This document shows, piece after piece, positions 1 through 64,000 of a stretch of 64,000 nt of DNA. A model generated the notes under the pieces. The model was given only the letters and a program-made list of their open reading frames with translations. It was not told where the DNA came from and ran no database searches. Within the stretch, counting starts at the first letter, position 1; each line of letters starts with the position of its first letter. The stretch is from Ligilactobacillus ceti DSM 22408 (GTDB taxonomy: Bacteria; Bacillota; Bacilli; Lactobacillales; Lactobacillaceae): positions 62,001-126,000 of the forward strand of contig NZ_KE383993.1 of the NCBI RefSeq assembly GCF_000423245.1. The letters run 5' to 3'. The translations under genes were made by a program, and so were the position numbers.

Positions 1-2
1 AT

Positions 3-41
3 TTAGCAAGAGGATTAAAGGATTATATTACACATTCATAA
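3..41 (+). other. possible 3' end of an upstream gene
   Basis: One frame is open from the window edge and reads LARGLKDYITHS before a TAA at 39-41, with a second stop (TAG) directly after in the same frame. The composition looks like a protein C-terminus, and the cluster is clearly entered in mid-operon, so this may be the tail of an earlier capsule gene. A second frame is also open, to a TGA at 56-58, so the assignment is weak. No family can be named. Confidence 0.25.
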
Positions 42-109
42 TAGATAAAATATACTGAAAATATGGTATTATAAAGTGATAATGCAGATTGTTTTAAATG
101 GAGGCAAAT

Positions 110-2131
110 ATGAAATCTATAAAAAATAAAAAAAGGGGCTTAGAGCACTGGCAAGTGATTGCGATGTTGCTATTAGCGTATGATATTTTCGCAGTTAATA
201 TTTCGTATTTAATTGCGTTATGGTTAAGATTTGATTTTAGGATATCTTTAATACCAGCAACTTATGTTAATACATGGGAATTAATGGCACCATGGTACAC
301 AATCTTTGCCATACTTGTTTTTTATGGTTTAAGACTTTATAAGAGTATTTGGCGTTTTGCTAGTTATAGCGAATTGATGCGGATTGTATCGGCCACGTTA
401 ATTACGACAATTTTTTATGTCGGGGTTACTTTGGCACTAGGACAACGGATGCCAATTTCTTATTATGCAATCGGGATGATTGTTCAAGGTGGTTTAGTTT
501 TAGGAATTCGCTTCTCATATCGTTTCTATTTATTCGAGAAAAACAGACGTGGTGTTGAAGAGAAAAAACGCGTTATGTTAGTAGGTGCCGGCATTGCTGG
601 ACAAACTATTTTAAGAGAAATTCGTCAATCACATTTAGATAGTGAAGTTAGTTGTATTATTGATGATAACTCTAATAAATGGAATCGTTATATTGAAAAT
701 GTGCCAGTTGTTGGTGGTCGAGAAGATATTTTATTAAATGCTAAGAAGTATAATATCGATGAGATTTACATTGCAATGCCAAGCGCTAGTTTGGAAGATA
801 AACGAGATATTTTAAATATCTGTAAAGAAACTGGTTGTGAACTTAAAAACTTACCAGGGATTTATCAATTAGTGAATGGTGAAGTTAATGTTGCTGCGAT
901 GCAAAATGTTCGTATCGAAGATTTATTAGGTCGTGATCCGATTAAAGTCGATATGAGTGAAATTTTCCATTCGTTAGAAGATAAAGTTATTTTAGTTACA
1001 GGTGGTGGTGGTTCAATCGGGAGTGAGTTATCACGTCAGATTGCAAGTCATAATCCTAAACAATTAATTATCTTTGATATTTATGAAAATAACGCTTATG
1101 AAATTGAACAAGAATTAAAGAAAAAATATCCAAGTTTGAATTTAAAAGTCTTAATCGGTTCTGTGCGTGATGGTCGACGAATGAATCAAGTGTTCCATGA
1201 TTATCGACCAGATGTTGTTTATCATGCAGCCGCTCATAAACATGTACCTTTAATGGAAGGTAGTCCATGTGAAGCGATTAAGAATAATGCCATCGGGACA
1301 TATAAGACAGCTTATGCAGCTGCAGCGTATGGTTGTTCGAAATTTGTTTTGATTTCAACTGATAAAGCTGTTAACCCAACGAATATTATGGGTGCTTCAA
1401 AACGACTTTGTGAAATGGTTGTCCAAAGTTTCGATGCTATGATTAAAGATGGTAAAACAAAGCAATTACCAATTTTAGAAACACATGCAGATGCTGATGA
1501 AGTTTTAATTCCAGCTGATGCTAAAACAGAATTCGTGGCAGTTCGTTTCGGTAATGTTTTAGGTAGTAACGGTTCAGTTATTCCCCTTTTCAAAAAACAA
1601 ATTGAAGCAGGCGGACCATTAACAGTTACTCACCCAGATATTATTCGCTATTTCATGACCATTCCAGAAGCAGTTTCCTTAGTATTACAGGCAGGAACCT
1701 ATGCTCATGGTGGAGAAATTTTCGTTCTAGATATGGGTGCACCAGTTAAAATTGATACCTTAGCACGAAATCTAATTAAATTATCCGGTTTAAAACCAGA
1801 TGTAGATATTAAAATTGTTTATACAGGATTACGTCCTGGTGAAAAATTATTTGAAGAAAAATTAATGGCTGAAGAAGGCATGAAGAAAACTCCAAATGAT
1901 TTAATTCAAATTGGTAGTCCAATTCCATTTAACAATGAAGAGTTTTTAGCATCATTACATGGACTTTTAGAAATTAGTTATGCAAATGATGAAGCCGATA
2001 TTCGCGCTGCTGTAGCACAAATTGTGCCGACATATCATCCTGCCGGGGAACATGGTTCAGAGAATAAAGGTGCTATGTATCATAAATTACGTGAAATTAT
2101 GGAAGAAGATCAAACTGATTTAAAAGATTAA
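110..2131 (+). CDS. membrane NDP-sugar 4,6-dehydratase (CapD/PglF-type)
   Basis: 673-residue member of the long, membrane-anchored nucleotide-sugar dehydratase family, expected to turn UDP-GlcNAc into the 4-keto-6-deoxy sugar. About four membrane segments lie in residues 15-137. A CoA-binding-like Rossmann domain (VGAGIAGQ) comes near 155, and the catalytic SDR domain begins with VTGGGGSIGSE near 293. The TDKAVNPTN and MGASKR motifs carry the catalytic Thr-Asp-Lys typical of PglF-like enzymes. Start: an ATG at 98 overlaps the GGAGG at 100-104, so ATG 110 is the better choice. It is followed after 22 bases by an aminotransferase that could use its product. The family is clear. Product stereochemistry (gluco or galacto) cannot be read from sequence. 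Confidence 0.9.
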   Translation: MKSIKNKKRGLEHWQVIAMLLLAYDIFAVNISYLIALWLRFDFRISLIPATYVNTWELMAPWYTIFAILVFYGLRLYKSIWRFASYSELMRIVSATLITTIFYVGVTLALGQRMPISYYAIGMIVQGGLVLGIRFSYRFYLFEKNRRGVEEKKRVMLVGAGIAGQTILREIRQSHLDSEVSCIIDDNSNKWNRYIENVPVVGGREDILLNAKKYNIDEIYIAMPSASLEDKRDILNICKETGCELKNLPGIYQLVNGEVNVAAMQNVRIEDLLGRDPIKVDMSEIFHSLEDKVILVTGGGGSIGSELSRQIASHNPKQLIIFDIYENNAYEIEQELKKKYPSLNLKVLIGSVRDGRRMNQVFHDYRPDVVYHAAAHKHVPLMEGSPCEAIKNNAIGTYKTAYAAAAYGCSKFVLISTDKAVNPTNIMGASKRLCEMVVQSFDAMIKDGKTKQLPILETHADADEVLIPADAKTEFVAVRFGNVLGSNGSVIPLFKKQIEAGGPLTVTHPDIIRYFMTIPEAVSLVLQAGTYAHGGEIFVLDMGAPVKIDTLARNLIKLSGLKPDVDIKIVYTGLRPGEKLFEEKLMAEEGMKKTPNDLIQIGSPIPFNNEEFLASLHGLLEISYANDEADIRAAVAQIVPTYHPAGEHGSENKGAMYHKLREIMEEDQTDLKD

Positions 2132-2153
2132 GTAATAAAGAGAGGTAATAAAG

Positions 2154-3356
2154 ATGAAACAAATCCCATTTAGTCCTCCTGATGTAGGACAAAAAGAAAT
2201 CGATCAAGTTATTGAAGCATTACAAAGTGGTTGGATTACAACAGGACCTAAAACAAAAGAATTCGAACGTCAAATTGCAGATTTCTGCCATGTAGATAAA
2301 GCTGTTTGTTTAAATTCAGCGACAGCATGTTTAGAATCTATTTTACGTGTTTTAGGAGTAGGACCAGGGGATGAAGTTATTACTTCAGCCTACACATATA
2401 CAGCATCAGCAAGTCCAGTTTGTCATGTAGGTGCTAAATTAGTAATGGTTGATACACAACCAGATAGTTTAGAAATGGATTATGATCAATTAGCTGCAGC
2501 TATTACACAAAAAACAAAAGTTATTATTCCTGTTGATTTAGGTGGTGTAATGTGTGATTACGATAAACTTTTTGAAATTGTGGAAAGTAAAAAAGATTTA
2601 TTCCACCCAACAAATGAAATTCAAAAAGCTTTAGGCCGGATTGCAGTTGTTGCAGATGCTGCTCATGGTTTTGGTGCTCAACGTAAAGGTGAAAAATGTG
2701 GATCAGTTGCTGATTTTACTAGTTTCTCTTTCCATGCTGTTAAGAATTTAACAACTGCTGAAGGTGGCGCCTTAACATGGAAGAATATTCCAGGGATTGA
2801 TAATGAGGATCTTTATAAGGAATTCATGTTGTTATCATTACATGGTCAATCAAAGGATGCCTTGGCTAAAACTAAATTAGGTGCTTGGGAATATGATATT
2901 GTCTCACCTGCTTACAAATGTAATATGACTGATATTATGGCTGGAATTGGTTTGGCACAAATGGAACGCTATCCAACATTGTTGGCGCGTCGTCAAGAAA
3001 TTATCAAAAAATATGATGAAGCATTACGTCCTTTAGGTGTACAAACATTGCCACATTATACAGATGAAAATCAATCAAGTGGACATTTATATATTACGAG
3101 AATTCCTGGTATTACAGAAGAACAAAGAAATGAAATTATTATTAAAATGGCTGAACGTGGTATTGCCACAAATGTTCACTATAAGCCATTACCAATGATG
3201 ACTGCATACAAAAATTTAGGCTTTGATATTAATAATTATCCAAATGCTTATCGAATGTATGCTAATGAAATTACATTGCCATTGCATACAAAATTAAGCG
3301 ATGAAGATGTACAATATGTCATTGATAATTTAGTGGAGATTTTAAAATGTTATTAA
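2154..3356 (+). CDS. DegT/DnrJ/EryC1/StrS sugar aminotransferase
   Basis: 400-residue PLP-dependent aminotransferase of the DegT family, which adds an amino group to a keto-sugar nucleotide. The PLP lysine lies in [14 protein letters not shown] (about residue 198), with the cofactor-contacting aspartate in [10 protein letters not shown] about 30 residues earlier. The N-terminal [17 protein letters not shown] and the GWITTGP segment are also family-typical. Because the preceding gene makes a 4-keto-6-deoxy sugar, the likely product is a UDP-4-amino-4,6-dideoxy-N-acetylhexosamine (AATGal or bacillosamine precursor). The SD is GAGAGG at 2140-2145. The 3' end overlaps the next gene by 10 bases, which fits translational coupling. 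Confidence 0.88.
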
Positions 3357-4033
3357 AAAAGTGGGATGATTTGCCTGCTAAGATGAAAACTCCTGAAGTT
3401 AAAAAGTATTATGATGAATTATCAAAAAAGAAGTTTAGTTTAGTTATGAAACGTTTTTTTGATATTATTTTAGCTACAATACTATTAATTTTATTATCAC
3501 CAATTATGTTGGTGATGATGATTTTGATTAAAACTGGTTCTGAGGGACCAGTTTTTTATCGTCAGGAAAGAGTTACAACTTATGGCAAAAAATTTAAAAT
3601 TCATAAATTTAGAACAATGGTAGTGAATGCTGATCAAATTGGTTCGCAAGTTACAGTCGGTCGTGATCCACGAATTACTAAAGTGGGGCATTTTTTACGG
3701 AAATATCGTTTAGATGAGTTTCCGCAAGTGATTGATGTATTGCAAGGAACGATGACTTTTGTAGGTACAAGACCAGAAGTTCAATTATATGTTGATGCAT
3801 ACACTCCAGCAATGATGGCGACATTATTATTACCAGCTGGAATTACATCAGAAGCAAGTATTAAATATAAAGATGAAGCTAAATTATTAGCTGATGCAGC
3901 TGATGTTGATCAAGTGTATATTGAAAAAGTTCTACCAGGTAAGATGCAATATAATTTGACGGCATTAGAAGAGTTTAGTGTTTGGAATGATTTTAAAACA
4001 ATGATTAATACGGCAATCGGTGTTCTAAAATAA
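3347..4033 (+). CDS. initiating phosphoglycosyl transferase (PglC/WcfS-like bacterial sugar transferase)
   Basis: 228-residue bacterial sugar transferase that moves a sugar-1-phosphate from a UDP-sugar to undecaprenyl phosphate at the cytoplasmic membrane and so starts repeat-unit assembly. It shows one N-terminal hydrophobic membrane helix (residues 26-62), the [10 protein letters not shown] motif, KIHKFRTM, and the C-terminal [11 protein letters not shown] and FVGTRPEV motifs. It is the short monotopic form without the extra membrane domain of WbaP-type enzymes. It overlaps the aminotransferase gene by 10 bases. The order dehydratase, aminotransferase, transferase matches known loci in which the first sugar is a 4-amino-6-deoxy sugar. 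Substrate identity is inference from context. Confidence 0.9.
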
Positions 4034-4056
4034 TAATGAGAAAGGAGTAAATTACA

Positions 4057-4806
4057 ATGATTAAAGATTTGGTTTCTGTGATAATGCCAACTTATAATAG
4101 TGGTAAATATATTAAAGAAACAATTGAAAGTGTAAAACAACAAACTTATACAAATTGGGAAATTATTATTGTTGATGACAAATCTACAGATAATACAAAA
4201 GAAATTATTAAAAATTATGTAGATGGCATAAAAATTAAGTATTATTGTTTATCAGAGAACTCAGGAGCAGCTGTAGCCAGGACTAAAGCGATGGATTTAG
4301 CAGAAGGTGAATATATGGCATTTTTAGATAGTGATGATTTATGGGAACCTGATAAATTAGAAAAACAATTGCAATTTATGCATGAAAATGATGTAGCTTT
4401 TTCTGCTACGGGATATGAACAAGTTGATGAATTTGGTGACAGATTAGATAAAAAAATACTTCCACCTATCAAAACTGATTACAATAGAATGTTATTAGAT
4501 TGTCCTGTAGGGAATTCTGCGGTTATGTATAACGTGGCAAAAATGGGGAAATTTAAAGTACCTAATATACGAAAACGAAATGATGATGCGTTATGGTTAC
4601 AAATGTTGAAAAAAGAGTCATATATATATGGAATGGACGATGTTTTAATGCAATACAGAGTTCGTGATAATTCTATATCTAGTAATAAATTTAAAGTTAT
4701 AAAATATCACTGGATATTGTATCGGGATATTGAACATTTAAGTATTATGAAATCACTATACCATATAGGATATTGGATTTTTATTAAATTATTTAAAATC
4801 AAATAA
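4057..4806 (+). CDS. GT2-family glycosyltransferase
   Basis: 249-residue GT-A fold glycosyltransferase that extends the lipid-linked repeat unit on the cytoplasmic side. The N-terminus VSVIMPTYNSGKYI and the IVDDKSTDNT nucleotide-binding motif are typical, and FLDSDDLW near residue 91 holds the metal-binding DxD. SD GAAAGGAG lies before ATG 4057. This gene begins a stretch with a lower GC feel and heavy use of ATA and AGA codons compared with the three genes before it. Sugar specificity cannot be predicted. Confidence 0.88.
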   Translation: MIKDLVSVIMPTYNSGKYIKETIESVKQQTYTNWEIIIVDDKSTDNTKEIIKNYVDGIKIKYYCLSENSGAAVARTKAMDLAEGEYMAFLDSDDLWEPDKLEKQLQFMHENDVAFSATGYEQVDEFGDRLDKKILPPIKTDYNRMLLDCPVGNSAVMYNVAKMGKFKVPNIRKRNDDALWLQMLKKESYIYGMDDVLMQYRVRDNSISSNKFKVIKYHWILYRDIEHLSIMKSLYHIGYWIFIKLFKIK

Positions 4807-4831
4807 AAATTTTTAAGGAATTAAAATTAAT

Positions 4832-5869
4832 ATGGAAAAAATAGGAATAATTGGTCATTTTGGTAAAAATAAAAATTTATTAAATGGTCAAACAATTAAA
4901 ACAAAAATTATTAGTGAAGGTTTAGTAAAAAGGTATGGTCGAGAAAATATTAGTTATCTGGATACATACAATTCTAAAAAAGAATTTATAATCAAAATAA
5001 TAATGTTGATTAGGTTAATGCGTAAATGTGAAAATATTATTATGTTGCCAGCTCATAATGGATTAAGAATCTTTGCACCTTTAATGGTACTAATTAATAA
5101 ATTTTATAAAAGAAATTTATATTATATTGTAATAGGAGGGTGGTTACCTTCCTTTTTGGAAAAGAGACCTAAATTAAAGAAAGATTTAAAAGAATTTACA
5201 ACTATTTATGTAGAAACTAAAATTATGGCAGCAAATTTAAAAGAACAAGGTTTTAAAAATATTGATATTCTACCTAATTGTAAAGAATTAAAACATGTAA
5301 AGGGAAATGAAATTCAATATTATGAAAAAGCACCGTATAAATTATGTACTTTTTCACGAGTTATGCAGGAAAAAGGTATTGAAGATGCCATAAATGTAAT
5401 TATAAATATCAATGAAAAAAATAATAAAATCATTTATACATTAGATATTTATGGGCAAGTTGATGTACAACAGCAACAATGGTTTGATGATTTAATGAAT
5501 GAAGTTCCTGATTATATACAATATAAAGGGATGATACCATTTGATCAGTCAACTCAGATTATAAAGAAATATTTTGCATTATTATTTCCTACTAAATTTT
5601 ATACAGAAGGAATTCCAGGGACTATTATAGATGCTTATTCAGCAGGGATACCTGTAATTGCATCTAGATGGGAAAGTTATGAAGATGTTATTGATGAAAA
5701 TATTACTGGTATAGGATATACCATGAACGATTTAAATGATTTTCAAAAAAAATTAGAAATGATTATGAATAAACCAGAATTGATTAATAACTTAAGAAAA
5801 AATGCTTTAAAAAAAGCTAAAAACTATGATATTACACATGTAGTTGATAATAAATTAAATCATTTTTAA
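4832..5869 (+). CDS. GT4-family glycosyltransferase
   Basis: 345-residue protein with the C-terminal GT-B domain of GT4 enzymes. The stretch FPTKFYTEGIPGTIIDAYSA carries the E-x7-E-like donor-binding region, followed by GIPVIASRWESYEDVI. The N-terminal half is poorly conserved, as usual for the acceptor domain. It lies between two other glycosyltransferases with only short gaps, so it is almost certainly cotranscribed. The SD is AAGGAATT before ATG 4832. Donor and acceptor are unknown. Confidence 0.82.
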   Translation: MEKIGIIGHFGKNKNLLNGQTIKTKIISEGLVKRYGRENISYLDTYNSKKEFIIKIIMLIRLMRKCENIIMLPAHNGLRIFAPLMVLINKFYKRNLYYIVIGGWLPSFLEKRPKLKKDLKEFTTIYVETKIMAANLKEQGFKNIDILPNCKELKHVKGNEIQYYEKAPYKLCTFSRVMQEKGIEDAINVIININEKNNKIIYTLDIYGQVDVQQQQWFDDLMNEVPDYIQYKGMIPFDQSTQIIKKYFALLFPTKFYTEGIPGTIIDAYSAGIPVIASRWESYEDVIDENITGIGYTMNDLNDFQKKLEMIMNKPELINNLRKNALKKAKNYDITHVVDNKLNHF

Positions 5870-5888
5870 AACGGAGATGAAAAAACAT

Positions 5889-6992
5889 ATGAAGAGAATA
5901 TTATGTTTGGTATCTAGTATGAATACTGGTGGAGCAGAAACATTTTTAATGAAGGTGTATAGAGAATTAGATAAAACAAAATATCAAATGGATTTTTGTG
6001 TAAATACTTCTGACAATTTTTATGAAAATGAAATTAAACAATTAGGTGGTAAGATTTTTGTAGTCCCTATGAAGTCTAAACATCCTATAAAGTCATTTTT
6101 AACATTAAAAAAAATAGTAAGAACAGAAAAATATAATTATGTAATGCGAGTTAATGAACATTCTTTGGCTACATTAGATTTAATGGCTGCTAAATTAGGC
6201 GGTGCTAATAATTTAATTATGAGATCGAGCAACGCTTCATCGGGGAATAAACTATCTGTATTTTTGCATAAAGTATTTAAATTTATGCCTAACAAGATAC
6301 CTAATATTAAATTAGCGCCATCTATAAAAGCTGCAGAATATACTTTTGGTAAAGGAACTGTTGAAAATGAAGAAACAAAAATCTTGCACAATGGTTTGGA
6401 TATTAAAATGTATACATTTAACGAAGCTGTTCGACACCAGTTACGACAAGATATGAATATAGATGATAAGTTTGTAATTGGACATGTAGGAAGATTTTCA
6501 GAACAAAAAAATCATAAATTTTTAATAAATGTATTTTATGAAATACACAAAAAAAATTCTAATGCTATATTATTATTAATTGGCAAGGGTGAATTGGAAA
6601 CAGATATAAAAAAACAAGTTGAAACATTGGGATTAACAGATGCAGTGCGCTTTTTAGGAATACAAAGTAATGTTAATGAATTATTAAATGTTATGGATGT
6701 ATTTTTATTTCCATCTTTTTTTGAAGGTATGCCAAATACGGTTATTGAAGCACAAACTAATGGTTTACCGTGTGTTATTTCTTCAGAAATAACACAAGAA
6801 GTAGAAGTTACAGATTTAGTTATACGTAAATCTTTAGGGAATCCACAAGAGTGGGCGGATTTAATCATTAGTTTATATAATGAACGAAAAAATATAGATA
6901 GAACTATATACAGTAATAAAATGAAACAAAAAGGTTACGATATTAAAGATTGTGTAAATAATTTTGAAAAGTGGGTATTTAAGAGAGGGTAA
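5889..6992 (+). CDS. GT4-family glycosyltransferase
   Basis: 367-residue GT-B enzyme. The N-terminus has the SMNTGGAETFLMKVY motif common in capsule GT4 enzymes. The C-terminal domain has IGHVGRFSEQKNHKFLI and the donor-site motif PSFFEGMPNTVIEAQTNGLP. An in-frame ATG at 5877 lies inside the GGAGATGA ribosome-binding sequence, so ATG 5889 is preferred. It resembles the glycosyltransferase at 8115 in layout (GGAET near the start, the same VGRFSE..NHKF block), which suggests they are distant paralogues within the cluster. Specificity is unknown. Confidence 0.87.
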   Translation: MKRILCLVSSMNTGGAETFLMKVYRELDKTKYQMDFCVNTSDNFYENEIKQLGGKIFVVPMKSKHPIKSFLTLKKIVRTEKYNYVMRVNEHSLATLDLMAAKLGGANNLIMRSSNASSGNKLSVFLHKVFKFMPNKIPNIKLAPSIKAAEYTFGKGTVENEETKILHNGLDIKMYTFNEAVRHQLRQDMNIDDKFVIGHVGRFSEQKNHKFLINVFYEIHKKNSNAILLLIGKGELETDIKKQVETLGLTDAVRFLGIQSNVNELLNVMDVFLFPSFFEGMPNTVIEAQTNGLPCVISSEITQEVEVTDLVIRKSLGNPQEWADLIISLYNERKNIDRTIYSNKMKQKGYDIKDCVNNFEKWVFKRG

Positions 6993-6995
6993 TTT

Positions 6996-8093
6996 ATGTC
7001 GATATATATATATAACATTTTAAGTGTGTTTGTATATAAATTTTTTATAAAAAGCAAAAAAATATATATAACTATCGTATCAATGCAATTATTTTTAATA
7101 TTAGCATTAAGAGATGTGACTGTAGGGTATGATTTAGATAATTATATTGCAGGGTATAATTATATTAACACTTTAAATTTTCGAGAAATGTTAGCGACTT
7201 TAAAGCTAGGACATGCTAATTTAATATATCCATTTAAATATGAAAGTGGTTATGTAGTATTTAATTGGATTGTAGGACATTTAGGATTTGATTTTCATAG
7301 TTTTTTGATAATTGTAGCCGGTATATGCATAACATCTATTACAATATTTATATATAAATATTCAGATAACGTTATGTTAAGTTATATAATTTATCTGGGA
7401 ATTGGTGGATATATATATTGTTTTAGTATTTTAAGACAAAGCTTAGCGTTAGCGATAGTGTTGTTATCTGTAACGTATATTTTAGATGAAAAATATTATA
7501 GAGCCATGATGTTTATAATATTAGCTGTTACGTTTCATATTACTGCTATACTATTTATCCCATTATTAATATTAAGAAAATTTAAAATAACAAATAAATT
7601 ATATAGAATTTATTTGTATGTTGTGGTATTGATTTTTTTAAGTAGTTATCAATTATATTCTAGAGTGATCTTACCATTTTTAAATAGCATTGGTGATCAA
7701 AGGTATACGCATTTAAATTTCCAAATCAATAATATGATGATAGTGTTATTATTTTTAAGTGGTATTATATATTTTTTTGTGAAAGATAAATTTTATAATA
7801 ATACCAAAAATAATTTTATGTTAGCAGCATTTAGTATGGCTACATTATATGAAATTTTTGGATTATATAATGACGGGTTAGCTAGAGGTATTATTTATTA
7901 TATGATTTTTAGTATTATTGTTATACCGAATACGATAGAAGAATATTTGTATAGAAGTTATAAATTAGGATATGATGCTAAAAATATTGGATTGCAAAAG
8001 AAAATTATATATTTTGTTATTTTAATAATAATGTTAGGGTTGATGTATATTAGTATGAAATATACACCAATGAATCCATATAAAATATATTAA
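6996..8093 (+). CDS. EpsG/Wzy-like polysaccharide polymerase
   Basis: 365-residue integral membrane protein with roughly ten hydrophobic segments. The RDVTVGYDLDNY motif after the first helices and FSILRQSLALAIVLLS in the middle are hallmarks of the EpsG family, whose members polymerise repeat units outside the membrane. It sits 3 bases after a glycosyltransferase and is followed by another and then a flippase, the expected setting for a Wzx/Wzy system. SD AGAGGG before ATG 6996. It is very AT-rich, as polymerase genes in capsule loci often are. Confidence 0.8.
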   Translation: MSIYIYNILSVFVYKFFIKSKKIYITIVSMQLFLILALRDVTVGYDLDNYIAGYNYINTLNFREMLATLKLGHANLIYPFKYESGYVVFNWIVGHLGFDFHSFLIIVAGICITSITIFIYKYSDNVMLSYIIYLGIGGYIYCFSILRQSLALAIVLLSVTYILDEKYYRAMMFIILAVTFHITAILFIPLLILRKFKITNKLYRIYLYVVVLIFLSSYQLYSRVILPFLNSIGDQRYTHLNFQINNMMIVLLFLSGIIYFFVKDKFYNNTKNNFMLAAFSMATLYEIFGLYNDGLARGIIYYMIFSIIVIPNTIEEYLYRSYKLGYDAKNIGLQKKIIYFVILIIMLGLMYISMKYTPMNPYKIY

Positions 8094-8114
8094 CGAAAAT
8101 AGTAGGTAAAAAAG

Positions 8115-9242
8115 ATGATAAAAATAGTACAATTTATACACGGTTTTAACATGGGAGGGGCTGAGACTTTAGTTAAAGAATATGCTTTGAAAATTGATAA
8201 AAATCAATTTGATTTAACTATTGTATGCTTAGATAATATGCATTCACCCTGGGATGAAATGTTGAAAAAAAACGGTATTAAAGTTATTTATATTTCAGAT
8301 TATCAAAAACGATATACTAAAAAAGATATATTATCTAGAGCATATAATAAAATACAAAGATATTATTTGGTTAAGAAAATATTACGTCAACTATCACCAG
8401 ACGTCTTGCATTATCATTTAAGTTTAAGTGATTATGTACTGTATGCTAAACTGCGGAAAAATACTAATATATTTTATACTCAGCATTTTCAATTTGAAAA
8501 TATTAGTCAAAAAAATAAAAATTATTTAAAAAAGGTAATTGCACGATATCCTGTTACTATAATTGCATTAGATAACGAAATGAAGCAAGAATTAATTACA
8601 GAGTTAAATTATACTAATGTTGTAGTTTTAAACAACGGGATAGATATTGCAAAATTTCAGTGTGTTAAAAATCGAGACTTAGTTCGTAAAGAATTAGGTA
8701 TTCCAGCAGATGCTTTTGTAGTTGGACATGTTGGTAGATTTAGTGAAGTTAAAAATCATAAATTTATTATAGAAATATTTGAAAAATTAGTTGAAATTAA
8801 TCCGAATGCATTTTTATTATTAGTGGGTGCTGGAGAAAAAGAGTATGAAATCAAAAATATGCTCGAAACAAAAAAATTAGATAGTAAAAGTATGATGTTA
8901 ACCAATAGAACCGATATTCCAGATTTATTAAATATAGTAGATAAAATAATTTTCCCGTCTATTAGTGAAGGGATCAGCGTTGCTTTAATAGAAATGCAAA
9001 TAGCAGGTAAAATTTGTATTATTTCCGATACAATTCCTAAAGAAACAGCAATTTCTAATTTATTATATCCATTGAGTTTAGAAAAAGATGCAAAGTATTG
9101 GGCTAATGTGGTTAATAATTATATTGTTAATGATGTGATATATACAGATTTAGAAGCATGGGATATGGTATCGATTGTTGAAAAATTAGAAAAAATGTAT
9201 ATACAAGCAATTGAAAATACAAAAGCAAGGGAAAGAAACTAA
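8115..9242 (+). CDS. GT4-family glycosyltransferase
   Basis: 375-residue GT-B glycosyltransferase. Visible motifs are FIHGFNMGGAETLVKEYA at the N-terminus, LNNGIDIAKF, VGHVGRFSEVKNHKFIIEIF and the C-terminal SEGISVALIEMQIAGK donor-binding region. The SD is AGTAGGT upstream of ATG 8115. It ends 2 bases before the flippase gene, so the two are probably translationally coupled. The substrate is not predictable. Confidence 0.86.
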   Translation: MIKIVQFIHGFNMGGAETLVKEYALKIDKNQFDLTIVCLDNMHSPWDEMLKKNGIKVIYISDYQKRYTKKDILSRAYNKIQRYYLVKKILRQLSPDVLHYHLSLSDYVLYAKLRKNTNIFYTQHFQFENISQKNKNYLKKVIARYPVTIIALDNEMKQELITELNYTNVVVLNNGIDIAKFQCVKNRDLVRKELGIPADAFVVGHVGRFSEVKNHKFIIEIFEKLVEINPNAFLLLVGAGEKEYEIKNMLETKKLDSKSMMLTNRTDIPDLLNIVDKIIFPSISEGISVALIEMQIAGKICIISDTIPKETAISNLLYPLSLEKDAKYWANVVNNYIVNDVIYTDLEAWDMVSIVEKLEKMYIQAIENTKARERN

Positions 9243-9244
9243 TA

Positions 9245-10765
9245 ATGAGTAATACTAGAACTAAAAATGCTATGCGAAATTCAATGGTTGCATTAGTCAG
9301 TCAGTTATTGTATATAGTAGTAAGTTTTGTTTGTAGAACTGTTTTTACCAAAGTGTTAGGTACTGCATATTTAGGTATTAATGGATTATTTACTAACATA
9401 TTGACAATATTATCATTTGCTGAGTTAGGTATTGGGAGTGCGTTAGTATATAGAATGTATAAGCCTTTGGCTAGTAATAATGTACAAAAAGTAGCTCAAT
9501 ATGTAAACTTGTACAAAAAAGTATATAATTATATTATGTTAATAATAACAGTAATTGGTTTAGCAATAGTTCCGTTTTTACAGTATTTAGTAGATGCACC
9601 TAATGTTAAAGAAAATATAATTTTATTGTATTTGTTGTATTTAATGGATACGATTACATCGTATATGTTTGTATATAAAAAATCTGTTTTAATTGCAGAT
9701 CAAAAAGATTATATAGTATCAATATATACTCAAATTTTTAATATTATTATGAATGTATTGCAAATGATTATTTTAGTATTAACACATAGTTTTATTATAT
9801 ATTGTTTAATTAGAACAGCATGCAACGTATTGAATAATTTAGTAACTTCAAGATATGTGGATAAACATTATCCTGACATTGAAAGAGCAAAAGTCGATAA
9901 ATTAAGTAAGAATGAAATCATATCATTAAAAGAAGATGTTAAAGGACTAATGTTAAGACAAGTAGCAGCAGTGTCATTTGATGGTACTGATAATATTATT
10001 ATTTCGAAATTTATAGGTATAACTACGGTAGGTGTTATATCAAACTATACCTTGTTAACAACTACTTTTAATGGAATAATGAATAAAATATTTTCATCAA
10101 TTACTGCGTCTATAGGAAATTTAACAGTTGAGGGCGATAAAGATCATATAGAGTCAGTGTTAAAAAAATTATTTTTCATTAATATGACACTATATGGGTT
10201 TTTAAGTGTAGGTTTATATACATTATTACATGATTTTGTTACCAAAATTTGGTTGAATAATCAATTTTATTTAACACAAAGTGTTATTTTTATTATGGTA
10301 TTAGAAGTGTTTTTAAGAGGAATACATTATCCGTTATTTACAACGAGAAATGCATCAGGAAAATTTTATCAATTAAAATGGATGAATTTGGTATGTGCTA
10401 TTTTAAATATAGTTTTAGATTTAATATTCGTTCAATTTTATGGGTTAATAGGAGTATATATTGCAACTTTAATTGCTTATGTATTACATAGATATGCAGA
10501 TATTTATGTAGTATATAAATATATTTTTAATAAATCTGTATTAAGTTATTATAAAATGGTTATAAAGTCTTTGATTTATATGATGTTATGTAGTTTTGGT
10601 ATACAAGGGCTGTTTAATTATATACCAACTACTGGGATATTAATGTTTATTGTTAAGATTATAGTGGTAACTATTATTTATTGGATTGGAATTTATATAT
10701 TATATAGAAAAACTAGTGAATATAAATATTTCAAAAAATTAATTTTAGGAATGTTAAAATTATAG
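9245..10765 (+). CDS. Wzx-type flippase / polysaccharide transporter
   Basis: 506-residue membrane protein of the MOP superfamily, polysaccharide transport branch, which moves the undecaprenyl-linked repeat unit across the membrane. The N-terminus (LVSQLLYIVVSFVCRTVFTK, then LGTAYLGINGLFTNI) is characteristic of Lactobacillales Wzx proteins. About 12 hydrophobic segments are spread over the length, the usual number. It follows a GT4 gene by 2 bases and precedes a TupA-like gene. Together with the EpsG-like protein at 6996 it defines a Wzx/Wzy-dependent pathway. Confidence 0.9.
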   Translation: MSNTRTKNAMRNSMVALVSQLLYIVVSFVCRTVFTKVLGTAYLGINGLFTNILTILSFAELGIGSALVYRMYKPLASNNVQKVAQYVNLYKKVYNYIMLIITVIGLAIVPFLQYLVDAPNVKENIILLYLLYLMDTITSYMFVYKKSVLIADQKDYIVSIYTQIFNIIMNVLQMIILVLTHSFIIYCLIRTACNVLNNLVTSRYVDKHYPDIERAKVDKLSKNEIISLKEDVKGLMLRQVAAVSFDGTDNIIISKFIGITTVGVISNYTLLTTTFNGIMNKIFSSITASIGNLTVEGDKDHIESVLKKLFFINMTLYGFLSVGLYTLLHDFVTKIWLNNQFYLTQSVIFIMVLEVFLRGIHYPLFTTRNASGKFYQLKWMNLVCAILNIVLDLIFVQFYGLIGVYIATLIAYVLHRYADIYVVYKYIFNKSVLSYYKMVIKSLIYMMLCSFGIQGLFNYIPTTGILMFIVKIIVVTIIYWIGIYILYRKTSEYKYFKKLILGMLKL

Positions 10766-10781
10766 ACAACAAGGAGAATAT

Positions 10782-11684
10782 ATGAAAAATAAAATCAACA
10801 AATTTTTCTTTGATGAAAAAGCACGTATGGGATATTTAACTGAATTAGGATTTTATAATAAATTATCTGATCAGAAATATTTAAAAAAGAAATTCAAAGC
10901 ACTTATGGGATATGAATTAGATTTAGATAATCCAAAAACATTTAACGAAAAATTGCAATGGTTGAAGTTACATGATAGAAAAAAAATATATACTAAAATG
11001 GCTGATAAATATGCAATGAGAGACTTTGTAGCAGAGAAACTAGGTAATGGATATACTATACCTTTATTAGGTGTGTGGGATAAACCAGAAGATATAGATT
11101 TCGATAAATTACCAACAGAGTTTGTTTTAAAATGTAATCATAATTCAGGTAAAGGTATGATTATTTGTCATGATAAAAACAAATTAAATATTAATAAAGT
11201 ACGAGATGAGTTGAATGAAGGGTTAAACGAAAACTACTATTTAAAAAATAGAGAGTGGCCGTATAAACATATACCCAGAAAAATTATCTGTGAACAATTT
11301 ATGCGAGATGATTCAGAAGAAAATTGTTTAACCGATTATAAATTTTATTGTTTTAACGGAGAACCTAAATTGATGTATTTATCACATGATAATGCAGAAA
11401 ATCCAACTACTGATTTTTTTGATATGTCTTTTAATAGACTTGATATTAGAATGAAAGATCCTAATTCTGATAAAATATATTCTAAACCAGAAGCTTTTGA
11501 AGAAATGAAAAGAATTGCTAAAATTTTAGCAAATGGAACTAAGTTTTTAAGAGTAGATTTTTATTATATTGATGGAATAGTATATGTTGGTGAAATGACA
11601 TTTTATCATAATGCTGGATATACAGAATTTGCTAATTTTGAAGATGATAAAACATTAGGAAGTTGGATAAATATAGAAAATTAA
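10782..11684 (+). CDS. TupA-like ATP-grasp protein
   Basis: 300-residue protein of the TupA-like ATP-grasp family. The N-terminus has NPKTFNEKLQWLKL. The ATP-grasp lysine lies in FVLKCNHNSGKGMI. The C-terminal half has DYKFYCFNGEP and RVDFYYIDG followed by GEMTFYHNAG, positions that usually bind Mg-ATP. The founding member is linked to joining glutamate to a glucuronate polymer (teichuronopeptide) in Bacillus. Here UDP-GlcA and UDP-GalA genes lie in the same locus, so amide decoration of a uronic acid is plausible but is inference. SD AAGGAG. It is the last gene before a 312-base gap. Confidence 0.82.
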   Translation: MKNKINKFFFDEKARMGYLTELGFYNKLSDQKYLKKKFKALMGYELDLDNPKTFNEKLQWLKLHDRKKIYTKMADKYAMRDFVAEKLGNGYTIPLLGVWDKPEDIDFDKLPTEFVLKCNHNSGKGMIICHDKNKLNINKVRDELNEGLNENYYLKNREWPYKHIPRKIICEQFMRDDSEENCLTDYKFYCFNGEPKLMYLSHDNAENPTTDFFDMSFNRLDIRMKDPNSDKIYSKPEAFEEMKRIAKILANGTKFLRVDFYYIDGIVYVGEMTFYHNAGYTEFANFEDDKTLGSWINIEN

Positions 11685-11996
11685 ATTAATGTAGTCGCGG
11701 AAGTGTTTTATAATTCTTATATATGTCAAATAAGATAATTTCAAGTATCCAATGAACTTTTAGTAGAATGTTGCAGAATTTTTGAAGTGATGTTTATATA
11801 GGATGAAATATTATGCAGACAAACATTGAAGTTTTGATTGAATATAAATTAATACAATTATAAGGTTTATTGTTCTTAACGGCCAATTTTTATTGAGGAT
11901 TCTTTCATTTGAAAGGGTAATTATTTACGTAGAGAAAACTTGAGTAGAAGTAATTGATTTGGCAAAAGTAAAATCAAATATAAAAGGAAGTCATTA
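11685..11996. other. 312-base gap without a recognisable gene
   Basis: AT-rich stretch between the TupA-like gene and the acetyltransferase gene, unusual in a locus where neighbouring genes otherwise lie within about 40 bases. All frames are closed by frequent stops. The longest ATG reading frame I saw is 16 residues (11813-11863) and has no clear SD. No strong terminator or tRNA is visible. It could be the decayed remnant of a gene or a recombination scar at the edge of the variable part of the cluster. Nothing in it proves either. Confidence 0.5.
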
Positions 11997-12545
11997 ATGG
12001 TGAACGATTTAATTAAAGAAGATTTATACAGGTATTACGGAAGTACAAGTTTTAAAAGCTTTTTAAAAGCTTTATATCGCAATCCTGGATTTAAATACAT
12101 GTATTTTCATAGAAAGATTAATTCAACAAGACTAACATTTATGAAAATTATATATAAAATAATTTTAAAGCATTTATCTATCCGATATCATTTTCAAATT
12201 CCAACAGCGGTCGAAGTAGGAGGAGGATTTTACATTGGGCATTTTGGTGCAATAGTAATAAATCCAAAAGCTAAATTAGGAAAAAATATCAATATTCATC
12301 AAGGCGTTACTATAGGACAAACAAATCGTGGAAATAAAAAAGGAACGCCTATCATACAAGATGAAGTTTGGATAGGTATAAATTCTGTTATTGTTGGTGC
12401 GATAACCATTGGAAATAATGTTTTGATCGCCCCGAATAGCTATGTGAATTTTGACGTTCCGGATAATTCCATTGTTTTAGGAAATCCTGGGAAAATAATT
12501 CCAAAACAAGAAGCTACGTATGCGTATATTAATAGAAAAGTATAA
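11997..12545 (+). CDS. serine acetyltransferase-like hexapeptide acyltransferase
   Basis: 182-residue left-handed beta-helix acyltransferase, CysE/WcaF-like. From about residue 70 it has hexapeptide-repeat text: VGGGFYIGHFGAIVINP, the likely catalytic His in INIHQGVTIG, and DEVWIGINSVIVGAITIG, ending with VLGNPGKIIP. In capsule loci such proteins usually O- or N-acetylate a sugar. It might N-acetylate the 4-amino sugar proposed for this locus, but the family assignment does not prove that. SD AAGGAAG before ATG 11997. It resumes the cluster after the 312-base gap. Confidence 0.83.
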   Translation: MVNDLIKEDLYRYYGSTSFKSFLKALYRNPGFKYMYFHRKINSTRLTFMKIIYKIILKHLSIRYHFQIPTAVEVGGGFYIGHFGAIVINPKAKLGKNINIHQGVTIGQTNRGNKKGTPIIQDEVWIGINSVIVGAITIGNNVLIAPNSYVNFDVPDNSIVLGNPGKIIPKQEATYAYINRKV

Positions 12546-12570
12546 AAATGTCATGTAATGAGGGAGAAAA

Positions 12571-13641
12571 ATGCTAAATAAAATAAAGTTAGAAAATAGA
12601 ATGATTTTCGTTACAGGTGTGGCAGGGTTTATTGGATCTAATTTAGCGAAATATTTACTACAATTAGATGATAATATTCAAATTGTAGGAATTGATAATT
12701 TAAATGATTATTATGATGTGCAACTGAAAGAAGATCGATTGAAAGAATTAGATAAATATGCTAATTTTACCTTTATTAAAGGTAGTATTGCCGATAAGAC
12801 TTTGGTGGATAATATATTTAAACAATATCAACCTAGTATTGTGGTGAATTTAGCGGCTCAAGCTGGAGTTAGATATTCTATTTTAAATCCAGATGTTTAT
12901 ATGGAATCTAATATTATTGGTTTTTATAATTTATTAGAGGCTTGTCGACATTCTTATGATGATGGTAAAACAGGGGTTGAGCATTTTGTATATGCATCAT
13001 CATCATCTGTGTATGGATCCAATAAAAAAGTTCCATATTCCACAGAAGATAAGGTTGATAATCCAGTTTCTTTATATGCTGCAAGTAAAAAGAGTAATGA
13101 ATTGATGGCACATGCCTATTCAAAATTATATAATATTCCATCAACAGGATTGCGATTTTTTACAGTATACGGTCCAGCAGGTCGTCCAGATATGGCATAT
13201 TTTGGTTTTACAAATAAATTGAAAAATCATGAAAAAATTCAAATTTTCAATTATGGTAATTGTAAACGGGATTTCACTTATATTGATGATATTGTGGAAG
13301 GGATTGTTCGAGTGATGACAAAAGCTCCTGCTAAACAGCAAGGAGAAGATGGTCTTCCAGAACCACCATATGCTATTTACAACATTGGTAATAATCACCC
13401 AGAAAACTTATTAGAGTTTGTAGATATTTTACAACAAGAATTAATTCGTGCAGGGGTGTTACCGGAAGATTATGATTTTGAACGATATAAAGAATTAGTT
13501 CCGATGCAACCGGGCGATGTACCGGTGACTTATGCAGATACAAGTTCACTAGAACGCGATTTTAATTTTAAACCTTCAACGAGTTTACGAACAGGTTTGC
13601 GTGCTTTTGCAGAATGGTATAAATCATATTATAAAGATTAG
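12571..13641 (+). CDS. UDP-glucuronate 4-epimerase-like NAD-dependent epimerase
   Basis: 356-residue extended SDR enzyme. The NAD-binding GVAGFIGSNLAKYLL is near residue 16. The catalytic Ser-Tyr-Lys set is visible as SSSSVYGSNKKVPYS and SLYAASKKSNE, and TVYGPAGRPDMAYF follows, all typical of UDP-glucuronate 4-epimerases (UDP-GlcA to UDP-GalA). The next gene makes UDP-GlcA, which supports the assignment. SD GGGAG before ATG 12571. Codon use moves back towards that of the first three genes of the cluster. Confidence 0.86.
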   Translation: MLNKIKLENRMIFVTGVAGFIGSNLAKYLLQLDDNIQIVGIDNLNDYYDVQLKEDRLKELDKYANFTFIKGSIADKTLVDNIFKQYQPSIVVNLAAQAGVRYSILNPDVYMESNIIGFYNLLEACRHSYDDGKTGVEHFVYASSSSVYGSNKKVPYSTEDKVDNPVSLYAASKKSNELMAHAYSKLYNIPSTGLRFFTVYGPAGRPDMAYFGFTNKLKNHEKIQIFNYGNCKRDFTYIDDIVEGIVRVMTKAPAKQQGEDGLPEPPYAIYNIGNNHPENLLEFVDILQQELIRAGVLPEDYDFERYKELVPMQPGDVPVTYADTSSLERDFNFKPSTSLRTGLRAFAEWYKSYYKD

Positions 13642-13657
13642 TAAAGGGGAGTTTTAG

Positions 13658-14899
13658 ATGAGTGGAAAGAAAATAGCAGTTGCAGGAACAGGGTATGTTG
13701 GTTTATCCTTAGCGGTTTTATTGGCTCAGCACAATGAAGTTACGGCGGTTGATATTATCGAAGAAAAAGTTAATTTAATTAATCAACGACTTTCACCGAT
13801 TCAAGATGTAGAAATTGAAGATTATTTAAAAACAAAAGAATTGAATTTAGTAGCAACATTGGATGCTAAAAAAGCATATTCTGAAGCAGATTATGTAATT
13901 ATTGCTGCACCAACTAACTATGATAGCCAAAAAAATTATTTTGATACAACGGCTGTAGAGACAGTAATCGATTTAGTTATGAAATATAATCCAGAAGCTA
14001 TTATGATTATTAAATCAACAATTCCTGTTGGATATACTGATGCAATTAGAGAAAAAACCGGTAGTAAAAATATTATTTTCAGTCCAGAGTTCTTACGTGA
14101 AAGCAAGGCTTTATATGACAATTTATATCCTAGTCGAATTATTGTGGGTACTGATGAAAATGATTTAAGATTAACTGAAGCCGCTAATGAATTTGCATCA
14201 TTGTTAGCAGAAGGTGCCATTAAAGATAATATAGATATTTTGTTAATGGGATTTAAAGAAGCTGAAGCTGTAAAATTATTTGCTAATACTTATCTTGCTA
14301 TGCGAGTATCTTATTTTAATGAATTAGATACATATGCAGAGTTAAAACAATTAGATACAAAAAAAATCATTGAAGGTGTTTGCTTAGATCCTAGAATTGG
14401 TACTCATTATAATAATCCGTCATTTGGATATGGTGGATATTGTTTACCGAAAGATACTAAGCAATTATTAGCAAATTATGCAGATGTTCCAGAAAATATT
14501 ATTGGAGCTATTGTTCAATCTAATAGAACACGCAAAGATTTTATTGCTAATCAAGTATTAAAGCAAGCAGGGTATTATAGTGACAATAGTTCCTTTGATG
14601 AAGTTTTAGAAAAACCAATTGTCATTGGTGTATATAGATTGACTATGAAGAGTAACTCAGATAATTTTAGACAAAGTAGTATTCAAGGTGTAATGAAAAG
14701 AGTTAAAGCAAAAGGTGCAGAAGTTGTAATCTATGAACCTACGTTAGAAAATAATTCTACATTTTTTGGAAGTCGTGTAGTTAATGATATTGATGAATTT
14801 AAACAAATGACAGATGCGATTATAGTTAATAGATATGAAGATAAATTAGACGATGTTTTGGATAAAGTATATACACGCGATTTATTTAGAAGAGATTAA
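13658..14899 (+). CDS. ugd: UDP-glucose 6-dehydrogenase
   Basis: 413-residue UDP-glucose dehydrogenase that oxidises UDP-Glc to UDP-GlcA with two NAD. The N-terminal Rossmann motif is [28 protein letters not shown] is the substrate-binding block, and [14 protein letters not shown] holds the catalytic Cys. The length is close to the family norm. It lies 16 bases after the epimerase and supplies its substrate. GalU at 17905 supplies the UDP-Glc. SD AAAGGGGAG before ATG 13658. Confidence 0.93.
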
Positions 14900-14938
14900 T
14901 ATTATTAAATCGTATTAATCTTTAAGGAGTATAAATCA

Positions 14939-16156
14939 ATGGATAATAATGAAATGACACACAATATTAATCGATTATTTGAAATATTTATCAAGTATAT
15001 TTATTTAATAATTATAGGTATTATTATAGGTGGGGTGGGAATGTTAATTTTAACAAGAACCACTCATAATAAAAATACAGATAGTTATGTTGCAAATGTA
15101 TCGGTTTTAATTAGTCCTAATAAGCAACTCAATAATACTGAACAAAAAACAGGTATGGTTTCAATGGGAACTTATGAAGAACTAGCTAAAAAAAGAGTTA
15201 TATTACAACCATTATCAGATTATTTAATTAATCATGGTTATAATGTAAAACCTAATAAACTAATTGAAAAAATAACAGTTAATAATACTAATAATTCACA
15301 AATTTTAAATTTTATTATTAAAGATAATAATAAAACTCATACTACGCAAATAGCTAAACAGTTTATTAACATATATATAAAAGAAACGTCAACATTAATA
15401 CCTAATAATAAGATTAGTGTGCTTTCTAATGTAGATGTTCATAAAGTTAACATACCGAAAAAAAGTGAGTTAAAGAGAGTATTACTGGGAGTGTTTATAG
15501 GTGGTTTATTTGCTTATATACTTGCTTATTTTTTAGATTTAAGAATTAAAAATAAAAAAGATTTGAATAAATTTGTAAGCAGAAATAAAATTTCTAACTT
15601 AGGTTTAGTAAGCAAATCACACGTTAACGATGACAATTTTATAAAAAAACTTTCTCAAAAAATAGAATTAGTGATAGGAAAAAATAAAGCTGTATTAATT
15701 AGTTCGATAAAAAATAATGTTTATCAAAATAGAATTATTGAGTTGTTGAGTAGTAATTATAAACAACAAGGTTTAAAAGTGGCTATAATTGATTTTAATA
15801 ATATTAATATAGCTAATGACTCAGATAAGGTAAATATCTGGGATGTTTTAACGGATCAAGTGAATTTAAATGAACAATTATTAAAAAAAGAGTTATTGGT
15901 TTTAAATGCAGATGAAGACAATGATGTTTTTCTTGTGTTAAAATCAGCGAAATTAGATGTACTGATTGGTCAGTTAAATGAATATTATGATATTGTTATG
16001 ATTAATATTCCAAGTGAGTTAAAATATGAACATGATATCAAAAAAGTAAATGATATTGTTTTTGTTGTGGATATTTCTAAAGATAACAAAAAACAAATTG
16101 TTGAAAAATGTCAAGAATATTCTGACATGGAGCAATTGGGTATTTTTATTAAATAA
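14939..16156 (+). CDS. Wzz-type chain-length protein fused to a degenerate BY-kinase-like domain
   Basis: 405-residue protein. Residues 1-200 look like a capsule chain-length determinant: a short cytoplasmic start, a TM at about 19-38, an extracytoplasmic domain, then VHKVNIPKKSELKRVLLGVF leading into the second TM (about 180-200). The C-terminal 200 residues follow the layout of CpsD/YwqD tyrosine kinases but the P-loop is missing: VLISSIKNNVYQNRI stands where a GxxxxGKT motif is expected. VAIIDFNN still resembles the Walker A' strand, and YDIVMINIPSE replaces the usual acidic Walker B. There is no tyrosine-rich tail. It is the last gene before a strong terminator, whereas such genes usually lead the operon. 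It probably regulates length without kinase activity (inference). Confidence 0.72.
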   Translation: MDNNEMTHNINRLFEIFIKYIYLIIIGIIIGGVGMLILTRTTHNKNTDSYVANVSVLISPNKQLNNTEQKTGMVSMGTYEELAKKRVILQPLSDYLINHGYNVKPNKLIEKITVNNTNNSQILNFIIKDNNKTHTTQIAKQFINIYIKETSTLIPNNKISVLSNVDVHKVNIPKKSELKRVLLGVFIGGLFAYILAYFLDLRIKNKKDLNKFVSRNKISNLGLVSKSHVNDDNFIKKLSQKIELVIGKNKAVLISSIKNNVYQNRIIELLSSNYKQQGLKVAIIDFNNINIANDSDKVNIWDVLTDQVNLNEQLLKKELLVLNADEDNDVFLVLKSAKLDVLIGQLNEYYDIVMINIPSELKYEHDIKKVNDIVFVVDISKDNKKQIVEKCQEYSDMEQLGIFIK

Positions 16157-16181
16157 TATATTAATTAAATATGATTTAAAG

Positions 16182-16223
16182 AAAAGATATTATACAGATA
16201 ATATGTGTATAATATCTTTTTTT
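16182..16223 (+). terminator. intrinsic terminator of the capsule operon
   Basis: A 15-bp perfect stem (16182-16196 with 16206-16220) with a 9-base loop runs into a T tract. It ends the gene run that begins before the window. Confidence 0.9.
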
Positions 16224-16282
16224 AGTAAAATTTATTACATTTTGAACAAGATAATATTTAAAGAATGTATTAAGATGTTTAT

Positions 16283-16311
16283 TTGACAAGGTGTATAATT
16301 TGCTATATTTT
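16283..16311 (+). promoter_or_regulatory. promoter of the secreted amidase gene
   Basis: A consensus -35 TTGACA (16283-16288) is followed after 17 bases by TATTTT, or after 15 bases by TATATT. It lies just after the capsule operon terminator, so the amidase gene has its own transcription start. Confidence 0.6.
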
Positions 16312-16362
16312 TAGTTTATGTGATTAAAAATATAAAGAAGCATTTAGTAGGAGTGAGTTAGG

Positions 16363-17847
16363 TTGAATAGAAAATTTTTAATAAGTAGTTTTTTGACGAT
16401 AAGTATATTAATGTGTATTAATGATAATTTTATTTCTGCAGATGTAATCAAAAAAACAGATACACAAAATATAACTGTAGTAAATAAAGATACGCATCAA
16501 GTAAATGATAGAAATGATATTTCACAAAATAGTCAATATAAAACAACTGAAAAACAAAGTTATATTAAGTACAGTGATAAAAATAAAATAACAAATGATA
16601 AAACTGTTAATGAACTAACGTATAGCCATAAGAGTGTAAATGATAAAAAATATGGACAACAAAAAATAAACGGACATTGGTATTTATATAATGAAGAAGG
16701 AATAATGCAAACAGGCTTTCAATATATTAAAGACCAAGATAAAACAGTTTATTATAATGAAGCTGGACAAATGCAGTATGGACAACAAAAAATAAATGGA
16801 CATTGGTATTTGTTTAGTACAACCAATGGTGCTATGCAAACAGGCTTTCAATATATTAAAGACCAAGATAAAACAGTTTATTATAATAAAGTTGGTCAGA
16901 TGCAATATGGACAACAAAAAATAAATGGACAATGGTATTTATTTAGTACAACAAATGGTACTATGCAAACAGGCTTTCAATATATTAAAGATCAAGATAA
17001 AACAGTTTATTATAATGAAGATGGACAAATGCAGTATGGACAACAAAAAATAAATGGACAATGGTATTTATTTAGTACAACAAATGGCAATATGCAAACA
17101 GGCTTTCAATATATTAAAGACCAAGATAAAACAGTTTATTATAATGAAGCTGGTCAAATGCAATATGGAAAACAAAAAATAAATAATAAGTATTATTTAT
17201 TTAATCAATTTAATGGGAAAATGATGACTGGATGGATTCTTTTGAATGGTGTTCAATATTATTGTTATTCAGATGGACATATGGCAATTGATGAAATTAT
17301 AGATGGTAAAAAATTAGATATTAACGGTAAGTATATTGCAGTAAAATTATTTGTTATTTCTGGGCATGGAGCAGGTGATCCTGGCGCATGTGCTAATGGT
17401 TACAGAGAAGCAGATTTAACAAGGTTATTAGCAAAACAAATTAAACAATTAGGTGGTAATCGTGTATTAATAAGTGAATATGATAGAGATTATTATCAAG
17501 ATAATGGTATAACAAAATTAAAACTACCTATAACAACATCTATTATTGAACTTCATTTAGATAGTGCTAGTCCTACTGCGCGTGGTGGCCATATTATCAA
17601 ACAAAAAGGTACGAAAGCTACAGAAAGTGATATTAAGTTAGAAAAACTTATAACTAAATATCTTCCAGGTAGAAGTAAAAAAATTGTTTATAGAGATAAT
17701 TTAGCTAACCCCAAGCGTGCGATGAAACAAGGTTATGATTATAGATTGATGGAATGTGGTTTTATAACTAATAAAAAAGATGTTAAGGAATTTCATGAAT
17801 ATTTAAGTGAGTTAGCAAAAGGAATATTGGAAGCATTTGGAGTATAA
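16363..17847 (+). CDS. secreted N-acetylmuramoyl-L-alanine amidase with YG/glucan-binding-type repeats
   Basis: 494 residues starting at TTG with SD AGGAGTGAG. A signal peptide (about residues 1-26, ISA before the likely cut) and a Lys/Asn/Thr-rich linker come first. From about residue 97 come four near-identical 42-43-residue repeats of the type INGHWYLF, MQTGFQYIKDQDKTVYYN, and one divergent copy. These resemble glucan- or choline-binding repeats that attach enzymes to wall polymers. The C-terminal 165 residues form an Amidase_3 domain: zinc ligands are visible as the His in ISGHGAGDPG, the Glu in YREADLTR and the His in ELHLDS, with the catalytic Glu in LMECGFITN. It should cleave the peptidoglycan amide bond outside the cell. 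Its place between capsule genes and galU suggests a surface-remodelling role (inference). Confidence 0.88.
   Translation: MNRKFLISSFLTISILMCINDNFISADVIKKTDTQNITVVNKDTHQVNDRNDISQNSQYKTTEKQSYIKYSDKNKITNDKTVNELTYSHKSVNDKKYGQQKINGHWYLYNEEGIMQTGFQYIKDQDKTVYYNEAGQMQYGQQKINGHWYLFSTTNGAMQTGFQYIKDQDKTVYYNKVGQMQYGQQKINGQWYLFSTTNGTMQTGFQYIKDQDKTVYYNEDGQMQYGQQKINGQWYLFSTTNGNMQTGFQYIKDQDKTVYYNEAGQMQYGKQKINNKYYLFNQFNGKMMTGWILLNGVQYYCYSDGHMAIDEIIDGKKLDINGKYIAVKLFVISGHGAGDPGACANGYREADLTRLLAKQIKQLGGNRVLISEYDRDYYQDNGITKLKLPITTSIIELHLDSASPTARGGHIIKQKGTKATESDIKLEKLITKYLPGRSKKIVYRDNLANPKRAMKQGYDYRLMECGFITNKKDVKEFHEYLSELAKGILEAFGV
16651..17163 (+). repeat. four tandem 126-129-bp repeats in the amidase gene
   Basis: Units start at 16651, 16777, 16906 and 17035 (steps of 126, 129, 129 bp), and a fifth, diverged unit starts at 17164. 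Long stretches are identical at DNA level, including silent positions, which indicates recent duplication or gene conversion and allows in-frame copy-number change. Confidence 0.9.
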
Positions 17848-17904
17848 ATGTGCTAGTATATTTATAATGAGTATATTTATAAATAGGTGAAAGGAACTTA
17901 AAAT

Positions 17905-18783
17905 ATGAAAGTAAGAAAAGCAGTGATTCCAGCAGCTGGTTTAGGAACACGATTTTTACCAGCAACTAAAGCGATGGCTAAAGAAATGTTACCAATTATT
18001 GATAAACCAACAATTCAATATATTGTTGAAGAAGCTAAGAAATCAGGTATTGAAGATATTTTAGTAGTTACAGGTAAAGGTAAACGTCCTATTGAAGATC
18101 ATTTTGATTCTGTTCCAGAATTAGAACAAAATTTAAAGTCTAAAGGTAAAACTGAACTTTTAAAATTAGTTGAAGAAACAACTGATATTAATTTGTTTTT
18201 TGTACGACAATCTCACCCACGTGGTTTAGGTGATGCTGTTTTAATGGCGAAAGATTTTATCGGAGATGAACCATTTGTTGTTATGTTAGGTGATGATTTA
18301 ATGGATGATGAAGTTCCATTAACTAAACAATTAATGGATCGTTATGATGAAACACAAGCTTCAACATTAGCTGTTATGCGTGTGCCTCATGAAGAAGTTA
18401 ATAAATATGGTGTGATTGATCCTATTACAGAAACAAAACCAGGGTTATATGATGTGAAAAAATTTGTTGAAAAACCACCAGTTGATCAAGCTCCATCTGA
18501 TTTAGCAATTATTGGACGGTATTTATTAACACCTGAAATTTTTGGAATGTTAGAAACTCAAAAACCAGGTCAAGGAAATGAAGTTCAATTAACAGATGCA
18601 ATTGATCGTTTGAATAAGATTCAAAGAGTTTTTGCACATGAGTTTAAAGGTGAACGTTATGATGTAGGTAACAAATTTGGTTACCTTAAAACATCAATTG
18701 ATTTTGGATTAGAACATCCAGAAGTTAAAGATGATTTAAAAGCTTATATTAAACAATTAGCGCAAAAATTAGATGAAGAATAA
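17905..18783 (+). CDS. galU: UTP-glucose-1-phosphate uridylyltransferase
   Basis: 292-residue GalU, which makes UDP-glucose from UTP and glucose-1-phosphate. The N-terminal nucleotide-binding signature [18 protein letters not shown] is complete, [19 protein letters not shown] follows, and [12 protein letters not shown] carries the metal-binding aspartates. The length matches the family. SD AGGTGAAAGG before ATG 17905. Its product feeds Ugd at 13658 and so links this gene to the capsule, although GalU is also needed for other wall glycans. Confidence 0.96.
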
Positions 18784-18833
18784 ACTGATATTTTTAGTGT
18801 ATCTATTATAAATTGTTTATTATAATCTAAACT

Positions 18834-18875
18834 AAAAAAGTCCCACCTTACATTGTGTAAGGTGGGACTTTTTTA
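18834..18875. terminator. bidirectional terminator between galU and pepC
   Basis: A 15-bp perfect GC-rich stem (18838-18852 with 18856-18870), flanked by A on the left and T on the right, sits between two genes that converge and can serve both strands. Confidence 0.93.
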
Positions 18876-18883
18876 TTGTTTGC

Positions 18884-20218
18884 TTAAGCTAATGAACCCA
18901 TTGGATCCCAAGGAGCTAAAACAGTTGCTTTTTCATCTAAAACAGCTTGTAATTCAGCTGGTAAGAATTTCTTGTTAATAACGATTTGGTAACAGAATTC
19001 TTCCATCCAGTCATCACTCATGACGAAGAAACCTTTTGTACCAACTTTAGGTCCCCAAGAGTTTTCGACTTTCCATTTTGTAGGTTGACCTTCAACTAAG
19101 TCAACACCTGTTAAAACCATAGCGTGAGTCATTAAGCTTTCGCCGTATTCGAGGCGTTCAGCTTTAGACATGGATAAGTCAATATCAAGTAATTCTTCTT
19201 TCTTGTAAAGTTCTGTATCCATAATACCTTTTTGACGATCAGATTCTTGACCAACATCACAACCGAACCAGATGCTTTCGCCGGATTCTAATTGTTTGAT
19301 AGCTAATTTACGGAACATATCCATATCAACGTTTAAGTGGCGAACTTCACGGCCATCGACAACGTTACCTAACATTTCTACTGTGTAGATATGGTTATAA
19401 GGTTTATCTGTTGTAGGAGCGTTAATAATTGAGACATAGTCATTCAAGTTCCAACCAACATATTTTTCTAAGAATGTTTTTGGAGTTAAGTCGCGTTCGA
19501 TATGATAGTTCTTATCTTTATCACGATATTCAAAATCAAATGTTTCTGGAGGTGTACCGAAGCTATAACTTGCTAAGCGGTAAACTTCATCTAACATTTT
19601 TTCTTTTGTTTCAGCAATACGTTCTGCTGATTCGCCAGCTTGAACTAATTCACGTAAACGAGTTGCATCTTTTCTTAATTTAAGATTTAATGTAGCGTTG
19701 AATTCACGTGATGCAGATGAACTGAAAGTTTCTGGCATAACTGATTTAGGAACTACACCATATTTTTCGATGATGCTGACAATCATATCCCATTGTCCGC
19801 CATCTTGTTGAGGTGTTTGTAATAACCAAGCAACTTTACGATCTGTTGTTGGTAATTCAGCTGTTGTTAAGATGTTTTCATAGAAATAGTTAGCTTTTTC
19901 TAATTTATCCCAGAAGAAAGTAAAGTTTTGTGATAATTCAAAATCATCTGGTAATGAGAAACGATCACGTAAATCATGACGCATTGTGTTTAAGGCTGCG
20001 AACATCCAGCAACGACCAGATTGTTTTTGGTTAGATACTTTACCAGTATCAATGTCGATAGAGAATGTTGGGTCCATTTTAGCGATTGATTTATAATTTT
20101 CACTTGTTGCGAAAATACCGTTTTTTGTAACGGCTCTTTCAATCACATCGTGTTTTGTTGTTTTATGGAATGAATCTTTAAATTTATTAAGTTCTGTTGT
20201 ATTAATTGCTTTAGTCAC
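18884..20218 (-). CDS. pepC: aminopeptidase C (C1 cysteine peptidase)
   Basis: 444-residue cytoplasmic aminopeptidase of the bleomycin hydrolase family. The catalytic Cys is in QSGRCWMFAALN, the His in THAMVLTG and the Asn in VENSWGP. It ends in Ala, as expected where the C-terminus reaches into the active site and limits the enzyme to removing single N-terminal residues. Reading upstream, AGGAGG is followed directly by TTG and, 9 bases after the SD, by GTG at 20218. The GTG start (VTKAINTTEL) has correct spacing and is chosen. It is transcribed alone, towards the galU terminator. Confidence 0.95.
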   Translation of the reverse strand: MTKAINTTELNKFKDSFHKTTKHDVIERAVTKNGIFATSENYKSIAKMDPTFSIDIDTGKVSNQKQSGRCWMFAALNTMRHDLRDRFSLPDDFELSQNFTFFWDKLEKANYFYENILTTAELPTTDRKVAWLLQTPQQDGGQWDMIVSIIEKYGVVPKSVMPETFSSSASREFNATLNLKLRKDATRLRELVQAGESAERIAETKEKMLDEVYRLASYSFGTPPETFDFEYRDKDKNYHIERDLTPKTFLEKYVGWNLNDYVSIINAPTTDKPYNHIYTVEMLGNVVDGREVRHLNVDMDMFRKLAIKQLESGESIWFGCDVGQESDRQKGIMDTELYKKEELLDIDLSMSKAERLEYGESLMTHAMVLTGVDLVEGQPTKWKVENSWGPKVGTKGFFVMSDDWMEEFCYQIVINKKFLPAELQAVLDEKATVLAPWDPMGSLA

Positions 20219-20320
20219 TAATAACAACCTCCTATATAATTAAAATTAAGCTTAAAACTATTGTAAGCCAAATTGAGAAAATAGTAAATAAGATTAAAAA
20301 ACAATGTTAAAACAATAATA

Positions 20321-20362
20321 AAAAATTAAAAAATCCCCCTTACCAAAAGGTGAGGGGGATTT
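20321..20362 (-). terminator. terminator of rpiA
   Basis: A 14-bp GC-rich stem (20331-20344 with 20349-20362) with an AAAA loop on the plus strand. On the minus strand it follows the rpiA stop and runs into a T-rich tract. Confidence 0.88.
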
Positions 20363-20367
20363 AGCTA

Positions 20368-21051
20368 TTAGCGAGCTTCTAAAACTTCGGGGCCATCTTG
20401 GCGGCCTACGATAACAGTATTAACTGTATCTAAGAATAAACCGTGTTCAACAACGCCGACTTGGTTAATTAAGTAATCGGCTAAAGCATGAGGATCTTCA
20501 ATTCGTTTCAAGTGAAGATCAATAATATAGTTTTTGGAGTCTGTTAATAAGAATTCACCGTCATCCAATTTTCTAAAAGTTGGATTTAAGCCAGCTTTTT
20601 CGAATTTTTCAAAAACTTTTTGGCTACCATATGGAATAACTTCAACTGGGAGTGGGAAAGCGCCAAGTTTTTCGACTAATTTTGTTTCATCAACAATCCA
20701 TAAGTTACGATCGGAGTTTGTTGCGACAATTTTTTCGAAAAGTAAAGCAGCACCGCCACCTTTGATCCCGTGGAAATCATCACTAATTTCGTCGGCACCA
20801 TCGATTGTAAGATCGATGTGATCAACTTCGTCCACTGATTTCAAAGGAATTCCAAGGGCTGTAGCTTGTTCTGCTGTACGAATGGAAGTTGTGACACCAG
20901 TAATCTTAAGGCCTTCTTCTTGAACACGACGTCCAACTGCATCTACCATAAACTTCACAGTTGATCCGGTCCCTAAACCTACGATCATGCCATCCTCAAC
21001 CCATTCAGCTGATTTTTCACCGACTAATTTTTTAAGTTCATTTTGATCCAT
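20368..21051 (-). CDS. rpiA: ribose-5-phosphate isomerase A
   Basis: 227-residue RpiA interconverting ribose-5-phosphate and ribulose-5-phosphate. Signature blocks are visible: [13 protein letters not shown], the catalytic region [20 protein letters not shown] (Asp and Lys of the active site), and [11 protein letters not shown]. The size is normal. SD AGGAGC stands 12 bases before ATG 21051. The small acetyltransferase-like gene lies upstream on the same strand with a 30-base gap, so the two are probably cotranscribed. Confidence 0.95.
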
Positions 21052-21081
21052 TTTATAAAACGCTCCTAAAAATATGATAAT

Positions 21082-21360
21082 TTATTTGTTGAAGAGTAAG
21101 TCATTGTAATCCATATGAATTTTGAAAAAAGATTGTGCAAATGGTGTTAACGGGAGTACCGTTTTGTTTTCGTCTTTGATTCTTTTTAAGAAATTCAACC
21201 AAATTTTATCACGGGCGTCATTTGTTAAATGTTCGTGTTTCCAGCAACGCTCGATGACATATGTTTGCTCATGATTAATTAAAAAGAAACCAATTTCGAG
21301 TAACTTTTCACCATTTTTTTGATAGTAAATTAAAGGATTTTCATTTAATTCATAGTTCAT
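21082..21360 (-). CDS. small GNAT-like protein (COG2388/YjdJ-type), degenerate
   Basis: 92 residues. The ending VLPLTPFAQSFFKIHMDYND matches the typical close of short COG2388 acetyltransferase-like proteins (a Pro-Cys/Thr-Pro-Phe stretch, then a His-x-x-Tyr segment). The middle, where the acetyl-CoA-binding R/Q-x-x-G-x-G/A loop should be, reads HEHLTNDARDKIW and lacks the glycines. Acetyltransferase activity is therefore doubtful. It precedes rpiA on the minus strand and lies divergent from dut. The family call is from pattern memory and moderately secure; the function is unknown. Confidence 0.55.
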   Translation of the reverse strand: MNYELNENPLIYYQKNGEKLLEIGFFLINHEQTYVIERCWKHEHLTNDARDKIWLNFLKRIKDENKTVLPLTPFAQSFFKIHMDYNDLLFNK

Positions 21361-21506
21361 AACAGTATGACTCCTTTCTTTAGGTATTATAACATAAAAA
21401 TAGATTATTTTTTTCTAAAAGTCGTGCTTAAAATAGTGCTTATTTGTGGTAAATGGTGTTATGATAATATGCGTACTATATTATACTGAAGCGAGGTGAC
21501 TTTAAC

Positions 21507-22046
21507 GTGAAAAAACGTGGTTTTGAAGTTGTATCCAAGTATCAAGAACAAGGTTTAAAACTTCCCGTTCGGGCGACTAAAAGCGCAGCGGGGTATGATT
21601 TTTATGCCGCAGAAGATTTTGTTTTACCAAGTATTTGGAAAACGAATTTTATAAAAATTTTATATTTATTATGGCACAAAAAACCATTACGCCCAGACGC
21701 AGTTACAAAAGCCCAAAAAACATTAAAGCCGTATCTCGTTCCAACGGGAATTAAAGCATATATGCCGGCGGATGAATTTTTGCTATTGGCGAATCGTTCT
21801 AGCAGTCCTTTGAAAAAAGGTTTGGTTTTACCAAATGGGATCGGTGTTGTTGATGCTGACTATTATAATAATGCAGCTAACGAAGGTGAGATTTTCTTCC
21901 AACTTGTAAACTTAAATATTACTGATCAAGTTATTAAAAAAGGTGAACGCGTTGGCCAAGGTATTTTTATGCCGTATTTATTAGCTGATCAAGATCAAGG
22001 TGGTTTAACAGAACGTACAGGTGGTTTTGGATCATCTGGTAAATAA
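21507..22046 (+). CDS. dut: dUTP diphosphatase
   Basis: 179-residue trimeric-type dUTPase hydrolysing dUTP to dUMP. Conserved motifs are in order: ATKSAAGYDFYA (I), NRSSSPLKKGL (II), NGIGVVDADYYNN (III), ERVGQGIFMP (IV) and ERTGGFGSSGK (V). Between motifs I and II it has an extra segment of about 40 residues (SIWKTNFIKILYLLWHKKP and onward). Start GTG 21507 follows GAGGTGA with good spacing. It opens the conserved dut-radA-yacL run. Confidence 0.93.
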   Translation: MKKRGFEVVSKYQEQGLKLPVRATKSAAGYDFYAAEDFVLPSIWKTNFIKILYLLWHKKPLRPDAVTKAQKTLKPYLVPTGIKAYMPADEFLLLANRSSSPLKKGLVLPNGIGVVDADYYNNAANEGEIFFQLVNLNITDQVIKKGERVGQGIFMPYLLADQDQGGLTERTGGFGSSGK

Positions 22047-22084
22047 ATTCTTGTTTCAGAAATTAGTAGAAGGGAGTTGTTAAG

Positions 22085-23458
22085 ATGGCAAAAGCCAAAA
22101 CACGTTATACATGTCAAAATTGTGGTTATGTTTCACCACGGTATCTCGGGCGTTGTCCGAATTGTTCTGAATGGAATACTTTAGTAGAAGAAGTGCAGAC
22201 ACCTCAGAAAAAAGAAGTTGCAGCACCTCGGACAAGTATTTCTGGTACAAAGGTACGTCCGCAAAAATTAAACGAAGTTACTACACAAGAAACGCCCCGT
22301 GTTTCGACATCTTTAGGTGAATTAGATCGTGTCTTAGGTGGTGGGATTGTTCCTGGTTCTTTAATATTAATTGGTGGTGATCCAGGGATTGGTAAATCAA
22401 CGCTGCTCTTACAACTCTCTGGTCAATTAGCGAATCAAGCTGGGAAAGTCTTATATGTTTCTGGGGAAGAAAGTGCAACCCAAATCAAAATGCGAGCAAA
22501 CCGTTTGAAAGTGGCGAGCTCAGATTTTTATTTATATCCGGAAACTGATATGGCGAGCATTCGGCAAGAGATTAGTGATTTGAAACCCGATTACGTGGTA
22601 ATTGATTCCGTGCAAACGATGCAAGAACCTGATATGAATTCTGCAGTTGGTAGTGTGGCACAAATCCGGGAAGTGACAGCGACTTTAATGCAAATCGCTA
22701 AAACGAACGGGATTACTATTTTTATTGTGGGACATGTTACTAAAGGTGGAGCTATTGCGGGACCGAAGATTTTAGAACATATGGTTGATACGGTGTTATA
22801 TTTTGAAGGTGATCAAAATCAACTCTTTAGAATGTTACGTGCTGTGAAAAACCGTTTTGGTTCGACTAATGAAATCGGCATCTTTGAAATGCGGCAAACC
22901 GGTTTAGCCGAAGTTTTAAACCCTTCGGAAATCTTTTTACAAGAAAGAATGCCCGGAGCGACTGGTTCGGCGGTCGTTGTTGCGATGGAAGGGACACGGC
23001 CGTTATTAGCTGAAATTCAAGCTTTGATTACGCCAACCGCTTTTGGAAATGCCAAACGCACTACGACAGGGTTAAATCAAAATCGTGTTTCTTTGATTAT
23101 GGCCGTTCTAGAAAAAAGAGTTGGTTTATTATTACAAAATCAAGATGCATATTTAAAAGCAGCCGGTGGGTTGAAACTTGATGAACCTGCGATTGATTTA
23201 GCTTTAGCGATGAGTATCGTTTCAAGTTATCGTGATCAAGAAACGCAACCTACGGATAGTTTTATTGGTGAGATTGGTTTAACAGGTGAGATTCGCCGTG
23301 TGAACCATATTGAACAACGTGTTATCGAAGCGGCTAAACTTGGTTTTAAACGAGTTTTCGTACCGAAAAATAATCTCGATGGCTGGGTACCACCAGCTGA
23401 GATTGAAGTAGTTGGTGTTTCAACTTTACGCCAAGCTGTTAAACTTGTTTTTAGTTAA
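22085..23458 (+). CDS. radA: DNA repair protein RadA
   Basis: 457-residue RadA/Sms, a RecA-like branch-migration ATPase in homologous recombination. It has a four-cysteine zinc finger at the N-terminus ([18 protein letters not shown]), the Walker [13 protein letters not shown], the RadA-specific [11 protein letters not shown], and a Lon-protease-like C-terminal domain ([18 protein letters not shown]). The length is normal. SD AAGGGAG before ATG 22085. Confidence 0.96.
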
Positions 23459-23493
23459 TTTTAGTCGTAAAAATAGAAAGGAGTTGAGAAATT

Positions 23494-24648
23494 TTGCGCA
23501 AAAGAATTATTAAAGTAGCTTTTTCCATTTTAGGAATTGGAATTGGTTATACTTTCTTTCCATTAGTTTGGGAGTTGATTGGGATTGGCGATGATCGCTG
23601 GCTCAATAACTGGGCCGTGAATATTTTATTAGGGATTCTCTTGATTTCTTTAATCGGATTAGTCTTGGTGGATCCACTTGATAAACTTTGTGGCAGAATT
23701 GAAGTTAATTTTATCCAACAAAAACCAGAAGTTGTTTTATCGACTATTATTTCCGTAGTAGTTGGTTTGATTATCGCGGTTTTAGTATCATTATTATTTA
23801 CGCATTCGCAATTATTTTTATTGAATACGATTATCCCGATCGTTTTAGTGATTATTTTTGGTTATGTTGGATTTGTCATTGGTAAAGAGCGTTTCTTAGA
23901 TTTTCGTCGTGTCTTTTCGTTTAAAGGGAAAAATAACGATAAGAAAAACGAAGAAAAAGAACAGCTTTTAGAACGCCGTGCCGGTGAGAATTTTTATAAA
24001 TATAAGTTAATCGATACAAATATTTTAATTGATGGCCGCATTTATGATTTAGCTAAATCAGGCTTTTTAGAAGGCGTGTTGATGGTGCCTAATTTCGTCT
24101 TAAATGAATTGCAATATATTGCTGATTCATCTGATCATATTAAACGTGTTCGGGGACGACGTGGGTTAGATATTTTGAATAAATTACAAACTGAAAATGT
24201 AATTCCAATTCAAATGACAGATCAAGACTTTGAAGAAATTAAAGAAGTTGATAGTAAATTAGTGCGGCTCGCTAAAGAGTTAGACGCGGTTATTATTACT
24301 AACGACTATAATTTAAATAAAGTGAGTCAATTCCAAAATGTGAAAGTTTTAAACTTGAACAATTTGGCTAAGTCATTGAAACCACGGGTGATTCCGGGTG
24401 AAAAACTCCAAGTTCAAGTTATTAAAAACGGTAGTGCCCGCCAACAAGGTGTGGCTTATCTTGATGATGGGACAATGATTGTTGTGGAAGATGGACGTTA
24501 TTACATTAATAAGGTTATCGAAGTCGAAGTCACAAGCGCATTACAAACTGATGCCGGACGGATGATTTTTGCGAAACCAACACATTCTCGTCGTGAATTA
24601 AAAGAAAAATTCGAAGAACATCAAGGAAAAGATCGTTCAGATCGTTAG
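23494..24648 (+). CDS. membrane PIN-TRAM domain protein (YacL-like)
   Basis: 384 residues, starting at TTG 23494 after AAGGAG. About four hydrophobic segments fill residues 1-130, then a PIN nuclease-fold domain (LIDTNILIDGRIYDL, and acidic residues in AVIITNDYNLNKV) and a C-terminal TRAM domain (IPGEKLQVQVIKNG). This is the usual build of YacL, found next to radA and gltX in many Firmicutes. The PIN acidic residues are kept, so RNase activity is possible; the cellular target is not known. Confidence 0.88.
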   Translation: MRKRIIKVAFSILGIGIGYTFFPLVWELIGIGDDRWLNNWAVNILLGILLISLIGLVLVDPLDKLCGRIEVNFIQQKPEVVLSTIISVVVGLIIAVLVSLLFTHSQLFLLNTIIPIVLVIIFGYVGFVIGKERFLDFRRVFSFKGKNNDKKNEEKEQLLERRAGENFYKYKLIDTNILIDGRIYDLAKSGFLEGVLMVPNFVLNELQYIADSSDHIKRVRGRRGLDILNKLQTENVIPIQMTDQDFEEIKEVDSKLVRLAKELDAVIITNDYNLNKVSQFQNVKVLNLNNLAKSLKPRVIPGEKLQVQVIKNGSARQQGVAYLDDGTMIVVEDGRYYINKVIEVEVTSALQTDAGRMIFAKPTHSRRELKEKFEEHQGKDRSDR

Positions 24649-24764
24649 AAATTACGTTCAAACATTTATTTTTTAAGCTATTCATTGTAAAATTAAAAGT
24701 AAGAGTTTTTAAATTGAGTAAAAATTTAAATTCATTTCAGAAAGTATAGAAAGAGGCGCTTATT

Positions 24765-26255
24765 TTGGCAAAGAAAAAAATTCGTGTACGTTATGCACCA
24801 AGTCCAACAGGACACTTGCATATTGGTAATGCACGAACAGCATTATTCAACTATTTATATGCACGACACAATAAAGGAACATTTGTAATTCGAATTGAAG
24901 ATACAGATACAAAACGTAACATTGCAGACGGTGAAAAAAGTCAGCTTGATAACTTACGTTGGTTAGGTTTAGATTGGGATGAAGGTCCGGATAAACCAGG
25001 TAACTTTGGTCCTTACCGTCAATCCGAACGTAAAGATATTTATGAACCATTAATTCAAGAATTATTAGCTAAAGATTTAGCTTATGAATCATACATGACA
25101 GAAGATGAATTATTAGCACAACGTGAAGAACAACAAGCACGTGGTGAAGCACCTCGTTATGTTTATGAATATGCTGGCATGTCAGCGGAAGAAATCGCTC
25201 AAAGTCAAGCAGCAGCCCGTGAAAAAGGCATTAAACCAGTTATTCGGATTCGTGTCCCACAAAACGTCACATATACATGGGATGATATCGTTAAAGGTGA
25301 AATTAGTTTCCAATCTGATACAATCGGTGGCGACTTTGTTATCCAAAAACGTGATGGTATGCCAACATATAACTTCGCAGTTGTAGTCGATGATCATATG
25401 ATGGAAATTACACATGTTTTACGTGGTGATGATCACGTAGCTAACACACCAAAACAATTAGCTGTATATCAAGCATTTGGTTGGGAAGCACCAACATTTG
25501 GTCATATGTCCTTAATTATTAATACTGAAACAGGTAAAAAATTAAGTAAACGTGATGAATCTGTTTTACAATTTATCGAACAATATCGTGAATTAGGTTA
25601 CTTACCAGAAGCAATGTTTAACTTCATTACTTTATTAGGTTGGTCACCAGTCGGCGAAGATGAAATTTTCACTCGTCAACAATTCATTAAGATGTTCGAT
25701 CCAAAACGTTTAAGCAAGTCACCAGCTGCTTTTGACGGTAAGAAATTAGAATGGATTAACAACCAATATGTGAAAGCTGCTAAAGATGATGAAATCGTGG
25801 ATTCAGCTTTACTTCAATTAATCAAAGCTGGTAAATTACCTGCTGATCCAGACTGCATGACAATTGAATGGGGTCGTAAATTAATCGACTTATACAAACA
25901 ACAAATGTCATATACAGGTCAAATTGTCGAAATGGCTGATATCTTCTTCAATGAACCACTTGAATTAACAGAAGAAGCCACAGCTGAATTAGCTAATGAA
26001 GACGCTAAAACAGTTATTACTGAATTTGCGAAACGTGCACAAGATTTAACGATTTTTGATGCAGCACAAATTCAAGCGATGATTAAATCAATTCAAAAAG
26101 ATACTAAGATTAAAGGGCGTAAATTATTTATGCCAATTCGAATTGCGACAACACGCGAAATGCATGGTCCTGAATTAGCACCAGCAATCGAATTATTAGG
26201 TCGTGAAAAAGCTCTTAGTCATTTAGAAAAGACTTTAGCAGAAATGGATAAATAA
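24765..26255 (+). CDS. gltX: glutamyl-tRNA synthetase
   Basis: 496-residue class I synthetase charging tRNA-Glu (in this group often also tRNA-Gln for later amidation). HIGH-type motif [17 protein letters not shown] is at the N-terminus, and the KMSKS-type motif is KLSKRDESV near residue 257. TTG start 24765 follows AGAGGCG with good spacing. A 116-base upstream gap separates it from the PIN-TRAM gene. Confidence 0.96.
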
Positions 26256-26270
26256 TTTCACAATCTGCTT

Positions 26271-26303
26271 ACTCGGGGCAATTTGTATTGTTCCGAGTTT
26301 TGT
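26271..26303 (+). terminator. terminator between gltX and cysS
   Basis: An 11-bp stem with two G-U pairs (26271-26281 with 26288-26298) and a TTTTG tail lies 16 bases after the gltX stop. The leader before cysS is too short for a T-box, so this is read as a simple, perhaps partial, terminator. Confidence 0.7.
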
Positions 26304-26335
26304 TGTATATACTGAAGTTAAAGGGGAAGATTTAG

Positions 26336-27745
26336 ATGATTAACATTTATAATACTTTAACCGGACAAAAAGAAGAATTTAAACCAATTGAAGCTAACAA
26401 AGTTAAAATGTATGTTTGTGGCCCAACTGTGTATAACTATATTCATATTGGAAATGCGCGGAGTGCGGTGGCTTTTGATACTGTGCGTCGTTATTTTGAA
26501 TATCGTGGTTATCAAGTGGATTATGTTTCTAATTTTACGGATGTTGATGATAAGATTATCAAAGCTAGTCAAGAACAAAACATGAGCGTAAAAGAGTTAA
26601 CTGATAAATACATTGCCGCTTTTTATGAAGATACAGCTGCTTTGAATGTTAAAAAAGCAACTTTGAATCCACGGGTTATGGATTGTATGGATGATATTAT
26701 TGAATTTATTCAAGAATTGATTGATAAAGGTTATGCTTATGAAGCGCAAGGTGATGTTTATTATCGGACACGTAAATTCGCTAACTATGGTAAATTATCC
26801 GGTCAAGCAATCGATGAATTAGAACAAGGTGCCAGTGCTAGAACTACAACTGTCGATCAAGCGAAAAAAGAAGATCCACTTGATTTTGCTTTATGGAAAG
26901 CCGTGAAACCAGGTGAAATTTCTTGGCAAGCTCCTTGGGGTGAAGGTCGTCCTGGCTGGCATATTGAATGTTCCGTTATGGCGGAAAAATATTTAGCACC
27001 AACAATTGATATTCATGCGGGGGGACAAGATTTAGCTTTTCCACACCATGAAAATGAAATTGCGCAAAGTGAAGCTAAACATGATCAAACATTTGCTAAT
27101 TATTGGATGCATAATGGTTTTGTGACAATTGGTGACGATGATGAAAAAATGAGTAAATCATTGGGTAACTTTGTAACAGTGCATGATTTAGTTCAAGAAG
27201 TTGATCCACAAATTGTCCGTTTCTTAATGGCGACAACGCAATATCGTCGTCCGATTCGTTATAGCTTAGCGAATTTACAAGAAGCTGAAAATAATTTACA
27301 AAAATTACAAATGGCTGTGGAAAACGTTAAATATCGTTTGGAATCAGCTCCAACAGCAGACTTAGATGAACAAGAAGTTCAAGCTTTAAAACAACATGAA
27401 GCTGATTTTGTAACAGCGATGGATGATGATTTTAATGCGCAAAATGGGATAGCTGTTTTATATGAAGTTGTTAAACAAATGAATGTTTATGCAGCTCAAC
27501 CAGAAGTAGAAGCACAAACTTTACAAGCTTTATTAACAAGTTTTGAAAAGATGGCGGCTGTTTTTGGAATCGAGTTTTCTGATGCAGAATTATTAGATGA
27601 TGATATCGATGCTTTAATCAAAGAACGTGATGAAGCACGTGCTAATCGTGATTTTGCACGCAGTGATGAAATTAGAGATGAATTAAAAGCCCAAGGTGTT
27701 ATTTTAGAAGATACACCACAAGGGACAAGATGGAGAAGAGCATAG
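26336..27745 (+). CDS. cysS: cysteinyl-tRNA synthetase
   Basis: 469-residue class I synthetase for cysteine. The HIGH region is [17 protein letters not shown], the first Cys of which binds zinc. [10 protein letters not shown] and [11 protein letters not shown] complete the zinc site, and KMSKSLGNF is the KMSKS loop. SD AAGGGGAAG. Its stop codon overlaps the GTG start of mrnC by one base. Confidence 0.97.
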
Positions 27746-28143
27746 TGGATGTAGATTATCAACAATTAAATGGAATTGTGTTAGCTTATATGGGTGATTC
27801 AATTTATGAAGTTTATGTTAGAAGACATCTTTTAGAAAAAGGTCTAACAAAACCAAGTAAATTACATCAACGTGCAACACATTATGTATCAGCGAAAGCG
27901 CAAGCCTTTTTGGTAACAAAAATGGAAGAAGAAGGATTAATGACTGAAACGGAAGCTGGATTCTATAAACGGGGTCGGAATGCTAAAAGTCATACATCTG
28001 CGAAAAATACTTCTGTTTTAACATACCGTGTTTCAACGGGGTTTGAAGCTTTGATTGGTTATTTATATTTAAGTGGCCAAACGCAACGTTTAGAAGAAGT
28101 GATTGCTTGGTGTATCCAAACAGTCGAGAAAGAAGGTAAATAA
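27745..28143 (+). CDS. mrnC: Mini-ribonuclease III
   Basis: 132-residue RNase III-like protein lacking the dsRNA-binding domain, which matures 23S rRNA ends. The [18 protein letters not shown] motif carries the catalytic Asp, and [12 protein letters not shown] the second acidic site. An ATG at 27730 is possible, but the GGAG at 27732-27735 points to GTG 27745, which shares a base with the cysS stop. The order cysS-mrnC-rlmB-yacP is standard in Firmicutes. Confidence 0.92.
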
Positions 28144-28908
28144 TTGCCAAACGAACAAACACAAAATAACGAACAACAACAAGATTTTATTATCGGTCGT
28201 CATCCGGCGGTCGCAGCTTTAAAAGGAAAACAAGCTGTTAATAAAGTATTTATTCAATCTGGTTTAAAATCAGATGCTTTGAAAGATATTGAAAAATTAG
28301 CTAAAAAACGTGGAATCATTGTATCTATCGTTCCTAAAAACAAATTAGATTTATTAAGTGATCAACAAAACCACCAAGGTGTTGTGGTTGCAGTCGCAGC
28401 ATATGAATATGCGACTTTAGATGATTTATTTGCGAAAGCAGCAGAAAAAAATGAAGATCCATTCTTCTTAATTTTAGATGGAATTGAAGATCCGCATAAC
28501 TTAGGTTCCATTATGCGGACAGCTGATGCGGTTGGTGTCCATGGAATTATTATTCCTAAGCGTCGTGCGGTTCAATTAACATCAACAGTTGCGAAAACAT
28601 CAACAGGTGCGATTGAATATATTCCAGTGGCACGTGTTACTAACTTAGTGCAAATTGCCCAAGAATTAAAAGATCGTGGACTTTGGATTTTCGGAACTGA
28701 TATGGAAGGCCAAGATTACCGTCAATGGAATGCTAAAGGACCAACAGCCTTAGTTATTGGTAATGAAGGTAAAGGTATTTCACAATTAATGAAGAAAACA
28801 TGTGATCAAATGTTAACTATTCCAATGGTAGGACATGTTCAAAGTTTAAATGCCAGTGTGGCAGCTAGCTTATTAATGTATCAAGGATTTACTTCACGAG
28901 GCAACTAA
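28144..28908 (+). CDS. rlmB: 23S rRNA 2'-O-methyltransferase (TrmH/SpoU family)
   Basis: 254-residue SPOUT methyltransferase, probably for G2251 of 23S rRNA. The N-terminal substrate-binding domain starts FIIGRHPAVAAL. SPOUT motifs are LDGIEDPHNLGSIMRTADA, ALVIGNEGKGIS and SLNASVAASLLMYQ. It starts at TTG 28144 directly after the mrnC stop, with SD-like AGAAGG 6-11 bases upstream. Confidence 0.93.
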   Translation: MPNEQTQNNEQQQDFIIGRHPAVAALKGKQAVNKVFIQSGLKSDALKDIEKLAKKRGIIVSIVPKNKLDLLSDQQNHQGVVVAVAAYEYATLDDLFAKAAEKNEDPFFLILDGIEDPHNLGSIMRTADAVGVHGIIIPKRRAVQLTSTVAKTSTGAIEYIPVARVTNLVQIAQELKDRGLWIFGTDMEGQDYRQWNAKGPTALVIGNEGKGISQLMKKTCDQMLTIPMVGHVQSLNASVAASLLMYQGFTSRGN

Positions 28909-28909
28909 A

Positions 28910-29431
28910 ATGAAGAAAAATTATTTGATAGTTGATGCATATAATATGATTGGACATTGGCCTGAGTTAGAAAAGTTGAAAAAAATGGACGAGCTTGCGG
29001 ATGCACGTGATTTATTATTGCAGATTTTATCAGATTATTATAAACAAAGTGGGGCAGATATTATCGTAGTGTTTGATGCGATGCATGTGCCGGGACTGAC
29101 GAGAAGTTATCAACAATATAAATTGGAAGTTGTGTGGACAGCTGAAGGTGAAACTGCTGATAGTTATATCGAAAGTCTGACCGCTCAGTTGCAAACGCAA
29201 TTCACGACGGTCACTGTCGCAACAAGTGATCAAGCGGAACAATGGGCTATCTTTTCGCAAGGAGCGATCCGGATTCCGGCTTGGGAATTGTATCAAAATA
29301 TTAAACGTGCTCAAAAAGAAGTGAGTCAACAAGCAAAACAGTATCAAGCAGAAGTAACCGTGCGACGTTCTCCGTGGGATGATGGCCAGTTAGAAAAGTT
29401 AACAGATTTGATGAATCATTTGTCAGATTAG
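28910..29431 (+). CDS. yacP: NYN-domain RNase, YacP/Rae1 family
   Basis: 173 residues. The start YLIVDAYNMIGHWPEL and the acidic stretches VVFDAMHVPG and TAEGETADSYIE are typical of the NYN (PIN-like) domain of YacP. The B. subtilis homologue Rae1 cuts mRNA in the ribosomal A site. It lies 1 base after rlmB, so it is translated in the same operon. The acidic residues needed for metal binding appear to be present. Confidence 0.87.
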   Translation: MKKNYLIVDAYNMIGHWPELEKLKKMDELADARDLLLQILSDYYKQSGADIIVVFDAMHVPGLTRSYQQYKLEVVWTAEGETADSYIESLTAQLQTQFTTVTVATSDQAEQWAIFSQGAIRIPAWELYQNIKRAQKEVSQQAKQYQAEVTVRRSPWDDGQLEKLTDLMNHLSD

Positions 29432-29436
29432 TTGAT

Positions 29437-29466
29437 TTGACAGTTAACTTTAAAACATGGTACATT
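29437..29466 (+). promoter_or_regulatory. promoter of rpmG-secE
   Basis: TTGACA (29437-29442), an 18-base spacer and TACATT (29461-29466), placed just after the yacP stop and 35 bases before rpmG. Confidence 0.6.
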
Positions 29467-29500
29467 TGTTTTGATATCTATTAAGGAGAATTATATAATT

Positions 29501-29650
29501 ATGGCTAAAAAGAAAATTGCTTTAGCGTGTTCAGTTTGTGGTTCACGTAATTATTCAATTACAGAAAACCCTAATCGTACTGAACGTTTAGAAGTTAAGA
29601 AATTTTGTAAATATTGTAATGAACATACTTTGCACCGGGAAACAAAATAA
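29501..29650 (+). CDS. rpmG: 50S ribosomal protein L33
   Basis: A 49-residue gene found by direct reading. It starts [18 protein letters not shown] after AAGGAG and ends HTLHRETK. Four cysteines in two pairs (CSVC and CKYC) form the zinc ribbon of the C+ form of L33. The order rpmG-secE-nusG is conserved in Firmicutes. Confidence 0.95.
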
Positions 29651-29686
29651 TTCCGGGTTAAACTTTCGTTAAGAAGGGGATTTAAA

Positions 29687-29854
29687 ATGAATTTTATTAA
29701 GAGTGTTTTTCAAACAATGCGCGAAACAACTTGGTTGAACGGACGTGAAACACGCCGCGATACAACAACAGTTGTGGCCACATCATTATTCTTTATTGCA
29801 TTCTTTGCAATTGCGGATTACTGTGTGCAACTTGTTTTAAGTTTGTTAGCATAA
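29687..29854 (+). CDS. secE: preprotein translocase subunit SecE
   Basis: A 55-residue gene found by direct reading. It begins MNFIKSVFQTMRETTWLN, where the amphipathic helix and the Thr-Trp pair are typical of single-TM SecE. One TM follows (about residues 29-50, VVATSLFFIAFFAIADYC). It forms the SecYEG channel with SecY and SecG. SD AAGGGG before ATG 29687. Confidence 0.93.
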   Translation: MNFIKSVFQTMRETTWLNGRETRRDTTTVVATSLFFIAFFAIADYCVQLVLSLLA

Positions 29855-29872
29855 TCAAAATGAAATCAGGAG

Positions 29873-29900
29873 AAGGCTGGTCAGACTGGCCTTTTTTTGT
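29873..29900 (+). terminator. intrinsic terminator between secE and nusG
   Basis: An 8-bp stem with G-U pairs (29873-29880 with 29886-29893) is followed by a run of T. It splits secE from nusG, which are often in one transcript; a TATAAT at 29978-29983 may begin a new one for nusG. Confidence 0.75.
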
Positions 29901-30027
29901 TATAATTATTTTGTTAAGGGGCTTGGATTATTTTCGGGCTTTTTTATTTTGTCAAAAAGTAGTTAATTAGAAGTTAATATAATAGTAGAATTAGAACATT
30001 CAGTTATTAATAAGGAGATTTATACAA

Positions 30028-30576
30028 ATGGAATCAATCGAAAAGAAATGGTATGTTTTACATACATATGCAGGTTATGAAAACAAAGTTAAAACTAACT
30101 TAGAATCACGTGCTCAATCAATGGGTATGGAAGATAATATTTTCCGTGTAGTTGTACCTGAAGAAGAAAAAACAGAAAAAACAAAAACAGGTAAAGAAAA
30201 AATTGAAAAATTAAAAACATTCCCAGGATATGTTTTAGTTGAAATGGCTATGACAGATCAATCATGGTATGTTGTTCGTAATACACCAGGTGTGACAGGT
30301 TTCGTTGGCTCTCATGGTGCCGGTAGTAAACCAGCTCCATTATTAGACGAAGAAATTTCACATATTTTAAGCCAACTTGATATGGATGCACGTCATGTTG
30401 ACTTTGATGTTGAAATCGGTGAATCAGTGACAATCGTTAGCGGACCATTTGCTGGTATCATTGGTAAAATTACTGATATCGATGAAGAAAAAATGAAACT
30501 TCGTGTTAATATTGACATGATGGGTCGCGAAACAGCAACTGAATTAAATTATGATCAAGTTGATAAATTAATCTAA
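30028..30576 (+). CDS. nusG: transcription termination/antitermination factor NusG
   Basis: 182 residues. The NGN domain starts KKWYVLHTYAGYENKVKTNL, followed by the family motif FPGYVLVEM and VRNTPGVTGFVG. The C-terminal KOW domain has VTIVSGPFAGIIGKI. It binds RNA polymerase and modulates pausing and termination. SD AAGGAG before ATG 30028. Confidence 0.96.
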   Translation: MESIEKKWYVLHTYAGYENKVKTNLESRAQSMGMEDNIFRVVVPEEEKTEKTKTGKEKIEKLKTFPGYVLVEMAMTDQSWYVVRNTPGVTGFVGSHGAGSKPAPLLDEEISHILSQLDMDARHVDFDVEIGESVTIVSGPFAGIIGKITDIDEEKMKLRVNIDMMGRETATELNYDQVDKLI

Positions 30577-30606
30577 TTTTTAATTTTAAGAAAAGGGGTC
30601 GTAGAT

Positions 30607-31458
30607 ATGAAAGCTCAAACCAAAGTTATCACGGGTGCAGCTGTCTTATCGGCGGCCTCTTTTTGTGGCTATAAATGGCAACGTTTAGGTGGAATTACTA
30701 AGAAAAATTATCGCCAAGTTAAAAATGACATTCCAACCTTATTTATTCATGGCTATGCCGGGACACGTTTGTCGACTGGTTTTATGTTACGGCGTTTTGA
30801 AAAGAAGGGCTGGGGTAGTAAGACTTGTGTTATTAAAGTTAAAGATCATCAAAAAATTAAAATTATTGGTGATCCAACGGTGCCGGGGTGTTTTATTCAA
30901 GTCCTTTTTGATGAAAATCGGGTCTCAGTTATGAAACAATCGAACTGGTTATGGCGGGTCATGGCGACTTTGAAATTAAAATACCATGTTAATGAAGTGA
31001 ATTTAGTTGCTCATTCCATGGGCGGTGTTGTGGTGATGCGTTATTTAAGTTCACATGGTAATTATTATCGCTTGCCGCGAGTGAATAAAGTTGTAACAAT
31101 CGGGTCACCGTTTAATGATTCTGATCCAGGTAAGACTACGGCTTTTATTGAAAGTTATTTGTTAACGCAAAAAGGTCCAGTTTTTGAAACGATGTTATTT
31201 AATCGGATGCGGCAACATAATTTTTTAGTGTCACCACAAATTAAGTTTTTAAATATTGCCGGTGATTTAGGTTACCAACCACATTCTGATGGAGCGGTCT
31301 CAGTTAATTCAGTCCGTTCTTTACGTTATTTAATTAAGAATCCGGAAAACTATACTGAAAAAATTATGTATGGAAAAAAAGCCGCGCATACTTTATTGCA
31401 TGAAAATCCGGAAGTTGATCAATTAATTGGAGAATTTTTATTTAATGTCAAAAAATAG
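30607..31458 (+). CDS. alpha/beta hydrolase, DUF915-type
   Basis: 283 residues with a hydrophobic N-terminus (about residues 5-20) that may be a signal or anchor. The oxyanion-hole region is PTLFIHGYAGTRLSTG, the nucleophile elbow is VAHSMGG, an Asp sits in the GDLGYQPHSDGAVSV region, and AAHTLLHENPEV provides the likely catalytic His. This matches the DUF915 hydrolases of lactobacilli; substrates are unknown. It lies between nusG and rplK, which in most Firmicutes are neighbours. SD AAGGGG before ATG 30607. Confidence 0.8.
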   Translation: MKAQTKVITGAAVLSAASFCGYKWQRLGGITKKNYRQVKNDIPTLFIHGYAGTRLSTGFMLRRFEKKGWGSKTCVIKVKDHQKIKIIGDPTVPGCFIQVLFDENRVSVMKQSNWLWRVMATLKLKYHVNEVNLVAHSMGGVVVMRYLSSHGNYYRLPRVNKVVTIGSPFNDSDPGKTTAFIESYLLTQKGPVFETMLFNRMRQHNFLVSPQIKFLNIAGDLGYQPHSDGAVSVNSVRSLRYLIKNPENYTEKIMYGKKAAHTLLHENPEVDQLIGEFLFNVKK

Positions 31459-31487
31459 TTGCCACGTCAAAACTGATGTGCTATATT
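31459..31487 (+). promoter_or_regulatory. promoter of rplK-rplA
   Basis: TTGCCA (31459-31464), a 17-base spacer and TATATT (31482-31487). It starts at the last base of the preceding stop codon region and gives a leader of about 80 bases before rplK. Confidence 0.7.
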
Positions 31488-31510
31488 ATTAAAGTATGCT
31501 TTTGGCATAT

Positions 31511-31570
31511 ACGTGGGAGGCTAAATTTTCGTGGCCATCCGTACCACACACGGACTTTTTAAGGAGGTAT
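31511..31570 (+). promoter_or_regulatory. leader element before rplK (probable ribosomal-protein autoregulation site)
   Basis: GTGGGAGG (31513-31520) and ACCACA (31543-31548) can pair through GTGG/CCAC, with an asymmetric internal loop, just upstream of AAGGAGG. The same arrangement recurs before rplA. Similar sequences precede rplK in other Firmicutes and are thought to bind L1. Binding is inference. Confidence 0.6.
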
Positions 31571-31574
31571 TACC

Positions 31575-32000
31575 GTGGCTAAAGAAGTAGTAAATGTTGT
31601 TAAATTACAAATTCCTGCTGGGAAAGCAACTCCAGCACCACCAGTTGGTCCTGCATTGGGTCAAGCTGGTATCAATATTATGGGATTCACAAAGGAATTC
31701 AACGCTCGTACAGCTGACCAAGCTGGTATGATCATTCCTGTTGTAATCAGTGTGTATGACGATCGTTCATTCACATTCGTTACAAAAACACCACCTGCTG
31801 CAGTGTTACTTAAGAAAGCTGCAGGAGTTGAAAAAGGTTCCGGCGAACCTAACACAAACAAAGTTGCAACAGTAACTAAAGCACAAGTTAAGGAAATCGC
31901 TGAAACAAAAATGCAAGATCTAAACGCTGCAGACGTAGAAGCTGCTATGCGCATGATTGAAGGTACTGCACGAAGCATGGGCTTTGTTGTAGAAGACTAA
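31575..32000 (+). CDS. rplK: 50S ribosomal protein L11
   Basis: 141 residues. [20 protein letters not shown] near the N-terminus and [12 protein letters not shown] are hallmarks of L11, and the C-terminal rRNA-binding domain ends [18 protein letters not shown] start 31575 follows AAGGAGG. Confidence 0.97.
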
Positions 32001-32057
32001 TCTTATCTTTCTACGGCCACGCTTCTCAGTCGGACACTTTATGAAAATAAATGTGTC

Positions 32058-32098
32058 AAGTGGGAGGTTTATCCGATAGACCACATATTGCAAGGAGG
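32058..32098 (+). promoter_or_regulatory. leader element before rplA, second copy of the rplK-type motif
   Basis: GTGGGAGG (32060-32067) and ACCACA (32080-32085) pair as GTGG/CCAC around a loop containing CCGATAG, immediately before AAGGAGG. It resembles an L1-binding mRNA hairpin and could let L1 repress its own synthesis. Confidence 0.6.
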
Positions 32099-32108
32099 AA
32101 ATTCACTA

Positions 32109-32801
32109 ATGGCTAACAAAAAAAGTAAAAAATATTTAGAAGCTGCTAAGCAAGTCGAAGCTGGTAAAAGCTACGACGCAAAAGAAGCAATCGCTTTAGT
32201 TAAAAAGATTGACTTCGCAAACTTTGATGCAACAATGGAAGTTGCATTTAACTTAAACATGGACACACGTCAAGCTGATCAACAATTACGTGGTGCTGTT
32301 GTATTACCAAACGGTACAGGTAAAGATCAAAAAGTTATCGTGTTCGCAAAAGGTGCTAAAGCTAAAGAAGCTGAAGAAGCAGGTGCAGACGTTGTTGGTG
32401 ACGACGACTTAGTACAAAAAATCCAAGGCGGCTGGTTAGATTTTGATGTTGCAATCGCAACACCAGATATGATGGCTCAAGTTGGACGTTTAGGTCGTGT
32501 CTTAGGACCTAAAGGCTTAATGCCTAACCCTAAAACAGGTACAGTTACAATGGACGTAACAAAAGCTGTTTCAGAATCTAAAGCTGGTAAAGTTACTTAC
32601 CGTACAGACCGTGAAGGTAACGTTCATGTTCCTATCGGTAAAGTATCATTTAGCGAAGACGCACTTATGGGCAACTTCACAACAATTTACGATGTGATTG
32701 CTAAAGCTCGTCCATCTACAGTTAAAGGTGTATACATGAAGAATGTATCACTTGCATCAACATTTGGACCTAGCGTTAAACTAGATACAACTAACCTTTA
32801 A
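32109..32801 (+). CDS. rplA: 50S ribosomal protein L1
   Basis: 230 residues. The start [20 protein letters not shown] is typical of L1, and [20 protein letters not shown] is the L1 signature. ATG 32109 follows the AAGGAGG site with good spacing; an in-frame upstream TTG inside the SD region is not credible. Confidence 0.97.
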
Positions 32802-32827
32802 GATAAAATTTAATTTTATTAAAAAAA

Positions 32828-32877
32828 GTTGTTGACCTTAATTGATTTATATGTTAAATTGATTAAGGTCAATTTTT
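32828..32877 (+). terminator. terminator of rplK-rplA that contains the rplJ promoter
   Basis: Perfect 11-bp inverted repeat, 32832-32842 with 32862-32872, with a 19-base loop and TTTTT after it. The left arm contains TTGACC (32832-32837), and TTAAAT lies 16 bases on in the loop, so the same DNA also reads as a sigma-A promoter. Confidence 0.7.
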
Positions 32878-32996
32878 AAATAATTATGATCTTACCGAAG
32901 ACTCAGGTGGCTTTAGCCTTAAACATGCCTGCCGAGGAGAAGTATAAAAACTTTCTCTCTGTGTCTTGGTGGACATAGAGTTTTTTTATTAGAAAA
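32866..32996 (+). promoter_or_regulatory. L10 leader with attenuator, upstream of rplJ
   Basis: The stretch from about 32895 to 32940 holds the GACTCAGGTGG and GCCTGCCGAGG segments of the L10 leader, where the L10-L12 complex binds. A terminator follows: a 9-bp stem 32957-32965 with 32972-32980, then seven T. Excess L10-L12 is expected to favour termination. Confidence 0.8.
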
Positions 32997-33027
32997 ACTC
33001 TGACACACTGACTAGGAGGTGAATCAA

Positions 33028-33534
33028 TTGAGTAAAGAAGTTATCGCAAAAAAAGCTGCGATTGTTGAAGAAGTTGCTGCTAAGTTTAACGAAGCAGCTG
33101 CAGCAGTTGTAGTTGACTATCGTGGATTAACTGTGGAAGAAGTAACAGAATTACGTAAGGAATTACGTGAAGCTGGCGTTGAAATGCGAGTTATCAAAAA
33201 CTCCTATTTAAAACGTGCTGCAGAACAAGCTGGTTTAGCTGAATTAAACGACACATTTGCTGGCCCAACAGCTATTGCATTTGGTGGTTCTGAAGATATT
33301 ACTGCTCCAGCTCGTATCATGGTTAAATTTGCTAAAGACCATGAAGCATTAGAAGTTAAAGGTGGTATGATCGACGGCAAGGTAGTTAGCCTTGACGAAG
33401 TTACAGCACTTGCAACTTTACCAAACCGCGAAGGTATGCTTTCAATGTTACTTTCAGTATTGCAAGCACCAGTTCGCAATTTCGCTTATGCGCTTAATGC
33501 AGTTGCAGAAGCAAAAGACGAAGATGCAGCATAA
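33028..33534 (+). CDS. rplJ: 50S ribosomal protein L10
   Basis: 168 residues, starting [17 protein letters not shown] with TTG as initiator. A GTG at 33019 lies inside the AGGAGGTG site and cannot be the start. [20 protein letters not shown] is typical of L10, and the C-terminal helix holds L7/L12 dimers. It is paired with rplL, 76 bases downstream. Confidence 0.96.
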
Positions 33535-33610
33535 TATTGCAGCATAAAAAATAAATTAAAAAACAAACGAAATAATAATTAAATTATTATTCATTACGGA
33601 GGAAATATAA

Positions 33611-33979
33611 ATGGCATTAGATATCGAAAAAATCATTGCTGATGTAAAAGAAGCAAGTATTCTTGAATTAAACGACTTAGTAAAAGCTATCGAAGACGAA
33701 TTTGGCGTTTCAGCTGCTGCACCAGTTGCAGTTGCAGGTGCTGCTGGTGGCGATGCTGCTGCAGAAAAATCAGAATTTGATGTTGAATTAACATCTGCTG
33801 GTTCATCAAAAGTTAAAGTTATCAAAGCAGTTAAAGACATTACAGGTCTTGGCTTGAAAGATGCTAAAGGTTTAGTTGATGGCGCACCTTCAGTTATTAA
33901 AGAAGGCGTTGCTAAAGACGAAGCTGAAGAAATGAAAGCTAAACTTGAAGAAGTTGGCGCACAAATTACTCTTAAATAA
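33611..33979 (+). CDS. rplL: 50S ribosomal protein L7/L12
   Basis: 122 residues. The N-terminal dimerisation domain ([20 protein letters not shown]) is joined by an Ala/Gly hinge to the C-terminal domain with [23 protein letters not shown] 33611 follows ACGGAGG. Confidence 0.97.
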
Positions 33980-34009
33980 GAATAATTTTTCGTTTAAAAG
34001 CAAATTAGA

Positions 34010-34042
34010 AGATCACACTTTCGGGTGTGGTCTTTTTTTATT
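34010..34042 (+). terminator. terminator after rplL
   Basis: A GATCACAC/GTGTGGTC stem with a TTTCGG loop and a T7 tract, 30 bases after the rplL stop. Confidence 0.9.
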
Positions 34043-34165
34043 ACAATTAATCCTGACTATGCATTTTTCTATAAAAAGGTAACTAATGCAAAAAGATTGC
34101 TTATCTTAATAGCTGGTCCTATGATGAAGTTATAAAACCAATTATGGATAAAAGGAGACTTGAAG

Positions 34166-34465
34166 ATGCAAAATTTACAAAAAGCACAAGCTGAAATTTC
34201 TGATTTTATTGCATGGTTAAATAATCAACAAGAATCCGCAGAAACAGCGCAAAAACTCACACTTTATGTCACACCAAATGAATTACAAACAGCACTAGAA
34301 ACAGCGTATGAAAAAGGACAACCTATTACGTATAAAGATCAATGTTATATTCAATATCATCGCCATAATTTAAAAGTTAACAAAAGAAAAGTGTTGCGTA
34401 CTAATGTTGAACACCCTGAAATTGATCATTTAGTTCAAGTGTTACATGATTTACAAACTCAATAA
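34166..34465 (+). CDS. hypothetical small protein
   Basis: 99 residues, not recognised. It is soluble, polar and Gln-rich, with no signal peptide or membrane segment. The first half looks helical (LQKAQAEISDFIAWLNNQQE), and a basic patch KVNKRKVLR lies near residue 73. An upstream in-frame TTG at 34160 is too close to the AAAGGAG site, so ATG 34166 is used. It stands alone between the rplL terminator and a long hairpin, so it is a single-gene unit. Good SD and normal codon use support it as a real gene. Confidence 0.7.
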   Translation: MQNLQKAQAEISDFIAWLNNQQESAETAQKLTLYVTPNELQTALETAYEKGQPITYKDQCYIQYHRHNLKVNKRKVLRTNVEHPEIDHLVQVLHDLQTQ

Positions 34466-34471
34466 TTAAAC

Positions 34472-34547
34472 AACCAACTACGATTGATGAAACAAAGTGA
34501 GATTAAAAAGACATTTTGTGATGATCAAATCAGTAGTTGGTTTTTTG
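34472..34547 (+). terminator. long imperfect hairpin with T tract, probable terminator
   Basis: Outer arms 34472-34481 and 34533-34542 pair perfectly (10 bp), continue with single-base bulges through GATT/AATC, and an inner ACAAAGTG/CATTTTGT stem forms on top. Six T follow. It is much longer than the other terminators here. Confidence 0.65.
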
Positions 34548-34647
34548 TCGTAATTTTAAATTGCGAAACAAACTAACAACTTTTGAATTTAATTTGAACT
34601 CTTAGCTAAAATTAGGGATAATAGATAAGAAGAAAGAAGGAGGCGTC

Positions 34648-37245
34648 ATGAAAAATATAATTAATCAAATCAAAACTTTTGTTCAGGAAAAAGCTACTAT
34701 TTTAAAAATAATATTTGTTATTTCCGTTTTAATATTTGTTATTTTTGAAGTGGGACGTGTTTTTCACGATATTGATTGGGCAAAAGTTGGTGAAGGTTTA
34801 GCTGATCAACCACCATTGAGTGTTATTTTGATGCTGGTATTAGGATTAGTCGCTGCATCACCAATGTTAATTTACGATTTTACAATTATTCAATTTTTAC
34901 CGGGTAAATATTCGATACCATATATTATTCGGAGTGGTTGGATTACGAATAGTTATACAAATATTGCCGGATTTGGTGGGATTTTAGGGGCAAGTTTACG
35001 TGCTCATTTTTATAAGAAAAATGCTTCTAAAAAACAAATTCTCTATGCCTTATCTAAAATTGCTTTATTTTTAATTGCAGGGTTATCTATTTTATGTTGG
35101 GTTTCCTTAATTATGATTTTCGGGCTACATATTGCGACTGATTTTAGTCGCTATTGGATTTGGCTCTTAGGTGGGGGATTATATTTCCCGATTTTATTTA
35201 CATTAACAAAATTCAAAAACAATGAATTTTTCCAAGATTTAACTTTGAAAAAAGAAATTGCTTTGATTTTAGGCTCATTATTAGAATGGGCTTTTGCAGG
35301 TGGATTTTTTGTTGTTATTGGTTATATTATGCATATCCATGTGCAATTAAGCGCTGTTTTTCCAATTTATATTATTGCGTCAGTGATTGGGATTGTTTCC
35401 ATGGTTCCTGGTGGACTCGGATCTTTTGATGTCTTTATGATTGTTGGTTTAACAGGACTTGGTGTTAATAGTGAAATAGCTGTTGTTTGGCTTTTATTCT
35501 TTAGAATTTTTTACTATATTGTACCGTTTGTGATTGGGACAGTCTTTTTCGCTCATGAAATGGGTAGTCAGATCAATGAATTTTTTGATGGAATTCCTAA
35601 ATCGATTTTACAAAAAACAGCTCATGTGATTGTAACAGTCTTTATGTATATTTCAGGGATCTTCTTATTATTAGAAGCTGCTGTACCTAATTTTGTCTTT
35701 TCTAACTCGTTTTTGATGAAGATTTATCCATATACATTATTCTTCTTACATCAAACAACGAATATTGTGTTTGCGGTGCTGTTAATCGGAATGGCACGGG
35801 CAATTCATGCTAAAGTTCAACGAGCTTTTTGGCCAACGTTAGTCATTTTAATGGTTGGTGTTGTGAATACTTTAGTGGCAACTTATACACCAGTTTTAGC
35901 TGGGTTCTTAATTGTCGTAATGATTTGTGTTATTTTAGCGCGTAAAGAACTTTATCGGAAACAATTACGTTATTCCGTTAATGAAATGATTTTAGATGGT
36001 AGTATCTTTATTACGACATTTATTATTTATGTGATTATTGGTGTGATTAACTCACCTAAATATTTAAAAACACACCGTATTCCGGATGGATTATTATTCC
36101 CAGGACAAAAGATTTGGCTTTCTGGATTTATGGGATTATTAATAGCTTCGGTCGTGGTGGCTGTTTTAATTAAATATTTTGCAGAATCACGTGATCCATT
36201 TAAGTATTCTAATTATTCTAATGACCGTTTGGATCGGATTTTAGCTAAATATCCCGGAAATGAAGTTAGTCATTTAGCGTATTTACGTGATAAGAATATT
36301 TACTTCTATACAGTTGATGGTGAAGATAAACTATTCTACATGTATCGCCGTGTCGCAGATAAGTTGATCATTATGGGTGAACCAGTGGGTGACTCTGCTT
36401 ATCAAGAAGAATCATTAATTGAATTTATGGAAAAAGCTGATATGTATAATTATGAACTCGTCTTTTATGAAGTTGATCGTGATTTTACAATGTTATTACA
36501 TGAATATGGATATGATTTTATCAAGATGGGTGAAGAAGGTTATGTAGAATTAGCTGATTTCACACTTCAAGGTAAGAAACGTCGTGCCCAAAGAGCTTTA
36601 ATGAATAAATTCGAGCGTGAAGGATATACTTTTGAAATTGTGCAACCGCCATTTAGTACTGAATTTATGCAAGAAATGAAAGAAGTTTCTGATAGTTGGT
36701 TGAATGGACAAGTTGAAAAAGGGTTCTCTTTAGGTTTCTTTGATGAAGAATATTTGAACAAAGCACCTTTAGCCATTGTGAATGATAGTGAAGGTAAGTT
36801 AGTTGCTTTTGCGAACTTTATGCCAATGGATGGTAAAGAAGTATTATCAATTGATTTAATGCGTCATAGTAAGGAAGCTCCTTCTGGAATTATGGATAAA
36901 ATCTTTATTAGTTTGTTCGAGTATGGACGAGATGAAGGGTATAAATACTTCAATATGGGGATGGCTCCACTTTCTAATGTGGGTCAATCACGTTATAGTT
37001 TTATTGAAGAACAAGTGGCCCATTTCATTTATGAATATGGTTATCGTTTATATGCTTTCCAAGGGTTACGAGCATATAAGAATAAATACGTAACAAAATG
37101 GTTTTCTAAATATACTGCCTATCGTAAACGAAGTTCAATTATCGTAACAATGTTAGAGTTAGTGTATGTTGTTAACCAAAAGAGTGATAAATCCTCTTTT
37201 GTGAAAGATAAAAAGAAACCAATCTTTTTACGAATTATTGAATAA
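34648..37245 (+). CDS. mprF: phosphatidylglycerol lysyltransferase MprF
   Basis: 865 residues. About 14 membrane segments fill residues 1-515: the flippase half has GGLGSFDVFMIVGLTGLG and a second hydrophobic block. The C-terminal 330 residues form the cytosolic transferase domain (DUF2156), with KRRAQRALMNKFEREGYTFE, GSF-like SLGFFDEEYL and MGMAPLSNVG. The enzyme adds an amino acid, usually lysine, from its tRNA to phosphatidylglycerol and flips it, lowering the negative surface charge and giving resistance to cationic peptides. SD AAGGAGG before ATG 34648. It is a single-gene unit ending at a bidirectional terminator. Confidence 0.93.
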   Translation: MKNIINQIKTFVQEKATILKIIFVISVLIFVIFEVGRVFHDIDWAKVGEGLADQPPLSVILMLVLGLVAASPMLIYDFTIIQFLPGKYSIPYIIRSGWITNSYTNIAGFGGILGASLRAHFYKKNASKKQILYALSKIALFLIAGLSILCWVSLIMIFGLHIATDFSRYWIWLLGGGLYFPILFTLTKFKNNEFFQDLTLKKEIALILGSLLEWAFAGGFFVVIGYIMHIHVQLSAVFPIYIIASVIGIVSMVPGGLGSFDVFMIVGLTGLGVNSEIAVVWLLFFRIFYYIVPFVIGTVFFAHEMGSQINEFFDGIPKSILQKTAHVIVTVFMYISGIFLLLEAAVPNFVFSNSFLMKIYPYTLFFLHQTTNIVFAVLLIGMARAIHAKVQRAFWPTLVILMVGVVNTLVATYTPVLAGFLIVVMICVILARKELYRKQLRYSVNEMILDGSIFITTFIIYVIIGVINSPKYLKTHRIPDGLLFPGQKIWLSGFMGLLIASVVVAVLIKYFAESRDPFKYSNYSNDRLDRILAKYPGNEVSHLAYLRDKNIYFYTVDGEDKLFYMYRRVADKLIIMGEPVGDSAYQEESLIEFMEKADMYNYELVFYEVDRDFTMLLHEYGYDFIKMGEEGYVELADFTLQGKKRRAQRALMNKFEREGYTFEIVQPPFSTEFMQEMKEVSDSWLNGQVEKGFSLGFFDEEYLNKAPLAIVNDSEGKLVAFANFMPMDGKEVLSIDLMRHSKEAPSGIMDKIFISLFEYGRDEGYKYFNMGMAPLSNVGQSRYSFIEEQVAHFIYEYGYRLYAFQGLRAYKNKYVTKWFSKYTAYRKRSSIIVTMLELVYVVNQKSDKSSFVKDKKKPIFLRIIE

Positions 37246-37247
37246 AC

Positions 37248-37282
37248 AAAAAAGCACTTACCTTAAGGTAAGTGCTTTTTTT
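37248..37282. terminator. bidirectional terminator between mprF and nrdF
   Basis: A perfect stem AAGCACTTACC/GGTAAGTGCTT with a TTAA loop, flanked by A and T runs, placed between convergent genes. It touches the nrdF stop. Confidence 0.92.
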
Positions 37283-38243
37283 ATTTGAAATCAAAATCAT
37301 AATCTGAATCTTCCATGGCTTCCACATTTCCCAGAAGATAACCATTTCCGACTTGGGAGAAGAAATCATGGTTGGAAGTACTTGTTGAAATTCCATTCAT
37401 AACAACAGGATTAACATCTGCTGCTGTATCAGGGAAGAGTGGGTCTAAGCCGAGGTTCATTAAAGCTTTGTTGGCATTATACCGTAAAAAGACTAAAACG
37501 TCGTCAGTCCAACCTAATTTATCATATAAGAGATGACTGTATTTTTCTTCGTTTTCATAAAGATCATATAAGGTTTCGTAAATCCAACCTTTCATCATTT
37601 CTTGTTCTTCAGCAGGTAATTCTTGGAAACCGAGTTGGAATTTATAACCAATATAAGTTCCATGGACAGATTCATCACGTAAAATTAATTTAATAATTTC
37701 AGCCACGTTTGGTAATTTATTATGACCTAACCAATATAAAGGTGTATAAAAACCGGAATAAAAGAGAAAGCTTTCTAAGAATACGGAAGCTACTTTCTTT
37801 TGGAGTGGTGTGCCGGTTTGATAAATTTCATTAATCCGTTGTGCTTTATATTGTAAAATTTCATTATTATTAGTCCATTCAAAAATTTCAGCAATTTCTT
37901 TTGGTGTATTTAAAGTTGAGAAAATTGAAGAATAACTTTTGGCATGGACGGATTCCATAAATTGAATATTATTTAATACGGCTTCTTCTTGTTGCGTTCT
38001 GATGGCTGGTTTTAAAACAGCAACACCATCTTGTGATTGTAAAGTATCCAACAAGGTTAAACCACCGAAAACTTTTGCGACTACATCTTGTTCATCTAAA
38101 GTTAAGGTCCGCCAATCCGCTAAGTCATTTGAGAGGGGAATACGAGTATCTAACCAAAATTGTTCAGTTAATTTTTCCCAAGTAGCTTTATCGATGGCAT
38201 CTTCGATTTGATTCCAGTTAATTGCGAGATAATTATTTTCCAT
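37281..38243 (-). CDS. nrdF: class Ib ribonucleotide reductase beta subunit
   Basis: 320 residues, the radical-generating small subunit (dimanganese or diiron tyrosyl radical). It starts YLAINWNQIEDAIDKATWEK. Metal-ligand regions are visible as MESVHAKSYSSIF and RDESVHGTYIGYKFQ. It ends with an acidic tail (EDSDYDFDF) that docks on NrdE. Last gene of nrdHIEF, 33 bases after nrdE. Confidence 0.96.
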   Translation of the reverse strand: MENNYLAINWNQIEDAIDKATWEKLTEQFWLDTRIPLSNDLADWRTLTLDEQDVVAKVFGGLTLLDTLQSQDGVAVLKPAIRTQQEEAVLNNIQFMESVHAKSYSSIFSTLNTPKEIAEIFEWTNNNEILQYKAQRINEIYQTGTPLQKKVASVFLESFLFYSGFYTPLYWLGHNKLPNVAEIIKLILRDESVHGTYIGYKFQLGFQELPAEEQEMMKGWIYETLYDLYENEEKYSHLLYDKLGWTDDVLVFLRYNANKALMNLGLDPLFPDTAADVNPVVMNGISTSTSNHDFFSQVGNGYLLGNVEAMEDSDYDFDFK

Positions 38244-38276
38244 AAAAACAACCTTTCTTATACAGCTGATTGGAGT

Positions 38277-40454
38277 TTAAATTGTGCAACTAGCACATTC
38301 GTTAACGCCAATTTCACCATCATCATCAGTAAATGTCCGCACATAGTAGACTGATTTAATACCTTTTTGATGGGCATAATTTCTTAAAATAGATAAATCA
38401 CGTGTGGTCATTTTATTAGTGCGACCATTTTTCCATTCATATAAACCAGCTGGTAAAGTCGAGCGCATAAATAAAGTTAAACTCATACCTTGATCGATAT
38501 GTTGTTGTGCCACAGCATAAGTATCAATGATTTTGCGCATATCCATATCATAGGCTGATTGATAGTAAGGAATGGTTTCATTTGATAAATAAGGTGCCGG
38601 ATAATAAATTTTACCGATTTTTTGTTCTTGGCGTTCTTCAATGCGATTAATAATAGGGTGCAAACTGGCAGTCGTATCATTAATATAAGAAATTGAACCG
38701 TTTGGAGCGACAGCTAGACGATTTTGATGATAGAGACCATCTTTTTGAATGGCTAGTTTGAGATTTTGCCAATCAGTTTGTGATGGAATAAAAATATTTT
38801 GAAATAAATCTTGAACTTTTTTCGTTTGTGGTTGAAATTCATTTGTCAGATATTTTTCAAAATAAGATCCATCGGCATATTTACTTTTAGCGAAATTAAC
38901 AAAAGTTGTTTGGCGTTCTTTAGCAATTTTATTGGAAGCAACTAAGGTCCAATAATTTAATAACATAAAGTAAATATTTGTGAAATCTAAAGCTTCCGTA
39001 GAACCGTATGCAATTTGATTTTTAGCTAAGAAAGCATGCAGCCCCATTGCACCTAAACCAATTGTATGAGCTTGGCGGTTGCCGTTTTGAATAGATGGAA
39101 CAACATCAATATCAGAATGATCTGTTACAAAAGTTAAAGCTCGCGTCATAGTTTCGATTGATTTACCAAAGTCAGGTGATTGCATCAGATTTACGATATT
39201 AGTGGATCCTAAGTTACAACTAATATCAGTTCCTAAGACTTCATATTCTTGTTGGTTATTTACAAGTGATGGTTTTTGCACTTGTAATATTTCTGAACAA
39301 AGATTACTCATAATGATTTTGCCATCAATAGGATTAGCTTTGTTGGCAGTATCGATATTTATTACATAAGGATAACCTGATTCTTGTTGTAATTTTGAGA
39401 TTTCTTCTTCTAAATCACGTGCTTTAATTTTTTTCTTGAGAATAGTTGGATCATTAACTAAGTTATCGTATTCGGCAGTAATATCAATATAAGAAAATGG
39501 TTTGCCGTATTTTTTTTCTAAGGACCAAGGATCAAATAAATACATATCAGCATTGGCTTTAGCTAATTCATAAAATTTATCCGGAATTAAAACACCTAAA
39601 GAAAGTGTTTTAACACGAATTTTTTCATCAGCATTTTCTTTTTTAGCTGATAAAAATTCAATAATATCCGGATGGAAAACATTTAAATAAACGACACCAG
39701 CACCTTGACGTTGGCCAAGTTGATTAGAATAAGAAAAACTATCTTCCAATAACTTCATAACTGGTAAAACACCAGAAGAAGCACCTTTAACATCTTTAAT
39801 GGGAGCGCCCGCACCACGTAAGTTGCTGAGGGTAATACCAACGCCACCACCAATGCGTGAGAGTTGTAAGGCAGAATTAATACCACGGCCAATGGAATTC
39901 ATATCATCAGTTAATTGAATTAAGAAACAAGATACTAATTCACCACGGCGTTTACGACCGGCATTTAAGAAACTAGGTGTAGCTGGTTGATAACGTTGAT
40001 TAACTAATTCTAAGGCAATGTCTGTTGCTAATTGTTCATTACCATCAGCAAAATATAATGCATTTACTAACACTCGATCTAAAAATGTTTCTAAGTAGTA
40101 GGCTTGATCATTAGTTTTTAAAGCATATTGTGCATAAAATTTATAAGCAGCCATAAATGTTTTGAATTGGAAATTTTGGTCATTTAATTTTTGAGCGAGT
40201 TTTTCAATGAAAGCAAACGAATATTTATTAAGAAATTCAGCTTCTAAATAATCGTTTTGAATTAAATAATCAAAACGTTCTTTCAAGGAATTGAATTTCA
40301 TAGTATTTGGTTCCACATTTTCTTTTAAAAAAGCTGTCAAAGCAGCTTGATCTTTTTCGAGTTGAATTTGATCATTTAAAGGTTGGTTTAATTTATTATT
40401 TAAATCATAATATGTGACTTTAGTTAAATCTAAATCAAGCAGACTCAATATCAT
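38277..40454 (-). CDS. nrdE: class Ib ribonucleotide reductase alpha subunit
   Basis: 725-residue catalytic subunit reducing NDPs to dNDPs. Active-site and loop motifs are SCFLIQLTDDMNSIGRGINS, NLRGAGAPIK and SNLCSEILQ, with the C-terminal redox pair in NECASCTI, which is recharged by NrdH. It lacks the ATP-cone activity domain, as in class Ib. The start ATG 40454 overlaps the end of nrdI by 20 bases, with a GGTGA abutting it; a TTG two codons on is an alternative start. Confidence 0.96.
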   Translation of the reverse strand: MILSLLDLDLTKVTYYDLNNKLNQPLNDQIQLEKDQAALTAFLKENVEPNTMKFNSLKERFDYLIQNDYLEAEFLNKYSFAFIEKLAQKLNDQNFQFKTFMAAYKFYAQYALKTNDQAYYLETFLDRVLVNALYFADGNEQLATDIALELVNQRYQPATPSFLNAGRKRRGELVSCFLIQLTDDMNSIGRGINSALQLSRIGGGVGITLSNLRGAGAPIKDVKGASSGVLPVMKLLEDSFSYSNQLGQRQGAGVVYLNVFHPDIIEFLSAKKENADEKIRVKTLSLGVLIPDKFYELAKANADMYLFDPWSLEKKYGKPFSYIDITAEYDNLVNDPTILKKKIKARDLEEEISKLQQESGYPYVINIDTANKANPIDGKIIMSNLCSEILQVQKPSLVNNQQEYEVLGTDISCNLGSTNIVNLMQSPDFGKSIETMTRALTFVTDHSDIDVVPSIQNGNRQAHTIGLGAMGLHAFLAKNQIAYGSTEALDFTNIYFMLLNYWTLVASNKIAKERQTTFVNFAKSKYADGSYFEKYLTNEFQPQTKKVQDLFQNIFIPSQTDWQNLKLAIQKDGLYHQNRLAVAPNGSISYINDTTASLHPIINRIEERQEQKIGKIYYPAPYLSNETIPYYQSAYDMDMRKIIDTYAVAQQHIDQGMSLTLFMRSTLPAGLYEWKNGRTNKMTTRDLSILRNYAHQKGIKSVYYVRTFTDDDGEIGVNECASCTI

Positions 40455-40809
40455 TCACCACTTTCTGAAAGTTTAAAACATCTTGGTCAGTACCACTAAA
40501 TTCAAAAGCGTAAAGTAAAGGAACTTGATAATCGCGTGCAATATCTTTAGCAGTAAAGATAAATAATTCAGCAAAATTACGATTACCAGTTCCCACAACA
40601 CCTTTGAAATATTGTAAATTATTAGCGTATTCGAGAAAATCATTGACGGGTGCAGTGATCGCTGCCTCATAAGTTGGAACGACTAAAATAAAAGGTTCCC
40701 CCACTTGATAATCGGGATCAACCGCATCAATTTCATGGACGTTAGTTGTTGTTAGTTTTTTGATAAAGCGTCTTGTTTGTCCGGTGACGCTAAAGTAGAC
40801 GATTTTCAT
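40435..40809 (-). CDS. nrdI: flavodoxin-like NrdI
   Basis: 124 residues. The start KIVYFSVTGQTRRFIKKL binds FMN phosphate, and VVGTGNRNFAELF is the isoalloxazine loop. NrdI supplies the oxidant needed to build the manganese-tyrosyl cofactor of NrdF, which suggests a Mn-dependent enzyme. It overlaps nrdH by 4 bases and nrdE by 20, indicating tight coupling. Confidence 0.95.
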   Translation of the reverse strand: MKIVYFSVTGQTRRFIKKLTTTNVHEIDAVDPDYQVGEPFILVVPTYEAAITAPVNDFLEYANNLQYFKGVVGTGNRNFAELFIFTAKDIARDYQVPLLYAFEFSGTDQDVLNFQKVVNDIESA

Positions 40810-41036
40810 AATGTTAACAACTTTCTGAGTAAATCTGGACGAAAACCATTAATAATTGGTTCAAAATTATTTTCTAATACTGGAACACTTTGGAGACCTT
40901 TATCTTTTAAATAAGTAATTAATTCTGGTTGATCAGATAAATTATGTTCTTTAAAAGGGATATTATTTTCATTTAAGAATTTTTTGGTCATAGTACATTG
41001 GATACAGTTGTTTTTTGTATATAAATCAAGATTCAT
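40806..41036 (-). CDS. nrdH: glutaredoxin-like protein NrdH
   Basis: 76 residues. CIQCTMTKKFLNE carries the redox CxxC (normally CVQC or CMQC), and SVPVLENN and INGFRPDLL complete the NrdH fold. It gives electrons to NrdE. First gene of the operon; NrdR boxes lie about 72-120 bases upstream. Confidence 0.95.
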   Translation of the reverse strand: MNLDLYTKNNCIQCTMTKKFLNENNIPFKEHNLSDQPELITYLKDKGLQSVPVLENNFEPIINGFRPDLLRKLLTL

Positions 41037-41070
41037 TGTTAAGACCTACCTTTGCGAAATTTACGCAATA

Positions 41071-41099
41071 ATTATATAATAAACAAGAACTCAATAAAA
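41071..41099 (-). promoter_or_regulatory. candidate nrdHIEF promoter
   Basis: On the minus strand, TATAAT (41076-41071) has TTTTAT 17 bases upstream (41099-41094). The -35 is poor but the position between nrdH and the NrdR boxes fits. Confidence 0.45.
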
Positions 41100-41107
41100 G
41101 TTAAAAA

Positions 41108-41155
41108 ATACTACATATAGTGTTTAAGTTTTAAGGTGTACACTACATGTTGTTT
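41108..41155. promoter_or_regulatory. two NrdR boxes
   Basis: ATACTACATATAGTGT (41108-41123) and ACACTACATGTTGTTT (41140-41155) both match the 16-bp NrdR pattern ACACwATATATwGTGT well. Their starts are 32 bp apart, about three helical turns, as in other NrdR targets. They lie upstream of nrdHIEF and would repress it when dATP/ATP-loaded NrdR binds. Confidence 0.8.
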
Positions 41156-41187
41156 TAAGTGGTGGTTAAGCTTCATAATACAAAAAG

Positions 41188-41216
41188 TTGATTTAATCAT
41201 CTTTTCTCGCTATGAT
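41188..41216 (+). promoter_or_regulatory. promoter of the RsmC-like gene
   Basis: TTGATT (41188-41193), a 17-base spacer, TATGAT (41211-41216); ATG 41243 lies 27 bases further on. Confidence 0.65.
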
Positions 41217-41242
41217 GGAAAGATGAGAAAGTAGGTTAAGGA

Positions 41243-41848
41243 ATGACGAATTATTATTATACAAAGAATCCTGATGTGCAACATGAAGAAAAAAATTGGG
41301 AATTTAATTTATTAGGTCATGAATTTCGTTTTGTGACTGATAATGGTGTTTTTTCAAAAAATACTGTTGATTATGGTTCACGTGTTTTATTAGACGCATT
41401 GCAAGATGATCAAATTAGCGGAAAAATTTTGGATGTAGGTTGTGGATATGGCCCAATCGGTTTAGCTTTAGCCAAAAACAATCCTAATGCACAATTGACA
41501 TTAGTTGATGTTAATGAATTAGCGATGGAATTATGTGCTAAAAATGCAGCTAATAATGGAATTGAAAATGTAACAATTTATGAATCAAGTTGTTATGATA
41601 ATGTCTCTGAGACAGATTTTGATTTAATTGTGACAAATCCGCCAATTCGGGCAGGAAAACAAGTTGTGCATACGATTTTAGCAGAAGCCTATGATCATTT
41701 AAATCAAGGTGGTCGATTAGTTGCGGTATTACAAAAGAAACAAGGGGCTGCATCTGCCCAAAAGAAAATGACCGAAGTTTTTGGAAATTGTGAAGTCATC
41801 AAACGCGATAAAGGTTATTTTATTTTAGAAAGTATCAAAGAAGATTAA
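41243..41848 (+). CDS. class I SAM methyltransferase, RsmC-like
   Basis: 201 residues. The SAM-binding motif is ILDVGCGYGPIGLALA, and IVTNPPIRAGK has the NPP[FIY] motif of base-N methyltransferases. It matches the short Firmicutes proteins related to RsmC (16S rRNA m2G1207), with the N-terminal half of E. coli RsmC missing. It is followed 12 bases later by tadA, so both may modify stable RNA in one operon. The exact target is inferred from family. Confidence 0.85.
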   Translation: MTNYYYTKNPDVQHEEKNWEFNLLGHEFRFVTDNGVFSKNTVDYGSRVLLDALQDDQISGKILDVGCGYGPIGLALAKNNPNAQLTLVDVNELAMELCAKNAANNGIENVTIYESSCYDNVSETDFDLIVTNPPIRAGKQVVHTILAEAYDHLNQGGRLVAVLQKKQGAASAQKKMTEVFGNCEVIKRDKGYFILESIKED

Positions 41849-41860
41849 GGAGTGGATAAA

Positions 41861-42346
41861 GTGGCTTTAACACAAGCGCAAAAAGAAGCTTATATGCGAG
41901 AAGCTTTATATGAAGCCAAACGTGCGCAAGTCATTGGTGAAGTTCCGATTGGATGTGTCATTGTTTTAGATGGTGAGATTATTGGTCGGGGGCATAATTT
42001 ACGTGAACATAGTCAAGATGCTACGATGCATGCTGAAATGTTAGCAATCCAAGAAGCAAATAATAAAGTTGCGAGTTGGCGTTTAGTAGATGCTCAACTT
42101 TTCGTGACGATTGAACCATGTCCAATGTGTAGTGGAGCAATTATTAATTCACGGATTAGTGAAGTTTATTATGGAGCACCTGATCCCAAAGCTGGAACAG
42201 TTGGGAGTTTGATGAACTTATTAACTGATGAACGTTTTAATCATCAAGCTGCTGTTGAAAGTGGAATTTTAAAAGATGATTGTCGCCAAATTATGCAAGA
42301 TTTTTTTAGAAATATTCGCCGGAAAAGAAAGAAAAATAAAAAATAA
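41861..42346 (+). CDS. tadA: tRNA-specific adenosine deaminase
   Basis: 161 residues. The zinc site is HAEMLAIQEA (His and the proton-shuttling Glu) and EPCPMCSGAI (two Cys). It makes inosine at position 34 of tRNA-Arg. GTG start 41861 is 8 bases after AAGGAG; the earlier in-frame GTG at 41852 overlaps this site. A Lys/Arg-rich tail (RRKRKKNKK) closes the protein. Confidence 0.94.
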   Translation: MALTQAQKEAYMREALYEAKRAQVIGEVPIGCVIVLDGEIIGRGHNLREHSQDATMHAEMLAIQEANNKVASWRLVDAQLFVTIEPCPMCSGAIINSRISEVYYGAPDPKAGTVGSLMNLLTDERFNHQAAVESGILKDDCRQIMQDFFRNIRRKRKKNKK

Positions 42347-42355
42347 GACTGGAAA

Positions 42356-42384
42356 TTTTGAGAGAATTAAGGTATTATTATAAT
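42356..42384 (+). promoter_or_regulatory. promoter of the SRP RNA gene
   Basis: TTTTGA (42356-42361), a 17-base spacer and TATAAT (42379-42384); the predicted start near 42391 coincides with the 5' end of the SRP RNA. Confidence 0.6.
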
Positions 42385-42390
42385 TACCGT

Positions 42391-42480
42391 AAGGTCTTGA
42401 GGCAATGTTATCCTTACGAACCGTGTCAGATCCGGAAGGAAGCAGCACTAAGTTTGGTATAGCATGTGCCTTAAGTTAAT
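42391..42480 (+). ncRNA. ffs: signal recognition particle RNA (4.5S-type)
   Basis: The conserved domain IV core is present: GTGTCAGATCCGGAAGGAAG with the GGAA tetraloop, then CAGCACTAAG. Outer ends pair as 42396-42404 with 42467-42475. The short form of about 90 nt, next to dnaX, is usual in Lactobacillales. It binds Ffh and targets membrane proteins to the translocase. Confidence 0.92.
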
Positions 42481-42489
42481 AAAATTATA

Positions 42490-42528
42490 AACTCTCGATC
42501 GCACGAAATTGATCGGGAGCTTTTTTTT
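42490..42528 (+). terminator. terminator of the SRP RNA gene
   Basis: A 9-bp stem (42492-42500 with 42511-42519) followed by eight T, directly after the SRP RNA and before dnaX. Confidence 0.88.
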
Positions 42529-42582
42529 GAAAAAGATTAGTTATTTAAAAATAATTTGGAACTAAGAAGGGAAAGTGACAAG

Positions 42583-44325
42583 ATGAGTTATCAAGCATTA
42601 TATCGTGTTTGGCGTCCGCAACGTTTCAGTGATCTTGTTGGTCAAGAATTAATAACAAAGACTTTAAAAAATGCTTTGATGACGCATCAAACAAGTCATG
42701 CCTATTTATTTACAGGCCCACGAGGAACCGGTAAAACATCAGCTGCGAAAATTTTCGCTAAAGCAATCAATTGTCCGCACCAAAAAGATGGTGAACCATG
42801 TAATGAATGTGAAATTTGTCAATTAATTACTAAAGGACGTTTGAATGATGTGATTGAAATCGATGCTGCTTCGAATAATGGTGTCGATGAAATTCGGGAA
42901 ATTCGCGACAAAGTTAAATATGCACCAACACAAGCTAAATATAAAGTTTATATTATCGATGAAGTTCATATGTTATCCACAGGGGCTTTGAACGCTTTCT
43001 TGAAGACATTAGAAGAACCACCAAGTAATGTAGTCTTTATTTTAGCTACTACAGAACCACATAAGATTTTACCAACTATTATTTCACGGACACAACGGTT
43101 TGATTTTAAACGAATTACACCGCAAGTTATTTATGAAAGATTAGCGTATATCTTAACGCAAAAAGATGTTGCCTATGATGAAACAGCCTTAAAAGTCATC
43201 GCTCAAGCTGCTGAAGGTGGAATGCGGGATGCTTTAAGTATTTTAGATCAAGCAATTTCTTTTGGGGAAACAAATGTGACTTTAGAAAATGCATTGTTAG
43301 TGACTGGTAGTATTACGCGTGGTGATTTAGCTAAATATTTACGTTATGTTTTAGATGGTGATACCCCCAATGCGTTGTTGAGTGTGCAAGAGATTTTACA
43401 AAGTGGGAAAGATCCGAAACGCTTTTTAGAAGATGTGATTGCTTATTGTCGGGATATTTTGTTATATCAACAAGCACCACAAATTATTGAAGAAAATGCT
43501 TTAGGTAGCATTGATGATGAATTTAAAGAATTAGCGCAAGAAATGCCAGCAGAAAAAATTTATCAAATTTTGAATATTTTGAATCAACAACAAGAAAGTA
43601 TGCGATATACTTCACATGCTTCGATTTATTTAGAAGTTGTCACGGTCAAATTAACGCAAATGTCATCTCAAACAGACGCATCGCAAGCTGTACCGGCCGT
43701 TGATCAAATTGCTCAACAACAAGTTGCTCAAATGCAAAAACAAATGCAAATATTGCAAAATAAAATTGAGCAGTTAACTAAACAAAAACAACCAGCCGGA
43801 ACTTCTGCTGCGCCAAAACAAGTCAAACCAGTTAAGAATAAACAACAAAAAGAGTTTAAAGTTAATTTGAAACAAGTTGAAGGTGTATTAGCCCAAGCAA
43901 CTAAACAAGACTTATTACAATTAAGACAAGTTTGGGACGAATTAATGAGTATGCTGACTGTGACACAACGAGCAATTATGCGTGTGAGTCGACCATTAGC
44001 AGCTAGCTCAACAGGTGCTGTCATTGGTTTTGAGTATGACTTTTTATGTCAAAAAGCGGCTAATGATCAAGAATTACAAGATATGTTGAATAATCATTTA
44101 GACCGTCTGTTAGGTAAAACATTTGATTTGGCCTTTATTCCGCAAGAGCAATGGCAAGGAATACGTGCTAATTATTTAGCGAATGGTCAAGCAGAAAAAG
44201 CACCATCAGAAAAAAATCTTGAAAACAAGCAAAAAACTGAGCCAAATGAAAAAGTAACTGCTAAAATAGTAAGTGAAGCTACAAAATTATTCGGTGAAGA
44301 TGTAGTTGAAGTAATTACAGATTAA
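42583..44325 (+). CDS. dnaX: DNA polymerase III subunit gamma/tau
   Basis: 580-residue clamp-loader ATPase. It starts MSYQALYRVWRPQRFSDLVG. Walker A is GPRGTGKTSAAK, the four-Cys zinc module follows (CPHQKDGEPCNECEICQ), and VYIIDEVHML is Walker B. A Gln/Lys-rich linker and a tau C-terminal domain complete it. The in-frame TTG at 42556 has no SD, whereas ATG 42583 gives the canonical N-terminus. No obvious slippery site for a shorter gamma form was seen. Confidence 0.95.
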   Translation: MSYQALYRVWRPQRFSDLVGQELITKTLKNALMTHQTSHAYLFTGPRGTGKTSAAKIFAKAINCPHQKDGEPCNECEICQLITKGRLNDVIEIDAASNNGVDEIREIRDKVKYAPTQAKYKVYIIDEVHMLSTGALNAFLKTLEEPPSNVVFILATTEPHKILPTIISRTQRFDFKRITPQVIYERLAYILTQKDVAYDETALKVIAQAAEGGMRDALSILDQAISFGETNVTLENALLVTGSITRGDLAKYLRYVLDGDTPNALLSVQEILQSGKDPKRFLEDVIAYCRDILLYQQAPQIIEENALGSIDDEFKELAQEMPAEKIYQILNILNQQQESMRYTSHASIYLEVVTVKLTQMSSQTDASQAVPAVDQIAQQQVAQMQKQMQILQNKIEQLTKQKQPAGTSAAPKQVKPVKNKQQKEFKVNLKQVEGVLAQATKQDLLQLRQVWDELMSMLTVTQRAIMRVSRPLAASSTGAVIGFEYDFLCQKAANDQELQDMLNNHLDRLLGKTFDLAFIPQEQWQGIRANYLANGQAEKAPSEKNLENKQKTEPNEKVTAKIVSEATKLFGEDVVEVITD

Positions 44326-44350
44326 TTAATTAGAAAGAAGGAAATATAAA

Positions 44351-44659
44351 ATGCGTGGAATGAATATGCAAGGTATGATGAAACAAATGCAAAAAATGCA
44401 AAAAAATATGCAAAAGGATCAAGCTGCTTTAAATGAAACAGTCTTTACAGGTCAAGCGCCTAATGATTTAGTTATTGCTAAAATGACAGGTGATAAGAAA
44501 TTACAAGATATCGAAATTTCTCCAGATGTAGTGGATCCTGAAGATGTTGATATGTTACAAGATTTTGTGATTGCAGCAGTTAATGATGCTTTAGTAAAAG
44601 TTGAAGCTGAAACAGAAAAAACAATGGGTAAATATGCTCGAAACATCCCTGGATTCTAA
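44351..44659 (+). CDS. nucleoid-associated protein, YbaB/EbfC family
   Basis: 102 residues. A Met/Gln/Lys-rich N-terminal helix ([17 protein letters not shown]) precedes the core with [20 protein letters not shown]. The YbaB dimer binds DNA. The order dnaX-ybaB-recR is conserved throughout bacteria. Confidence 0.94.
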
Positions 44660-44684
44660 ACTTAAGTAAAGGAAGTTAGCTCGT

Positions 44685-45284
44685 ATGCAATACCCAGATC
44701 CAATTGCGAAATTAATCGAAAATTATATGAAATTACCAGGTATTGGTAATAAAAATGCAACTCGCTTAGCTTTTTTTACGATTGATATGGATGATGAAGC
44801 TGTTACAGATTTTGCAAAAGCTCTTGTTACAGCGAAACGTGATTTACATTACTGCCAAGTTTGTGGCAATATTACGGAAAGTGAACCATGTAATATTTGT
44901 TTAGATCAAACTCGTGATCAAAGTAAATTAATTGTTGTGGAACAACCTAAAGATGTTATGTCTTTAGAAAAGATGCAAGAATTTCATGGTTTATATCATG
45001 TCTTACATGGTGTTTTGTCTCCCACAGAAGGAACAACACCAGAAGAAATTAACATTGCCAGTCTTTTGAAAAGATTACAAACAAACGAAAAGATTCAAGA
45101 AGTTATTTTAGCAACTAATGCGACTCCCGAAGGTGAAGCGACAGCAATGTATTTGGCTCGTTTAATTAAACCAGCTAAAATTAAAGTAACTCGTTTAGCT
45201 CATGGATTAGCAGTCGGTAGTGATATTGAATACGCTGATGAAATGACTTTATTTAGAGCGATTGAAGGTCGTCAAGAAATCTAA
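44685..45284 (+). CDS. recR: recombination mediator RecR
   Basis: 199 residues. The N-terminal HhH region ([20 protein letters not shown]), a four-Cys zinc finger ([16 protein letters not shown]), the Toprim domain ([36 protein letters not shown]) and the tail [17 protein letters not shown] are all in order. It acts with RecO/RecF to load RecA. Confidence 0.96.
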
Positions 45285-45300
45285 TTAGCAGGTGAAATCA

Positions 45301-45543
45301 ATGTTTTTTAATAAAAAGAAGCATAAATTACGTAAAAAATATGATGAACAGCTTTTAAAAGATATTGATCAAGCTAAGGTACAATGGGATAATGCGAAAA
45401 AAACGGAAATGAACGTTTATGAAATTGATGATGAGTTAATTGCAGAAACCCAGTTAGCAAAAGCTAAATATCATTTTTTATATTTAGAAGCAAAAAAAAG
45501 AAAATTAAGAGGACGCATGCAGTCTTCAATAATTAGTCGCTAA
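45301..45543 (+). CDS. yaaL: DUF2508 family protein (YaaL)
   Basis: 80 residues, highly charged and helical, with FNKKKHKLRKKYDEQLL at the start and AKAKYHFLYLEAKKRKLRG later, typical of YaaL/DUF2508 found after recR in Firmicutes. An in-frame GTG at 45292 lies in the AGGTGA site, so ATG 45301 is used. Function unknown. Confidence 0.85.
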   Translation: MFFNKKKHKLRKKYDEQLLKDIDQAKVQWDNAKKTEMNVYEIDDELIAETQLAKAKYHFLYLEAKKRKLRGRMQSSIISR

Positions 45544-45545
45544 AA

Positions 45546-45582
45546 TAAAAGGCTATGTGTGGAAAAACGCATAGCCTTTTTT
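45546..45582 (+). terminator. terminator after yaaL
   Basis: An AAAAGGCTATG/CATAGCCTTTT stem with an 11-base loop and T tail, 3 bases after the yaaL stop; separates the dnaX and tmk operons. Confidence 0.9.
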
Positions 45583-45624
45583 AGGAAAAAAGACTGATAA
45601 AAATAGTAGGTAGGAGTTTTTAAT

Positions 45625-46257
45625 GTGGTTGGTAAATTTATAACCTTTGAAGGTTCTGATGGTTCCGGCAAGACAAGTGTTTTACAAGAAATTGTAAAAT
45701 TAATGCAAAGCCAAAATAACACAGATTTTATTTTGACGCGTGAACCAGGTGGCAATAAAATATCTGAAGAAATCCGAAATGTGATTTTGGATAAAAGTAA
45801 TCAGGCGATGGACGCACGCACTGAAGCCTTGTTATATGCAGCAGCACGACGTCAACATTTAGTAGAAACGATTTTACCAGCTTTAGCAGCTAATCAAGTT
45901 GTTTTATGTGATCGGTTTGTTGATAGTTCTCTAGCTTATCAAGGTGCTGGTCGTGATCTTGGTATGCAAGAAGTTTATGAAATGAATTTATTTGCAACAG
46001 ATGGATTACAACCGGATTTAACTATTTATTTTGATTTAGAACCAGAAGTCGGTTTGGCTCGGATTAAAGGTCATCGCCAAGATGAAGTGAATCGGTTAGA
46101 TGAAGAATCATTACATTTTTATCAAAAAGTCCATGATGCTTATGTGCAACTAGCTGATCAAGAACAAGCAAGGATTGTGGTTGTTGATGCTAGTCAACCA
46201 TTTGCAGACGTGGTAGCAGATGTCGTAGCAATTTTAAAAGCTAAGTCGATTTTATAA
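45625..46257 (+). CDS. tmk: thymidylate kinase
   Basis: 210 residues. The P-loop is FEGSDGSGKTS, followed by the DRF-like motif CDRFVDSSLAYQGAGR, which binds dTMP, and the ARIKGHRQDEVNRLD lid. GTG start 45625 is 8 bases after AGGAG. It precedes holB by 17 bases. Confidence 0.95.
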   Translation: MVGKFITFEGSDGSGKTSVLQEIVKLMQSQNNTDFILTREPGGNKISEEIRNVILDKSNQAMDARTEALLYAAARRQHLVETILPALAANQVVLCDRFVDSSLAYQGAGRDLGMQEVYEMNLFATDGLQPDLTIYFDLEPEVGLARIKGHRQDEVNRLDEESLHFYQKVHDAYVQLADQEQARIVVVDASQPFADVVADVVAILKAKSIL

Positions 46258-46274
46258 AAGAAAGGAGCAGACGA

Positions 46275-47270
46275 ATGAGGGAACAACAAACGGCCTTACA
46301 AGCAGAGATTAGCAATCATTTTGCACGTTTAATTGCGAATAAACAATTAGTCCATGCATACTTATTAACAGGTGCTAAAGGAATTGGTAAACGTGAATTA
46401 GCAATGTGGATTGCTCAAGGAATTTTTTGCCAAGAAAACCACCAAGGCCAACCTTGTTTAGTTTGTAGCGAATGTCAACGAATTCAAAACGAACAACATC
46501 CTGATGTCGTCATGATTGCTCCACAAGGATTATCGATTAAAGTCGATCAAATTCGTTATTTAAAAGCTGAGTTTAGTAAAAGTGGTGTGGAAAGTAAGCG
46601 GAAAATCTTTATTATTGAAGATGCTGAAAAAATGACCGTTAACGCAGCAAATAGTTTGTTGAAATTTTTAGAAGAACCAAGTGGTGAAGTAACAGCATTC
46701 TTGTTAACAAGTCATTTGAATCAAATTTTACCAACAATTGTTTCGCGTTGTCAGTTAGTAGAAGTTCCGGCATTGACAAAAGAGCAACTTAAAGCGAAAC
46801 TAACAGCAACAGGGAACTTTACTAAAAATCAAGTTCAATTGTTAAGTCAATTAACTGATAGTGAACAAGCAGCTCAAGAACTTGGTTCAAAAGAAGGTTT
46901 TTCAGAATTAGTGGAAACTTTATGGCAATGGTTTTATAATATATTGCGTAACAAAGAGCGTAGTTTTGTTGATGTTCAAGTTAGTATTATGCCTTATGTG
47001 AATGATCGACAAGACCAAGAATTAATTTTAGAATTAATATCTTTGCTGGCGCGTGATATGATGTTAGTAAAGTACCAACGATATGAAGAAGTTGCTTTTG
47101 TAAAATATTTAGATAAGTTAGAAGATGCGAGTTTGCATTTAAAACCAGAACAAATTGTGAATGGGGTCGAGTTAGTTTTAACGACACCAAAGCAATTAAA
47201 GATGAATATAACTTTACAAAATATTTTAGAACATTTAACTTTGAAGTTGTCTGAATGTTATCATAGCTGA
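46275..47270 (+). CDS. holB: DNA polymerase III subunit delta'
   Basis: 331 residues. The N-terminal clamp-loader fold has LTGAKGIGKRELA (a P-loop-like stretch), a zinc module (CLVCSECQRI), LLKFLEEPSGEVTAFLLTSH and the SRC motif in TIVSRCQLVEVP. It works with DnaX. SD AAAGGAG before ATG 46275. Confidence 0.94.
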   Translation: MREQQTALQAEISNHFARLIANKQLVHAYLLTGAKGIGKRELAMWIAQGIFCQENHQGQPCLVCSECQRIQNEQHPDVVMIAPQGLSIKVDQIRYLKAEFSKSGVESKRKIFIIEDAEKMTVNAANSLLKFLEEPSGEVTAFLLTSHLNQILPTIVSRCQLVEVPALTKEQLKAKLTATGNFTKNQVQLLSQLTDSEQAAQELGSKEGFSELVETLWQWFYNILRNKERSFVDVQVSIMPYVNDRQDQELILELISLLARDMMLVKYQRYEEVAFVKYLDKLEDASLHLKPEQIVNGVELVLTTPKQLKMNITLQNILEHLTLKLSECYHS

Positions 47271-47289
47271 TGAAGAGCGGGTGAAAAAA

Positions 47290-47631
47290 GTGGATAAAAG
47301 AGAATTATATGATAGTTTTAATGAAATGGGTCAACAGACACAAGTTTTATTAGAACAAATTGAATTAATTAAATATGAGATGACGCGAGTTATTGAAAAA
47401 AATGCAGAATTAGAAATCGAAAATCAACATTTACGAGAAAGATTACATGAATTAGAAGATAAAAAGAAAACTTCCAATGAAACTGGTTTATCCAAATCAC
47501 GGCAAAACTTGGAAAAATTATACGAAGAAGGTTTCCATGTTTGCAACGTTGATAATATGTATGGCTCACGCCGCATTAATGATGAACCTTGCGTCTTTTG
47601 CCAAGATGTAATTTATGGGGAGAGAAGATAA
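47290..47631 (+). CDS. yabA: replication initiation control protein YabA
   Basis: 113 residues. The N-terminal coiled coil (LLEQIELIKYEMTRVIEKNA) tetramerises, and the C-terminal domain has zinc ligands in FHVCNVDNMYG and EPCVFCQDVIYGE. YabA binds DnaA and DnaN to restrain initiation. The GTG at 47281 sits in the SD region, while GTG 47290 gives the usual start DKRELYDSF. The stop overlaps rsmI by one base. Confidence 0.92.
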   Translation: MDKRELYDSFNEMGQQTQVLLEQIELIKYEMTRVIEKNAELEIENQHLRERLHELEDKKKTSNETGLSKSRQNLEKLYEEGFHVCNVDNMYGSRRINDEPCVFCQDVIYGERR

Positions 47632-48521
47632 TGACGCTAAAAGCGCTAAGTAGTTTTAAAGGACAAGAAAATAAAGGATGTTTATCTTTAGTACCAACAC
47701 CAATTGGTAATCTTGGCGATATTACATATCGAGCTTTGGAAACATTAAAAGAAGCTGATTTAATTGCTGCTGAAGATACACGTAATACACAACGTCTTTT
47801 AAATTATTTTGAAATTAAAACACCACAAATTAGTTTTCATGAACATAATACTCAAGAACGGATTCCGCAATTAATTGCTAAAATGCAAGCCGGAGCAAAA
47901 ATTGCTCAAGTCAGTGATGCAGGGATGCCGTCCATTAGTGATCCAGGACATGAATTAGTTGTGGCATGTATTGAAGCGGATATTCCAGTTGTTGCTTTGC
48001 CAGGCGCGAATGCGGCTTTAACAGGTTTAATTGCTTCTGGGATTTGTCCACAACCATTTTTATTTTATGGTTTTTTAGCTCGTAAAAACAAAGAACAACA
48101 AGCTGAGTTAACGAAATTAAATCGTCAAACAGCAACTATGCTCTTTTATGAAGCTCCACATCGTTTGAAAAAAACATTAAAAAATATGGAATCAGTCTTT
48201 GGTTCTGAACGCCAAATTACACTTTGTCGTGAATTAACTAAACGATATGAAGAATATATTCGCGGAACAGTAGCTGAAGTTTTAGCATGGGCTGAAACAA
48301 GTGAAATTCGTGGTGAGTTTGTTATGATTGTGCAAGGAAATCCGCACCCTGAAGAATTAGCTGAGACTTCACCAGCTTTAGAATTAAGTTTTGTGGAACA
48401 AGTTAATTTATTGATGGAACAAGAAAATCTCAAACCAAATGCAGCGATTAAACAAGTTGCGAAAAATAATAACGTCAAACGCCAAGTTGTTTATAATGAA
48501 TTTCATAAAATTGAACAATAA
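47631..48521 (+). CDS. rsmI: 16S rRNA 2'-O-methyltransferase (C1402)
   Basis: 296-residue tetrapyrrole-methylase-fold enzyme. SLVPTPIGNLGDITYRALE, AAEDTRNTQRLL, QVSDAGMPSISDPG and FYEAPHRLKKTL are RsmI signatures. ATG 47631 overlaps the yabA stop (TAATG). A farther upstream in-frame ATG lies inside yabA and has no SD. Confidence 0.95.
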   Translation: MTLKALSSFKGQENKGCLSLVPTPIGNLGDITYRALETLKEADLIAAEDTRNTQRLLNYFEIKTPQISFHEHNTQERIPQLIAKMQAGAKIAQVSDAGMPSISDPGHELVVACIEADIPVVALPGANAALTGLIASGICPQPFLFYGFLARKNKEQQAELTKLNRQTATMLFYEAPHRLKKTLKNMESVFGSERQITLCRELTKRYEEYIRGTVAEVLAWAETSEIRGEFVMIVQGNPHPEELAETSPALELSFVEQVNLLMEQENLKPNAAIKQVAKNNNVKRQVVYNEFHKIEQ

Positions 48522-48543
48522 ATATTTAGTTAGGAAGTAAATT

Positions 48544-49287
48544 ATGACAAGTCAAGTTTATCGTGAAAAGCATCGTGTGTTATATTATGAAACAGATTTA
48601 AAAGGTCGCTTGAAAATAAGTAATTTATTCGATCTTTTAATGGTCGTAGCTGATAATCAAAGTACGCAATTAGGGTTATCATTAGAAGATTTAGCGCAAA
48701 GAAATCGTGGTTGGGTTGTGATGCAACATCATCTTGATGTGAAAAGAATTCCTAAAAATGGTGAATTATTGACTTTGACAACACAAGCTGACCATTATAA
48801 TCGTTTTGTTGGTTATCGTGATTTTTATATTTATGATGAACAAGCAGTTGAAATTGCCCACTTACAAACTGTTTTAGTGATGATTGATCAAACAACACGC
48901 AAATTAATCAGTATTGAAGCAAGTGAGATTGAACCTTTTGGTGCTACTTATGTTAAAAAAAGGCGACGTCTACCAACACCACTGAAACAAACAACTTATC
49001 AATCTGATAAAACATATCGAGTACGTTATTTAGATATTGATATTAATCAGCATGTTAATAACGTTCGCTATTTAGATTGGATTTTTGATAGTTTAAGTTA
49101 TGATTTTTTAAATGAACATGAGATTGTTAGTTTAAATATTCAATATAAAAAAGAAATTAACTATGGTAAAATAGTTCACAGTGAAATGACATATCAACCA
49201 GAGTTGTTGACAAGTTATCACCAAATAACCCAAGATAATGAAACAAGCTGCTTAGCAGAAATTAAATGGGTTCCAATAAAAAAATAA
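48544..49287 (+). CDS. acyl-ACP thioesterase
   Basis: 247 residues with a double hot-dog fold. The first domain has YYETDLKGRLKISNLFDLL and the second VRYLDIDINQHVNNVRYLDW, which carries the Asn-His catalytic positions of FatA-type thioesterases. It releases fatty acids from ACP. It is common in lactobacilli, often near rsmI. SD AGGAAG before ATG 48544. Confidence 0.88.
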   Translation: MTSQVYREKHRVLYYETDLKGRLKISNLFDLLMVVADNQSTQLGLSLEDLAQRNRGWVVMQHHLDVKRIPKNGELLTLTTQADHYNRFVGYRDFYIYDEQAVEIAHLQTVLVMIDQTTRKLISIEASEIEPFGATYVKKRRRLPTPLKQTTYQSDKTYRVRYLDIDINQHVNNVRYLDWIFDSLSYDFLNEHEIVSLNIQYKKEINYGKIVHSEMTYQPELLTSYHQITQDNETSCLAEIKWVPIKK

Positions 49288-49297
49288 ATCAAATTTT

Positions 49298-49331
49298 AAG
49301 TCTTATTCTAGGGGAATTGGACTTATTTTTT
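49298..49331 (+). terminator. terminator after the thioesterase gene
   Basis: Two-part stem AAGTC..ATTC / GAAT..GACTT (49298-49324) followed by a T-rich tail. Confidence 0.65.
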
Positions 49332-49356
49332 TAGGGAAATAGGGGGATTTAATTCG

Positions 49357-50106
49357 ATGGCAGAAGCAGGTCACGATTTTTTAGCACGATTAGGTAAGAG
49401 AAGATTACGTCCAGGAGGAGTAGCGGCGACTAATTGGTTGATGGAACAAGGTGAGTTTCACCCAGGAATGCAAGTTTTAGAAGTAGCTTGCAATATGGGG
49501 ACGACTTCGATTGAATTAGCGAAGAAGTATCAAGTTCAAATTACAGGGATCGATTTGAACCGTAAAGCGTTAGAAAAAGCACAAGTCAATATTAAAAAAG
49601 CTCATTTAGAAGATTTGATTCATGTTCAGCGTGCTAATGCTTTAAAATTACCGTTTCCAGATAATAGTTTTGATATTGTTATTAATGAAGCGATGTTAAC
49701 AATGCTGCCTGAAAATGCTAAAGCAAAAGCTGTGCAAGAATATTATCGTGTTTTAAAACCAGGTGGGAAATTATTAACGCATGATGTTTCTTATTTAGAT
49801 CGGAGTGTTGTTAGTGAGTTAGCAGCTTTGCGTCAAGCAATTAATGTTAATGTCACACCTTTATATATTGATGATTGGAAAGATTTGTTTAAACAGACCG
49901 GGTTCAAACAAGTTGATAGTATTTCTGGACAAATGACTTTAATGTCACCAAAAGGGATGGTACAAGATGAAGGTGTGCCTAATACGTTGCGGATTTTACG
50001 AAATGGTATCAAAAAAGAAAATCGACCTATGTTTAAAAAGATGTTTAAGTTTTTCAATACTAAAGGTAAAAAACTTCGTTATATTGCAGTTACAAGTACG
50101 AAATAA
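49357..50106 (+). CDS. class I SAM-dependent methyltransferase
   Basis: 249 residues of the Methyltransf_11/UbiE-like group. SAM motif I is VLEVACNMGTTSIELA, with ITGIDLNRKALEKA as motif II, DNSFDIVINEAMLTML as motif IV and YYRVLKPGGKLLTHDV after it. The substrate, small molecule or lipid, cannot be told. It stands alone between two terminators. Confidence 0.8.
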   Translation: MAEAGHDFLARLGKRRLRPGGVAATNWLMEQGEFHPGMQVLEVACNMGTTSIELAKKYQVQITGIDLNRKALEKAQVNIKKAHLEDLIHVQRANALKLPFPDNSFDIVINEAMLTMLPENAKAKAVQEYYRVLKPGGKLLTHDVSYLDRSVVSELAALRQAINVNVTPLYIDDWKDLFKQTGFKQVDSISGQMTLMSPKGMVQDEGVPNTLRILRNGIKKENRPMFKKMFKFFNTKGKKLRYIAVTSTK

Positions 50107-50152
50107 TAGTAATTAATAAAAAGTTAAATTTACTTTAAACAAGTAAAAAGAC

Positions 50153-50181
50153 TTTACTTTCGTAATTACATTGTGTACAAT
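50153..50181 (+). promoter_or_regulatory. promoter of dps
   Basis: TTTACT (50153-50158), a 17-base spacer, TACAAT (50176-50181). The -10 overlaps a short palindrome TTGTGTACAA; a PerR site is not convincing. Confidence 0.6.
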
Positions 50182-50212
50182 TGGTTTATAAAGTTTATAG
50201 GAGGTTTTTTTA

Positions 50213-50680
50213 ATGAAATATGAAAAAACAAAAACAGTTTTAAACCAATTAGTCGCTGATCTTAGCCAAATGTCAATGGTAATTCATCAAACACACTGGT
50301 ATATGCGTGGTGCTAATTTCTTAAAATTACATCCTTTAATGGACGATTTTATGGACGAAATTAACGATGAATTAGATGTTATTTCTGAACGTTTAATCAC
50401 ACTTGGTGGTTCACCATTCTCCACATTAGGTGAAATGATTGAAAATACAGGTATTTCTGATGAAAAAGGTGATTACAGTAAATCAAATCAAGATCACTTT
50501 AGAACATTATTAGCTAACTATCGTTATTTAGATGAAGTTTTCGCTAAAGGTATTGAAGTTAGTGATGAAGAAAAAGATTACTGCACACAAGATATTTTCA
50601 TCGGTTTCAAAACAGATATCGAAAAGAAAATTTGGATGATTAGTGCAGAATTAAACGAAGCACCTCAATTAGATAAATAA
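50213..50680 (+). CDS. dps: Dps-like ferritin, DNA-protecting protein
   Basis: 155 residues. The ferroxidase-site pattern is visible: HQTHWYMRGANFLKLHPLMD followed by DEINDELDVISERL. It forms 12-mers that oxidise and store iron and protect DNA under oxidative stress. SD AGGAGG before ATG 50213. Confidence 0.92.
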   Translation: MKYEKTKTVLNQLVADLSQMSMVIHQTHWYMRGANFLKLHPLMDDFMDEINDELDVISERLITLGGSPFSTLGEMIENTGISDEKGDYSKSNQDHFRTLLANYRYLDEVFAKGIEVSDEEKDYCTQDIFIGFKTDIEKKIWMISAELNEAPQLDK

Positions 50681-50691
50681 AATTTAATTCC

Positions 50692-50727
50692 AAAAGAAGT
50701 TAGTTTTTATAGCTAACTTCTTTTTTT
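50692..50727 (+). terminator. terminator after dps
   Basis: A GAAGTTAG/CTAACTTC stem with T7, 12 bases after the dps stop. Confidence 0.88.
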
Positions 50728-50789
50728 AATTTAATATAAAAATAGCAGAAATGACCTTTAAAAGAGTAGTTGGAATATGCTACACTTTA

Positions 50790-50875
50790 GAAGTTACAAA
50801 ACACTTATTCCCGATAGGATTCACATCAGGTGAAAATGCCTTGTAACCAAAATAATATGAACAATTGGGGGAAAT
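50790..50875 (+). promoter_or_regulatory. SMK box (SAM-III) translational riboswitch of metK
   Basis: GTTACAA (50793-50799) pairs with TTGTAAC (50841-50847), with an inner TCAC/GTGA hairpin (50821-50833). TTCCC (50808-50812) can pair with GGGAA (50869-50873) of the GGGGG ribosome-binding site. This matches the SMK box of Lactobacillales metK genes: SAM binding hides the Shine-Dalgarno sequence. Confidence 0.88.
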
Positions 50876-50882
50876 TTATACC

Positions 50883-52070
50883 ATGAAAGAAAGACATTTA
50901 TTTACATCAGAATCCGTTTCTGAAGGACATCCAGATAAAATTGCTGACCAAATTAGTGATGCGATTTTAGATGCGATTTTAGCTAAAGATCCAAACGCCC
51001 GCGTAGCTGCAGAAACAACAGTTACAACTGGTTTAGTTTTAGTTGTTGGTGAAATTACAACGAATGCTTATGTCGACATTCAAAAAGTTGTACGTCAAAC
51101 AATTAAAGAAATTGGATATAATAACGGAAAATTTGGTTTTGATGGCGACAATTGTGCTGTTTTAGTTGCGATTGATGAACAATCTGCTGATATTGCACAA
51201 GGTGTGGATGAATCATTAGAAAAGAAAGCTGATGATCGTGATCCATTAGATGAAATCGGTGCCGGAGATCAAGGGTTAATGTTTGGTTATGCTGTTGATG
51301 AAACACCAGAATTAATGCCATTACCAATCGCCTTAAGTCATAAATTAACACGTAAAATTGCTGAACTTCGCAAGAGTAAAGAATTAGCTTATTTAGGCCC
51401 TGATGCTAAAGCACAAGTTACTGTTGAATATGATGATCATAAAAAACCATTACGAATTGATACAATCGTTATTTCAACACAACATACAGAAGATGTGACT
51501 TTAGATACAATTCGCAAAGATATGTTAGAAAAAGTTGTAGCTGCTGTTATGCCAGCTGAACTTTTAGATGATGAAACAAAATATTTTGTTAATCCAACAG
51601 GTCGCTTTGTAATTGGTGGACCTCAAGGTGATGCTGGTTTAACAGGTCGTAAGATTATTGTTGATACTTATGGCGGCTATGCACGTCATGGTGGTGGTGC
51701 TTTCTCAGGGAAAGATGCTACAAAAGTTGACCGTTCTGCTAGTTATGCAGCACGTTATATCGCTAAAAATATTGTGGCGGCTGGAATTGCTAGTGAAGTT
51801 GAAGTACAACTTGCTTATGCTATTGGTGTAGCACAACCTGTGTCGATTGCTGTTAATACATTTGGAACAAGTCAAGTTAGTGATGAAGCAATCATTGCTG
51901 CTGTCCGGAAAGTTTTTGATTTACGTCCAGCAGGTATTATCGAAATGCTTAACTTACGTCGTCCAATTTATCGTCAAACAGCAGCTTATGGTCACTTTGG
52001 TCGTCCTGATTTAGATTTACCATGGGAAAAGACAGATAAAGTTGATCAATTAAAAGAACTTTTAAAATAG
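50883..52070 (+). CDS. metK: S-adenosylmethionine synthetase
   Basis: 395 residues. It starts [20 protein letters not shown], where the His binds [15 protein letters not shown] and [17 protein letters not shown] are the MetK signatures. It makes SAM from methionine and ATP. The in-frame TTG at 50865 lies within the GGGGG ribosome-binding site, so ATG 50883 is the start. Translation is controlled by the SMK box just upstream. Confidence 0.97.
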
Positions 52071-52088
52071 AAGAAAATAATATTTTGA

Positions 52089-52136
52089 GACTTAGCTTTT
52101 TAGTTTATGAAACTAAAAAGTTAGGTCTTTTTTTAG
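52089..52136 (+). terminator. terminator after metK
   Basis: A 19-bp stem with two G-U pairs (52089-52107 with 52111-52129), followed by T7. Confidence 0.93.
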
Positions 52137-52253
52137 TTTTCCACAAGATAATTTAAAATTTCTTTAAGAAATCAAGCTAAATCGAATGCATTTTTAAATT
52201 AGATGGGTTAATATTAAATATGTATAGGTATGCGTAGCAAGGGGGTCCGAACG

Positions 52254-54443
52254 ATGAAGTCGAGAAAAGAACGAATTCAAGCGCAAAAAGAAGCGCTTTT
52301 AACAAAGAAAATAAAATCATTGAAAAAAGCAACTACATATATTGGAACATCTTTATTAGTAGGGACAGCAACTTTAAGTAGTTTAAAAGGGAATGCAAAA
52401 GCAGCTGATGCCAATGTTTTAAATCAAGAAAACGAAGATCAAAAAGATAAAAAAGAACAAACAACTGAAAATCCAACACCAACTGTTGTCACAGAACAAC
52501 AAAAAGCAGCAACACCAAAAGTTATGGCACCAGCACCACCAGCCAGAATTTCACGGTATGCATCATACGCTGCTGTATCTGCGCCAACTAGATTTATTAA
52601 TACGATTGGTGCTGAAGCAAAAGCAATTGCTGATCGTTATGGTATTTATGCATCATTAATGATTGCTCAAGCTGGATTAGAAAGTGCTTGGGGTCAAAGT
52701 TATTTAGCTACAAGTGCACATAATTTGTTTGGGGTTAAATGGCGTGGTACAGGTCAGTATATTATTTTACCAACACAAGAATATTATGGTGGTAAATATC
52801 ATACAGTAAACGCCAAATTCCAACGTTATAATAGTTATTCTGAAGCTTTAACAGCTTATGCTAACTTAATTACACATAATTTTTATAATTCAACGCGTGC
52901 TAATGCGGGTAGTGTGCAAACTGCAGCCTATAATTTACGTCATGGTAAATATGGTTGTTATGCTACAGCACCAAATTATGCACCTTCATTATTAAATGTA
53001 ATTAAAAATTACAACTTAACACGTTTTGATTTAGGCGGTTCAGCTGTAACACCAGCCCAACCAACAACGCCGGACCATAGTTCTAGTCATACGACAAGTG
53101 GTGGCACATATACAGTCAAAGCGGGTGATTCTTTGTGGGCTATTTCGCAAAGAACAGGTGTCTCAGTTAATAACTTGATTGCTTGGAATAATATTAAAGC
53201 TAACTTTATTTATCCGGGTCAAGTTTTGAAATTAAGTTATGCTACACCACAAACACCAAATAAACCTGTCACACCAGCTAAACCAAGTCATCAAATTTCA
53301 GCTAATGGCACATATACAGTTAAATCAGGTGATAGTTTATGGTTAATTGCTAATAATCATAAGATGAGCATTAATGAATTGAAACAGTTAAATAATTTAA
53401 CATCAAATTTTATTTATCCAGGTCAAGTTCTTAAAATTGTGGAAACACAGGCGAAACCAATTCCAAAACCACAACCTAAACCAACGCCTAAACCAGCGCG
53501 TCCAAGTCGTCCGACAACTGGTGGATATACAGTTAAATCAGGTGATAGTATTTGGAAAATTGCAAATGATCATCATATGAGTATGTCAGAATTGAAGTCA
53601 TTGAATAATTTAACTTCAAACTTTATCTATCCAGGCCAAGTCTTAAAAGTTAAAGGATCAACAACTAAACCAGTACGTCCAAGTCGTCCGACAACGGGAG
53701 GGTATACAGTTAAATCAGGTGATAGTATTTGGAAGATTGCGCATGATCATCATATGAGTATGTCAGAATTGAAGTCATTAAATAATTTGAGTTCTGATTT
53801 TATCTATCCAGGCCAAATCTTGAAAGTGAAGGGTTCAACTAGTTCGCATTCGGTGACACCAGCACGTCCAAGTCGTCCTAGCCGTCCAAGTCAACCAAGT
53901 CGTTCAACGGGTGGATATACAGTTAAATCAGGTGATAGTATTTGGAAGATTGCGCATGATCATCATATGAGTATGTCAGAATTGAAGTCATTAAATAATT
54001 TGAGTTCTGATTTTATCTATCCAGGCCAAGTCTTGAAAGTGAAAGGTTCAACTGCTTCTCGTTCAACTAGTCATACAAATACTAGTTCTAGTCGATCGAC
54101 ATCACGTTCAACTAGTGCAACTTATCAAGTTAAAGCTGGCGATAGTTTATGGTTAATTGCAAATAAATACGGGATTACTATCTCAAGTTTGAAGAGCTAT
54201 AATAACTTACCAAACAATTTTATTTATCCAGGCCAAACGTTGAAGATTCCTGGGAAATATGTTTCTGTTAATAAACGTTCAGCTCGCTCAACTAGCTATG
54301 CTAAACGGACATATAATGTTGTGTCAGGTGATAGTTTGTGGAAAATCGCCCAAGCTAATGGTATGACAGTTAATCAATTGAAGACATTGAATCATTTAAC
54401 ATCTGATTCAATTTATGTTGGTCAAAAACTCCGCTTGAATTAA
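52254..54443 (+). CDS. secreted glucosaminidase with seven LysM domains
   Basis: 729 residues. A long basic signal peptide (hydrophobic part IGTSLLVGTATLSSL, cut near NAKAAD) and a Pro/Thr/Gln-rich spacer come first. A GH73 N-acetylglucosaminidase domain (about 110-265) has AQAGLESAWGQS with the catalytic Glu and SAHNLFGVKW. Seven LysM modules follow, each with (S/A)GDS(L/I)W and IYPGQ-type ends, joined by Ser/Thr/Pro/Arg linkers. It binds and cuts peptidoglycan at the cell surface, probably for cell separation. The usual start would be ATG 52254 behind AAGGGGG. Modules 3-5 are almost identical. Confidence 0.92.
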   Translation: MKSRKERIQAQKEALLTKKIKSLKKATTYIGTSLLVGTATLSSLKGNAKAADANVLNQENEDQKDKKEQTTENPTPTVVTEQQKAATPKVMAPAPPARISRYASYAAVSAPTRFINTIGAEAKAIADRYGIYASLMIAQAGLESAWGQSYLATSAHNLFGVKWRGTGQYIILPTQEYYGGKYHTVNAKFQRYNSYSEALTAYANLITHNFYNSTRANAGSVQTAAYNLRHGKYGCYATAPNYAPSLLNVIKNYNLTRFDLGGSAVTPAQPTTPDHSSSHTTSGGTYTVKAGDSLWAISQRTGVSVNNLIAWNNIKANFIYPGQVLKLSYATPQTPNKPVTPAKPSHQISANGTYTVKSGDSLWLIANNHKMSINELKQLNNLTSNFIYPGQVLKIVETQAKPIPKPQPKPTPKPARPSRPTTGGYTVKSGDSIWKIANDHHMSMSELKSLNNLTSNFIYPGQVLKVKGSTTKPVRPSRPTTGGYTVKSGDSIWKIAHDHHMSMSELKSLNNLSSDFIYPGQILKVKGSTSSHSVTPARPSRPSRPSQPSRSTGGYTVKSGDSIWKIAHDHHMSMSELKSLNNLSSDFIYPGQVLKVKGSTASRSTSHTNTSSSRSTSRSTSATYQVKAGDSLWLIANKYGITISSLKSYNNLPNNFIYPGQTLKIPGKYVSVNKRSARSTSYAKRTYNVVSGDSLWKIAQANGMTVNQLKTLNHLTSDSIYVGQKLRLN
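53520..54050 (+). repeat. near-identical LysM repeats 3-5
   Basis: Three LysM-coding units with core sequence starting at 53526, 53703 and 53916 share long identical DNA stretches, including silent sites. The spacing differs (177 and 213 bp) because linker length varies. Modules 4 and 5 are the most alike. Confidence 0.88.
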
Positions 54444-54465
54444 AGCTAGTCTTGTATTTTAAAAG

Positions 54466-54494
54466 TTGATTTGCTAAAATTAAAGAAATAAAAT
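54466..54494 (+). promoter_or_regulatory. promoter of the leuS T-box transcript
   Basis: TTGATT (54466-54471), a 17-base spacer, TAAAAT (54489-54494); start predicted near 54501, just before the T-box. Confidence 0.55.
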
Positions 54495-54504
54495 AAATAA
54501 CAAC

Positions 54505-54753
54505 ATTAATAAGGAATAGTAGGAATTGATTTATTTCAGCGAGTATGTGGTTGGTGCGAACATACAATAAAGAAATTTTGAACTCGCCTTAGTGTTTTCC
54601 TATTGAACTCATAGTAGGTAGGAACGGTATTTCCCGTTATGAAAAGAGTGTTAATAGATTAAATTCTATTAAAATATAGGTGGTACCGCGATAATTACGT
54701 TAACTATTCGTCCTATATAAAGTCTGTAGTGGGCTTTATATAGGACTTTTTTT
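54505..54753 (+). promoter_or_regulatory. T-box leader of leuS
   Basis: The T-box AGGTGGTACCGCG lies at 54678-54690. Stem I has a distal hairpin GTATGT/ACATAC (54543-54564) and, on its 3' side, GAACTC with CTC (54583-54585) as the likely leucine specifier. AATAGA/TCTATT forms stem III. The terminator is a 13-bp stem (54710-54722 with 54734-54746) plus T7. Uncharged tRNA-Leu would favour antitermination through pairing of ATATAGG with CCTATAT. Confidence 0.93.
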
Positions 54754-54774
54754 ATTTAAGAAAGGAAGTTATAT

Positions 54775-57189
54775 ATGGGATACAATCATCAAGAAATAGA
54801 ACAAAAATGGCAAAAATATTGGGATGTTAACGAAACATTCAAAACAACAGAAGATCCAAATAAAGATAACTTTTATGCATTAGATATGTTCCCTTATCCA
54901 TCTGGTCAAGGTCTTCACGTGGGACACCCAGAAGGTTATACAGCAACAGATATCTTATCCCGGATGAAACGTGCTCAAGGTTATAACGTGCTTCACCCAA
55001 TGGGTTGGGATGCATTTGGTTTACCTGCTGAACAATATGCTTTAAACACAGGTAATACACCACATGAGTTTACTAAGAAAAATATTGATAATTTCCGTCG
55101 TCAAATCAAGGCTTTAGGTCTTTCATATGATTGGAAACGTGAAATTAATACAACAGATCCTGATTATTACAAATGGACACAATGGATTTTTGAACAACTT
55201 TATAAAAAAGGTTTAGCTTATGAAGCTGAAATTCCGGTTAACTGGTGTCAAGAATTAGGAACAGTTGTGGCTAACGAAGAAGTAATCGATGGTAAAACAG
55301 AACGTGGTGGTTTCCCAGTTGTGAGAAAACCAATGCGTCAATGGGTTTTAAAAATTACAGCTTATGCTGATCGTTTAATCGATGATTTAGATGATTTAGA
55401 CTGGCCAGAAGCTATTAAAGAACAACAAAGAAATTGGATTGGTCGTTCTGTTGGTGCGAAAGTTAACTTTACTGTTGCTAACGAAGATCAAGATCAAATC
55501 GAAGTCTTTACAACACGTCCAGATACAATTTTTGGGGCATCATGTATTGTTTTAGCGCCAGAACATGAATTAGTTGCTAAATTAACAACAGCTGATCACA
55601 AAGACGTTGTGGAAAAATATGTGGATGAAGTTTCTCATAAATCTGATTTAGAAAGAACAGATTTAGCTAAGAATAAAACAGGTGTCTTCACTGGTAGTTA
55701 TGTTATCAATCCTGTTAATGGTGAAGAAGTAGCTATTTGGGTAGCTGATTATGTACTTGCAAGTTATGGAACAGGTGCTATTATGGTTGTTCCAGCACAT
55801 GATGAACGTGATTATGAATTCGCTAAGAAATTTGCTTTACCAATCGTCCCAGTTATTGCAGGTGGCGATATTGAAAAAGAAGCATACACAGGTGATGGCG
55901 AACATATTAACTCTGATTTCTTAAATGGTTTAGGTAAAGAAGAAGCAATTGAAAAAATGATCACTTGGTTACAAGAAAATCATGTTGGTGATAAGAAAGT
56001 TAATTATCGTTTACGTGATTGGTTGTTCTCTCGTCAACGTTATTGGGGTGAACCAATTCCTGTTATTCATTGGGAAGATGGTGAAACAACACTCGTTCCT
56101 GAAGAAGAATTACCATTACGCTTACCAGTTACAAATAATATTGCACCATCCGGAACAGGTGAAAGCCCATTAGCTAACTTAACTGATTGGGTAAATGTTG
56201 TGGATGAAAATGGCCGTAAAGGTAAACGTGAAACAAATACAATGCCACAATGGGCAGGTAGTTCATGGTACTTTATCCGTTATATTGATCCAGAAAATTC
56301 AGCAATGTTTGCTGATCCAGAAAAATTAAAACAATGGTTACCAGTTGATATCTATGTTGGTGGGGCTGAACATGCGGTCTTGCACTTGTTGTATGCTCGT
56401 TTCTGGCATAAATTCTTATACGATTTAGGCGTAGTTCCAACTAAAGAACCTTTCCAAAAATTAGTTAACCAAGGTATGATTCTTGGGGATAATCATGAAA
56501 AAATGTCTAAATCTAAAGGTAATGTTGTTAACCCAGATGATATTGTTGAAAAATTTGGTGCTGATACATTAAGAATGTATGAAATGTTTATGGGTCCATT
56601 GGATGCTTCAATCGCTTGGAGTGAAGATGGCTTGAATGGTGCTAATAAATTTATCCATCGGATTTGGAACTTAATGATTGATGATGAAGGTAAATTACGT
56701 GATCGAGTAACAACAATTAATGACGGTAAATTAGATAAGGTTTACCATCAAACAGTTAAAAAAGTTACTGAAGATTATGAAAAATTACACTTCAATACAG
56801 GTATTTCTCAATTAATGGTCTTTGTGAACGCTGCACATAAAGCAGATGCTTTACCAGTAGAATATATGGCAGGCTTCGTTCAATTAATTGCCCCAATTAT
56901 GCCACACATGGCAGAAGAATTATGGCAAAAACTTGGTCATACAGAAAGCATTGCTTATGCAAAATGGCCAACATTTGATGAAAGTAAGTTAGTTGAAGAT
57001 AACGTAGAAATCGTTGTCCAAGTTAACGGTAAGATTCGTCAACGTTTAACAGTTGCAAAAGATATCACAAAAGAAGATTTAGAAAAAGCAGCTTTAGCAG
57101 ACACTAAAATTCAAGAAGAAATTGCTGGTAAAACAATCCGTAAAGTGATTGCAATTCCAGGAAAAATTGTTAATATCGTTGCAAACTAA
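54775..57189 (+). CDS. leuS: leucyl-tRNA synthetase
   Basis: 804 residues. The HIGH region is [19 protein letters not shown], the editing domain has [19 protein letters not shown], and the KMSKS loop is [10 protein letters not shown]. The size is typical for the bacterial enzyme. SD AAAGGAAG before ATG 54775. Transcription is controlled by the T-box leader. Confidence 0.97.
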
Positions 57190-57199
57190 AATAGATGTG

Positions 57200-57230
57200 A
57201 AAGATATGGCCTTTTTGGCCATATCTTTTT
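57200..57230 (+). terminator. terminator after leuS
   Basis: A 12-bp stem AAAGATATGGCC/GGCCATATCTTT (57200-57211 with 57217-57228) with T tail. Confidence 0.92.
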
Positions 57231-57322
57231 CTTTTTGTTGCTTTCAGAAGGAAAAATTATTACAATAAAAACTATTAAAAACTTGCGTAACAACAAAGGA
57301 AAAAGGTAGGTAGTGAGTTCAA

Positions 57323-58669
57323 ATGCAAAAAGGGTTATCAAGAGAGTTAACGAATCGTCATGTGCAAATGATTGCTATTGGTGGTGCGATTGGAACAGGG
57401 CTCTTTTTAGGATCAGGGATGGCTATCCAAAAATCTGGTCCAGCAATTATTTTAGCTTATTTATTAGCAGGGATTTTTTGTTTTTTTATGATGCGTGCTA
57501 TCGGAGAGTTAATTTTATCTGATTTAAATAAAAGTTCATTTATCGAATTTGTTAGTGAATATTTAGGTGAAAAATGGGAATTTCTCGTAGGGTGGACGTA
57601 TTGGCTATGCTGGGAAAGTTTAGCGATGGCTGATTTAACAGCGAGTGGGATTTATATTAAGTATTGGTTTCCACAAATTCCCCAATGGTTAACGGCTTTA
57701 GTGATTATTATTGTCTTATTATTATTTAATTTATTAAGTGTTGGAGCCTTTGGTGAATTGGAAACATGGTTTTCTAGTATCAAAATTTTAGCAATTGTAG
57801 CTTTAATTGTTACGGGGATTATTTTGTTATTAACTTCCGCTAAAATTGGTGGTGAAGTTGTTAGCTTGCATAACTTGGTGAAAAACGGTGGCTTTTTCCC
57901 TAAAGGGATGAAAGGTTTTGTTTTAGCGATGCCTATGGTTTTATTTGCTTTTACCGGTATTGAAATGGTGGGATTAACATCAGGTGAAACAGCTAATCCG
58001 AAAAAGGATTTACCCAAAGCGATTAATACTTTACCGTTACGAATCGGTTTATTTTATATTGGATCAATGTTTGTTTTGATGTGTATTCATCCTTGGAATG
58101 AAATAGCTGTGTCGACTAGTCCGTTTGTACAAGTCTTTAGTTCTTTAGGAATTAAAATTGCTGCTGGTGTAATCAATTTTGTAGTATTAACAGCTGCTTT
58201 ATCAGCTTGCAACAGCGCTATTTTCAGTACAAGTCGGACTTTGTTTGTTTTATCACGGAACAAACATGCAGCAAAACGCTTTGGTGAAGTTAATAATCGT
58301 AGTATTCCAGTTGCGTCATTAGTTTTTTCATCATTAATTTTATTTGTGATTGTTATTTTAAATTATGTTTTACCACATCAAATTTTTGAAATTATTTCCG
58401 GAGTATCCACAGTTAGCTTTATTTTAGTGTGGATTATTCTGGTAGTTTGTCATTTGAAATATAAACAAGCTCATCCGAAAGTAAATGTTGGATTTCCGAT
58501 GCCTTTTTATCCAGTGGCTAATATATTAACGATTATTTTCTTTAGTGGAGTCTTGTTATTATTATTACTTGATTTTAGTACTAGTTTAGCGTTGCTTTTT
58601 ACAGCTTTGTGGTTAGGCGTGTTATTATTGATATATCATGGACTTGCGAAAAAACAAGGTGAGGTGTAG
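57323..58669 (+). CDS. amino acid permease (APC superfamily, AAT-type)
   Basis: 448 residues with about 12 membrane segments. The N-terminus LTNRHVQMIAIGGAIGTGLF is the APC substrate-binding start, and FAFTGIEMVGLTSGETANPK is the TM6 region typical of the AAT family. Members carry amino acids in symport with protons; the related D-serine/D-alanine/glycine and proline-type transporters cannot be told apart here. SD AGGTAGTGAG. The next gene starts one base after its stop. Confidence 0.87.
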   Translation: MQKGLSRELTNRHVQMIAIGGAIGTGLFLGSGMAIQKSGPAIILAYLLAGIFCFFMMRAIGELILSDLNKSSFIEFVSEYLGEKWEFLVGWTYWLCWESLAMADLTASGIYIKYWFPQIPQWLTALVIIIVLLLFNLLSVGAFGELETWFSSIKILAIVALIVTGIILLLTSAKIGGEVVSLHNLVKNGGFFPKGMKGFVLAMPMVLFAFTGIEMVGLTSGETANPKKDLPKAINTLPLRIGLFYIGSMFVLMCIHPWNEIAVSTSPFVQVFSSLGIKIAAGVINFVVLTAALSACNSAIFSTSRTLFVLSRNKHAAKRFGEVNNRSIPVASLVFSSLILFVIVILNYVLPHQIFEIISGVSTVSFILVWIILVVCHLKYKQAHPKVNVGFPMPFYPVANILTIIFFSGVLLLLLLDFSTSLALLFTALWLGVLLLIYHGLAKKQGEV

Positions 58670-58670
58670 G

Positions 58671-59390
58671 ATGCGACTCGATAAATATTTAGCTGATTTA
58701 AAAATTGGAACTCGTTCGGAAATCAAAAAAATGATTAAACAAAAAAGAATTACTGTTAATCAAGAAATTGTGAAGAATGGTAAACTGCAAATCGATGAAA
58801 CAACTGCACAAGTTGTTGTTGATGGTGAAATGATGCAATATCAAACAATGTATTATTATATTTTAAACAAACCACAAGGTGTTTTATCAGCGACAAATGA
58901 TGCGGTGCAAAAGACAGTTCTTGATTTGTTCAGTCCGGCTGATTATCGTGATGATTTATTTCCTGTTGGTCGCTTAGATAAGGATACAACGGGCTTGTTA
59001 TTAATTTCCAATGATGGAGAGTTAGCTCATCAGTTGTTATCACCGAAAAAGCATGTTGCTAAAACATATCGTGCTGAAATTGCTGGTTTTGTAACTGAAG
59101 CTGAAGTTGATAAATTTGCGGCAGGAATGACTTTAAAAGATGGATCCGAATTAAAACCTGCCCAGTTAGTTATTTTAAAGCATGATCAAGCTGGCAATAA
59201 ATCCCAAATTGAAGTTACTATTCATGAGGGAAAATATCATCAAATTAAAAGAATGTTTGGTGCAGTGGGGATGAAAGTTGAAACTTTACAGCGGCTTACA
59301 ATGGGAAGTTTACGTTTGCCAAAAGATTTAGCTTTAGGAAAATATCGTCCATTAACTAGTGCAGAATTACAAGAGTTACAAAAAAATTAA
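58671..59390 (+). CDS. rsuA: 16S rRNA pseudouridine synthase, RsuA family
   Basis: 239 residues. The N-terminal S4 domain (MRLDKYLADLKIGTRSEIKK) precedes the catalytic domain, with the Asp in PVGRLDKDTTGLLL and KTYRAEIAGFV. Members modify U516 of 16S rRNA. ATG 58671 follows GAGGTG inside the end of the permease gene; the earlier in-frame start at 58638 has no SD. Confidence 0.88.
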   Translation: MRLDKYLADLKIGTRSEIKKMIKQKRITVNQEIVKNGKLQIDETTAQVVVDGEMMQYQTMYYYILNKPQGVLSATNDAVQKTVLDLFSPADYRDDLFPVGRLDKDTTGLLLISNDGELAHQLLSPKKHVAKTYRAEIAGFVTEAEVDKFAAGMTLKDGSELKPAQLVILKHDQAGNKSQIEVTIHEGKYHQIKRMFGAVGMKVETLQRLTMGSLRLPKDLALGKYRPLTSAELQELQKN

Positions 59391-59392
59391 TA

Positions 59393-59430
59393 AAATCCGG
59401 CCGTCTCTTACTGAGATGACCGGATTTTTA
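59393..59430. terminator. bidirectional terminator between rsuA and nnrD
   Basis: An AAATCCGG/CCGGATTT stem extended by GTCTC/GAGAT with one mismatch, flanked by A/T runs, between convergent genes. Confidence 0.9.
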
Positions 59431-59431
59431 A

Positions 59432-60271
59432 TTATGAACTAAATTTTTGCATTATATTTGGTAAATGGTTGCTAATCTCACTTGGTAAAACAACATAATT
59501 ATGTTGTGAGAGTTGTTGAGGAATATAACTATGCAAGAAAACGGCAGCGGCTAAGACTTCTTTAGGGTTCGGTTCTTTGAATTGAGCTAAGAACGCTGCG
59601 ATAATTCCTGTTAAAGTATCTCCAGTACCACCAGTAGCCATATATGGACCACCAATATTGATCGTGGCAGTATGTCCATCTAAATAGTAAATTGTCGTTG
59701 TGGCACCTTTTAAAACCACGGTAGCTGAGAGCTTTTGTTGTGCTTTTTGATTATTTATAATGGATTGTTGATTTAAAGATAAATTAGTTATTCTTTCCCA
59801 TTCTTTGAGATGGGGTGTTAGGATGATTTTTTGAGTGGCGCATGTTTGTAAACAAGATGGTGCTTGCGCTACAAATGTTAAAGCTGAACCATCAATCACT
59901 AAAGTAGCTTGGGAGTTGATTTGTTGACACGTTATTTTGAAAATATTGAATGCTTCAGCTGATAACCCAAGACCAGGACCAATTACTACGACATCAGCTT
60001 GTGAGAGTTGTTGTTTTAAAGCTGAAAAATCTAAATAGTTAATAAACATGGCTTCTGGGAGGGTAGTGTTTAGTGCTGTGCGATTGATTAAATCAGTGGC
60101 ACAAGTGACTAATCCAGCTCCCGCCCGAACTGCAGCCTTAGTAGCTAAGAGGATGGCACCTCCATATTGTAAAGATCCACCAATTAATAAGACGCGTCCG
60201 AAAGTTCCTTTATGTGAATTAGTAGGTCGCTTTTTAATTACATTTGTTAAACATTGGGTTGTTAAAATCAT
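59432..60271 (-). CDS. nnrD: ADP-dependent NAD(P)H-hydrate dehydratase
   Basis: 279 residues of the YjeF C-terminal/ribokinase-like family. HKGTFGRVLLIGGSLQYGGA starts the core, VVIGPGLGLS follows, and YMATGGTGDTLTGIIAAFL is the nucleotide/catalytic motif. It repairs hydrated NAD(P)H. The epimerase half (NnrE) is not fused here. GTG 60280 sits in the AGGTGA site, so ATG 60271 is used. It is 16 bases after nhaC on the same strand, so the two are likely cotranscribed. Confidence 0.92.
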   Translation of the reverse strand: MILTTQCLTNVIKKRPTNSHKGTFGRVLLIGGSLQYGGAILLATKAAVRAGAGLVTCATDLINRTALNTTLPEAMFINYLDFSALKQQLSQADVVVIGPGLGLSAEAFNIFKITCQQINSQATLVIDGSALTFVAQAPSCLQTCATQKIILTPHLKEWERITNLSLNQQSIINNQKAQQKLSATVVLKGATTTIYYLDGHTATINIGGPYMATGGTGDTLTGIIAAFLAQFKEPNPKEVLAAAVFLHSYIPQQLSQHNYVVLPSEISNHLPNIMQKFSS

Positions 60272-60287
60272 CAAAATCACCTTTTTC

Positions 60288-61694
60288 TTATGATTCTTCG
60301 TAAGTAAGTGGGTCTTGGCTTTGACTTTGTGGTGTGTTTGTTTGGAAATTCCAAGGATCTTTGTTCAATTTGCGATCCGCATAGGGAATAAAAATGGCTA
60401 AAACACCAAAAATTGCTAATAAATAAATGTACCAAGTATATGGTAACACATGAAAGGGAGAGACTTGACCTTTAGCGAATCCAGTTAAAATTAACATTTG
60501 AGCACCATAAGGAATTAACCCTTGAAAGATACAAGAAAAAATATCGAGTAAGGCAGCACTTTTACGCGGATCAACGTGATATTCTTGGCAAATTTCTTTA
60601 GACACTTCACCGTCAATAATAATAGCAACTGTGTTATTGGCGACTGCAATATCTGTTAATGAAGCGAGTAAACCAATACCTAGTTGGGCTGATTTTTTCC
60701 CACGAATAATTTTTTGAATTTGATTTAATAAGAAATTAATCCCGCCAGCATGTTTAACCATTTCGGCTAAACCACCAGTTAATAAGGATAATAAGAAAAT
60801 ATCGGTCATGCCTTTAAAACCGTCATAAGATGCTGTCATCATTGACATAAATGTTAAATCACCATAAAAAATTCCAATCAAACCAGCTAAGACTGTTCCA
60901 CCTAAAAGGACAGCGAAAACATTTAAGCCTGCAATGGCTGTAATTAAAACAAATAAATAAGGTAAGACTTTGATGATTTGGAAATTATGGGTTTGAAGAG
61001 GGATAACGGATTCTGGTTTTCCAAAAAACAATAATAAAATAATAGTTAACAGAGCTGGAATAAGTGTAATCCAAAAGTTAATCCGAAATTTATCTTTCAT
61101 AGCGACACCTTGTGTTCTAGTTGCGGCAATTGTTGTATCGGAAATAATAGAAAGGTTGTCACCAAACATAGCCCCACATAAAACGCACCCCATCACTAAA
61201 GCGAGATTACTGCCAGACATTTGTGCAGCTGGGATAGCGATGGGACCGACCGCTACAATACTCCCAACAGAACTACCAGTCGCTAAGGAAATAAAAGCTG
61301 TAATGATAAAAATTCCGACTGCAATATATTTAGCTGGAATAAAGGTAAGGCCAAGATTAACAGTAGCATCAATTCCTCCCATTGCTTTGGAAACAGAAGA
61401 AAAGCCGCCAGCCATTAAATAAATAATACACATCATAATAATATTAGAATCACCACACCCTTTAATAAAGGTTGCGATTTTTTCGTTAAAAGAACCACGT
61501 AAAATAATAAATGCAGTTACAATTCCGATAACGGATGCTAAAGGTGCTGGAAATTGATAAAAGGCCATTTTGACACCTTTTAAATCTAAAATAATTCCAC
61601 TTCCTAAATAAACGCCAATAAAAACTAAAAAAGGAATTAAGGCTACAGCACTAGCTTGTTTATTTGTGTGTGGGGGGTGAGTTGTTTTGTTCAT
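60288..61694 (-). CDS. nhaC: Na+/H+ antiporter, NhaC family
   Basis: 468 residues with about 11-12 membrane segments. TGSSVGSIVAVGPIAIPAAQ and GAMFGDNLSIISDTTIAATR are strongly conserved in NhaC, including acidic residues in the membrane. It probably exports Na+ in exchange for protons; some relatives exchange organic acids such as malate and lactate. SD AAGGAGG upstream of ATG 61694. First gene of the nhaC-nnrD unit. Confidence 0.9.
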   Translation of the reverse strand: MNKTTHPPHTNKQASAVALIPFLVFIGVYLGSGIILDLKGVKMAFYQFPAPLASVIGIVTAFIILRGSFNEKIATFIKGCGDSNIIMMCIIYLMAGGFSSVSKAMGGIDATVNLGLTFIPAKYIAVGIFIITAFISLATGSSVGSIVAVGPIAIPAAQMSGSNLALVMGCVLCGAMFGDNLSIISDTTIAATRTQGVAMKDKFRINFWITLIPALLTIILLLFFGKPESVIPLQTHNFQIIKVLPYLFVLITAIAGLNVFAVLLGGTVLAGLIGIFYGDLTFMSMMTASYDGFKGMTDIFLLSLLTGGLAEMVKHAGGINFLLNQIQKIIRGKKSAQLGIGLLASLTDIAVANNTVAIIIDGEVSKEICQEYHVDPRKSAALLDIFSCIFQGLIPYGAQMLILTGFAKGQVSPFHVLPYTWYIYLLAIFGVLAIFIPYADRKLNKDPWNFQTNTPQSQSQDPLTYEES

Positions 61695-61903
61695 GGACAG
61701 ACCTCCTTAAAATTAAAAATAAATTATAAACTGATTAAATGAATTATAACAAAAAAGTTTTCCGGGTTAAAATAATTCCCGAAAAAAATTTAAGTTTTTA
61801 TAAAATTAGTTTGATTTAAGTCGCTAACTATCGTGATGTTTACAATTGTGGTAAAATACATTATGTATTTTAATATGTAAATATCTGAGGAGGTATTTTT
61901 ATT
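61695..61903. other. divergent promoter region between nhaC and pepV
   Basis: A 209-base AT-rich region with ribosome-binding sites at both ends. TTTACA near 61838 with AT-rich -10 candidates may drive pepV. No clear inverted-repeat operator or riboswitch was seen. Confidence 0.4.
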
Positions 61904-63304
61904 ATGTCAATCGATTGGAAATTAGAAGTCGAAAAACGCAAGGAAGATTTACTTGCCGACTTATTCACAATGTTAAAAATTGAAAGTGTTCGTGATGAAA
62001 GCATCGCAACAGCAGAAGCACCTTTAGGACCAGGTCCAAAGATTGCTTTAGATAAATTCTTAGAAATCGCAGAACGTGATGGTTTTGAAACTTTAGAATT
62101 AGATGGTCTTGCAGGACATATCGAATTCGGTGAAGGTGATGAAACATTAGGTGTGTTAGCTCACGTTGACGTTATGCCAGCTGGTAAAGGTTGGGATACA
62201 GATCCATTTGAACCAGTGATTATTAACGATCGTATTTATGCTCGTGGATCATCTGATGATAAAGGTCCTGGGATTGCAGCTTACTATGGTTTGAAAATTA
62301 TCAAAGAATTAGGCTTACCAGTATCTAAAAAAGTTCGTTTCATCATCGGTACAGATGAAGAAAGTAGCTGGCGTGGTATGACTCACTATATGGAAAAAAT
62401 GCCTAAACCAGATTTCGCATTTTCTCCAGATGCATTTTTCCCAATTATTAATGGTGAAAAAGGGATTGCAAGTATTGAATTGAAATATGCTGGTACAAAC
62501 GGTGATGCAGCTAAATTAATTAGCTTTGAATCTGGTTTACGTACAAACATGGTACCTCGTGATGCTGAAGCAGTTGTTGAAGGTCTTGCATTAGCAGATG
62601 TTGAACCAGCTTTTGCAGAATTTGTAGCTGCTAACCCAATTACAGGTGAAATCGTTGAACGTGATGGTCAATTATTCTTAAGTGTGATTGGTAAAGCTGC
62701 CCATGCTCAAGAACCACGTCTTGGTGAAAATGCCGGAACATATTTAGCAACATTCTTAAACCAATTTAACTTTGGTGGAGCAGCAGCTAACTTTATTAAA
62801 GTTGCTTCTGAAAACTTACACGGTGATTCTCGTGCTAAAGGTTTAGGTTTAGAATTTACAGATGAAATCATGGGTGACTTAACAGTGAACCCTGGTATCT
62901 TCAAATTTGTTGCTGGTGAAGAAGGTTCTATTACATTGAACTTCCGTTATCCAAAAGGAATCGATGTACAAGAAATCTTAGCAGGTCTTGAAAAATTAGT
63001 TGCTCCAATGGATGTAACTCTTACACTTGATGGACATGCTCAAGAACCACACTATGTATCTCCAGAAGATCCAATTGTAAAAACATTATTAGGTGTTTAT
63101 AACAAACAAACTGGTTCAAATGAAACTGGTAAAGTTGTTGGTGGGGGAACATACGGTCGTTTATTAGAACGTGGTGTTGCTTTTGGTGCTTTATTCCCAG
63201 AAACAGAAAACACAATGCACCAAGCTAATGAATATATGCCATTATCTGATTTATTCCGTTCAGCAGCCATCTATGCTGAATCAATTTACGAATTGATCAA
63301 ATAA
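61904..63304 (+). CDS. pepV: dipeptidase PepV
   Basis: 466-residue M20 metallopeptidase. Zinc ligands are visible: LGVLAHVDVMPAGKGWDTDP (His and Asp), YARGSSDDKGPGIAAYYGL (Asp), and GTDEESSWRGMTHYM (Glu pair). NTMHQANEYMPLSD gives the last His. The lid domain is in the middle. It degrades dipeptides in the cytoplasm after oligopeptide uptake. SD GAGGAGG before ATG 61904. Confidence 0.95.
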   Translation: MSIDWKLEVEKRKEDLLADLFTMLKIESVRDESIATAEAPLGPGPKIALDKFLEIAERDGFETLELDGLAGHIEFGEGDETLGVLAHVDVMPAGKGWDTDPFEPVIINDRIYARGSSDDKGPGIAAYYGLKIIKELGLPVSKKVRFIIGTDEESSWRGMTHYMEKMPKPDFAFSPDAFFPIINGEKGIASIELKYAGTNGDAAKLISFESGLRTNMVPRDAEAVVEGLALADVEPAFAEFVAANPITGEIVERDGQLFLSVIGKAAHAQEPRLGENAGTYLATFLNQFNFGGAAANFIKVASENLHGDSRAKGLGLEFTDEIMGDLTVNPGIFKFVAGEEGSITLNFRYPKGIDVQEILAGLEKLVAPMDVTLTLDGHAQEPHYVSPEDPIVKTLLGVYNKQTGSNETGKVVGGGTYGRLLERGVAFGALFPETENTMHQANEYMPLSDLFRSAAIYAESIYELIK

Positions 63305-63335
63305 TTTAGGCTTTGCTTGAATTGAAAAATTAATT

Positions 63336-63372
63336 AAAACACGTTACTCTTTTTTGAGTAACGTGTTTTGTG
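63336..63372 (+). terminator. terminator after pepV
   Basis: A 14-bp perfect stem AAAACACGTTACTC/GAGTAACGTGTTTT (63336-63349 with 63356-63369) with a short T-rich tail. Confidence 0.85.
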
Positions 63373-63464
63373 TTTTTACTTTAAGAATATCGTTAAGTAA
63401 TTGCACCAAAATGAAATTAATTGTAAAATTAGAAGTGAATTAAGAATAGAAAAGATGTGGTTGG

Positions 63465-63755
63465 ATGTTTTTAACAACAGGAGAAATTAATGGAACATAT
63501 GCCATTCAAGGCATTGTTAATGCAACAGTCAAACGAGCTCTTTTGCCAGAAGAAGTCGATCAAGTTGATCAATATGATGACTTATATACAGCTGTGAAAA
63601 CAAAATTAATTGAACGAGCAGTTGCGAAAGATGGCGATGGTTTGATTATGGTGCGCTTTGTACCATCTATTGTCCAAACAGGACCAGCACCACGTTATAT
63701 GGTTTTGCATGGCTATGGAACAGTTGTTAGTTTGAAACCACGCCGGAAGCATTAA
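63465..63755 (+). CDS. YbjQ-like (DUF74, heavy-metal-binding-like) protein
   Basis: 96 residues. FLTTGEINGTYAIQGIVNATV at the start matches the beta-strand opening of YbjQ/DUF74 proteins, and VLHGYGTVVSLKPRR resembles the final strand with its GTAV-like end. The middle (LYTAVKTKLIERAVAKDGDG) differs somewhat. YbjQ proteins form pentamers of unknown role; metal binding is only predicted. The SD before ATG 63465 is weak. Confidence 0.6.
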   Translation: MFLTTGEINGTYAIQGIVNATVKRALLPEEVDQVDQYDDLYTAVKTKLIERAVAKDGDGLIMVRFVPSIVQTGPAPRYMVLHGYGTVVSLKPRRKH

Positions 63756-63770
63756 TTAGGCGCGCGAACT

Positions 63771-63799
63771 AAGACAATTTTTAGAATAAATGATATAAT
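63771..63799 (+). promoter_or_regulatory. promoter of the universal stress protein gene
   Basis: AAGACA (63771-63776), a 17-base spacer, TATAAT (63794-63799) with an extended TG two bases ahead. Confidence 0.6.
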
Positions 63800-63836
63800 T
63801 GATAGAAATTAAGGGGCTAATAAGGAGAGGGTTTAT

Positions 63837-64000
63837 ATGCAACAACAGTACAAAAATATTTTAGTACCAGTTGACGGATCTGATGGAGCTGAAAAAGCTT
63901 TAGTTAAAGGTGTCGAAATTGCTAAAAGAAATAAAGCACACTTAGATGTTGTCACAGTTATTGATTTAAAACAATTTTCTGTAAGTTTTGCCGGCATGAT
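63837..64000 (+). CDS. universal stress protein (UspA family), cut by the window edge
   Basis: 54 residues are visible: MQQQYKNILVPVDGSDGAEK begins the ATP-binding-like fold, and HLDVVTVIDLKQFSVSFAG continues it, both typical of UspA. ATG 63837 follows AAGGAGAGG. The rest lies beyond the window. Confidence 0.88.
   Translation, partial: MQQQYKNILVPVDGSDGAEKALVKGVEIAKRNKAHLDVVTVIDLKQFSVSFAGM

Follow-up and report, generated by a model that had tools for sequence, protein, structure and literature searches.

Results

A cps operon closed by a fusion gene

The window analysed here, a stretch of 64,000 nucleotides from the 1.39 Mb genome of Ligilactobacillus ceti DSM 22408, contains a cps operon that starts just 5' of the window with the gene of a 314-aa NAD-dependent epimerase (L002:11098-12042), continues with window genes from base 98 and ends with the gene considered in this study. 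The relevant features are:

98-14899, plus strand: rest of the cps operon inside the window (profile matches)
6996-8093, plus strand: EpsG-type polymerase of the cps operon
9245-10765, plus strand: flippase-like protein of the cps operon
13658-14899, plus strand: UDP-glucose dehydrogenase (ugd) of the cps operon
14924-14929, plus strand: ribosome-binding site AAGGAG (sequence)
14939-16156, plus strand: fusion gene, putative Wzd/CapA-type polysaccharide co-polymerase with a BY pseudokinase domain, 405 aa (profiles, model)
14993-15055, plus strand: first transmembrane helix, about residues 19-39, inside the predicted helix 3-42 (hydrophobicity by reading, model)
15065-15463, plus strand: extracytoplasmic alpha/beta domain of the co-polymerase, residues 43-175 (TIGR01006 profile, model)
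15452-15463, plus strand: proline-motif remnant IPKK at the end of the extracytoplasmic domain (by reading)
15473-15535, plus strand: second transmembrane helix, about residues 179-199 (model)
15590-15610, plus strand: juxtamembrane beta strand, residues 218-224, within the range aligned with CapA1B1 (model, structural alignment)
15614-16153, plus strand: BY pseudokinase domain, residues 226-405, without tyrosine tail (profiles, alignments, structural alignment)
15704-15733, plus strand: Walker A position, SIKNNVYQNR versus canonical SHTQSEGKST (alignment)
15779-15799, plus strand: Walker A' position, VAIIDFN, first Asp kept and second Asp lost (alignment)
15986-16012, plus strand: Walker B position, YDIVMINIP, Asp replaced by Asn (alignment)
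16179-16223, plus strand: intrinsic terminator hairpin and T-run at the operon end (-18.8 kcal/mol, z -5.2)

The other products of the operon are an NDP-sugar dehydratase, an aminotransferase, a priming transferase, glycosyltransferases, a TupA-like protein, an acetyltransferase and an epimerase, and the GC content is 22-26% across much of the operon versus about 36% just downstream. The fusion gene, which has an ATG start and is the same gene as C1:76939-78156, is the last of the operon, 39 nt past ugd and followed by the strong terminator hairpin, in keeping with the operon-end position given in an earlier note on this DNA. Its product is the sole co-polymerase of an otherwise complete Wzx/Wzy operon and therefore most likely serves the operon that the gene closes. 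Directly past the terminator (16363-17847) lies the gene of an Amidase_3 protein with choline-binding/glucan-binding-type repeats.

A frameshift or chimera artefact was considered as the origin of the fusion and dropped, since the reading frame is open and periodic across all 405 codons, in both halves, and the gene has its own ribosome-binding site and terminator. GC at second codon positions is 0.14 in the C-terminal domain versus 0.24-0.37 in other operon genes.

The co-polymerase half

Residues 5-226 match TIGR01006 (the CspC/Wzd family) with E 5.8e-14, scoring 52 bits against a cut-off of 296, under which the canonical Wzd of the same genome also falls (216 bits); the Pfam search gave nothing meaningful and no Wzz match in the ORF. 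The layout is that of PCP-2 proteins, with model helices at residues 3-42 and 176-215 and an extracytoplasmic alpha/beta domain between them, and profile and model together bear out the two-TM Wzz-like N-terminus that had been read from the sequence. The proline motif reported there was overstated, and what stands is a remnant: the region preceding the second helix reads IPKKSELKR, with one Pro, versus VPQKPIAPK in the canonical Wzd of the genome. The nearest relative of the N-terminal domain is a second fusion from the same genus, in genome G022 (phmmer 1e-14).

The kinase-like half

A match to TIGR01007, the profile of the BY-kinase domain, covers the C-terminal 183 aa (E 4.6e-5). Against the same domain, a profile of Lactiplantibacillus pseudokinases (described below) gives E 2.7e-7 and 26.4 bits, the composition bias being 14 bits, while 200 shuffled sequences score at most 4.9; the canonical-kinase profile gives 9.3 bits, with shuffles at 4.6 or less. 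Chance similarity was dropped on these shuffle scores. The closest phmmer matches of the domain are to Lactiplantibacillus pseudokinases (3e-9) and to the pseudokinase of genome G252 (1.4e-6), the best canonical kinase following at 2.6e-4. With hhalign, canonical kinases match the single C-terminal sequence weakly (probability 8%, P 0.004) and pseudokinase profiles reach 90%.

The catalytic motifs are gone, the loss of Walker A, of the Walker B acid and of the tyrosine cluster having been claimed in the earlier note. In an ungapped alignment GKST of Walker A is replaced by YQNR, leaving no GK[ST]; Walker A' LDAD has become IDFN and Walker B IIID has become VMIN, with Asn for the acid, so that one of the three Asp residues is retained. 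Nor is there a tyrosine cluster, the protein stopping at its last strand (LGIFIK) with a tail length of 0, versus a tail of 16-34 residues with 3-10 Tyr in canonical homologues. By reading of the alignments the EX2RX2R oligomerisation motif is also absent, N-x2-K-x2-S standing in its place. The C-terminal half thus combines a predicted BY-kinase fold with the lack of catalytic motifs and Tyr tail that characterises BY pseudokinases of the EcpK/HfsB kind, and its putative partnership with a PCP part takes the form of a fusion in one reading frame.

No close orthologue of the fusion was found in our searches: a whole-protein scan of the genome contigs gave no relative, phmmer against PDB sequences gave no match to the ORF, and tblastn against plasmids returned only Wzz parts, in Priestia and Paenibacillus.

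Predicted structure

The AlphaFold2 model (mean pLDDT 80.8) was built from both fusions aligned with kinases of Lactobacillaceae; a mixed Wzd and Wze alignment, which misplaced the Wzd rows, was left out. It shows a pair of long helices in the membrane and a kinase fold, complete to the last strand, that resembles those of Wzc and CapAB. The comparison with CapAB that had been proposed as a check gives CapA1B1 as the best structural match (Z 20.6, 198 residues, 3.0 A), and full-length Wzc is matched with Z 18.5-19.9 over 360-372 residues, both TM helices and the juxtamembrane strand included. These scores agree with the CpsD-type kinase fold claimed for the C-terminus, to be read with the qualification that true kinases in the input alignment favour their own fold and that the model is not independent proof; because of this, it is the profile scores and shuffles that constitute the independent evidence for the fold. 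Single-sequence AlphaFold2 of the C-terminal domain was uninformative (pLDDT 40). Profile, predicted fold, complete motif loss and a related family of dead kinases together give good support to the identity first proposed for the protein, that of a pseudokinase co-polymerase.

Related dead kinases in Lactobacillaceae

Eleven further pseudokinases were found in Lactobacillaceae: the G022 fusion, eight stand-alone proteins from Lactiplantibacillus (8 of 21 species) and one from each of two other genera, G334 (genus g12) and G252 (genus g19), the stand-alone ones each lying beside their own Wzd. The G022 fusion is 423 aa long, reads GNIGQAD in place of Walker A and lacks a tail, and its gene adjoins an LCP gene. 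Among 26 genomes of the genus only G022 shares the fusion architecture, and a search at E 1e-18 in 395 genomes from across the order found no such fusion elsewhere. Two candidates with long open frames, in G049 and G334, were rejected as fusions since they proved to be separate Wzd and Wze genes.

Walker A is disrupted and the Tyr tail missing in all 12 pseudokinases; the position of the catalytic Lys is occupied by Gln in nine of them and that of the Walker B Asp by Asn in eight. Those from Lactiplantibacillus show 33-41% identity to one another's reference and are not fragmented. The remaining Wze-type kinases that were read have GK[ST] or a one-letter variant of it, with a Tyr-rich tail in the full-length ones. 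In the tree the domain from the window has a branch length of about 10 and is unplaceable, long branches being joined; for the dead kinases this tree needs three changes, a minimum of two being imposed by its starred branches.

Several neighbouring observations deserve mention. A recurrent module of Wzd, pseudo-Wze and a serine-hydrolase-like protein with a weak match to Beta-lactamase (PF00144) is found at L109:3539-5963, L112:8464-10870 and similar Lactiplantibacillus loci, adjoining an aquaporin gene in several species, with cps genes after it. L. plantarum cps1 has been described with wzd and without wze (PMC3539956). In genus g12, kinases that are otherwise canonical and have an intact Tyr tail carry the Walker A variants EGKAT and ESKST (L106:1008-1754 and L103:1500-2378). 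A Lachnospiraceae MAG (JAKSRP010000052.1, L190:512-3464) encodes two adjacent fused co-polymerase/kinase ORFs that seem complementary, the first with an intact Walker A (DEGKTS) and no Tyr tail, the second with GEGISIT, the Walker A Lys lost, and a very Tyr-rich tail, which gives the impression of a division into enzyme and substrate.

Canonical kinases and the CpsB/CapC phosphatase

The earlier note had also suggested an active kinase upstream of the window. A canonical one does exist in the genome, at C1:7963-8631, with an intact EGKST and a Tyr tail, as part of a phosphatase-Wzd-Wze set (C1:6505-8631); the set, however, is about 68 kb upstream of the fusion gene and belongs to a separate, complete cps locus.

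The search for phosphatases, made in 48 genomes, covered the CpsB/CapC type only. It found none in the five genomes that have a pseudokinase and in which no other kinase-type protein was detected (G022, G334, G252, G299 and G311). In the genome of the window and in G121, which have both kinase forms, the single CpsB adjoins the canonical kinase. Among controls with canonical kinases 39 of 41 have CpsB/CapC, versus 0 of 5 (Fisher p 1.5e-5), a value that treats species as independent and ignores kinship, two of the five pseudokinase-only genomes being from the same genus and the controls having been picked for strong canonical kinases. Such co-absence of the phosphatase would be expected of a phosphorylation-free system.

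The canonical BY-kinases of G049 and G055 have no CpsB/CapC match, and another phosphatase type may serve them. In G117, a 569-aa ORF (L110:447-2153, minus strand) encodes a single polypeptide in which a linker connects a canonical BY-kinase (SDGKST, Tyr-rich tail) with a CpsB/CapC-like phosphatase sequence.

Discussion

In the canonical cycle an octamer assembles in the unphosphorylated state, falls apart once the tail is autophosphorylated and is reset by the phosphatase, less phosphorylation tending toward longer or more uniform chains (reviewed in PMC12220298). We propose, with a probability of roughly 65%, that the fusion protein is a phosphorylation-independent co-polymerase belonging to its own operon, in which the dead kinase is a built-in scaffold. 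Since the protein has neither a catalyst nor a tail, and since its locus encodes no phosphatase, we infer a permanent scaffold: the C-terminal domain would be unable to phosphorylate or to be phosphorylated in the usual way and would act as a fixed cytoplasmic scaffold holding the co-polymerase subunits together and guiding the Wzy-type (EpsG) polymerase without a kinase/phosphatase cycle. The protein probably sets the length of capsule sugar chains, and this length would be set structurally rather than switched by phosphorylation. With EX2RX2R lost, as judged from the alignments, there is no assurance that the kinase domain forms rings, and oligomerisation would have to rest on the TM and extracytoplasmic part.

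A different reading, raised by the earlier note, is that of a decoy or partner acting in trans, the fusion protein mixing or competing with the canonical Wzd/Wze of the second locus and so tuning the active kinase. The intact phosphatase-Wzd-Wze set in the same genome makes this possible, both kinase forms also occur in at least one Lactiplantibacillus species, and there is a precedent in S. aureus, where the inactive CapB1 has been proposed to act on CapB2 (PMC3795738). A general decoy role is nevertheless disfavoured because no active kinase was found in the five pseudokinase-only species, which also lack CpsB; moreover, the site on the cytoplasmic C-terminus of Wzd that Wze binds in canonical systems is used in cis in the model of the fusion, and the operon has no other co-polymerase. 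We therefore regard this reading as unlikely for the protein studied here.

It is similarly doubtful that the C-terminal domain is a relict, that is, a decaying kinase that is tolerated and unneeded while the Wzd half alone works. The extreme divergence of the domain points that way, as do its low GC at second codon positions, which is expected if AT drift alters the protein, and the lack of any orthologue retaining a recognisably similar domain. Against it, the frame remains open and periodic over its whole length and the predicted fold is complete to the last strand, the G022 fusion also retains a degenerate domain, and the Lactiplantibacillus pseudokinases persist unfragmented in their eight species. 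That the pocket still binds a nucleotide or nucleotide sugar, as a non-phosphorylating sensor, is a highly improbable reading, to which the retained fold, the first Walker A' Asp and the adjoining ugd lend something but which faces the replacement of every P-loop contact residue (YQNR for GKST), with no nucleotide-binding signature remaining.

Beyond the single protein, we find it an evenly balanced proposal that Lactobacillaceae several times gave up the phosphorylation switch, with catalysis, Tyr tail and CpsB lost together, and that the dead kinase became fused to the co-polymerase in two species from a single genus, giving a phosphorylation-free Gram-positive class. We found no description in the open-access literature of a fused pseudokinase co-polymerase in lactobacilli, nor of the spread of dead kinases in Lactobacillaceae or their co-occurrence with CpsB loss. 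A debated question is whether tyrosine phosphorylation drives the length of Wzy-dependent polymers, as its motor, or only tunes it. The presence in lactobacilli of dead kinases, often without the matching phosphatase, suggests that control of chain length is possible in the absence of phosphorylation, and systems in non-pathogenic lactobacilli that have neither kinase chemistry nor Tyr tail nor phosphatase make the question directly testable. It is also a warning that proteins annotated in lactic acid bacteria as 'CpsD/CapB family tyrosine kinase' can be catalytically dead.

Comparison with known systems

CapAB of S. aureus, CpsCD of S. pneumoniae and Wzd-Wze of Lacticaseibacillus rhamnosus (PCP-2b) share both modules and the predicted fold with the fusion; in them, however, the modules are separate proteins, with an intact Walker A, a Tyr tail and a CpsB/Wzb phosphatase. 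The fusion locus has none of these. CapB1 of S. aureus and PtkB of B. subtilis are kinase-type proteins with no measured activity that have been discussed as pseudokinases; CapB1 retains its nucleotide site and binds ADP-Mg (PMC3795738), whereas the motifs of the fusion are gone.

Since EcpK, the pairing of a BY pseudokinase with a PCP-2 protein has been an established type. EcpK/EpsV of Myxococcus xanthus and HfsB/HfsA of Caulobacter likewise have a BY-kinase fold with no Walker motifs or Tyr-rich tail and a Wzx/Wzy co-polymerase partner, and a phosphorylation-independent scaffold role has been proposed for them (PMC12004946); they serve as experimental precedents for the reading preferred here. 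In these systems the two parts are separate Gram-negative proteins, while the fusion is a single Lactobacillaceae polypeptide with a short, Wzd-type extracytoplasmic domain. PCP-2 proteins fused to a pseudokinase are known from Gram-negative hosts, namely Sinorhizobium (SMc01795), Brucella, Mesorhizobium and Vibrio (PMC12004946, after Cuthbertson et al.), and share the one-polypeptide architecture of the fusion, the comparison with them being one of architecture.
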